Both the position numbers and the translations under genes were made by a program. A DNA stretch of 33,462 bases from Candidatus Rokuibacteriota bacterium (GTDB taxonomy: Bacteria > Methylomirabilota > Methylomirabilia > Rokubacteriales > CSP1-6): contig JAUSJX010000138.1 in assembly GCA_030647435.1 (NCBI GenBank), positions 1-33,462 on the forward strand, in the 5' to 3' direction. A model generated the notes under the pieces. It searched no databases, had not been told where the DNA came from, and saw only the letters and a list, made by a program, of their open reading frames with translations. This document shows positions 1 through 33,462 of the stretch, piece by piece; positions within the stretch are counted from its first letter, which is position 1; every line of letters begins with the position of its first letter.

Positions 1-59
1 CCACGCCAAGCCCCACCCAGCAACGCGCCTACGACCTGCTCAAGACGATCACGGTGTAG
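1..59 (+). CDS. C-terminal end of an unidentified CDS entering from the left edge
   Basis: From base 3 a frame runs for 18 codons to a TAG stop at 57-59. The residues (TPSPTQQRAYDLLKTITV) read like a real protein end rather than a shadow, and the Pro/Thr/Gln-rich tail resembles C-termini of some transposases. With only 18 residues the family cannot be settled. Function unknown. Confidence 0.3.
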   Translation, partial: TPSPTQQRAYDLLKTITV

Positions 60-307
60 ACAGAACCCTGCAGGCCGTCTGTGAGCTATCTCCACGAATC
101 AACGACCAATCTCGCTAAGGTGACGCAGGAACTTCAGCTTAACCCGGCCAGAAGCCGTTTTCGTCCGACGAAGCCGGGATCACCGGTTGCTGCTTGTTCG
201 CACTTGCCCTCGAGCGGCCCTTCGGAGCCGAAATGAACATATTTCCGGCCCGTTGGCTCGCAGACCCACCTTTGCGTTTCCTCGTCAGCCAGGGGGTCTG
301 ACGTCCA
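60..307. other. Intergenic stretch without a supported gene
   Basis: About 250 bases between the left-edge gene end and the broken acetyltransferase. Overlapping frames on both strands are open here, but none has a recognisable domain, a ribosome site or a sensible start. I see no terminator or RNA gene. Confidence 0.4.
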
Positions 308-1438
308 GTGGGTCAGAGGACCATCCGACAGTTCACAGGGAAAGTCGGGCTTCGAGCGATCCGGAAAGAATGGGAAACGCTCACGGCGACTTTGCCCGGC
401 CGTCGCTACTTCCACCTCTACCCGTGGTAGGAGTCCTATCTCGAGACGCTCGAGGAAAACCCGGCAACCGTGGATTTTCTCGTTGTCTATGACGGCGATG
501 CTCCGGTGGCCATTCTTCCGTTGAGGCGGCGGAAGCGCCACCTCTTCGGTGTCTCGGCCATGGTGCTTGAGAGCCCGCACGGGCACCACATGAAACTCGC
601 CGACCTCGTCTTCGCCAAGACGCCGGAGAACGCCGCCATCCTCTCCGAGGTCATCGCTCATCTGAGGCAGGCGCCCACGCAATGGGATGCGATCCATCTC
701 GCACGCCTCCTCGACGACTCGAGCGCGCTGTATGCCTTCCAATCCTATCCTCCCGCTCTCTCCATCATGCGGCCGTAATCGGTCTGTCACTACTTCGACC
801 TCCAGAAGCTTGAGAGAACGTCCGGAGGGCTCTCCCAGAACTTCCGTGGGAACCTTCGCAAGGCGCGCAATAAGCTCGCCCAGCTCCTGGACGTCCAGTT
901 CGTCCGCTCGCGCACAACCGTCGATATCGAGCCTCTGTTCGAGCAGTTCCTCGCCGTCGAAGCATCAGGTTGGAAGGGAGCCCGTGGATCGGCGATTCTG
1001 ATTGACGAACGGCTTCGTCGCTTCTATGAAGGCGTGATGCGCAAGTACGCCGGGTCGGGGACCTGTGAGATCAATGTCCTTCGGGCGCGGGGGCAGTGCC
1101 TGGCCGCGCAGTTCTGTCTGCTGACCGACGACACGAAGTACGTCATCAAGATAGGCTACGACGAAGCGTACGCGCGCTGCGCCCCTGGCAACCTGCTCTT
1201 CGAATGGCTCCTCAACGATTCCAAGGAGCGTCACTTCCGGTTCCTCAACGTCATCAGCGATGCCGAGTGGCACCTGGATTGGAGGCCGCTCTCTCACCAG
1301 GTCTCCGACCTCTTCGTGTTCAACCGCACGCCCGCCGGGTTGACCGCGTTCGCCGCGGGCCGCCTACGCCTCGCGGGGGGCCGGATCTGGCGGGCGCTGC
1401 GCGGAAGGCATGGGGCGTCAAAACCCCCGAAACTGTAA
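308..1438 (+). pseudogene. CelD/BcsL-like GNAT acetyltransferase, broken by two in-frame stops
   Basis: One frame can be read from about 308 (possible GTG) to TAA 1436-1438, about 377 codons, interrupted by TAG at 428-430 and TAA at 776-778. Between and after the stops the same frame gives family-typical text: an aromatic patch then ESYLETL, a strand with FLVVYDGDAPVAILPLRRR, a central block with LSQNFRGNLRKARNKL, FEQFLAVEASGWKG, and a C-terminal half with AAQFCLLTDDTKYVIKIGYDE and APGNLLFEWLL. This is the pattern of the CelD/BcsL acetyltransferase domain (Acetyltransf_6), often found in exopolysaccharide clusters and thought to transfer acyl groups to sugar or aminoacyl substrates. No frameshift is needed, only two nonsense codons. 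It is most likely inactive; sequencing error at both sites is less likely but possible. Confidence 0.8.
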
Positions 1439-1661
1439 ACAGTTCGGCCTTCGCAGAGCGGGCCTCATGAGATCGGGTCGCCACGCCGGTGAATGGCTCG
1501 CTTGGTGTTCGGCCGCGCAGGCGGTAGCCCTGGGTTCCATAAACTGCCGAGACGTCTGAGCGAAGAGGGTTAGCGCCAGTGTTTCTACTTTTACAGCGAC
1601 CGTCTCGCGCGCGCCCTGTTTCCGCCCTAGACACTCAGTTTCGGGACAAACGTGTTGGTGA

Positions 1662-1805
1662 AGGATCTCGAGGTGTCCGGCGTTCGTCATCGCGGGGGCG
1701 GCGGGGGCGCGGGCGACGAGCGCCGGAGTCGGCGTGCTGCTGACGGAGCGCGGCACTCCAGCCGACGAGGATCGGACTCCGGACACCGGCGAGGAGTCAT
1801 CGTGA
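1662..1805 (+). pseudogene. Possible 3' fragment of an unidentified gene, overlapping the next start
   Basis: A frame without a start codon is open from just after TGA 1659-1661 to TGA 1803-1805. Its text includes CPAFVIAGAAGARATSAGVG then VLLTERGTPADEDRTPDTG, which reads like a protein C-terminus. Its stop overlaps the GTG start of the downstream acetyltransferase by a GTGA tetranucleotide, the usual sign of translational coupling. The 5' part appears lost. I cannot name the family. Chance is a real alternative because high-GC DNA keeps many frames open. Confidence 0.3.
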
Positions 1806-2494
1806 CGATCGCGAGGGCGCGCGAGATCCTCCGCTGGGAAGGTGTGACGGGTTTCCTGACACGCGGCATCCGGAAGCTCCTGAGGCCCGTCGTTCGCGTG
1901 CGCTGCCTGCTGTTCTTCGAGATGGACCTGACGCAGCCGTTCCCGGTTATCGAGGCTCGCGTACCCGTGACCATGCGGGTGGCGACGGCGGAGGACCTCG
2001 ACACGCTCGCCGACGAACTGACGTCGTTCTGGGTGAATCTCGCCGCCGCCCGAGAACAGCTCGATCGTGGAGACCTGCTGTGTCTGACCTTCGCGAACGG
2101 CACGCTCGTCAACCGTGGATGGGTCACGTTCTCGTCTCCCTCGGTCGAGGAGTTGGGGGTGCTCCTGGAGCTCCAGCCCGGCGAGTCGTGCCTCTACGGA
2201 TCCGTGACCAGGCCGGAGTGGCGGGGATTCCGCATCGAGCCGGCGGCGGCCCTGTTCCGGAACGGGCTCCAGCGCGCGCGAGGGTACAGACGCCACATCT
2301 CGTGGGTGTGGGCCGACAACCAGGCGAACGTGCGGCCGCAGGCGACGCGGGGGCGCCGCGTGACCAAGCGCGTGTGGACCGTCTGGATCTGGGGCATGCG
2401 CCGGCCGCTCCTGTTCGGCGCAACGCGGAAAGGATCGCCCTCGCTCGTCCGACCTGCTGCTCCTCGCCTACCGACACGCCCTCCGGGTGGGTGA
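1802..2494 (+). CDS. GNAT-family acetyltransferase with an altered C-terminus
   Basis: GTG at 1802 is chosen because GAGGAG sits five bases upstream (1791-1796) and the text from there (TIARAREIL) is coherent, whereas the 50 codons before it are Gly/Arg-rich noise. The protein has about 230 residues. It shows an N-terminal helix, a strand with PVTMRVATAEDLDTLADEL, the acetyl-CoA region around LYGSVTRPEWRGFRIEPAA, and WVWADNQANVR near the GNAT C-terminal end. Such small acetyltransferases occur in polysaccharide clusters, where they probably acylate a sugar or lipid precursor; the substrate is unknown. From about base 2445 the reading frame runs into sequence that belongs, in another frame, to a tyrosine recombinase, so the last ~15 residues look foreign. 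The catalytic core seems complete, so activity is possible. Confidence 0.65.
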   Translation: MTIARAREILRWEGVTGFLTRGIRKLLRPVVRVRCLLFFEMDLTQPFPVIEARVPVTMRVATAEDLDTLADELTSFWVNLAAAREQLDRGDLLCLTFANGTLVNRGWVTFSSPSVEELGVLLELQPGESCLYGSVTRPEWRGFRIEPAAALFRNGLQRARGYRRHISWVWADNQANVRPQATRGRRVTKRVWTVWIWGMRRPLLFGATRKGSPSLVRPAAPRLPTRPPGG

Positions 2495-2893
2495 AGTCGT
2501 CGCGTTGCGGTGGGAGCAGGTGGACTTGACCCAGGGGCTCCTGCATGTCAACGGGCTCAAGCACGGCGTGCCGAGCACCCATCTCCTGCGTGGCGCCGAG
2601 CTGCGGGTCTTGCGCCGGCTCCTGCGGAACTCGTCGTCACCCTACGTCTTCACCACGGAGCGTAAGGGGCCGCTCACCACGTCAGCCGTCAGAAAGATCA
2701 CGGCCAGGGCCGGGGGGAGGTCGCGAAGATCGGCTTCCCGGTCTACCCCCACATGTTGCGGCACGCGACGGGCTACTACATCGCCAACCGGGGTGAGGAT
2801 CCGCGGAGCATCCAGGCGTACCTCGTCCACCGGAACATCTCCCACACCGTCCGGTACACGGAGATGGCGCCCGACAGGTTTAAGGGGTTCTGA
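2445..2893 (+). pseudogene. Tyrosine recombinase/integrase, 5'-truncated and frameshifted
   Basis: The first frame (to about 2712) reads LLLLAYRHALRVGEVVALRW then EQVDLTQGLLHVNGLK and PSTHLLRGAELRVLRR, the start of an XerC/FimB-like catalytic domain including the R of the RVGE box. The frame changes in a G6 run at 2712-2717. The continuation reads EVAKIGFPVYPHMLRHATGY, AYLVHRNISHTVRYTEMAP and stops at TGA 2891-2893. Thus the HxLRH box, the second His region (LVHR where LGHR is usual) and the tyrosine nucleophile in RYTEM are visible. The N-terminal DNA-binding arm is missing, and the gene begins abruptly inside the 3' end of the acetyltransferase. This is a dead integrase, probably the remnant of an integrated element together with the adjacent primase fragment. 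Confidence 0.85.
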
Positions 2894-2941
2894 AACGACT
2901 AAGCGACGATCAGCGGCGCCACTGGACGCGCACGCACGCTG

Positions 2942-3232
2942 TCAACGTGCGCGGGGAACGGCCGGGAAGTAGTACGCGACGAACTTGTCCAGCACGTCCT
3001 GCCGCGCTTCGACCGTCGCCGGGGTGCCGGGGTCTGCTGCCCGGTCACCGTGAGGTATCGGCCACGGTCATAGACCTCGCCTGATCGGCTTTGTACCCCC
3101 TGGGCAGCACCCGGAGCAAATTCCGATACTGCGCTGCCTAAGGGTTCCGGATCGCGCGTCTGGACGATGTGGAGGCCCTTGCCGCAATTCTCGAGTTGAG
3201 GGATTTGGTCGAGTAGTGCCCGGCGAGGGTTA
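2942..3232 (-). pseudogene. Fragment of a prim-pol type (bifunctional) DNA primase/polymerase
   Basis: On the minus strand one frame reads GKGLHIVQTRDP and then SRSGEVYDRGRYLTVTGQQ. After a one-base shift near 3025 it continues PGTPATVEARQDVLDKFVAY and stops at TGA (2944-2942). The sequence GxGLHI, then E-x-YD-x-GR-(F/Y)-x-TVTG, followed by PGTP-x-T(V/I)E-x-RQ is the signature of phage/plasmid prim-pol domains, as I recall the family. Only about 95 residues remain and the N-terminal catalytic acids are absent. It lies tail-to-tail with the broken integrase, so both are likely relics of one mobile element. A profile search with the prim-pol family would settle this. Confidence 0.5.
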
Positions 3233-3271
3233 TCTTTGCATCGTGAGCGCTCACCGTTTTGCTGCTTGCGC

Positions 3272-4894
3272 TCATTTCGGATTGGGGTCAGAGCTGTGCG
3301 CACGACCCACCTGATACACGACGCCGTCAGAGAAAGAAATCGGGTTACGCTCCGGGAACTTTTCGGGCGTATCCAGCGAGCGCAGGAATCTGAATTCTTC
3401 GGCGTCCCACCTTGGAGTTTCCGGATAGCCGAAGGAGTACACCAGATAGCGAGCGTGGGCTTTGCTCGCTAGACTGTCGACAGCGTCCCAGCCTGCTAAG
3501 CCCTTCGCCGAAAAGGGAGGCCGTGGAAGGCCGAGGACAGGATTGGGACACCAGTAGGCAAGATCGGGTCCACGGTTTGTGAGGATGGTTTCGTTCGGAG
3601 CAACGTTCATCTTCACCCAAGCTATGGTCGGGCTGCGGCTTCCTGCTGCGATGTAACCTTCCTCCTGGGATGAGACGTAGAGAGCCGTCACGGCGAGCTG
3701 GCAAAGAAGCCAGAGAATGCAGGCAAGGTGGACCCATCGGCTGGCAATGGCTGGATTGCCGACCCGCAGTGCCCACCCAAGCAGCAGGACAAAACACCAG
3801 GGAAGGTAGATCGTCACGTAACGTGTCTCAAGTGGCACCCCGACGGTGGCGCAGCCACGTACAGCAACAGCCAGACCCAGGACGATGAAGAGGCCGATGA
3901 CGCCCGAGGGAACGGCGCCCGGCAGTGGTAGCTGGTGCTTGCGCATCGCGGCGCTGGTCTGCCAGAACGAGAGGAGGGCCAACCCGATCAAGCCCCCGAG
4001 CAGTGCGAGTTCAAAAGGACGGAGCAGCGAGAGTCTCGGTCCGAGGAGATCCTTCCAGCCGAAGATGGACGCTACTGTTGCCCGGACCGAGTTGCCCAGC
4101 GTGGACCAGAACAAATCCCCGCCGTGAGACGAATAAACCAGCGCCCCCGATACGACCCAGTTCCTCAGGAAAACCGCGCCTACAACCAGCCCTGCTGGGC
4201 CTGCTGCCGCAGCGAGATGCAGAGCACGACTCCGAAGGTTTCTCTTTGTAACAGGCAGCAGGGCCGCGATTACCACGCCAGCGACACAGGCGACGCCAAC
4301 GTACCGCAGCAGGAACGCAGCCCCCGCACCCGCGCTCGCCGTCAGCCAGCAGTAAGTCATCTCCCGGGGGGTCTGCGCCTGCAGCCCGCGAATCGTGTAG
4401 AGGAGCGACAAGGTGGACAAAAGTAAGAACGGCGATTCCGCTGTCACGGAGGAGGCGAATACCACCGTAGGATATAGCGCCATCACAACGCCGGTGCACA
4501 GCAGGGCGCGAGCCGGTGGTAGAAAGAACCGGGCCAACCCGTAGATTGGAAGGGGAAGTAGCGTGAATGATAAGAGGCAGATCAGGCGACCCGCAAAGTA
4601 CGGATCAACCCCAAGGGTGACAAGAGCGGCGATGGCCAATGGATACCCCGGCGGCCACAAGCTGGTGGCTGTCGGAACCCTGCCGGTCTTATATACGGGA
4701 TCCCAATAGGCCCATTTGTGCGTGAGCCCCTTTCCGTGGGCTATGTTCTGCGCCATGTCCAGATATGTCACGCTGTCCGGTGACAGGCCCGATCCCGACG
4801 ACCACAGGCCAATGCCGACTCCAGCGGAGCCAATACACACGAGGCCCAGCGCAACAACGACGACGAACGTTTGAGCCCGTTCGGTGGTGATCAT
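3272..4894 (-). CDS. GT39/ArnT-like integral membrane glycosyltransferase
   Basis: A protein of 540 residues from ATG 4894-4892; an in-frame ATG 17 codons upstream (4945) is possible, and neither has a clear ribosome site. It shows an N-terminal membrane helix, then a periplasmic loop with SPDSVTYLDMAQNIAHGKG, carrying the acidic residues typical of GT-C enzymes of the dolichyl-phosphate-mannose-protein mannosyltransferase family, then WPPGYPLAIA and about ten further hydrophobic segments. The C-terminal ~100 residues form a soluble domain. Members use polyprenyl-phosphate sugars to glycosylate lipid or protein acceptors on the outer face of the inner membrane. It stands alone on the minus strand, divergent from the methyltransferase gene. 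The donor and acceptor are unknown. Confidence 0.8.
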   Translation of the reverse strand: MITTERAQTFVVVVALGLVCIGSAGVGIGLWSSGSGLSPDSVTYLDMAQNIAHGKGLTHKWAYWDPVYKTGRVPTATSLWPPGYPLAIAALVTLGVDPYFAGRLICLLSFTLLPLPIYGLARFFLPPARALLCTGVVMALYPTVVFASSVTAESPFLLLSTLSLLYTIRGLQAQTPREMTYCWLTASAGAGAAFLLRYVGVACVAGVVIAALLPVTKRNLRSRALHLAAAAGPAGLVVGAVFLRNWVVSGALVYSSHGGDLFWSTLGNSVRATVASIFGWKDLLGPRLSLLRPFELALLGGLIGLALLSFWQTSAAMRKHQLPLPGAVPSGVIGLFIVLGLAVAVRGCATVGVPLETRYVTIYLPWCFVLLLGWALRVGNPAIASRWVHLACILWLLCQLAVTALYVSSQEEGYIAAGSRSPTIAWVKMNVAPNETILTNRGPDLAYWCPNPVLGLPRPPFSAKGLAGWDAVDSLASKAHARYLVYSFGYPETPRWDAEEFRFLRSLDTPEKFPERNPISFSDGVVYQVGRAHSSDPNPK

Positions 4895-5313
4895 GCTTCG
4901 AGAGGGAGCTGTTTTGCGTACGCGCTCGTCAACTTGCCCTCGCATTCATGACTTGTGAGCCTACCCCGTGAGGCGCCTTCGCGAGGGTTCCCCCAGGTCC
5001 ACGTTGCCATCCCGGTGAGAATCCACAGCCTCCCAGCGCCTCCCCCCAACTCCCCTTGCGGACGGAAGCTATGTCGCGGGGACGGCACAAGTCAACTGGA
5101 ACCTTCGCAATGAAGCCCTTCAGGCCGACGCGCGGAGCAACCGGTGACATCTTGCGCACGATTCTGCCAGGGACTATGCTCCAAGCACTGTGAGTGGCGT
5201 GGCCGTCTCTAAGGTCCTGCAGTCACGAGCGCTGGCAACCGCCTGCGAGACGTTAGCCTGTCCGAACTCGCAGCCGGATTCCGCGGGAGAGGCCTCGTCC
5301 AGCGGCGGCGCGC
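4895..5313. other. Divergent intergenic region between the GT39 and methyltransferase genes
   Basis: About 420 bases with no supported gene. It should hold promoters for both flanking genes, but I see no confident -35/-10 pair. The last ~40 bases match the 3' end of the GT2 gene 1.9 kb downstream (see the repeat at 5275), which suggests that this interval is a recombination scar. Confidence 0.45.
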
Positions 5314-5321
5314 ATGACTGA
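5275..5321 (+). repeat. Copy 1 of a 47-bp repeat: relic of a GT2-gene 3' end
   Basis: Bases 5275-5321 match 7199-7245 at 42 of 47 positions. In the second copy the sequence encodes the last residues of the GT2 protein (DSAGQASSSGVAQD, stop). Here it encodes DSAGEASSSGGAHD and a TGA at 5319-5321 that overlaps the methyltransferase start (ATG 5314). Upstream of 5275 the similarity ends. This is therefore the tail of a second, otherwise deleted glycosyltransferase gene, once translationally coupled to the methyltransferase. Confidence 0.75.
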
Positions 5322-6111
5322 TCGGTTCGGAGTCGAGGAGATCCGCCGGTTCTGGACGGAGCAGGCGCTTCGGCATGGCGCTTCGCCATCGGCTTCCTGG
5401 TCCGACCGGCCCGTCCTCGACCTGGAGGTCCGCGAGATCGCGACGCACCTCGCCGGCGGGCAGCGCATCCTCGACGTCGGATGCGCCAACGGGTACTCGA
5501 CCGTGCAACTGGCGGCCAGGTGCGACGTGCACGTACGGGGCCTCGACCTCATTCCGGAGATGATCATCGAGGCGCGGCGGCGGCTAGCGACCCTGCCCGC
5601 GGAGTTAGCGCGGCGCGTCGAGTTCGATGTGGGTGACATCACGGCGCTCCACGAGCCGCCCGAGTCATACGACCGGGTCATCGTCATCCGGGTCCTGATC
5701 AACCTCGAGGACTGGGAGCGACAGATGGGCGCGCTGGATCAGTGCGCCCGCGTCCTCCGCCGGGGCGGTCTGCTCCTACTCTCAGAGGCAACCGTGCAGG
5801 GGTGGAACGCGCTGAACCGGTTCCGCCGTGAATGGGGACTGCCTGACATCCCAATGCCGCCATTCAACACCTACCTGGACGAGGAGCGTCTGACCGCCTC
5901 GGCCTCGGCGCGGTGGGACGTCGTCGAGACCTCTAACTTCGCGAGCAGCTACTACGTCGCTACCCGCGTTGTGAAGCCTCTCCTCGCACGCGTGGCGGCG
6001 GCCGATGTGAACGTCGCCGACCCGCTCATGGAGTGGAACCGCTGGGCCTCTCTCCTGCCGGCGGCCGGCGACTACGGAACGCAGAAGCTCTTCGTCTTAC
6101 GCAAGCGATAA
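5314..6111 (+). CDS. Class I SAM-dependent methyltransferase
   Basis: 265 residues, ATG 5314. The Rossmann motif I ILDVGCANGYST lies at about 52-63, and the acidic residue binding the SAM ribose is in GLDLI (D78). DVGDIT at about 105-110 and a motif IV-like strand (YDRVIVIRVLINL) follow, then CARVLRRGGLLLLSEATVQG. This is a Methyltransf_11/25-type fold, cytoplasmic, with an unknown substrate. Neighbours make a nucleotide-sugar or lipid-linked saccharide acceptor plausible. The start overlaps the stop of a relic GT2 tail, so it was probably part of a glycosyltransferase operon. Downstream, 174 bases separate it from the next GT2. Confidence 0.8.
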   Translation: MTDRFGVEEIRRFWTEQALRHGASPSASWSDRPVLDLEVREIATHLAGGQRILDVGCANGYSTVQLAARCDVHVRGLDLIPEMIIEARRRLATLPAELARRVEFDVGDITALHEPPESYDRVIVIRVLINLEDWERQMGALDQCARVLRRGGLLLLSEATVQGWNALNRFRREWGLPDIPMPPFNTYLDEERLTASASARWDVVETSNFASSYYVATRVVKPLLARVAAADVNVADPLMEWNRWASLLPAAGDYGTQKLFVLRKR

Positions 6112-6285
6112 CGGCGATCCCGTTCAGCCGACCAGGGCTCGCGGGCATGGACCGCAACTATATGGCCGACGGTCTTCGTCCCGGTCGCCAACGATGAGCG
6201 GTTGGTCGCGCGACATCCGGAGGAAGGATCTTCCGCAGCTTACATCGGTGCCGGATCCGCGCCGATGTGGAGCATACTGAAGACG

Positions 6286-7245
6286 ATGACGCAGCCGGGA
6301 GTCTCGATCGTCGTGCCGGTTTACAACAGCGAGGCGACGCTTGCTGAGCTGGTGGCCGGTCTCGCGCGCGTACTACCGGGAGCGGCGCCGGCGTGCGAAG
6401 CGATCCTGGTCGACGACGGGAGCCGAGACGGCAGCGGCCGGGTCGTTGACGAGCTAGCGAGCAAACACCCGTGGGTGCGCGCCATCCACCTCTCGCGCAA
6501 CTACGGTCAACACAACGCCACGCTGTGCGGAGTGAGAGCCGCGGGCTATGAAACGATCGTGACCATGGACGATGACCTCCAGCACCCACCGGAGACCGTG
6601 TTGCTTCTGCTCGCCAAACTTCGGGAAGGATATGATGTCGTGTACGGTTCGCCCGAAGAGGAGGCCCACGGCTTCTTCCGTGACCTCGCTTCGGTGATAA
6701 CCAAGTTCGCTCTCCAGAGCGCGATGGGCGTCGAGACAGCCCGCGGCGTCAGCGCCCTGCGCGCCTTCCGCACGGATCTGCGGCGCGCCTTCGCGGATTA
6801 TCGAAGCCCCTTTGTCTCCATCGACGTCCTCCTAACCTGGGCCACGACGCGGTTTACCTCGATTCGGGTGCCGCATGTCGAGCGGCCCGCCGGATCTTCA
6901 AACTACACGTTCTGGATGCTCGTGCGGCATGCGGTCAATATGATGACGGGGTTCTCTACGGCCCCGCTCCAGCTCGCAAGCTTCGTCGGCTTCTCGTTCA
7001 CTTTTCTTGGTGTGCTCGTTCTCGCGTGGGTCGTAGGCCGCTACCTTGTCACTGGGTCCAGCGTTGCTGGCTTCCCTTTCCTCGCTTCAATAATCGCGAT
7101 TTTCGCCGGCGCGCAACTCTTCGCCCTCGGCATTATCGGCGAGTACCTCGCTCGCATGCACTTCCGCAGCATGGAACGTCCCACATACGTGGTGCGGGCG
7201 GATTCCGCGGGACAGGCTTCGTCCAGCGGCGTTGCGCAGGACTGA
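6286..7245 (+). CDS. GT2 polyprenyl-phosphate glycosyltransferase, ArnC/GtrB/DPM1-like
   Basis: 319 residues from ATG 6286; the frame is open further upstream (ATG 6265, TTG 6202) but similarity to the family begins at VSIVVPVYNSE, residues 6-15. The GT-A nucleotide-binding VDDGSRDGS (42-50) and catalytic metal motif MDDDLQHPPE (94-103) are intact. Two C-terminal membrane helices (about 235-290) end with GIIGEYLARMHFR, as in the ArnC/GtrB/dolichol-phosphate mannose synthase group. The enzyme transfers a sugar from a nucleotide carrier to undecaprenyl phosphate on the inner face of the membrane. The following gene relic (flippase) and the WecE homologue fit an aminosugar-lipid pathway. The last residues are duplicated before the upstream methyltransferase. 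Confidence 0.85.
   Translation: MTQPGVSIVVPVYNSEATLAELVAGLARVLPGAAPACEAILVDDGSRDGSGRVVDELASKHPWVRAIHLSRNYGQHNATLCGVRAAGYETIVTMDDDLQHPPETVLLLLAKLREGYDVVYGSPEEEAHGFFRDLASVITKFALQSAMGVETARGVSALRAFRTDLRRAFADYRSPFVSIDVLLTWATTRFTSIRVPHVERPAGSSNYTFWMLVRHAVNMMTGFSTAPLQLASFVGFSFTFLGVLVLAWVVGRYLVTGSSVAGFPFLASIIAIFAGAQLFALGIIGEYLARMHFRSMERPTYVVRADSAGQASSSGVAQD
7199..7245 (+). repeat. Copy 2 of the 47-bp repeat (3' end of the GT2 gene)
   Basis: Partner of 5275-5321, with 42 of 47 bases identical; here it is the natural 3' end of the intact GT2 gene, including its TGA stop. Two related GT2 genes probably once stood in tandem, or one tail was copied by recombination. Confidence 0.75.
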
Positions 7246-7353
7246 ACTGTGATTCTATCGGCGCAGCTTATCGGGCTGATCCTCGTCGTCGCCGGTACTG
7301 TCCTCGGAAGCCCGTCAGATGGCGAGCTCACGAGCGCGCGTTCGCGAGCATGA
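7246..7353 (+). pseudogene. C-terminal relic of an SMR/EamA-type (ArnE/F-like) flippase
   Basis: Immediately after the GT2 stop and in the same frame, 35 codons run to TGA 7351-7353. They start with a possible GTG at 7249 and read LSAQLIGLILVVAGTVLG followed by a polar tail. The pattern of a short polar stretch, then L-x-G-x-x-L-I/V-x-x-G-V, is that of the last membrane helix of small multidrug resistance-type proteins, which includes the ArnE/ArnF aminoarabinose-lipid flippase subunits. The first three helices are absent. Position between an ArnC-like GT2 and a WecE/ArnB-like aminotransferase strengthens the reading. The alternative is a genuine 34-residue membrane peptide. Confidence 0.5.
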
Positions 7354-7374
7354 CTTGCTCTAGGGGAGACTAAG

Positions 7375-8559
7375 ATGCCAATACCGTTCAACAAACCCTT
7401 CATGACAGGCAAGGAACTCTGGTACATCGCCCAAGCTCACGCCGCTGGTCATCTTGCCGGCGATGGCGGTTTCACCAAGAGATGTAACGCTTGGCTGATG
7501 GAGCGGACTGGCGCCCGAGAAGCACTCCTTACCAATTCTTGTACTGCGGGATTGGAGATGGCTGCGATCCTCGCCGGAATCGAGCCCGGAGACGAAGTCA
7601 TCATGCCGTCTTTCACTTTTGTCTCCACGGCAAACGCGTTCGTGCTGCGCGGCGCAGTGCCGGTCTTCGTGGACATCCGACCGGACACACTCAATATTGA
7701 CGAGTCAAGAATTGAGGCGGCCATAACTCCGCGAACCAAAGTGATCGTTCCTGTCCACTATGCCGGCGTAGGATGCGAGATGGACGTGATCATGGAAATA
7801 GCGCATCGCCGCAATCTGCTAGTCATTGAGGATGCGGCACAGGGCATCATGTCAACCTACAAGGGCCGACCGCTCGGGAGCATTGGTCATCTGAGCGCGC
7901 TGTCATTCCACGAGACTAAAAATATTATCTCCGGCGAAGGCGGTGCCTTGCTCATCAACGATCCGCGTTTCATCGAGCGCGCCGAGATTATCCGTGAGAA
8001 GGGTACCAATCGGAGCCAGTTCTTCCGAGGGCAAGTGGACAAGTACACCTGGGTCGATATCGGCTCTTCGTACCTGCCGGGCGAAATACTGGCCGCCTTT
8101 CTTTGGGCCCAAATGGAGGAGGCCGATGCCATCACGCGGCGCCGCCTTGAGATATGGGCGATCTACCACCACTGGCTTGCGTCGTGCGAGCAGGCAGGCA
8201 AGGCACGCCGCCCTGTAGTTCCGAAAGATCGGACGCATAACGCCCACATGTATTACCTCCTACTACCCAATCTGGAGGCGCGCACGATATTCATCAACCG
8301 ACTGAAACAGCAAGGAATCCAGACCGTCTTCCACTACGTTCCATTGCACTCGTCACCGATGGGGTTACGCCACGGCCGTGCTTCGGGAGAACTCGCGAAC
8401 ACGTCAGCCGTGAGCGAGCGCCTGGTTCGACTTCCCTTATGGTTGGGACTTGAGGAGAGCTTACCAGAGGTCGTTAGGGAGATCATCAGCACTCTGGACA
8501 GTTTAGGGTCGGTCGAATCCGTCATGAGCCCCACACCGGCACGAGCCGAGGTAAGCTGA
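7375..8559 (+). CDS. wecE: dTDP-4-amino-4,6-dideoxygalactose transaminase (WecE/RffA)
   Basis: 394 residues, ATG 7375 preceded by AGGGGAG at good spacing. The protein is close to Escherichia coli WecE from memory: PFNKPFMTGKEL at the start, GDGGFTKRC, PGDEVIMPSFTFVSTANAFV (71-90), EDAAQG (152-157), the PLP lysine in SFHETKN (K182), EKGTNRSQFFRGQVDKYTW and HNAHMYYLLL. WecE moves an amino group from glutamate to dTDP-4-keto-6-deoxyglucose, giving dTDP-Fuc4N for surface polysaccharide. It is cytosolic and a fold-type I DegT/DnrJ/EryC1 enzyme. A C-terminal extension of about 15 residues is not conserved. GC content drops here compared with the upstream genes, a hint of transfer. Confidence 0.92.
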   Translation: MPIPFNKPFMTGKELWYIAQAHAAGHLAGDGGFTKRCNAWLMERTGAREALLTNSCTAGLEMAAILAGIEPGDEVIMPSFTFVSTANAFVLRGAVPVFVDIRPDTLNIDESRIEAAITPRTKVIVPVHYAGVGCEMDVIMEIAHRRNLLVIEDAAQGIMSTYKGRPLGSIGHLSALSFHETKNIISGEGGALLINDPRFIERAEIIREKGTNRSQFFRGQVDKYTWVDIGSSYLPGEILAAFLWAQMEEADAITRRRLEIWAIYHHWLASCEQAGKARRPVVPKDRTHNAHMYYLLLPNLEARTIFINRLKQQGIQTVFHYVPLHSSPMGLRHGRASGELANTSAVSERLVRLPLWLGLEESLPEVVREIISTLDSLGSVESVMSPTPARAEVS

Positions 8560-8642
8560 ATTCCATCGCAAGTCGAGCTTCACACACCAGGGTTTGCTGG
8601 CCCCAAAAGTTCGGAAGTTTCTAACTTAGCTCGGAAATCCCA

Positions 8643-9515
8643 CTAGCTAAGTTTTTTCGCAACGAGCAGCAAAGAACCGCCGGCAGGGAATGTAACTCCG
8701 AGTCGGATCAATGCTCGCTCTACAGTGAGCGCTTTCTCCAGCAGCGTGTTCGCCACGCCCGTAATTTTTAACTCCTCCAGGGGATCGAATTCCGCGAGCG
8801 GCTTACGTTTGCGGAAACGGGCCAGCATGAGTAGAGGCAACAACAAAGACACGAAAGACAATGCCTTCTCGACCACAAAACCGGCCCGTTCGACCTTGGT
8901 TCTAAGTTCAGGCAATGTGTAACGACGCACGTGGCAAGCGTATTCGTCCTGCCGACTCCATAGGAATGGGTGCTGCGGCACCGTTAGAATCACTCCGCCG
9001 CCCTTACATACCGCTTGATGCATTCTGGAGAGTACCTCTTCGTCTTCGTGGATATGTTCAAGCACGTCGAACGCCCCGATCACATCAAACTCTTCCTCGA
9101 AAGGGATAAGGCGGGCGTCCATCTGAAAGAGTCTTGACGTGTGGGCACGTTCCGCTGCAAACTCCAATCCTGCGCTCTGAATTTCACTTCCGGACAGCTT
9201 CAGATGTGGTAGTGCATCAGCTATTCCCGACAAGACAAAACCCGTTCCACAGCCTATCTCCAGGAGGCTGTTGGCATTTGGAAAATAACGCCGTAACGCC
9301 CACATGATCAGCTGGCTGCGTGCGCGGAACCAGAAGTTTCTGGCTTCCAAGTTCGCCAGTTCCGCGAAATACTCCGATCTGAAGCCGGCGTTGTCTTCCG
9401 CATTGTTTGAGGCGAATGAGAGAAAGCCGTTGATCATTTCTGGGCTTTCGCCACAGTACGAACATTGCCAGTCAACCCGCTCAATCTTAGAGCCGCATTT
9501 GTAGCAGAGCTTCAT
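8643..9515 (-). CDS. SAM-dependent methyltransferase with an N-terminal zinc ribbon
   Basis: 290 residues from ATG 9515 (text MKLCYKCGSKI); the frame is open for 20 more codons upstream. Two CxxC knuckles (CYKCG and CSYCG, residues ~4-22) form a zinc ribbon. Then come FWFRARSQLI, motif I LLEIGCGTGFVL, an acidic residue in GSEIQ, the FDVIGAFDVLEHIHEDEE motif IV region, GGGVILTVPQHPFLWS and a YTLPEL-RTKVERAGF helix. This layout matches Methyltransf_23/11 enzymes of surface-polysaccharide clusters that modify a lipid-linked glycan or sugar. It is convergent with wecE (83 bases between stops) and clearly less GC-rich than most of the window, which suggests separate acquisition. Confidence 0.82.
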   Translation of the reverse strand: MKLCYKCGSKIERVDWQCSYCGESPEMINGFLSFASNNAEDNAGFRSEYFAELANLEARNFWFRARSQLIMWALRRYFPNANSLLEIGCGTGFVLSGIADALPHLKLSGSEIQSAGLEFAAERAHTSRLFQMDARLIPFEEEFDVIGAFDVLEHIHEDEEVLSRMHQAVCKGGGVILTVPQHPFLWSRQDEYACHVRRYTLPELRTKVERAGFVVEKALSFVSLLLPLLMLARFRKRKPLAEFDPLEELKITGVANTLLEKALTVERALIRLGVTFPAGGSLLLVAKKLS

Positions 9516-9611
9516 GGCTTGCTTGTTGAAGCCAAATAGCTTTCGCGGCTGGAAGACGCCTTCCGAAACACCCAATCGTCTTGTGGAAAAAACAGTAATC
9601 TTTCCATAGAA

Positions 9612-9881
9612 CTAGTCGAAGTCGCTCCTGGCCCGCCAGTTGAGCCGTGTCCGGGTCAGCGTTGCAACTATCTTGGTGGTGTAACCGCTGCGACCCTTGT
9701 CGAGCTTCACGTAGTTCTCGCCGTAGACGGACTCCAAGCGGTAGCGGCCGCCTGGACCGCACAATAGCAGCAGGCCGACCTCACCGGCCTCGCCTTCGAC
9801 GAACGCGTTGGCCTCCTCGTCGAGGCCCGGGGGGATCCCGGGAGAACAAGCGCCTGGGCCGCGCCCTCCAAGAGGCCTAGC
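9612..9881 (-). pseudogene. Unidentified gene remnant (3' part only)
   Basis: A minus-strand frame is open from after a TGA at 9884-9882 to TAG at 9614-9612 and has no ATG. Its last 60 residues (GLDEEANAFVEGEAGEVGLL, then CGPGGRYRLESVYGENYVKL and a basic tail) are protein-like. Frames further upstream on the same strand also look coding in pieces (VVDRLETHLRKHELGLLEG), consistent with a frameshifted gene of perhaps 130 codons up to about 10050. I do not recognise the family. Confidence 0.35.
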
Positions 9882-10092
9882 TCATGCTTTCGCAGGTGTG
9901 TCTCGAGGCGATCGACTACCCGGCCCCGCGTCCACCTCGCGGTTCGAGAAAAAACCCCTGCCGAGCGCCTGTGCGAGCTTCGCATCGCATCCGAACATGT
10001 TCAACAGTTGGCTTGAACATCACAAAGTGGAACACGCCGCGGGCGGCTCCTTGGCAGCGCTGTCACCGCCGCACCGGGACTCGCAATCAGCG

Positions 10093-11820
10093 TCAGCGCA
10101 CGATAAGGCCAGTCGGCGCCAGGGGCGGCGAGCCGCCTCCGGCCGAAAGCTCGTAAGCGCCAATAGCCCACGCCGCTCCTTGGGGTCGCGGCGTCCCTAC
10201 GATGTCCTTCGCAATATCAATTCCGTAGAGAGAGAGGAACGTATCATAGACCGCGCTCCGCGCGTTGGACTTAAGAATGGGAGAAGCACTTGTCGGTCGA
10301 TAATTCGCGTCTAAAAGCGCCGACCCCTGCTTGCTGTGCACCTCTTGCGTGTGGCTCTGCATCGTAGTCAACGAGATGATCGCCGCGTCCGCTCCATAGA
10401 GAAGTCGCGCTGTGCCATCGTAGAAATTGTAGTCGAACTTGTTCGTGCCCCAATTCGTCGGCACATGGTTCATCGGCAGGCCACCAGCGGTTTTGATGAG
10501 GTTCCCGGTCACTTCGTAATAGCCCGAGCCATCCCAGAGCACCCCACCGAGCGAGCCCGTGATGAGCGTGTTATCCACGAGGTAGACGCGATAATTCTGC
10601 TGCCCCGCCACGAGATAGCCGCCAGTCGTTCCGTCGGCGGTCATGTTCACGACGACATTGCCGATGGCGTACCAATCGCCGGCCGGCGTTTGCGGCGAGT
10701 CGGTGTGGTTGCCGCTCGCCCGCATTCCCAGCGTGCCGTCATGGATGTAGTTGAACAGCCGCCAGATATTGTGGCCGCCGAAGCTGGACGTGGTGACGGT
10801 GGGGGTTGCCGTGTGGCCCGTCTGCGACGAGCCGGAATACACCCCGTTCGCAAAGGTGTAGTACGGCCCCATATCGTTCTGCGAGATGATGACATCTCGG
10901 ACCTGTTTCGTCGAGACCGCCGCATCCATGTCTTCGTGGATGTGGTTGAAGCCGATGTAAATATGGTGCGCCCACTGGCTCTGATCCGAGATGAAGTCCG
11001 CACCGACCTGCATCCCCTGGCCGCCGTTGTGGTGGATGTGGTTGTTCAGAATCCAGATGTAGGAGTTGCCACCCGACCCCATCTGCAACCCGTGAAACTT
11101 GTTGTCAATGGCCGAGGTGTAGTTGCCCGCATGGTGAATCTCATTGTTGTAGATCACCAAGTAACTACCGAGCCCGTCTATGAGCGAGCTATATTGCCCA
11201 TACGCCGGACCGAGGTTGTTATTCCGCAGGACCGCATGATCCCCGGAGAGAGTCACGCGCATATCGGCGTCAATGGCGGGGTTCGCGAGCGCCTGTGCGC
11301 CAGTCCCGAACGTAAAGCCCTCGATGATGTAGTAGCTGCCATCGACCTTGAACTGGCGATCGGAGCCTACACTATTCCACGGCAAGCCGCGAATGCTCGG
11401 CGAGCCTACGCCTCGAAAGAAGACCGGATGGCCCGCGGTCCCAGCGAACGCGACGGCAGTCGGCCCGGCGAAGTTGAAGACATAGGGCCCGCCGTGGACT
11501 TCGACCACCGAATCGGGCGCCAGCGCATTCTCGGGATTGCACCCGCCGCAGCTCACGTTGATGTTCCCCGGAAACGTCATGCGGGGCTTGGCCGGCCAGC
11601 CGTTCGGGTTCGCGGTATCCGTCGCGGCCCCGCTGGTGTTGTCCACGTAGTAGAACCCCGTGACGGCGCCTGTCCACGGCGACGGCACGGCGGGCGCCAC
11701 CTCGTTTATCCCGAAGGGCGGGGCCGGGATGCCGATCGGCGGCGTCCAAGCGCTTGCCGAAGTGCCGGCGCCAAAGAGAACAGCGATTGTGAGTGCTACA
11801 AACCCGGTAGCCTTCCTCAT
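10093..11820 (-). CDS. Secreted right-handed parallel beta-helix protein
   Basis: 575 residues from ATG 11820, with GGGAGGGAG about ten bases upstream. A signal peptide (MRKATGFVALTIAVLFGAG, cleavage near ASA) is followed by a Pro-rich linker with YYVDNTSGAATDTANPNGW, the common entry of beta-helix (NosD/DUF1565-like) domains. Repeating short strands with turns at Asn/Gly/His follow over residues ~110-510: FTFGTGAQALANP, YNNEIHHAGNYTS, ILNNHIHHNGGQGMQ, FNHIHEDMDAAVS, DNTLITGSLGG. The protein ends with SPPLAPTGL, a linker often seen before FN3 domains, so the tail may be lost. Such proteins bind or cleave polysaccharide; no catalytic residues can be assigned. It lies 68 bases downstream of the large FN3/IPT gene and is probably co-transcribed with it from the riboswitch-controlled promoter. 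Confidence 0.78.
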   Translation of the reverse strand: MRKATGFVALTIAVLFGAGTSASAWTPPIGIPAPPFGINEVAPAVPSPWTGAVTGFYYVDNTSGAATDTANPNGWPAKPRMTFPGNINVSCGGCNPENALAPDSVVEVHGGPYVFNFAGPTAVAFAGTAGHPVFFRGVGSPSIRGLPWNSVGSDRQFKVDGSYYIIEGFTFGTGAQALANPAIDADMRVTLSGDHAVLRNNNLGPAYGQYSSLIDGLGSYLVIYNNEIHHAGNYTSAIDNKFHGLQMGSGGNSYIWILNNHIHHNGGQGMQVGADFISDQSQWAHHIYIGFNHIHEDMDAAVSTKQVRDVIISQNDMGPYYTFANGVYSGSSQTGHTATPTVTTSSFGGHNIWRLFNYIHDGTLGMRASGNHTDSPQTPAGDWYAIGNVVVNMTADGTTGGYLVAGQQNYRVYLVDNTLITGSLGGVLWDGSGYYEVTGNLIKTAGGLPMNHVPTNWGTNKFDYNFYDGTARLLYGADAAIISLTTMQSHTQEVHSKQGSALLDANYRPTSASPILKSNARSAVYDTFLSLYGIDIAKDIVGTPRPQGAAWAIGAYELSAGGGSPPLAPTGLIVR

Positions 11821-11888
11821 TTTCAGTTTCTCCCTCCCCGCCTCCGGCGGATTAAATGCTGGAAGCGGTCGCATGCCTGAGCTGCAGT

Positions 11889-14202
11889 TCATTTCTTCCT
11901 GCCTTTGCTGAAGCTCGCCGTCACGGACATCGCCGTATTCAGCGTCACGGTACACGTGCTGGTGCCACTGCAGCCCCCGCCGCTCCAACCGTTGAAGTGG
12001 GTGCCACGCCCGCGCACCGCCGTCATGGTCACGACTGAGCCGCTCGCGTCGCTTGCCGAAAAAGTCGAGTCGCAGTTCTGATCCCTCCCGGGCTGCTGCT
12101 GACACTGCCCGGCCCCTGCTTGCTCACTTTGAAAGTATACGTGGGTAACGCGGCAAAGGTTGCAGTCACGGTCAACAACCCGTTACCGGCCAGGGTACAC
12201 GGGTCGGTGCTGCTGCAGGCGCCACTGGACCAGCCGCTGAAAGTCGATCCAGACGCGGGAGTGGCTGCAAGGGTGGCCGCCGTGCCCGCTGGGTAGGTGT
12301 AGGAGCAGGCTGTGCCACAGTTGATGCCGGCAGAGCTATTTCCTACGGTCTCGGCTGCGGTGCCGACCTTGGCTGCCGTGAGGGTGGATCCTCCGGAAGG
12401 GCTGCCGCAGGCCAGATTGGAAAAGCTCGAAGTCCCGGCACTGTTGACTGCCGCCACCTGGTAGCAATAGGTCGTTCCCACGGATGCGGTGGCGTCGGTG
12501 TACGATACGGCTCCGATCGGGGTCTGCGCGATCTGCGTATACGTTCCGGTAGTGCCCACCGCTCTCTGGATGATGAAACTCGCCTGGCCACCAGAATTGT
12601 CGACCCAACTCAGAGCGAGTTGCGCCGTTGTGGCTACTGAAGGCCCGACAATCGTCACCGCCGTCGCCGTCGAGCCGTCCGCAAAGGTTGCCGTCAGCGT
12701 CAGCGTCCGGCCCGGCAGGAACTCGGCGGCCTGATAATCCGAGGCGAACAGGACGAAGCTCCCCCCGTCGGCCACCGGGAAGTTCACCGCCATCGTCCCC
12801 GGCGCGTTCAGCACCGCCCCGTCCAGCGTCGGCGCCACCGCCAACACCCAGTACCCGCTCCCGCTGCTCGTGTCCCAGGTCCCCGGCGCGTTGCTGTCCA
12901 GCCGAAGGCCCGTCACCCTCCGTCCCCCGGGCGCGCTCAGAGTCGCCGTCAGCGTGCCGTCCAGCGCCCCGTCCGCGCCTAGCGCCGTATTGCCCTGCCC
13001 CACCCGATCTCGCAGCTTGCCATTATAGGCCAGCGTCAGCTTCGCAGGCGCCGCGCTCACCACCGTGAATCCTCCGGGAAGCGTCGCAGTGCTGCCGCTC
13101 GAGCTCGTCACCGTCACGTTCCGCGCTCCCAGCGTCGTCCCGCTGCTGATCGTCAGCGTTGCCGTCAGCTGCGTCGCGGACACCATCGCCACATTACTGA
13201 CCGTGACGCCCACTCCGCTGACGCTCACCGTCACGCCTGCGGCGAATCCGGATCCATTGATCGTCACCGGCACCGTCGCGCCCGCCGCGCCCTGCGTCGG
13301 GGCCACGGAGCTGACCGTCATGGGCGCAACCACCGTGAAGCCCCCGGTCAGCGTGCCACCGACACCGCCCGTGTTCGCCACCGTCACGCTGCGGGTTCCC
13401 AGCGCTGTTCCGCTGGCGATCGTCAGCGTCGCCGTCAGCTGCGTCGCCGACTTCACCGTCACGTTGCTCGACGTGACGCCGGTCCCGCTGACGCTCACCG
13501 TCACGCCTGTGGCGAATCCGGATCCATTGATCGTCACTGGCACCGTCGCGCCCACCGCGCCCTGATTCGGCGTGACGGACGTGACTGTCGGTGCAGGCGG
13601 CGCTGTCGCAAACGTCGCCGTCGTGGTGACTGACCCGTTTCCGACCAGCGTACACGGAGCAGTCCCGCTGCAGCCGCCGCCTGACCAGCTGCTGAAAGTC
13701 GATCCGGAAGAGGGAGTGACCGTCAAGGTGACGACCTTCCCAGCTGGGTAGGTGTAGGAACAGGTCGCCCCGCAGGTGATTCCGGCAGGGCTGCTTGCTA
13801 CGGTCCCCACTCCGGTACCGGCCTTGGCCGTCGTCAGCGTGAATCCACCGGATGGGCGCCGCAGGCGAGGTTGGAAAAGGCGGACTCCCCGTCACTATTG
13901 ACTGCAGCCACTTGGTAGCAGTAGGTCGTTCCTAACGAGACCGCCGTGTCGGCGTACGATACGACTCCGACGGGGAGCTGGCCGATCTGGGTATACGGCC
14001 CGCCAGTGCCCGTCGCTCTCTGGATGATGAAACCTGCCTGGCCGCCCGAGTTGTCGACCCAACTCAGATTGAGTTGCTGCGCCGTGGCTACTGCAGGCCC
14101 CACAACGAGGCTGAGGCTGACCAGAGCGAACAGGAGGATCGGGCGCGATTGCCTGACCCAGAGCGGGCCGAGCGTGTGAAGGACATGCGGTGCTCGGAAC
14201 AC
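11889..14202 (-). pseudogene. Large secreted FN3 / InlB-repeat / IPT protein with two frameshifts
   Basis: The GTG start at 14202 is chosen because AGGGGGG lies seven bases upstream. A signal peptide (ILLFALVSLSLVVGPAVATA) is followed by an FN3-like domain (LSWVDNSGGQAGFIIQRATG to SAFSNLACG). A one-base deletion near 13856 shifts the frame. The next text is an InlB-type repeat (GTVASSPAGITCGATCSYTY), then two IPT/TIG domains (VTSVTPNQGAVGATVPVTIN and a near copy) and a ~130-residue beta domain (LTLAYNGKLRDRVGQGNTAL). A second FN3 and two more InlB-type repeats follow. A two-base insertion near 12078 shifts the frame again; the continuation (CDSTFSASDASGSVV, FNGWSGGGCSG) ends at TGA 11891-11889. 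Corrected, it has about 770 residues: a surface or matrix protein, perhaps an adhesin. The frameshifts may be real, phase-variable or assembly errors. Confidence 0.75.
13085..13570 (-). repeat. Tandem IPT/TIG domain-encoding repeats
   Basis: Two adjacent units of about 245 bases encode nearly the same IPT/TIG immunoglobulin-like domain, with shared stretches such as GATVPVTINGSGFA, GVTVSVSG and ATQLTATLTI. The DNA itself is highly similar, pointing to recent duplication inside the gene. Confidence 0.75.
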
Positions 14203-14261
14203 GATGATCCCCCCTGTATTGCGGAAGACCACCGTTTCCCCGGCGGGCCAGTTCGCCCTTC

Positions 14262-14338
14262 CTTCGGCAGCCCGGCCATCAGGCCCATCGCCTGATCCGT
14301 GGCTTTGCGTCCTCACCTCACGGTGAGTTTGCCCTTAT
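14262..14338 (-). promoter_or_regulatory. c-di-GMP-I (GEMM-I) riboswitch
   Basis: On the minus strand the leader reads GGGCAAAC (14334-14327), a short hairpin with GTGA loop flanked by CTCACC and GGTGAG, then GGACGCAAAGCC (14312-14301), ACGGATC, a second hairpin (CAGGC..GCCTG), and ATGGCCGGGCTGCC (to 14266). These are the conserved blocks of the GEMM-I aptamer in order: P1 5' strand, tetraloop hairpin, GACGCAAAGCCA core, receptor hairpin and closing GGxTGCC. It ends about 60 bases before the GTG of the FN3/IPT gene. It should sense cyclic di-GMP and control that gene and the beta-helix gene downstream; whether ligand turns expression on or off cannot be read with confidence. Confidence 0.88.
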
Positions 14339-14507
14339 CGGGAAGAGGTCTCCGCGCTGAGATCTCTCTATGCGAGAATCGCGCCCGAGCTTCAGCGGGT
14401 GAGGTTTCCCGCTCGTTAGGTGCAAAAAAAACAGGTAGTTATCGCGGAGCCGGACAAGACGCCCGCCCGGCGAAAATTCTCTGAAATCAGTCATTGGGCC
14501 GCCACAT

Positions 14508-14542
14508 TGACATGCAGTGTCCATCCGCTGACATACAATGTC
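14508..14542. promoter_or_regulatory. Paired palindromic motif, candidate tandem operator
   Basis: TGACATGCAGTGTC (14508-14521) and TGACATACAATGTC (14529-14542) are two copies of a 14-mer whose core GACAT-N3-ATGTC is an inverted repeat, perfect in the second copy. The centres are 21 bp apart, two helical turns, so both would face the same side of DNA. They lie 116 bases upstream of cysD. A dimeric regulator site pair is one reading; multiple terminal repeats of a lost insertion sequence (as in IS21-type ends) is another. Confidence 0.45.
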
Positions 14543-14657
14543 TTCGCTGGTACGCTAGAATTGTTGGGGTACCACTGTGGAACATCAGGCTAGGATCTTC
14601 AGGGGTCGGCTCAGGGACTTTTACTGCGTGATCTGACAGGGATGATGAGGTCCTGGC

Positions 14658-15557
14658 ATGACGCTGACGCACCTTCAGCAGCTCGAGGCCGAGAGCATTC
14701 ACATCATGCGGGAGGTGGTCGCCGAGGCCGACAAGCCGGTGATGCTCTACTCCATCGGCAAGGATAGCTCGGTGATGCTCCGTCTCGCCATGAAAGCGTT
14801 CCATCCCGCCAAGCCTCCGTTCCCGCTGCTCCACGTCGACACAACCTGGAAGTTCCGGGACATGTACACGTTCCGCGACCGTATGGTGAAAGAGCTCGGG
14901 ATCGATCTCATCGTGCACGTCAACCCTGAGGGATTGAAGATGCACATCAATCCCTTCGTCCACGGCTCGACCGTCCACACCGACATCATGAAGACGCAGG
15001 CGTTGAAGCAGGCGCTCGACACATACGGCTTCGACGCAGCATTCGGCGGCGCCCGCCGCGACGAGGAAAAGTCCCGGGCCAAGGAGCGGATCTTCTCCTT
15101 CCGCTCGACCCAGCATCACTGGGACCCCAAGAACCAGCGCCCCGAGCTGTGGCGCGTGTACAATTGCCGCAAGCACCAGCGCGAGAGCATCCGGGTCTTT
15201 CCGCTGTCCAACTGGACCGAGCTCGACGTGTGGCAGTACATCCACCGTGAGAGCATTCCCGTCGTGCCATTGTATTTCGCGAAGGAACGTCCCGTGGTCG
15301 AGCGCAACGGGGCCCTCATCCTGGTGGACGACGATCGCATGCCGCTCGGTGAGGGCGAAGGGCCAGTCATGCGCACGGTACGATTCCGCACACTCGGCTG
15401 CTATCCGCTGACGGGCGCCATCGAGTCGACGGCCGACACGGTCACCGCGATCATCCACGAGATGCTCCTGGCCAGGACGTCCGAGCGGCAGGGGCGGGTC
15501 ATCGATCACGACGCGACGGCCTCGATGGAGAAGAAGAAGCAGGAAGGATACTTCTAA
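14658..15557 (+). CDS. cysD: Sulfate adenylyltransferase subunit 2
   Basis: 299 residues, ATG 14658. The N-type ATP-pyrophosphatase PP-loop is [10 protein letters not shown] at 31-40, where SGGKDS is common and SIGKDSS is typical of CysD. Further family blocks are [82 protein letters not shown] and [15 protein letters not shown]. CysD makes adenosine 5'-phosphosulfate from ATP and sulfate, in a heterodimer with the GTPase CysN that drives the reaction; it is cytosolic. Its stop codon overlaps the cysNC start by one base (TAATG), so the two are translationally coupled. No assimilatory reductase gene (cysH) is present in the window. Confidence 0.96.
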
Positions 15558-17488
15558 TGGGCCGAGCCGTCCGCCGGTCGCCACACGCCCCCGAGCTCGC
15601 TGGCACAGACATCGAGCGCTACCTGGAGGCCCAGCAATACAAGGGTCTGCTCCGCTTCATCACCTGTGGCAGCGTCGATGACGGCAAGAGCACGCTGATT
15701 GGCCGCCTGCTCTACGAAGCCAACATGCTGTTCGAAGACCAGCTGGCGGCCCTCGAGGCCGACTCGAAGAAGTTCGGTACGCAGGGCAGCGAGCTCGACT
15801 TCGCGCTTCTGCTGGATGGGCTGACCGCCGAGCGCGAGCAAGGGATCACCATCGACGTCGCCTACCGCTTCTTTTCCACTGACAAGCGCAAGTTCATCGT
15901 CGCCGACACGCCCGGTCACGAGCAATACACCCGCAACATGGTCACTGGCGCCTCCACGGCAGACGCCGCGATCCTTCTCGTCGACGCCCGCAAAGGTGTC
16001 GTGACGCAAACGCGCCGGCACAGTTACCTGGTGTCGTTGCTCGGGATCCGTCACGTCGTGCTCGCCGTCAACAAGATGGATCTCGTCGAGTACGCTCGCA
16101 CGACGTTCGCGGCCATCGAGGACGAGTACCGCGCCTTCGCCAAACAGATTGGCCTCGGCGACATCTGCTGCATCCCGGTCTCGGCGCTCAAGGGCGACAA
16201 CATCCTCACGCTCAGCGACAAGACGCGCTGGTACCAGGGGCCGACCGTGATGGGCTATCTCGAGACAGTCGAGGTCGATCACGCCCGGCTGGAGCGGGCG
16301 CCCTTCCGCATGCCCGTCCAATGGGTGAACCGGCCCCATGCCGATTTCCGGGGTTTCGCCGGCATCGTCACGAGCGGCACCATCCAGACGGGTGACCGCA
16401 TCCGCGTGCAGCCCTCGGGGCGGGAAAGCAGCGTGGCGCGGCTCATCGCGTATGAGGGCGATCTCAGGCAGGCCGTGCCGGGACAGTCGATCACGATCAC
16501 GCTGGCCGACGAGATCGACGCCAGCCGCGGCGACGTCATTTCCTCCGCGGATGCTCCCGCCGGGGTGGCCGACCAGTTCGAGGCGACGATCGTGTGGATG
16601 AGCGAGCAACCGATGCTCCCCGGCCGACCTTACTGGTTGAAGATCGGCGCGAAGACAGTCACCGGGACGATCACTCATCCGAAGTACCGAGTGAACGTCA
16701 ACACCCTGGAACATCTCGCCGCGAAGCGACTGGAGTTGAACGAGATCGGCGTGTGCAACGTTTCCGTGGATCGTCCAATTGCCTTTGATCCCTACCGGGA
16801 GAACCGCGATACCGGCGGCTTCATCCTGATCGACCGCCTGTCGAACAATACGGTCGGCGCCGGCCTGCTGCACTTCGCTCTGCGGCGGTCGCAGAACATC
16901 CACTGGCAGGCGACGGACGTCCACAAGCAGGCGCGTTCGATCCAGAAGGGCCAGAAGGCCTGCGTCCTCTGGTTCACGGGGCTCTCGGGCGCCGGCAAGT
17001 CGACGATCGCCAACCTTGTCGAGAAGAAGCTCTATGCACGCGGCCTCCACACGTATCTCCTCGATGGCGACAACGTCCGCCACGGCCTCAACCGGGACCT
17101 CGGCTTCACCGACGAGGATCGGGTCGAAAACATTCGACGGGTCGCCGAGGTGGCAAAGCTCATGGTCGATGCCGGCCTCATTGTGCTCGTGTCTTTCATC
17201 TCACCGTTCCGCTCAGAGCGGAGGATGGCGCGGGCCCTGGTCGAAGACGGCGAGTTCATCGAGATCTTCATCGACGCGCCGCTTGCCGTCGCCGAGGAGC
17301 GCGACCCGAAAGGCCTCTACCGGAAGGCACGGCGCGGTGAGCTGAAGAACTTCACGGGCATCGATTCACCGTACGAGGCACCGGAGCACGCTGAGATCCG
17401 CGTCGACACGACCGAAAACACGCCGGAGAGTGCCGCCGATCAGATCATCGCGATCTTGGAGGAGAGGGGCGCTATTGGATCGGTGTGA
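15557..17488 (+). CDS. cysNC: Bifunctional sulfate adenylyltransferase subunit 1 / APS kinase (CysN-CysC, NodQ-like)
   Basis: 643 residues. Residues ~30-450 are the CysN GTPase: P-loop GSVDDGKST (38-46), switch [21 protein letters not shown] for guanine specificity and [16 protein letters not shown], followed by elongation-factor-like beta barrels. Residues ~465-640 are APS kinase: P-loop GLSGAGKST (475-483), [48 protein letters not shown] and [13 protein letters not shown]. The fusion couples APS formation to its phosphorylation, giving PAPS, the donor for sulfation or for reduction. Fusions of this NodQ type supply PAPS for saccharide sulfation in rhizobia. Its place among polysaccharide genes makes sulfated exopolysaccharide a reasonable idea, although no sulfotransferase is visible here. 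Confidence 0.96.
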
Positions 17489-17628
17489 GTCTGATCGGGC
17501 GGCACGCCCAAGGCCGTCGGGCTACGCATCCTGGTGCTCCTGGATTTCCGTGTCGTAGTCCTAACCCGACGCGGATGCTTACATCTCGGCGGTGCATGAC
17601 ATGGCCCCGGGCAGCGGGCAATATTCGG

Positions 17629-19092
17629 ATGAATGCCCTGGCTTTCTCGTTGGCATTGGGTGCGACCCTGCTCGTCCCGGTCACGGCTTGGGGCCTCTCC
17701 CCTGAGCAGGTTCTGATCGTCGCGAACGAGCGCTCCGAGATCTCCAAGAAGATTGCCGAGTACTACCAGCGCGCACGGAGCATCCCACAACACCACTTGG
17801 CGCGCATCCGGACGGAGCCGCGCGAAGAGATCGACCGTGAGACGTTCCGGCTCGAGGTCGCACAGCCGATCGTCACCCATCTCCTCCAGCACCGCCTTCC
17901 GGATCAGATCCTTGTCATCGTGCTCACCAAGGGCGTACCGCTCAAGATCCGGGGGACCGGCGGCCCGAGAGGAACGCAAGCCTCGGTGGACTCGGAGCTC
18001 GCGCTCCTCTACCGCGAGTTGATCCGGGGGCCGGCGCCGCCGGAGGGCCCGGTGCGGAATCCGTACTTTCACCCGAGCGCGACGGCGGCGTTCAGTCGCG
18101 CCGATTACGATATCTATCTCGTCACGCGGCTCGACGGGTACACGTGGGAGGACATCCGGCGGCTCATCGACCGTGCGACCGCGCCCGAACGGCACGGCAA
18201 GGTCGTGCTCGATATGCAAGCCGCCATTCCCGCAAGCAGCGCGCCGCTTGGAGATGGTTGGCTTCGCGCGGCCGCATGGCGCTTGAATGACTCCGGGCTC
18301 GAGGTCGTACTGGACAGTTCAGCCCGCGTCGTGACCGGCGAGACCGACGTCATTGGCTATGCCGGTTGGGGATCGAATGACCCGGCCAATACGGCGCGGT
18401 CGCCGGGCTTCCGCTGGCTGCCCGGTGCGATCGCGTCGTGGTTCGTGAGCACGAGCGCGCGGACCTTCACGGCGCCACCCCCGGGATGGACAATCGGGTC
18501 TGGCTATGCGGGCTCCGGGCAATCGTTGGTCGGCGACCTCATCGCCGAGGGCGTCACGGGAGCAGTCGGCTACGTCTACGAACCCTACCTCGAAGCCACC
18601 GCCCGGCCGCAGATCTTCTTGCCGGCCTATCGCGCAGGCTTCACGCTGGCCGAGAGTTTCTACATGTCGCTGCCCAACCTGTCGTGGCAGGCGGTGGTGG
18701 TCGGAGACCCCCTGGTTGCCCCTTTCGGGCCGCTATCGACGCCCCGGCCATCTCCCACCCCGGGCGTTCTTCTCTTCCTACAGCGCCGCGCCGTCTTCCT
18801 CGAGGAGGTGGTCGCGCGAACGTCCGCTCCGGAGGCGGAACGGGCGCTGGCGCTCGCCTATGCCGAGCAAGCGGAGGAGATGCGACGCTTTCAGCGCCTG
18901 GACGAGGCATTGACCCTCGCCCGGCGGGCCGTGGCGATCAAGGCCGACGAGCCCCGAGCGCTCTACATCCTGGGCGTCGTCCACGCCGCGCGCCATGATT
19001 CCGACCAGGCCGTGGAGGCCTTCAGGGCCCTTCTGAGCCATGACCCCGGGTCGCCCTACGCGCGGGAGGCGGAACGATGGCTCAGGCGGTGA
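17629..19092 (+). CDS. TIGR03790-like secreted protein with C-terminal TPR-like helices
   Basis: 487 residues from ATG 17629, where MNALAFSLALGATLLVPVTA gives a good signal peptide. The frame is open back to a GTG (17485) overlapping the cysNC stop, but that extra text is not protein-like. The body starts LSPEQVLIVANERSEISKKI, AEYYQRARSIPQHHLARIR and continues with VIVLTKGVPLKIRGTGG, SVDSELALLYR and GAVGYVYEPYLEATARP. This is the pattern of the TIGR03790 family of exported proteins, often near exosortase or surface loci, with unknown activity. Residues ~390-485 are alanine-rich helices of TPR type (ALTLARRAVAIKADEPRALY). It probably shares the cysD-cysNC transcript. Its 3' end overlaps the convergent heparinase-like gene by 11 bases. 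Confidence 0.78.
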   Translation: MNALAFSLALGATLLVPVTAWGLSPEQVLIVANERSEISKKIAEYYQRARSIPQHHLARIRTEPREEIDRETFRLEVAQPIVTHLLQHRLPDQILVIVLTKGVPLKIRGTGGPRGTQASVDSELALLYRELIRGPAPPEGPVRNPYFHPSATAAFSRADYDIYLVTRLDGYTWEDIRRLIDRATAPERHGKVVLDMQAAIPASSAPLGDGWLRAAAWRLNDSGLEVVLDSSARVVTGETDVIGYAGWGSNDPANTARSPGFRWLPGAIASWFVSTSARTFTAPPPGWTIGSGYAGSGQSLVGDLIAEGVTGAVGYVYEPYLEATARPQIFLPAYRAGFTLAESFYMSLPNLSWQAVVVGDPLVAPFGPLSTPRPSPTPGVLLFLQRRAVFLEEVVARTSAPEAERALALAYAEQAEEMRRFQRLDEALTLARRAVAIKADEPRALYILGVVHAARHDSDQAVEAFRALLSHDPGSPYAREAERWLRR

Positions 19093-21115
19093 GCGGCGAG
19101 ATCTCGATGTCGACCCGGCTCACGAATGAACTGTTCCCGTGGCAATGCCCCCGGGCTATGAGTGTGGTGCTCCGGACCTTGCGGTGATAGCCACGGCTGA
19201 CCCAGCCCCCGATGGGCTCTTCACTCCCCCTCAAGACCTCCACGGCCAGGTGCGCGTCCACCTCCAGCACCACCGTTCCGCCCGCGACGGCGATTCGGTA
19301 CCGGTTCGGCTGCTCTGTGGACATGTCGGCCTTCTCGGCGAGATGGAAGTACACCGCGATCTCGTGGGTTCCCTTCGCCACGATGTCGTCATATATGGTG
19401 AGGATCTGCGACCCGGCGTCCAATTCAAGCGTGCGGCGGTGCAGGACCGGGTCCGCCGTGCGTGTGTACCCGTCGTGCTCCCCGGTCACCTTGCCTCCCT
19501 GTATCCCTGGTTCCCAGGCAAGGCATCGGGCCTGCGCTCGTGGGCCCCACAGGAACGGGCCGAGCATCACCGACTGATCGAGGCCGTCCACCACGAGCGT
19601 GTTGTGCGCACTCGTGCTCCGGAAGTACGCTCGCCAAGCGGGGTAACTGAAGTAGTCGTATGTGCCCGGGTCCACGAAGACATCGGAGCCGAAGGCCCGC
19701 AGCGTGAAACTCAGGGCATCTGCGTGACCGTGGGCGGCGATCGATTTGAATCCCAGCTCGCCGCAGTCGAAGACCACGCTGACGCGATCGTTTCGTCCTT
19801 TGTGCCCACACTGCAGCAGGTAGTAGCCGGACTCGGGTAACGCGCGGGAGACGAGAAGCCCCGCGGGCGGTGTCGACGCCACTGCTTCGAACTCTGCTCG
19901 GCTCGAATGGCCCAGCAGCCAGCGCGCAGCTTCGGCATACCCGCCCGCCCACGTCTTGAAATCGGCCCGCGGGAACAGCCCGGCGCCGATGCAGAACAGA
20001 GCGCCAATCTCACGGCTGTCGCCCAGATCCAGCACGTAGCCGTCGTCGCTGTCGCCGATCATCGGCAGTGCGGTCCCGCCTTCGCTCAAGATTCCCAGGA
20101 ACTCCAGCATCCGCTCGAGGCGCGACCAGTACGCCTCGGGGAAGTCCTCCCCTGTCTTGCGGGCGACGATTGCGGCCAGCAGGAGGAACTGGAGCACGAA
20201 CACGTGATACCCCACCGCCTGCTCGCGGGTCCCGCCATCTGGGTACGTCTGGGTGATGATCTCCGCCTCGAGAATCTGTCGGCTCTCGCGCTGCCAGCGC
20301 CTGCCGCGGTCCAGCTCGCGGAAGTAACTGGAGGCGATGAACACCCCGGCGGCCTCGCCGATCCTGTGGTTGTTGGCGGACGAGCCGCGCGAGTACTTCC
20401 GCGTGATCTCCCACAGGTGCAGATAGGCCGCATGTCGCAGGCGGCTCTGGAACTTGCCCGTCACCAGCCCCGACTCGCGGATGAGGTCGATGGCCCAGAC
20501 CCAGTTGATGAGTCGGATCGCCAGCTCCAGCGGGCTGCGCCAGTTCATCCCTCGCCCGAACGGGCACTGCGCGAGCCACGACTCGAGCTGCTCGACCACC
20601 GCCGAGGCATAGCGGCCATCGCCGGTCGCGCGGTAGGCGCGCCCGAGCACCACCAGATGATGGTGGCGGTTCGGCTCCCAGACCACCTTGGCGTCTCCAG
20701 TGACGCGGTAGTCCCGGTAATCGACCAGCGGCGCGAACCGGAGCGGCGCCTTCCGTCCGCTCCCGTGATCGCGGTTCCAGTCGATGGGATCGCCGAGGTC
20801 GCGGTCGACCAGATCGAAAAAGCTGAGCCGGTGGCGGGCAACTTGCTCGGCGTGGGCGACCAGGCGGTCGCGCCACTGGCGCTCGTCACTACGCTCCGGC
20901 ACCGCCCACTCGCCGACACGGAGATCGCACACCCGGAACCCGGGATCGGCGCACGCACCCGCGTCCGCAGGGTCAGAGGCTCGGGGCCTCGGCTCCAGCC
21001 TCAGGGCCAGGCGCCCCCACAGCTCGCCGTCGCGCAACCGGCCGGCCGCTCGCCACGCGAGCTCGCCGGCCGACATCGTCTGGAGCCGACGGAGATACCA
21101 GGTGAGTGATGGCAT
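19082..21115 (-). CDS. Heparinase II/III family protein (polysaccharide lyase-like)
   Basis: 677 residues, ATG 21115. The N-terminal two thirds is an alpha/alpha toroid: NRHHHLVVLGRAYRATGDGR, MNWRSPLELAIRLINWVWA, SANNHRIGEAAGVF near 248-260, GGTREQAVGYHVFVLQF and MIGDSDDGYVLDL. The C-terminal beta-sandwich has HGHADALSFTLRAFGSDVFV near 460, DPGTYDYFSYPAWR, FRSTSAHNTLVVDG and late strands. These are hallmarks of the Hepar_II_III family (PL12/15/21-like), enzymes that beta-eliminate uronic-acid polysaccharides. Here, without an obvious signal peptide, it more likely edits or trims the strain's own exopolysaccharide, as such genes do in exosortase-linked clusters. It is followed upstream on the same strand by the CPBP protease gene 12 bases away, suggesting one transcript. 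Confidence 0.85.
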   Translation of the reverse strand: MPSLTWYLRRLQTMSAGELAWRAAGRLRDGELWGRLALRLEPRPRASDPADAGACADPGFRVCDLRVGEWAVPERSDERQWRDRLVAHAEQVARHRLSFFDLVDRDLGDPIDWNRDHGSGRKAPLRFAPLVDYRDYRVTGDAKVVWEPNRHHHLVVLGRAYRATGDGRYASAVVEQLESWLAQCPFGRGMNWRSPLELAIRLINWVWAIDLIRESGLVTGKFQSRLRHAAYLHLWEITRKYSRGSSANNHRIGEAAGVFIASSYFRELDRGRRWQRESRQILEAEIITQTYPDGGTREQAVGYHVFVLQFLLLAAIVARKTGEDFPEAYWSRLERMLEFLGILSEGGTALPMIGDSDDGYVLDLGDSREIGALFCIGAGLFPRADFKTWAGGYAEAARWLLGHSSRAEFEAVASTPPAGLLVSRALPESGYYLLQCGHKGRNDRVSVVFDCGELGFKSIAAHGHADALSFTLRAFGSDVFVDPGTYDYFSYPAWRAYFRSTSAHNTLVVDGLDQSVMLGPFLWGPRAQARCLAWEPGIQGGKVTGEHDGYTRTADPVLHRRTLELDAGSQILTIYDDIVAKGTHEIAVYFHLAEKADMSTEQPNRYRIAVAGGTVVLEVDAHLAVEVLRGSEEPIGGWVSRGYHRKVRSTTLIARGHCHGNSSFVSRVDIEISPLTA

Positions 21116-21127
21116 GGATAGGGGCCG

Positions 21128-21742
21128 TTACCACCAGCCTCCCACGAATCCCTGGACGTACTTGATCGCAAAGACGCCCAGATTCTTCGCGGCGTGGGCG
21201 ACGAAGCAGGGCAGCAACGACCGCTGCGGATTCAGTCCGAAGAAGCGCACCGTGTATAGCCACAGTGAAGTCGCCAAGATCGCCGTCGTGCTGAACCAGG
21301 CCTTGGCGCCGGCATGGAGAGTGAGGCTGCTCCCGTTCCAGTCCCACAGGAAAGGGTGCAGCAGGGCGAAGAGCACCGACGCGCCCACGACGCCTCCCCA
21401 GAGCGCCGCGCGCCCGCGATGTTCGATGACCAGATACCCGCGGATGATGACCTCCTCGATCACCGGCGCGCCGAGGATAGAATACAGACCGAACAATGCG
21501 GTCACCTGCGACTGCTCCGCGCTGAGACCGAGCATATGCTCACCGCCGGTTTCCGCAGCAAGAATGACAAGCGCGCCGAGCGAGGCAATCGCGACTGCGC
21601 GCGCCGAGGCAGGCGTGGCCCCGGGAAGGGCTCTCTCATTCGGCTTGCCGGCGAGCGCGGCGCGATAATCAAGCGTCCACGCGCGGGCAACCCAGACCGC
21701 CGCGCCGATCAGCAGGAGGAGAAACAACGGGTCTGTGGTCAT
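21128..21742 (-). CDS. CPBP (CAAX/ABI) family intramembrane metalloprotease
   Basis: 204 residues from ATG 21742; the open frame extends upstream into sequence antiparallel to the next gene, with no family similarity. About six membrane helices are seen. The three family motifs are present: EEVIIRGYL (E96, E97, R101), FALLHPF (H129) and HAAKN (H183, N187). CPBP proteins are membrane glutamic/metal-type proteases related to Rce1. A member of this family is a known companion of exosortases (fused or adjacent, as in the XrtA cluster), so a role in processing sorted proteins or a cluster-specific substrate is plausible. It lies 12 bases before the heparinase-like gene. Confidence 0.85.
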   Translation of the reverse strand: MTTDPLFLLLLIGAAVWVARAWTLDYRAALAGKPNERALPGATPASARAVAIASLGALVILAAETGGEHMLGLSAEQSQVTALFGLYSILGAPVIEEVIIRGYLVIEHRGRAALWGGVVGASVLFALLHPFLWDWNGSSLTLHAGAKAWFSTTAILATSLWLYTVRFFGLNPQRSLLPCFVAHAAKNLGVFAIKYVQGFVGGWW

Positions 21743-21841
21743 TACCGATATGGAAGCGACTGGGGTAGCATGGGGCATCATACTGCGCCGAACGCATGAA
21801 GTCCCGAGGGTCTTGGCGTGCCCTGAGCCGAGGTGGGTCTG

Positions 21842-22909
21842 ATGCCGGTGCTCGGGCACGCCTTCGTCGGTCTCGCGATCGGGGTGTCCACGAAGCCCTC
21901 CGCGCGGGGGCACCCGGAGCCGCCGGTCATTGGGGCCGCATTGGCGCTCTGGCTTCCGGCCGTGGTCACCCTGGCCTATCTTCCCGACATCGTCGCTCAG
22001 CTCGGCGTCATTGCGGGATGGAGTGACGCCCGCCTGCTCGGTCACTCCGTCATGTTTGCGGTAGCGGTGTCCCCGGCGATCGCGGCGGTGCTGATGCGGC
22101 TGGCCAGGGTGTCCTTCGCTCGCGCGTTCGTCACCGCCCTGGTCTCCCTGCTGGTCCACGACGTCCTCGACCTGGGGCAGGCCACCGACCGCGCTCCCTG
22201 GTGGCCGCTGTCCGATCGGCCCATCGGCGTCGACCTAGGGCTCATCCCGACCGGCCTCGTGCGTGAGGCCGCCGTGTTCGGCGGGCTACTTGTGGCGTTT
22301 CTCGCCCTGCGCCACCTGGCCCATCGGTGGGCAGGCCAGAGCGCGGTGGATCCACCGATTCCCGGCAACGGCCATGCGTGGCCTGTTTGGCTGGGCCGCG
22401 CATTCATCGTCGCCGTCGTCCTGGCGGCCGCGGTGACGCATTCGCTGCGGGACGCGCGCGAGGCCCAGCTCGAGACGGCCCGCGACCTCGTCGAGCAGCG
22501 AGCATATCAGGCTGGGCTCGAAGCGCTCGCGCGAGCGGAGCCCTGGCCCTCGACCACCAAGCCCGGCCGGATCGACTATTTGCGCGGGGAGGCGTACGCC
22601 GGCATGGGCGATCGTCAGCGCGCAGGAGTCTACTACCTGCGCGCCTATCGGGCGGATCGTATGTACTTCTGGGCCGTCGCCGACCTCGCGCTCTTCTATG
22701 CCTCGTCCGATGAGCCTGCAGAGGAGCGGCGCCGGTTAGCCGCGCCGTATCTGAGCCGTCTGCGGTCCGAGTTCGCCGGACACCCTGCCCTTCCAGAGAT
22801 CCTCGCCCGCGTGCAGCGGAAGCTCACGGCTCGTCGGCCTGGCGGGGCACCGGATTCTCCGCCCACCCTCGACGAGCCGGCCCCGGTTCCTGATGGCAGG
22901 GACGGCTGA
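21842..22909 (+). CDS. YdjM/DUF457-like membrane metal-dependent protein with a soluble helical-repeat tail
   Basis: 355 residues from ATG 21842, with GAGGTGGG eight bases upstream; a GTG at 21833 is possible. Residues 1-190 form a membrane domain with the metal-binding pattern of the YdjM (LexA-binding, membrane-bound hydrolase-like) family: GHAFVG (H6), YLPDI (D49), GHSV (H68) and HDVLD (H106, D107, D110). Another membrane helix at about 190-210 (AFIVAVVLAAAVT) leads to a ~140-residue soluble part with paired helices (DLVEQRAYQAGLEALARAEP, RGEAYAGMGDRQRAGVYYLR) of TPR type. Phospholipase-like or scaffolding activity has been proposed for the family; the true activity is unknown. It is divergent from the CPBP gene, sharing a ~100-base promoter region. 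Confidence 0.75.
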   Translation: MPVLGHAFVGLAIGVSTKPSARGHPEPPVIGAALALWLPAVVTLAYLPDIVAQLGVIAGWSDARLLGHSVMFAVAVSPAIAAVLMRLARVSFARAFVTALVSLLVHDVLDLGQATDRAPWWPLSDRPIGVDLGLIPTGLVREAAVFGGLLVAFLALRHLAHRWAGQSAVDPPIPGNGHAWPVWLGRAFIVAVVLAAAVTHSLRDAREAQLETARDLVEQRAYQAGLEALARAEPWPSTTKPGRIDYLRGEAYAGMGDRQRAGVYYLRAYRADRMYFWAVADLALFYASSDEPAEERRRLAAPYLSRLRSEFAGHPALPEILARVQRKLTARRPGGAPDSPPTLDEPAPVPDGRDG

Positions 22910-23096
22910 GCCAGGAGGGCTCCAGAGGGCACACCGTCACCGTTAGAACTCTGGGACGCTCGCGGGCCCAGTCCCCGAACCCCCGACCGGAGGAGCAACA
23001 GCGGGAGGGCGTCAATACCCAGGCGCTGGTCATGGGCCCCGAGTTCAGGAACGTTCTCTTGCTTGGTCATGTCGGCGAGCCGCCCAGAAAACCAGA
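22910..23096. other. Convergent intergenic region
   Basis: The stretch lies between the YdjM-like gene and the PEP-CTERM gene terminator. A minus-strand frame (ATG near 23070) is open but Arg/Pro-rich and without recognisable text. I see no supported gene. Confidence 0.4.
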
Positions 23097-23122
23097 GGGC
23101 CGGACGATTCCTCGTCCGGCCC
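23097..23122 (-). terminator. Rho-independent-like hairpin after PEP-CTERM gene 1
   Basis: GGGCCGGACGA (23097-23107) pairs perfectly with TCGTCCGGCCC (23112-23122) around a four-base loop, followed on the minus strand by CTCTGGTTTTC, a weak T run. It lies 35 bases beyond the stop of the PEP-CTERM gene. Closely related hairpins occur at 27974 and 31498. Confidence 0.75.
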
Positions 23123-23156
23123 CTTGAGGGTCCTCCGGCTGTTCTAGCTGTACGTC

Positions 23157-23813
23157 CTAGATCGCCGTCGCGCGCTGGCCGCCGAACAAGCGCTTCCGAG
23201 CGGCGTAGCCCAACAGGAGCAGGCCAGTGCCGCCCAAGAACATCGTGATGGGCTCGGGCACGGGCGTTAAGGTAATAGGCTCCGACGTGATACCACCGTT
23301 TTGGCCTGACGGGCAGCCAAGGCCGGTCGTGCCAATGCCCGTCCCGACATCGCAGTATTCGGCCTTGATCGAGGCCGCCAGATCGCCCGTAAACAGCGTC
23401 CCCGTTGCAATGGTCTCATTCAGAATGAGTGTCACCAAGCCGCCCGGCATGGAGATTGGCGTGAACGCGTCGCAGACAAAACCGTCCGACCCAGGATTGC
23501 ACCCGAAGGCGTTGACGCCGCCGGCCAGCAGCGTGCCCCCCGCTGGGCCGCTCACGAGCGAGAAGCTGATAATGTTGGGCGGCGCCGCGATCTTTATCGC
23601 CAGTGACGTTAGAAAGTCCCCCGGCAGCGTGGACCCCGAGGTCTCCGCGGTGACCGTAACCTGATAAGTCTCATTCCCGACCCCCGTGCCGACTAACGCA
23701 TAGGTCGCGTCGTACACGACGCCGAGATCAGTGATCGGGGCCGCCTGCGCCACCAAGGGCGCAGCGACGAATCCGACGAGGATCGCCACCACCCCACCTA
23801 GGCTTCTGAGCAT
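23157..23813 (-). CDS. PEP-CTERM sorting-domain protein 1
   Basis: 218 residues from the ATG at 23813, nine bases after GGGAGG; an earlier ATG (23822) directly abuts the ribosome site and is less likely. A signal peptide (MLRSLGGVVAILVGFVAAPL, cleavage near AQA) is followed by a ~160-residue beta-rich Gly/Thr/Ser domain with four cysteines in FGCNPGSDGFVCDAF and YCDVGTGIGTTGLGC. The C-terminus has the tripartite PEP-CTERM signal: PEP (in TPVPEPITM), a membrane helix (FLGGTGLLLLGYA) and basic ARKRLFG. Exosortase should cleave at PEP and release or transfer the protein to the envelope or matrix. The function of the extracellular domain is unknown. It is encoded 305 bases downstream of epsI as a separate unit with its own terminator. 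Confidence 0.9.
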   Translation of the reverse strand: MLRSLGGVVAILVGFVAAPLVAQAAPITDLGVVYDATYALVGTGVGNETYQVTVTAETSGSTLPGDFLTSLAIKIAAPPNIISFSLVSGPAGGTLLAGGVNAFGCNPGSDGFVCDAFTPISMPGGLVTLILNETIATGTLFTGDLAASIKAEYCDVGTGIGTTGLGCPSGQNGGITSEPITLTPVPEPITMFLGGTGLLLLGYAARKRLFGGQRATAI

Positions 23814-24118
23814 CTCCGGCATCCTCCCGTTGAGTTGAGTCGAGCCGTCCCGCCGCCTCTAGCTCGGTCTCGCAGACATTCCTTCTGAGGCTTTGGGAAG
23901 CAGGAAGAATGCCGAAAATGTCGGCGAGGTAACCGCTGGTTTCTTGAAGGTTTTCGTGGACATAGCTGCTGAGATATAAGCAAAATATTGCATAAAATAT
24001 TCAGTTCCCTGTCTCCGGCCCGCGAACGGTACGTCACCCCCTCGAGATTATGGGCCGCCCCAGGACGAGGGCGCTAGACCTTGCGTGATCTTCGAGACAC
24101 CGGGCACACCTGACAAAC
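23814..24118 (-). promoter_or_regulatory. AT-rich leader upstream of PEP-CTERM gene 1
   Basis: No gene is seen. The part at 23970-24005 is markedly AT-rich for this genome and contains AAAATATT twice (23982-23989 and 23994-24001), 12 bases apart. This is a likely promoter or upstream activation element for the PEP-CTERM gene. I looked for a sigma-54 TGGCAC-N5-TTGC element, known for other PEP-CTERM genes, and did not find one. Confidence 0.35.
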
Positions 24119-24760
24119 TCAGTCGGGCAGGTAGTCGCCCAGGACCGGATACATCGCCTGAACGTACGCGACGAGGCGCTCGGAGGTCTCCCGGGCGCTT
24201 CCGTAGACTGGGCTCATGACCCTCACGATCGCTCCGTCGGTGCGGTTGCGGACGAGGGCGCTCTTGACCATCGCGATCCGCGCGGGCACCTCCCCCGCGA
24301 TCACCTGCCCCTGGGACTGATACCAGTACAGGACGACCTGTTGGTCCCGATCCTTCTGGATCAGGTACCGGTTCACGATGATGGGCGGATGGGGAGGAGG
24401 GAGAGGGATCGTGACGAACGAGGACTCGACTGGCTCCCACCCGGCCCCGGGGAGGCAGTTCTTCGGCGAGTGAATCACCGCGCCCTTCCGCTGCGTGTCC
24501 CAGTAGCCGATGTAGAGGTTCAAACTTCGACCGCGTTCATCGCCGTAGTCGCGCATCACGTAGTCCGTGAGCTTCAGCTTGTCCAGGATACCCACACTGA
24601 AGATCGTCCCCCTGCGCGCCTGCCACTCCCCCAGCGTCGCCGGAAAGGAGTCGAGCGGCTTCCGGATCGGCACGGCCTCCCCTGTGGACCGCAGCTGCAG
24701 GACCAGCAGCGCGCCGAGGAGGATCGCCAGCGACACCGACACTCGAGCCGCCTGCCTCAT
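24119..24760 (-). CDS. epsI: EpsI family protein (exosortase-associated)
   Basis: 213 residues. ATG at 24760 overlaps the exosortase stop by four bases (ATGA), so the two are translationally coupled. An N-terminal membrane anchor (VSLAILLGALLVLQL) is followed by the EpsI domain: PLDSFPATLGEWQARRG, a LYIGYWDTQRKG strand, HSPKNCLPGAGWEP at 97-110 (the family's H-x-P-x-x-C-L-P-G-x-G-W box), VVLYWYQSQGQVI and a C-terminal helix with LVAYVQAMYPVLGDYLPD. EpsI proteins always travel with, or are fused to, exosortases; the Cys/His box suggests a catalytic or thiol role in the same membrane complex, not yet proven. A 25-codon copy of its C-terminus survives at 27871. Confidence 0.92.
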   Translation of the reverse strand: MRQAARVSVSLAILLGALLVLQLRSTGEAVPIRKPLDSFPATLGEWQARRGTIFSVGILDKLKLTDYVMRDYGDERGRSLNLYIGYWDTQRKGAVIHSPKNCLPGAGWEPVESSFVTIPLPPPHPPIIVNRYLIQKDRDQQVVLYWYQSQGQVIAGEVPARIAMVKSALVRNRTDGAIVRVMSPVYGSARETSERLVAYVQAMYPVLGDYLPD

Positions 24761-25659
24761 GCGGTGTCCCAGACCCGGCGCGGGCTCACTGCTCGGAGAA
24801 CGCCGTGGACCGCGAGCAGACAGAGGATGGCGACGATAAAGACCAGCCAGCCGGAGAAGAAGTGGAAGAATCCCTCGGCATACTCGACACCGAACGACCG
24901 GCCGACGAGACCGGTCATCACGATGCGGCCGGCGTTGGTCACGATCGTGATGGGCAGGACCGAGATCACGAGCACGACCTGCATCCAGAACCTCGGCAGC
25001 ATGAGGTGCGCCCAGGCAACGCCGAGAGCCACCAGGGTGATCAGCGATCGGATGCCGCTGCAGGCCTCCGTGACACCGAGCGTGAGGTTGCTCAGGTGGA
25101 TAACGTTCCCGTCGAGGAGGACCGGCACGCCGAGGAGATCCAAGGCCCAGGCTCCGTTCTCGGCGGCCAGGTTCTGGAGCCGCGCCGTCATGGCGTAGAA
25201 GAAGATCGCCGGCATGGGCACCAGGAACAGGAAGAAGCCCAGCGGGAACGCGAGCGCCCGGAGCATCGCCCAGCCGAAGTGAAACAGGACCAGCCCGGCA
25301 AGAATAACGATGAGCGAGCTTCGCATCAGGAAGGTCTCGGCGCCGATGTCGCCCACGATGAGCGCGGCCACGCCTGCCAGGATGAGCGGCACCCCGCGCC
25401 AACTGCCCCGGATCGGGAGTGTTGCCAGGTGCCGCCGGCGCTGCCACATGACGAAGCCGCTGATGATCGGAACGATGTACACGTGGCTGTAGGTGGGATC
25501 GTCCCAGAGATCTGCCAGCCAGACGGGAAGAACGCGCGCGTAGAGCCCGATCAGGATTGCGACGACCGCCCCCGCGAGCACGCCGGCCCGGAGCCGACCA
25601 TGAGCTCGTTCGCGCTGCTCCTGCTCGAGCGCTGGAAGGTTTTTCGTCAGCGTCGGCAT
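24757..25659 (-). CDS. xrtA: Exosortase (EpsH/XrtA-type transpeptidase)
   Basis: 300 residues with about eight membrane helices. The catalytic residues expected for exosortases are present: Cys200 in TEACSGIRSL, Arg245 in TNAGRIVMTG and His266 in FFHFFSGW. The N-terminal WLADLWDDPTYSHVYIVPII box is also typical. Exosortases recognise the C-terminal PEP motif of secreted proteins and cleave it at the outer face of the inner membrane. Two substrates with PEP signals flank the locus (23157 and 28050). The gene starts 19 bases after the TPR lipoprotein stop, indicating one operon (prsT-like, exosortase, epsI). The subtype (XrtA versus others) is a guess from the company it keeps. Confidence 0.92.
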   Translation of the reverse strand: MPTLTKNLPALEQEQRERAHGRLRAGVLAGAVVAILIGLYARVLPVWLADLWDDPTYSHVYIVPIISGFVMWQRRRHLATLPIRGSWRGVPLILAGVAALIVGDIGAETFLMRSSLIVILAGLVLFHFGWAMLRALAFPLGFFLFLVPMPAIFFYAMTARLQNLAAENGAWALDLLGVPVLLDGNVIHLSNLTLGVTEACSGIRSLITLVALGVAWAHLMLPRFWMQVVLVISVLPITIVTNAGRIVMTGLVGRSFGVEYAEGFFHFFSGWLVFIVAILCLLAVHGVLRAVSPRRVWDTA

Positions 25660-25678
25660 TTTAGCAACCGTGACGTCA

Positions 25679-27853
25679 CTATTTGAGCTCCGCCAAGGCC
25701 TTTTTCGCCTCGTCCTTCCCGGCGAAGCTCGCCGGCGAGTTCACGGCCGCGGTCAAGGCCGTGCGGGCGCCATCCTTGTCTCCGACCTTCAGGGACGCTA
25801 ACCCGAGATGGTACTGGACAACCGGCTGGTCCGGAAGCTTGCTCGCGCTCTCTTTCAACAAGGCAACCGCTCGCTGGTATACGCCGCGCTTGTAGAGGAT
25901 CCATCCCAGGGTGTCCGAGACATTCGGGTCTTCGGGAGCCATTTCCTTGGCCGTTTGAGCCAGTTGGAGCGCCTTTTCCTTGTCGCCGCCGTGTTCGGAG
26001 TAAAGCCAGGCCAGGTTGTTCGCCGCGAGCGCGGAGCGGGGATTGAGCGTGAGGACCTTTTCATATACTTGCTGGGCCTTCGCGACCTCTCCCTTGCGCT
26101 CGTAGAGAATGCCCATGAGCATCTGCGGGGGGAGCGCGCTGGGGTTCGTCTTGAGCGCTTCGTTCATCTTGGCTAGCGCCTCATCGTAACGGCCAGAGGC
26201 CTGGTAGAGGTCGCCAAGCCGCACATAGGCGTCGATCCGCGTCGGCTCGAGCTCGATAGCCTTCAGAAACGCGCCTTCGGCGAGCCTAGGCTCGCGCCGA
26301 GCGAGGTGCACAATGCCGAGCAGGTGCTGGAGCCCTCCGGACGTGGGCACCAGGGCGATCTGCTTCGTGACGCGGCTGAGGGCGGTGTCGGGCTGCTTTG
26401 CGGCGAGGGCCATGCTGGCAAGCTGGGCAGCCGGCTCGACATAGCCGGGAGCCAAGGCGAGGGCGGCTTCGAATTCTTTCTTCGCCTCCGCGCTCTTTCC
26501 CTGCGCCCTGAGTCCGACACCCACCAGATAGAACCCCCGGGGGTCCTTTGGGCCGAGGACCTGGAGCTTGCGGAACGCCTCGGTCGCCCGGGCCGGCTCA
26601 CGCTTGGCTAGATAGGCCAGGCCGAGGAGGCGGTGGGCCGGGAACACTCTCGGCTGCCGGGCCAGGAAGCTCTCCAGGTCCTCGATGGCGGGTTGAAACG
26701 CGCCCGCTTGGATGTTCAGCTCGGCCAGCAGAAGCACGGCCTCGGTGAAGTTGGGGGCGGCCGATATCGCGTCCTTCAGTTCGGCCTTGGCCTGCTGAAG
26801 ATTCCCGGCCTGGACCTGGGCCAGCCCGAGCTGGTAGCGCGCCATGGCGTTCCTCGGGTCGAGCTTCAGCACCTGTTGGAATTCCTGGATCGCCTCGGTG
26901 TTCTCGCGCTTGGTCAGGCGCACGCGCCCTAGCAGGAGATGACCCTCTAGGTCTGATGGGTTCTTCTTGAGCAGAGCCTGCAAGGCCCTGAGGCTCTCGT
27001 CGTACTTGCGCTCCTGGAACAAGATCTCGGCCAGCCGCCGCCACGCGGGGAGATACGCCGGGGCCTTCTGGGTGATCTCCGACAGGATGCGCTTGGTATC
27101 ATCAGGCTTTTGCGCGAGGAGGTAGAAGTCGGCGAGCCGCATCCGCGCCACCGAGCCGACCGGCGCGATGTCAGCCGCCGCCTTGAACTCTCGCTCAGCC
27201 TGAGTGGCATCCCGCTTGCCGAGGTAGAGTTCGCCCAGCGCCAGATGGGCCTCGGCGAACTTGGGATCGCGGGCCACGGCCTCCTGGAAGGCACGCTCCG
27301 CGCTCACCGCGTCCTGCTTCCGAAGGTAGAGGACGCCGAGCGCCAGATGCAGCTTCGCCCGATCCCCCAGATCGGCTTGGGCCGTCTCGAGCCGTCGGAT
27401 CGCGGCGTCTACCTCCTCGGGCGTGGCGGCCATGCTGGCCAGCAGCACGAGCCCGTCGAGGTTCTTGGGCTCTTTCTCGAGGACAAAGGTGACCTCCCGC
27501 CTGGCCTCGTCCGTCTCGCCCGCGCGGAAATAGATCGTCCCGAGCTTGAGCCGGACGTCGGGGGCATCGGGGGCCAGCTCCTCGGCTTTCAGGAGATAAC
27601 GAAACGCCTGCGCCAGCTCCCCAAGCTGGTAGTGCGAGACGCCAAGTTGCCTAATGGCGCGCTCATTGGCGGGGTCGAACCGGAGCACGTTCCGGTACTC
27701 GAGGATCGCCTCCCGGTACTGCTCTCGCGCGGCGTACTTGTCGCCGCGCTCCAGATGGCGAGTCTTCTGAGCCTCCGGGGACCGAGAGCAGCCGGCCACG
27801 ACCAGCAGTCCGACGACCAGGAGAATGGTCCACCTGCGGGTCCTGCGAGACAT
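25679..27853 (-). CDS. prsT: PrsT-like TPR-repeat lipoprotein of the PEP-CTERM system
   Basis: 724 residues, ATG 27853. A lipoprotein signal peptide (ILLVVGLLVVAGC, lipidated Cys22) is followed by about 18 TPR units from residue 35 to the end, for example KYAAREQYREAILEYRNVLR, YLRKQDAVSAERAFQEAVAR and DPRNAMARYQLGLAQVQAGN. This matches the giant TPR lipoprotein (PrsT, TIGR02917) that accompanies exosortases in biofilm/EPS clusters, though it is shorter than the ~900 residues usual for that family. It is probably anchored in the outer or inner membrane and acts as an assembly scaffold for polysaccharide export or protein sorting. It is the first gene of the prsT-xrt-epsI run. Confidence 0.85.
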   Translation of the reverse strand: MSRRTRRWTILLVVGLLVVAGCSRSPEAQKTRHLERGDKYAAREQYREAILEYRNVLRFDPANERAIRQLGVSHYQLGELAQAFRYLLKAEELAPDAPDVRLKLGTIYFRAGETDEARREVTFVLEKEPKNLDGLVLLASMAATPEEVDAAIRRLETAQADLGDRAKLHLALGVLYLRKQDAVSAERAFQEAVARDPKFAEAHLALGELYLGKRDATQAEREFKAAADIAPVGSVARMRLADFYLLAQKPDDTKRILSEITQKAPAYLPAWRRLAEILFQERKYDESLRALQALLKKNPSDLEGHLLLGRVRLTKRENTEAIQEFQQVLKLDPRNAMARYQLGLAQVQAGNLQQAKAELKDAISAAPNFTEAVLLLAELNIQAGAFQPAIEDLESFLARQPRVFPAHRLLGLAYLAKREPARATEAFRKLQVLGPKDPRGFYLVGVGLRAQGKSAEAKKEFEAALALAPGYVEPAAQLASMALAAKQPDTALSRVTKQIALVPTSGGLQHLLGIVHLARREPRLAEGAFLKAIELEPTRIDAYVRLGDLYQASGRYDEALAKMNEALKTNPSALPPQMLMGILYERKGEVAKAQQVYEKVLTLNPRSALAANNLAWLYSEHGGDKEKALQLAQTAKEMAPEDPNVSDTLGWILYKRGVYQRAVALLKESASKLPDQPVVQYHLGLASLKVGDKDGARTALTAAVNSPASFAGKDEAKKALAELK

Positions 27854-27870
27854 CGGCTGGCTCTCCCGTC

Positions 27871-27948
27871 TCAGTCGGGCAGGTATTCGGCCAGAACCCG
27901 GTACATGGCCTGAATATACCTGAACAGGCGGTCGGAAATCTCCTTCAT
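27871..27948 (-). pseudogene. C-terminal relic of a second epsI
   Basis: Twenty-five codons from ATG 27948 to TGA 27873-27871 read MKEISDRLFRYIQAMYRVLA then EYLPD. This closely matches the end of the intact EpsI 3.1 kb away (SERLVAYVQAMYPVLGDYLPD), and the DNA around the stop is also alike (CAGTCGGGCAGGTA on the plus strand in both). The rest of the gene is gone: similarity ends just before the hairpin of the neighbouring PEP-CTERM gene. The stop lies 17 bases before the start of the TPR lipoprotein. Confidence 0.8.
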
Positions 27949-27973
27949 GGACTCGCGACTCCTGAACAAAGCA

Positions 27974-28006
27974 GGAGGGCCGGACGTGACTCCCGTCCGG
28001 CCCTCC
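27974..28006 (-). terminator. Strong hairpin terminator after PEP-CTERM gene 2
   Basis: GGAGGGCCGGACG (27974-27986) and CGTCCGGCCCTCC (27994-28006) form a perfect 13-bp stem with a 7-base loop; on the minus strand TGCTTTG follows. It lies 44 bases after the PEP-CTERM stop. Together with the preceding CAAAGCA it is shared base for base with the orphan hairpin at 31491-31510. Confidence 0.78.
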
Positions 28007-28049
28007 CCCCTAGGACACAACTACTAGGGCACCTGGCTCGCTTATTGGC

Positions 28050-28799
28050 TTAGCTCAATTGGCCGAACAGACGCCTCCGGGCTGCATAACCGAGCCCGAG
28101 TAGGCCCAGCCCAGCCAAGAACATTGTGGCGGGCTCGGGCGTCACGACGCTCTGCAGGTCGCCGGTCGTTAAGGCGTCCGCCCCCAGGGTCAAGATGAGT
28201 CGGTCGGTGATCGCATAGGGGGTAACCGAAGTAAAGGCCGCAGATGCAGTGTTGTTGAACGAGGCGGTGGTGAACGGGCCCTGGACGCCAGGTGTGACAG
28301 TGCCCAATCCAAAGAGAAGGTTGCTCAGATCGACCCATTGCTGTGCAGTAACGGAATTGCCAGCAGCGACGGGAGTCAAGGTGCCGCCGACAGCGCTGGT
28401 CAGGATCGAAGGCACACCGCTTGCCGGGAACGTGAAGCCATCGGCGCTAGCGGTGACCGTGATCGTGCCGCCTACGTCACCCAAAGAGCTCAGGATCCAG
28501 GCCAAATCCACCAAGGAAGACAAGGGACCACCGGGACTGTTGCTTATCCCAATATCAATACTGACCGAAAAGCCGGGGATAACCGGAAGTCCTCCCAAAC
28601 CGGCTGTGAGTGACATTACGCCAACGGCGGGATTCGTATCCCCTGCTGCGTTGTCAACAACCGTTATCCCGCCCCCACCGTAGGGCGCCGGACCCACGAT
28701 GTTAATGGCGAAGGTAGCCAGAGCCGGTAAAGGAGTAACCAGCAGGGCGAGTGCAGTCACGACCGCTACGAGAGAGCCCCTTCTGCCTGATCGCGCCAT
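28050..28799 (-). CDS. PEP-CTERM sorting-domain protein 2
   Basis: 249 residues. The ATG at 28799 has GGAGG seven bases upstream; 15 extra codons upstream are not needed. A signal peptide (RGSLVAVVTALALLVTPLPA, cleavage near ALA) leads to a ~190-residue beta-rich domain rich in Gly, Thr, Ser and Val with no cysteines (SVDIGISNSPGGPLSSLVD, GTITVTASADGFTFPASGV). The C-terminal signal is VTPEPATM, helix FLAGLGLLGLGYA and basic ARRRLFGQ, a canonical exosortase substrate. Its tail is nearly the same as that of PEP-CTERM protein 1 although the bodies differ, consistent with a shared sorting enzyme. Function of the exported domain is unknown. Confidence 0.92.
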   Translation of the reverse strand: MARSGRRGSLVAVVTALALLVTPLPALATFAINIVGPAPYGGGGITVVDNAAGDTNPAVGVMSLTAGLGGLPVIPGFSVSIDIGISNSPGGPLSSLVDLAWILSSLGDVGGTITVTASADGFTFPASGVPSILTSAVGGTLTPVAAGNSVTAQQWVDLSNLLFGLGTVTPGVQGPFTTASFNNTASAAFTSVTPYAITDRLILTLGADALTTGDLQSVVTPEPATMFLAGLGLLGLGYAARRRLFGQLS

Positions 28800-28947
28800 T
28801 CTCAATCCTCCGGTTGTAGGTTTGATCTTAAGAGGTTGCCGCATACGCTACCCATGCCTCAATGCGGCCATCCCGATGGCAGAGCACGCAAGTCTCGAGC
28901 CAGCGATCAGTGCTAACAAAAACACCGTGTTACAACAAGGCCCACAA

Positions 28948-29011
28948 GAGTCCTCATCACATCAGGTCATCATGTATGCAAGCGCTTTCATAGCAAGTGA
29001 AAGTTGACGAC
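28948..29011. repeat. 64-bp repeat, copy A
   Basis: Runs from GAGTCCTCATCACATC to GTGAAAGTTGACGAC and aligns with copies B (31303) and C (31560). Copy A covers the last codons (VVNFHLL, stop) and the 3' flank of the frameshifted secreted-protein gene at 28988. Confidence 0.75.
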
Positions 29012-29768
29012 CGAGACGCTGAGCGAGGAGACGACCACGTGGGTCGAGTGGGTCGAGCCCGCGTAGGTCGGGGCCGCCCTGTTGGTCGCGGCCTCGACCA
29101 GATTGTAGAAGCCGTCGGGGGCGTTCCCGGGCGAGGTGACCGTGCAGACCCGCCGAGGCCAAGGCGCCGGGGCTCAGGGTCAGGGCTGGGGGCCCCGAGC
29201 AGGGCCGGCCAGCCCGCTGGCACGCCAACCCCGAGCGCGAAGCTCGAGGCCGGAGCAGCCACTGCTGTCGGGATTGGTGACGCTCACCGTGTAGCTCACC
29301 CTGGTTCCCGGCGGCACCCACGGGCTCTGAGAGGGCGAGACCGTCACGGTGGGGTTGCCCCGGACGCAGGGCTGCGGGGCCACGCTCACCTGGACGGGGG
29401 CGCTTGCTCTCCGGCCTCGTGCTGCTGGGCGTGGAACTGGTGGGGATGGCCGGCCTCAGCTGGAGGAAGCGTCGGGGCGCGGTCTCTGGTGGGCTGGACG
29501 AGGGCGAAGCCCAGTCTTTCTTGCTCCCCGGGGTTCGAGCGCGGCCGGAGGGCGCCTGAAGGCGCGCCTCACCGCCGCCGGGCCTCCGCAGCCCCCTGAG
29601 GTGCAGGCCTGGGTGCCAGTGCGTGCTTGACTGCCCGGCGATCCCCGAAGCAAGATCGCAACCACCAGTGGGGACGTTGAAGTTCCAGGTTTCTGATGCA
29701 GCTTCAGCGCCTCCGGCCCCGAGTAGGCCAATGAACGCTATCGCTGCGACAATTGCGAGTATGTTCAT
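28988..29768 (-). pseudogene. Secreted NEW3-like domain protein, frameshifted
   Basis: ATG 29768 follows GGAGGAG. The N-terminal frame encodes a signal peptide (MNILAIVAAIAFIGLLGAGG, AEAA) and SETWNFNVPTGGCDLASG. In a second frame, from about 29410, come APVQVSVAPQPCVRGNPTVT and GTRVSYTVSVTNPDSSGCS. In another, FALGVGVPAGWPALLGAP. The last frame gives TVTSPGNAPDGFYNLVEAAT, THSTHVVVSSLSVSVVNFHL and a stop (28990-28988). Joined, these form the typical NEW3/'PGA-S-TTL-TVTSP' beta-sandwich found at the end of secreted proteases and surface proteins. At least three frame changes are needed over 260 codons, and the middle (29420-29620) has no readable frame. The gene is dead or the assembly is poor here. 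The ISL3 element sits 120 bases upstream of its start. Confidence 0.6.
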
Positions 29769-29888
29769 CCGCTCCTCCGTCATGTAAAACTCTCCGACAT
29801 TGAGAACCCAGCCCATTCGCGCGCCAGCCATTCGCTGGCCCTCGAGCGTAGCAATTCCTAGGCCGAGATTCACTACACTAATAAACCC

Positions 29889-29917
29889 GGGTCTTCTGGA
29901 AGTCGTGTGGGTGAATT
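29889..29917 (+). repeat. Left inverted repeat of the ISL3 element
   Basis: 29-bp terminal repeat beginning GGGTCTTCTGGAAGTCG; 24 of 29 positions match the reversed right end. The preceding 8 bases (ATAAACCC) are the target duplication. Confidence 0.9.
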
Positions 29918-30000
29918 GAAGGGGTACATCGGGCGGGAAGCCGCATGGATATTGGCTTTCAGGCATGTCGCAGGGGGCTCGGATTTGGCATCATGTGCGG

Positions 30001-31232
30001 ATGGCCAATTCATCGAAACGAAAGCGGCGGCTGTGGGATGCATACGCGTGGCCTGGTTTCTGGCCGCACTCTACGGTGCGCGGAATCTTCGTTGATCCGA
30101 AGGCGCGCGTCATCACCCTCAAACGGCGCTCAAAAAAACGACGTGCGGCAGTTGCGGTCGAGGACACAGCGGATGGTACGACCGACGCACGCGGCTGGTT
30201 CGCGATCTCTCGTGTGGCGACAGGCGCATCTTTCTGGAGATCGAGGTCCGTCGTGTGCCGTGCAAGCGTTGCGGGCACGTGAAGCGCGAGCGGCTCGACT
30301 TCCTGGCGGACAATCCCTTCTATACCAAGCGCTTTGCCTATTACGTGGGCCGGCGCTGCCGCTCGGCAACGATCAAGAGCATTGCACAGGAGTTGCACCT
30401 CGACTGGGAGACGATCAAGACGCTGGAGATGCAGTACATGCGGGCGCAACTCGCCCGTGTGGGTGCGCCAGGACCCACAGCCACCGGCATCGACGAGATC
30501 TCGATCCGCAAGGGCCATACCTACCGCATCGTGGTGAGCGACCTGATTCGACGGCGCCCGATCTGGTTCGGGGGAGCGGACCGCAAAGAGGCGAGCATGG
30601 CGCTGTTCTACGACTGGCTCGGTGAGAAGAAGACCCGGGGCATTCGCTTGGCGGTGATGGACATGTGGAAGCCGTTTCACACCGTGACGGTGGCGCGTGC
30701 ACCGCAGGCGGCGATCCTGTACGACAAGTTCCACATCATGCGCCACCTCGGAGAAGCGCTCGACACGGTCCGCAAGACCGAGTACGCGCGGCTCTCGGGG
30801 CGCGGTCGGCGCTTCATCAAGGGCCAGAAGTACACACTGCTCTCGCGTCGGGAAAACCTCACCCTGGAGGGCAGGAAGTCGCTCAAGACGTTGCTGGCGG
30901 CCAACAAGCGCTTGAATACGGCATACTTGCTCAAGGAATCCTTCGGGCAGCTCTGGGACTACGAGCGCGAGGGTTGGGCACGCAGATTCTTCGAGAACTG
31001 GCGGGCGAGCCTGAAGTGGCAGCGACTCGCGCCGTACGAGAAGTTCGCCGAGATGATCGATCGACATTGGGATGGGATCGCCGCCTATTGCGAGCCCGAG
31101 AACAAGGTCTCGCTCGGATTCGTCGAGGGCTTGAACAACAAGATCCGGGTCATCCAGCGCCGCGCGTACGGACTGCGCGACGAGGAGTATCTGCGGTTGA
31201 AGGTGCTCACGTGTATGCTGCCAGCGCTCTAA
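30001..31232 (+). CDS. tnp: ISL3-family transposase, frames 1 and 0 joined at an A7 run
   Basis: The upstream frame (ATG 30001, or 29965) reads KRRLWDAYAWPGFWPHSTVR, GIFVDPKARVITLKRRSKK and reaches seven A residues at 30132-30138. In the -1 frame the text continues TTCGSCGRGHSGWYDRRTRL then VRRVPCKRCG, a zf-ISL3 zinc finger with two CxxC pairs. The DDE catalytic domain follows: GIDEISIRKGH (first Asp), LAVMDMWKPF (second Asp) and GFVEGLNNKIRVIQRRAYG (Glu), ending at 31232. The joined product has about 410 residues, normal for the family. Without the shift, translation could only start at GTG 30255 and would lose the zinc finger. Thus A-AAA-AAA-C looks like a programmed -1 slippage site; a simple mutation is the alternative. 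Confidence 0.88.
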
Positions 31233-31241
31233 AATGCCTCA

Positions 31242-31270
31242 AAATCGCCCACTCGATTTCCAGAAGAGCC
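31242..31270 (-). repeat. Right inverted repeat of the ISL3 element
   Basis: Reverse complement begins GGCTCTTCTGGAAATCG. It starts ten bases after the transposase stop and is followed by the second copy of the ATAAACCC duplication. Confidence 0.9.
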
Positions 31271-31302
31271 ATAAACCCAACGGTTTACCGCTCGGATAGC
31301 AG

Positions 31303-31368
31303 GAGTCCTCACTACATGCGGTTCACCATCTCTGCAAAGCCCTTCCTAGGAAGTGAAAGTTGACGACA
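31303..31368. repeat. 64-bp repeat, copy B
   Basis: Runs from GAGTCCTCACTACATG to GTGAAAGTTGACGACAC. On the minus strand it starts with codons for VVNFHF, as at the end of the 28988 gene, but no long gene frame is attached. It lies just right of the IS element. Confidence 0.75.
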
Positions 31369-31497
31369 CTCGCCCCGGCACGGGTCAGCCTGGTTAGGCC
31401 AACGGCTCGTACACGGGCCCTAAGGTGCCGTCGGCGGTCGTCGCGTAGCCGAAGGCGATTTATCGTTGTCACGGGCGCGCGACTCCGGCGCAAAGCA

Positions 31498-31530
31498 GGA
31501 GGGCCGGACGAGACATCCCGTCCGGCCCTC
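31498..31530 (-). terminator. Orphan PEP-CTERM-type hairpin
   Basis: GAGGGCCGGACG (31499-31510) pairs perfectly with CGTCCGGCCCTC (31519-31530) around an 8-base loop. The 20 bases 31491-31510 are identical to 27967-27986, next to PEP-CTERM gene 2. No PEP-CTERM gene lies beside this copy, so its gene has been lost. Confidence 0.7.
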
Positions 31531-31559
31531 TCCTACGACGCAACTAAGGAAGACTGCGG

Positions 31560-31625
31560 GAGTCCTGACGACATTCGATTCACCATCTGTGCAAGCCCAT
31601 TCATAGTAAGTGGAGGTTGGCGACA
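31560..31625. repeat. 64-bp repeat, copy C
   Basis: Runs from GAGTCCTGACGACATT to GTGGAGGTTGGCGACAC. On the minus strand it reads SVANLHLL then TGA, equivalent to the C-terminus of the 28988 gene. It sits between the orphan hairpin and a decayed coding stretch. Confidence 0.72.
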
Positions 31626-31883
31626 CTAGTCTTGGCCGAGGCCTGTCTGAGACGTGAAGGACGCGTAGACGGCGCTGCTGCTTCCGTCGGTGGTGACGAG
31701 ATCGACACGCTGAGCGAGAAGACGGGCAAGAGTCTCCCGAATGCGTTTCCAGACGGCTGGCTGACTTATCTGAGCCCTCACGTCCACCGATGGGTTGGCC
31801 GTGACAGGGCATGGGTGGATCGCCGGGCATCAAGGGGAGGGTAACTGGCACGCCTACAAACCTTCGGCTACCATACCCCCGCC

Positions 31884-32582
31884 ATGGAGCCCGCCGAGCC
31901 CGCCTACCCCCGAGTCTCAGCGCGGCCTCGCACAGTTCGTCTCCGCGCAGGCGCAATAGCGCTACTCCTTCTCCTTCTCCTTTTCGGAATGGCAGCACTC
32001 TGGACATGGCGGGGACCGGCACTCACCAAGCTGGGCGGGCTGCTCGTCGAAGAGACACCACCGGCCCCGGCAGATCTCGTGGCGGTCTTCGATAACGAAG
32101 TCCCTGCTGCTGCCGCGGCAGCAGACCTCTTGGCGAAGGGCTACGCGCCGCGCATCCTGCTCTTCAAAGCACCCCCGGCCGCCGATGAGAAACTGCTCGA
32201 CCGGCTCGGCATTCCCGTTCCGACCCGCCATGAGCTCGCGATCCTTGTGATGCATCGGTTGGGTGTCGCCTCCGAGGCCATCGTCGTGGAGCCCGTCACC
32301 GAAGTTGACACGAATGTCGCGGTTCAGGCCACCGCCCGCTATGCCCGTACCCATGACGCCACCCGAGTGATCGTCATCACCTATCGATCACACACGCGAC
32401 GCACGGCTCTCCTTCTTCGCCGCGCCCTCGGTCGATCTGCCGTGGTCATCGTGCGTGCATCCCCGGACGATCCGTTCCACCCGGAGGGCTGGTGGCGGGA
32501 CCGTCGCAATAGCCGTGAGTTCATCATGGAGAGCGTTCGCTGGATAAACTCTCTTCTGCTTGGTGACCTCTGGCGGGAGTAA
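31884..32582 (+). CDS. DUF218 (YdcF/SanA/ElyC-like) membrane-anchored protein
   Basis: 232 residues, ATG 31884. A basic N-terminus is followed by a membrane helix at about 23-43 (AGAIALLLLLLLFGMAALW) and a Rossmann-like periplasmic domain: PADLVAVFDNEVPAAAAAAD, a GYAPRILLFKAPP strand, PVTEVDTNVAVQATARYART and RVIVITYRSHTRRTALLLRR, ending with a REFIMESVRWINSLL helix. The DUF218 pattern of Asp-rich strand ends and the TxxN motif with the following T-x-R-S/H-x-R-R segment is clear. Members are common in exosortase/EPS clusters and affect envelope integrity or lipid-carrier handling in enteric bacteria; the reaction is not established. Confidence 0.8.
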   Translation: MEPAEPAYPRVSARPRTVRLRAGAIALLLLLLLFGMAALWTWRGPALTKLGGLLVEETPPAPADLVAVFDNEVPAAAAAADLLAKGYAPRILLFKAPPAADEKLLDRLGIPVPTRHELAILVMHRLGVASEAIVVEPVTEVDTNVAVQATARYARTHDATRVIVITYRSHTRRTALLLRRALGRSAVVIVRASPDDPFHPEGWWRDRRNSREFIMESVRWINSLLLGDLWRE

Positions 32583-32704
32583 GCGTCACCAGAGATGAGA
32601 TCGACGCCCTGGACACGTCCATCATTCTCTATCGCTTGAGCCTCAGCTCTCGATGGCAGCCACCTTGCGCGAATCTCGTGTAAGCGTGTAGGATGGGAAC
32701 CTGA

Positions 32705-32790
32705 CAACGGCAACCCCCCCCCTAAAGGGTGGGACGCAAAACCACTGGCCTAAGTCCCGGCGTCCCGGGATACGGTAGCAGGGTTGCCGG
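32705..32790 (+). promoter_or_regulatory. c-di-GMP-I (GEMM-I) riboswitch
   Basis: P1 is CGGCAACCC (32708-32716) paired with GGGTTGCCG (32781-32789). Inside are a C-run/TAAAGGGTGGG hairpin, the core GGGACGCAAAACCACTGGCC (32731-32750), CTAAG, a strong hairpin TCCCGG-CGT-CCCGGGA (32755-32770) and TACGGTAGCAGGG. This order and the GGGACGCAAA, GGCCTAA and GGTAGC-GGGTTGCC blocks follow the V. cholerae Vc2 aptamer. A short hairpin (CACAG 32796-32800 with CTGTG 32814-32818) and a G-rich ribosome site follow, so control could act on translation of the gene at 32851. Confidence 0.92.
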
Positions 32791-32850
32791 GCGAACACAG
32801 AGCCTCCTCGGGGCTGTGACCTCGCTCACGGCTTAGAGGGGGGGCTAGCA

Positions 32851-33462
32851 GTGAGCTCGTTCAAGAGACCGTCCCATCGCGTTGCCGTCGCTACAATGCT
32901 GCTCCTGACGATGCTCGCCTGGCACGATGAGGCCATCGCCGCCCCGCTCACCGTAACGTGGGTCAATAATGCCCCCGATGCAGCCGGGTTCTCGGTGGAG
33001 AGAAGCACGGGCGGCGCGGCGGCGTTCGCAGAAATCGCCAGGACGGGAGCCGCGGTCACCACGTACGTGGATTCCTCCGTGACCGATACGACCACCTATT
33101 GCTATCGTGTCCGGGCATTCAATCAAAACGGATACTCCGATTACTCCAACACGGCGTGTTCCGGCTCGCCGAGCAATATCACACCCCCGACGGTAAGCAT
33201 CACGGCACCCACCGGGGGCACCGTCTCGGGCAATGTCACCATCAGGGCGTCGGCGACCGATAACGTCGGCGTGACCCTGATCAAATACTCCGTGGACGGG
33301 GCCTTGATCGGCATCTTCGCGCCGCCCGTGTACTCACTGGTCTGGAACACGGCGCTGGTACCCAACGGCACGCACACGCTCACCGTGAAAGCCACCGATG
33401 CGGCAGGCAACACGGGCACAAGCGCTGCGGTGACCGTTACCGTCGCCAATCCGAGCCCCGTG
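32851..33462 (+). CDS. Secreted FN3/Ig-like protein, 5' part (runs off the right edge)
   Basis: GTG 32851 is preceded by GAGGGGGGG seven bases upstream. 204 codons are open to the window end. Residues 1-35 are a signal peptide (HRVAVATMLLLTMLAW, cleavage near IAA). Residues ~36-112 are an FN3-like domain (LTVTWVNNAPDAAGFSVERS to YCYRVRAFNQNGYSDYSNTA). Residues ~115-200 are a bacterial Ig-like domain (VSITAPTGGTVSGNVTIRAS, DNVGVTLIKYSVDGALIG, NGTHTLTVKATDAAGN). The FN3 domain resembles those of the 11889-14202 gene, which is also behind a c-di-GMP-I riboswitch. A c-di-GMP-controlled surface or matrix protein, perhaps an adhesin or carbohydrate-active enzyme, is likely; the catalytic or anchoring part lies outside the window. 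Confidence 0.85.
   Translation, partial: MSSFKRPSHRVAVATMLLLTMLAWHDEAIAAPLTVTWVNNAPDAAGFSVERSTGGAAAFAEIARTGAAVTTYVDSSVTDTTTYCYRVRAFNQNGYSDYSNTACSGSPSNITPPTVSITAPTGGTVSGNVTIRASATDNVGVTLIKYSVDGALIGIFAPPVYSLVWNTALVPNGTHTLTVKATDAAGNTGTSAAVTVTVANPSPV

Follow-up and report, generated by a model that had tools for sequence, protein, structure and literature searches.

A probable c-di-GMP-I riboswitch ahead of a gene for a putatively exported FN3-Ig protein in a Rokubacterial genome, and the association of such switches with FN3/Ig genes across the phylum

Introduction

In Geobacter sulfurreducens, a GEMM riboswitch lies upstream of the gene for the FNIII-domain protein KN400_1971 (PMC13194489), and the papers through which we cite the work report that Geobacter also has cGAMP-sensing GEMM-I switches (Kellenberger 2015, via PMC7266159 and PMC13194489). 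In Bacillus thuringiensis, the c-di-GMP-I riboswitch Bc2 is that of cbpA (also named cap; PMC4933901, PMC7423583), and in Clostridioides difficile the adhesin CD2831, a sortase substrate, is under a c-di-GMP riboswitch (PMC6447587, PMC6200980). Our search of the literature returned nothing that joins riboswitches and Rokubacteria.

Here we analyze two c-di-GMP-I aptamers, RS1 and RS2, in a Rokubacterial window, by which we mean the whole stretch of DNA studied, 33,462 bp in length. Our main subject is RS2, which stands close to the right end of the window, and the gene that follows it. An earlier note, made from the DNA letters, had proposed that both switches precede genes for FN3-bearing exported proteins and that they belong to a c-di-GMP regulon for matrix proteins.

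Results

The RS2 aptamer and its leader

A covariance search with the Rfam model RF01051 placed RS2 at 63.3 bits, above the gathering score of 35, and a whole-genome scan recovered it again, in agreement with the proposal of a c-di-GMP-I aptamer (Table 1). The GTG start codon at 32851 lies 59 nt 3' of the aptamer, so the proposed arrangement, an aptamer about 60 bases before a GTG frame of 204 codons, was also found; start codons in relatives are mostly 50-70 nt past the aptamer. The description of the aptamer as near-consensus, however, did not hold. RS2 is among the lower scorers of 91 aptamers in relatives, most of which reach 65-83 bits, and its P2 loop has a run of nine C residues and UAAA where the closest relative has GAAA. 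Our reading of the alignment is that the P2 loop is CCTAAA after the C run, while the P3 receptor-like CCTAAG..ATACGG is retained. G20, A47 and C92, as counted in the aptamer alignment, are all retained in RS2; we take them to be the c-di-GMP ligand residues, from their roles in the Vc2 aptamer. Judged by its sequence, with the C9 run, the changed P2 loop and a score of 63 bits, RS2 is atypical and could bind ligand more weakly.

The RS2 leader, aptamer and platform together, has a single relative among 57 family genomes, in genome G042, which is 83% identical and likewise stands before an FN3 protein. Within the window, C runs are longest in the RS2 leader (C9, 32714-32722), and so are G runs (G7, 32838-32844), which makes indel errors possible at both.

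Table 1. Positions of the two switches, their target genes and the exosortase genes in the window.
Feature	Position	Strand	Basis
RS1, first c-di-GMP-I aptamer	14262-14342	-	RF03167 73.5 bits; RF01051 75.1 bits
RS1 target, first piece: N-terminal hydrophobic segment and FN3	13834-14202	-	start 60 nt past aptamer
RS1 target, second piece, other frame: InlB-type repeats, TIG, second FN3	12029-13810	-	PF18998, PF01833, FN3 copy
Exosortase (EpsH family)	24757-25659	-	TIGR02602 186.5 bits, PF09721
PrsT-type TPR protein of PEP-CTERM system	25679-27853	-	TIGR02917 389 bits
RS2, c-di-GMP-I (GEMM-I) riboswitch aptamer	32699-32791	+	RF01051 63.3 bits, E 2.6e-10
Candidate anti-Shine-Dalgarno segment AGCCTCCTC	32801-32809	+	pairs with 32836-32846 in MFE fold
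Shine-Dalgarno region GAGGGGGGGCT, predicted paired	32836-32846	+	openness 0.19, 7th percentile of 156 control genes
Exported protein (RS2 target): secretion-like N-terminus, FN3 (about residues 33-105), Big_7 Ig (113-179)	32851-33462	+	Pfam, homologues, AF2, Foldseek

The protein encoded behind RS2

The frame of 204 codons runs without a stop codon to the end of the window at 33462. Because the window is a complete contig (C138), the RS2 target gene is cut by the assembly. The remainder of the protein was not found in the genome, in which there was one further, weak Ig match (contig C81). A homologue in the same-genus genome G003 goes on, past the same Ig domain, with what reads as a TIG domain, so the whole RS2 target may be an FN3-Ig-TIG protein.

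The earlier note had assigned a signal peptide, FN3 and Ig-like domains to this protein. The Ig part was confirmed by Pfam, with Big_7 (PF17957) matching at 60 bits against a cut-off of 24.1. Pfam fn3 (PF00041) gave no match at E <= 0.001 in the RS2 target gene or in the genome, and the FN3 assignment comes instead from homologues, a PDB match and the fold. The domain is 49% identical to the copy behind the G042 switch, and an FN3-like protein in the PDB matches it with an E value of 0.004. The AF2 model of the protein shows two beta-sandwiches (pLDDT 81.7 overall, about 90 over residues 33-105), and the top Foldseek match is 3pdd, the FN3-like modules of CbhA, with single-domain matches up to a TMt of 0.84. 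On the predicted structure, the domain is FN3-like in fold and falls below Pfam fn3 membership. The signal peptide was called by a crude hydrophobicity rule; the protein is presumably exported, with a likely role in matrix or adhesion.

RS1 and the architecture common to the two targets

RS1 and RS2 are about 18.4 kb apart and each precedes an FN3-bearing gene, as had been proposed. In the 5.79 Mb genome, the scan found no c-di-GMP-I aptamers other than these two. We saw three copies of the window-type FN3 domain in the genome, all of them behind RS1 or RS2; the homologue count gave a fourth, unlisted whole-query match, which is probably the Ig on C81. The FN3 domain follows directly after the N-terminal export segment in both targets, and that of the RS2 target is about 40% identical to the two copies in the RS1 gene. 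The claim that the targets share their architecture thus stands for the FN3 domain and fails after it, where the RS2 target has Ig and the RS1 target has InlB repeats and TIG. The RS1 target gene (12029-14202, minus strand) has two frame changes, near 13855 and near 12080, which indicate either a pseudogene or assembly errors.

The expression platform

We compared the switch leaders with shuffled sequences and with control genes; these tests took the place of pair counting, as the MAFFT alignment of the leaders misaligned the Shine-Dalgarno (SD) region. Over 74 leaders, the anti-SD helix score was 16.9, compared with 12.3 +/- 0.45 for shuffles, and the openness of the SD was 0.31, compared with 0.40 in control genes (P 0.0013). 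SD sequestration is thus a modest statistical signal, which favours translational control of either sign. Pairing between the 5' flank and the anti-SD, as in an ON-switch model, scored 12.9 against 11.7 +/- 0.34 for flank swaps, a signal too weak to decide the sign in favour of that model. ViennaRNA folds with P1 forbidden left long unpaired stretches, apparently from an over-wide constraint, and were excluded from the ON/OFF assessment. Known GEMM switches act either way, Cd1 as an OFF switch and pilM as an ON switch (PMC9262584), and RS2 could act in either sense.

Switches and their targets across the phylum

The 91 aptamer matches are spread over 41 of 80 relatives. The domains found in 80 frames downstream of switches were fn3 (14), response regulator (13), Big_7 (11), InlB repeat (4), CARDB (4) and others; two type IV pilins and beta-helix proteins are also among the targets in relatives. 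By the crude rule, 57 of 82 switch targets have an export-type N-terminus. FN3 is scarce, with 71 domain matches in the 80 genomes, but in switch-bearing genomes 17 of 42 matches fall in the 2.5 kb downstream of a switch, where 0.037 were expected. Of 25 switches in nine held-out genomes, 8 are followed within 3 kb by a homologue of the window protein (FN3/Ig), against an expectation of 0.031. Paralogous targets are not independent, which makes the Poisson P values too small; despite this, the excess of FN3/Ig behind switches is several hundred-fold. These data support part of the proposed regulon for matrix proteins, namely the FN3/Ig excess; response regulators, pilins, CARDB, beta-helix and other proteins are found behind switches as well, and to that extent the proposal was too narrow.

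Two genomes of a single genus have similar switches ahead of type IV pilin-like proteins (L092 and L093). Four switch-linked secreted proteins (L078, L120, L138 and L141) have a similar C-terminal segment, approximately AYQAA..LPTYTD...IKA.HL.ELR.AV..LQ, possibly an anchoring or sorting domain. The aptamers L105, L141 and L145, of which L141 precedes an FN3 protein, carry A in place of G20 and might respond to cGAMP. In eleven aptamers (L135, L137-L140, L143, L148, L152, L157, L158 and L160), C replaces the second A of GGCAAACC, and every one of them has a base other than A in GGG[A]CGC (Fisher P 1.6e-10); this combination is a covarying aptamer variant.

Discussion

We consider it highly probable that RS2, in the 5' leader of its target gene, is a c-di-GMP riboswitch of the ordinary class I kind, and that the gene encodes an exported surface or matrix protein of the FN3-Ig type; the switch probably acts on translation. 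The genome encodes three GGDEF proteins with an intact GGDEF motif. The cell's GGDEF cyclases would make c-di-GMP, a biofilm signal, and this would bind the RS2 aptamer. Alternative hairpins would arise in the roughly 59 nt past the aptamer, and in one of them the upstream anti-SD would pair with the ribosome-binding site, so that ligand binding would change translation of the exported FN3-Ig protein. What we observe is the aptamer with its c-di-GMP-type residues, the spacing to the start codon, the architecture of the target, the FN3/Ig association over the phylum and the GGDEF genes; from there we infer ligand binding, control at the level of translation, export and a part in matrix or adhesion. 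The atypical aptamer, and the lack of such switches in the four same-genus genomes, count against this reading.

The switches were also said to flank an exosortase cluster, and by position they do, the exosortase, EpsI and PrsT genes (24119-27853) lying between RS1 and RS2. An ISL3 transposase gene (30255-31232, plus strand) lies between this cluster and RS2. One could suppose that the switches belong with the cluster in function and form a regulon dedicated to exosortase-sorted matrix proteins, particularly as the genome has no switches besides the two that flank it and as, over 80 genomes, six switch-exosortase pairs are separated by 20 kb or less where 0.6 would be expected. Two of these six, however, are the window itself, the other near pairs are 8-20 kb apart, and two of them depend on weak exosortase matches (27-36 bits). 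Orthologous Xrt/PrsT clusters in G006, G009, G030 and G044, with Xrt 55-57% identical, lie on contigs that lack a switch, and the four same-genus genomes have no riboswitch of the c-di-GMP-I type; the closest Ig homologue there (79% identity) belongs to a different protein, one that no switch precedes. Because neither the orthologous clusters nor the same-genus genomes bring a switch with them, the adjacency, real in this genome, is not conserved, and the link is weak. In addition, inspection by eye of the ends of the complete FN3 targets checked, relatives included, found no obvious PEP-CTERM tag; the C-terminus of the RS2 target falls beyond the contig end. We regard a dedicated exosortase regulon as quite unlikely.

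Loss of function would account for the same atypical aptamer in another way, RS2 being a non-functional copy that was acquired with the FN3 gene and has lost switching. Its low score, its C9 run and the loss of the GAAA loop found in the G042 relative would fit such decay, as would the transposase nearby and the frame changes that interrupt the RS1 target, but RS2 retains the ligand-contact residues, the spacing to the start codon and a platform that could sequester the SD, and we think decay unlikely. That RS2 senses cGAMP, as a GEMM-Ib switch, or another dinucleotide is very improbable: G20A variants of GEMM-I recognise cGAMP (PMC6274999) and the A occurs in three of the phylum's aptamers, but both window aptamers have G20. 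We thus prefer to read RS2 as a working c-di-GMP switch of the ordinary kind.

For the phylum as a whole, c-di-GMP-I switches may be a major control over secreted FN3/Ig proteins, exerted by anti-SD translational switching and forming a matrix or adhesin regulon; this is a serious possibility that we hold tentatively. If so, a widespread second-messenger RNA sensor would be tied to one surface-protein class in this lineage, and more than 20 candidate switch-FN3/Ig pairs are now listed.

Among the described systems, CD2831 is also a surface protein under a c-di-GMP switch, and belongs to a motile-to-sessile switch; that adhesin, however, is itself a sortase substrate, whereas the tie between the RS2 target and the exosortase is one of position. 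Bc2/cbpA similarly places a cell-surface adhesion protein under a c-di-GMP switch, but the protein there is a Gram-positive collagen-binding protein, and at RS2 the platform is a candidate anti-SD hairpin. The arrangement is also like that of Geobacter KN400_1971, where a GEMM-class switch is ahead of an FN3 surface protein, although in another phylum and with another protein. The arrangement of a switch before FN3 is therefore already known from Geobacter, and it is the phylum-scale association that is worth following.
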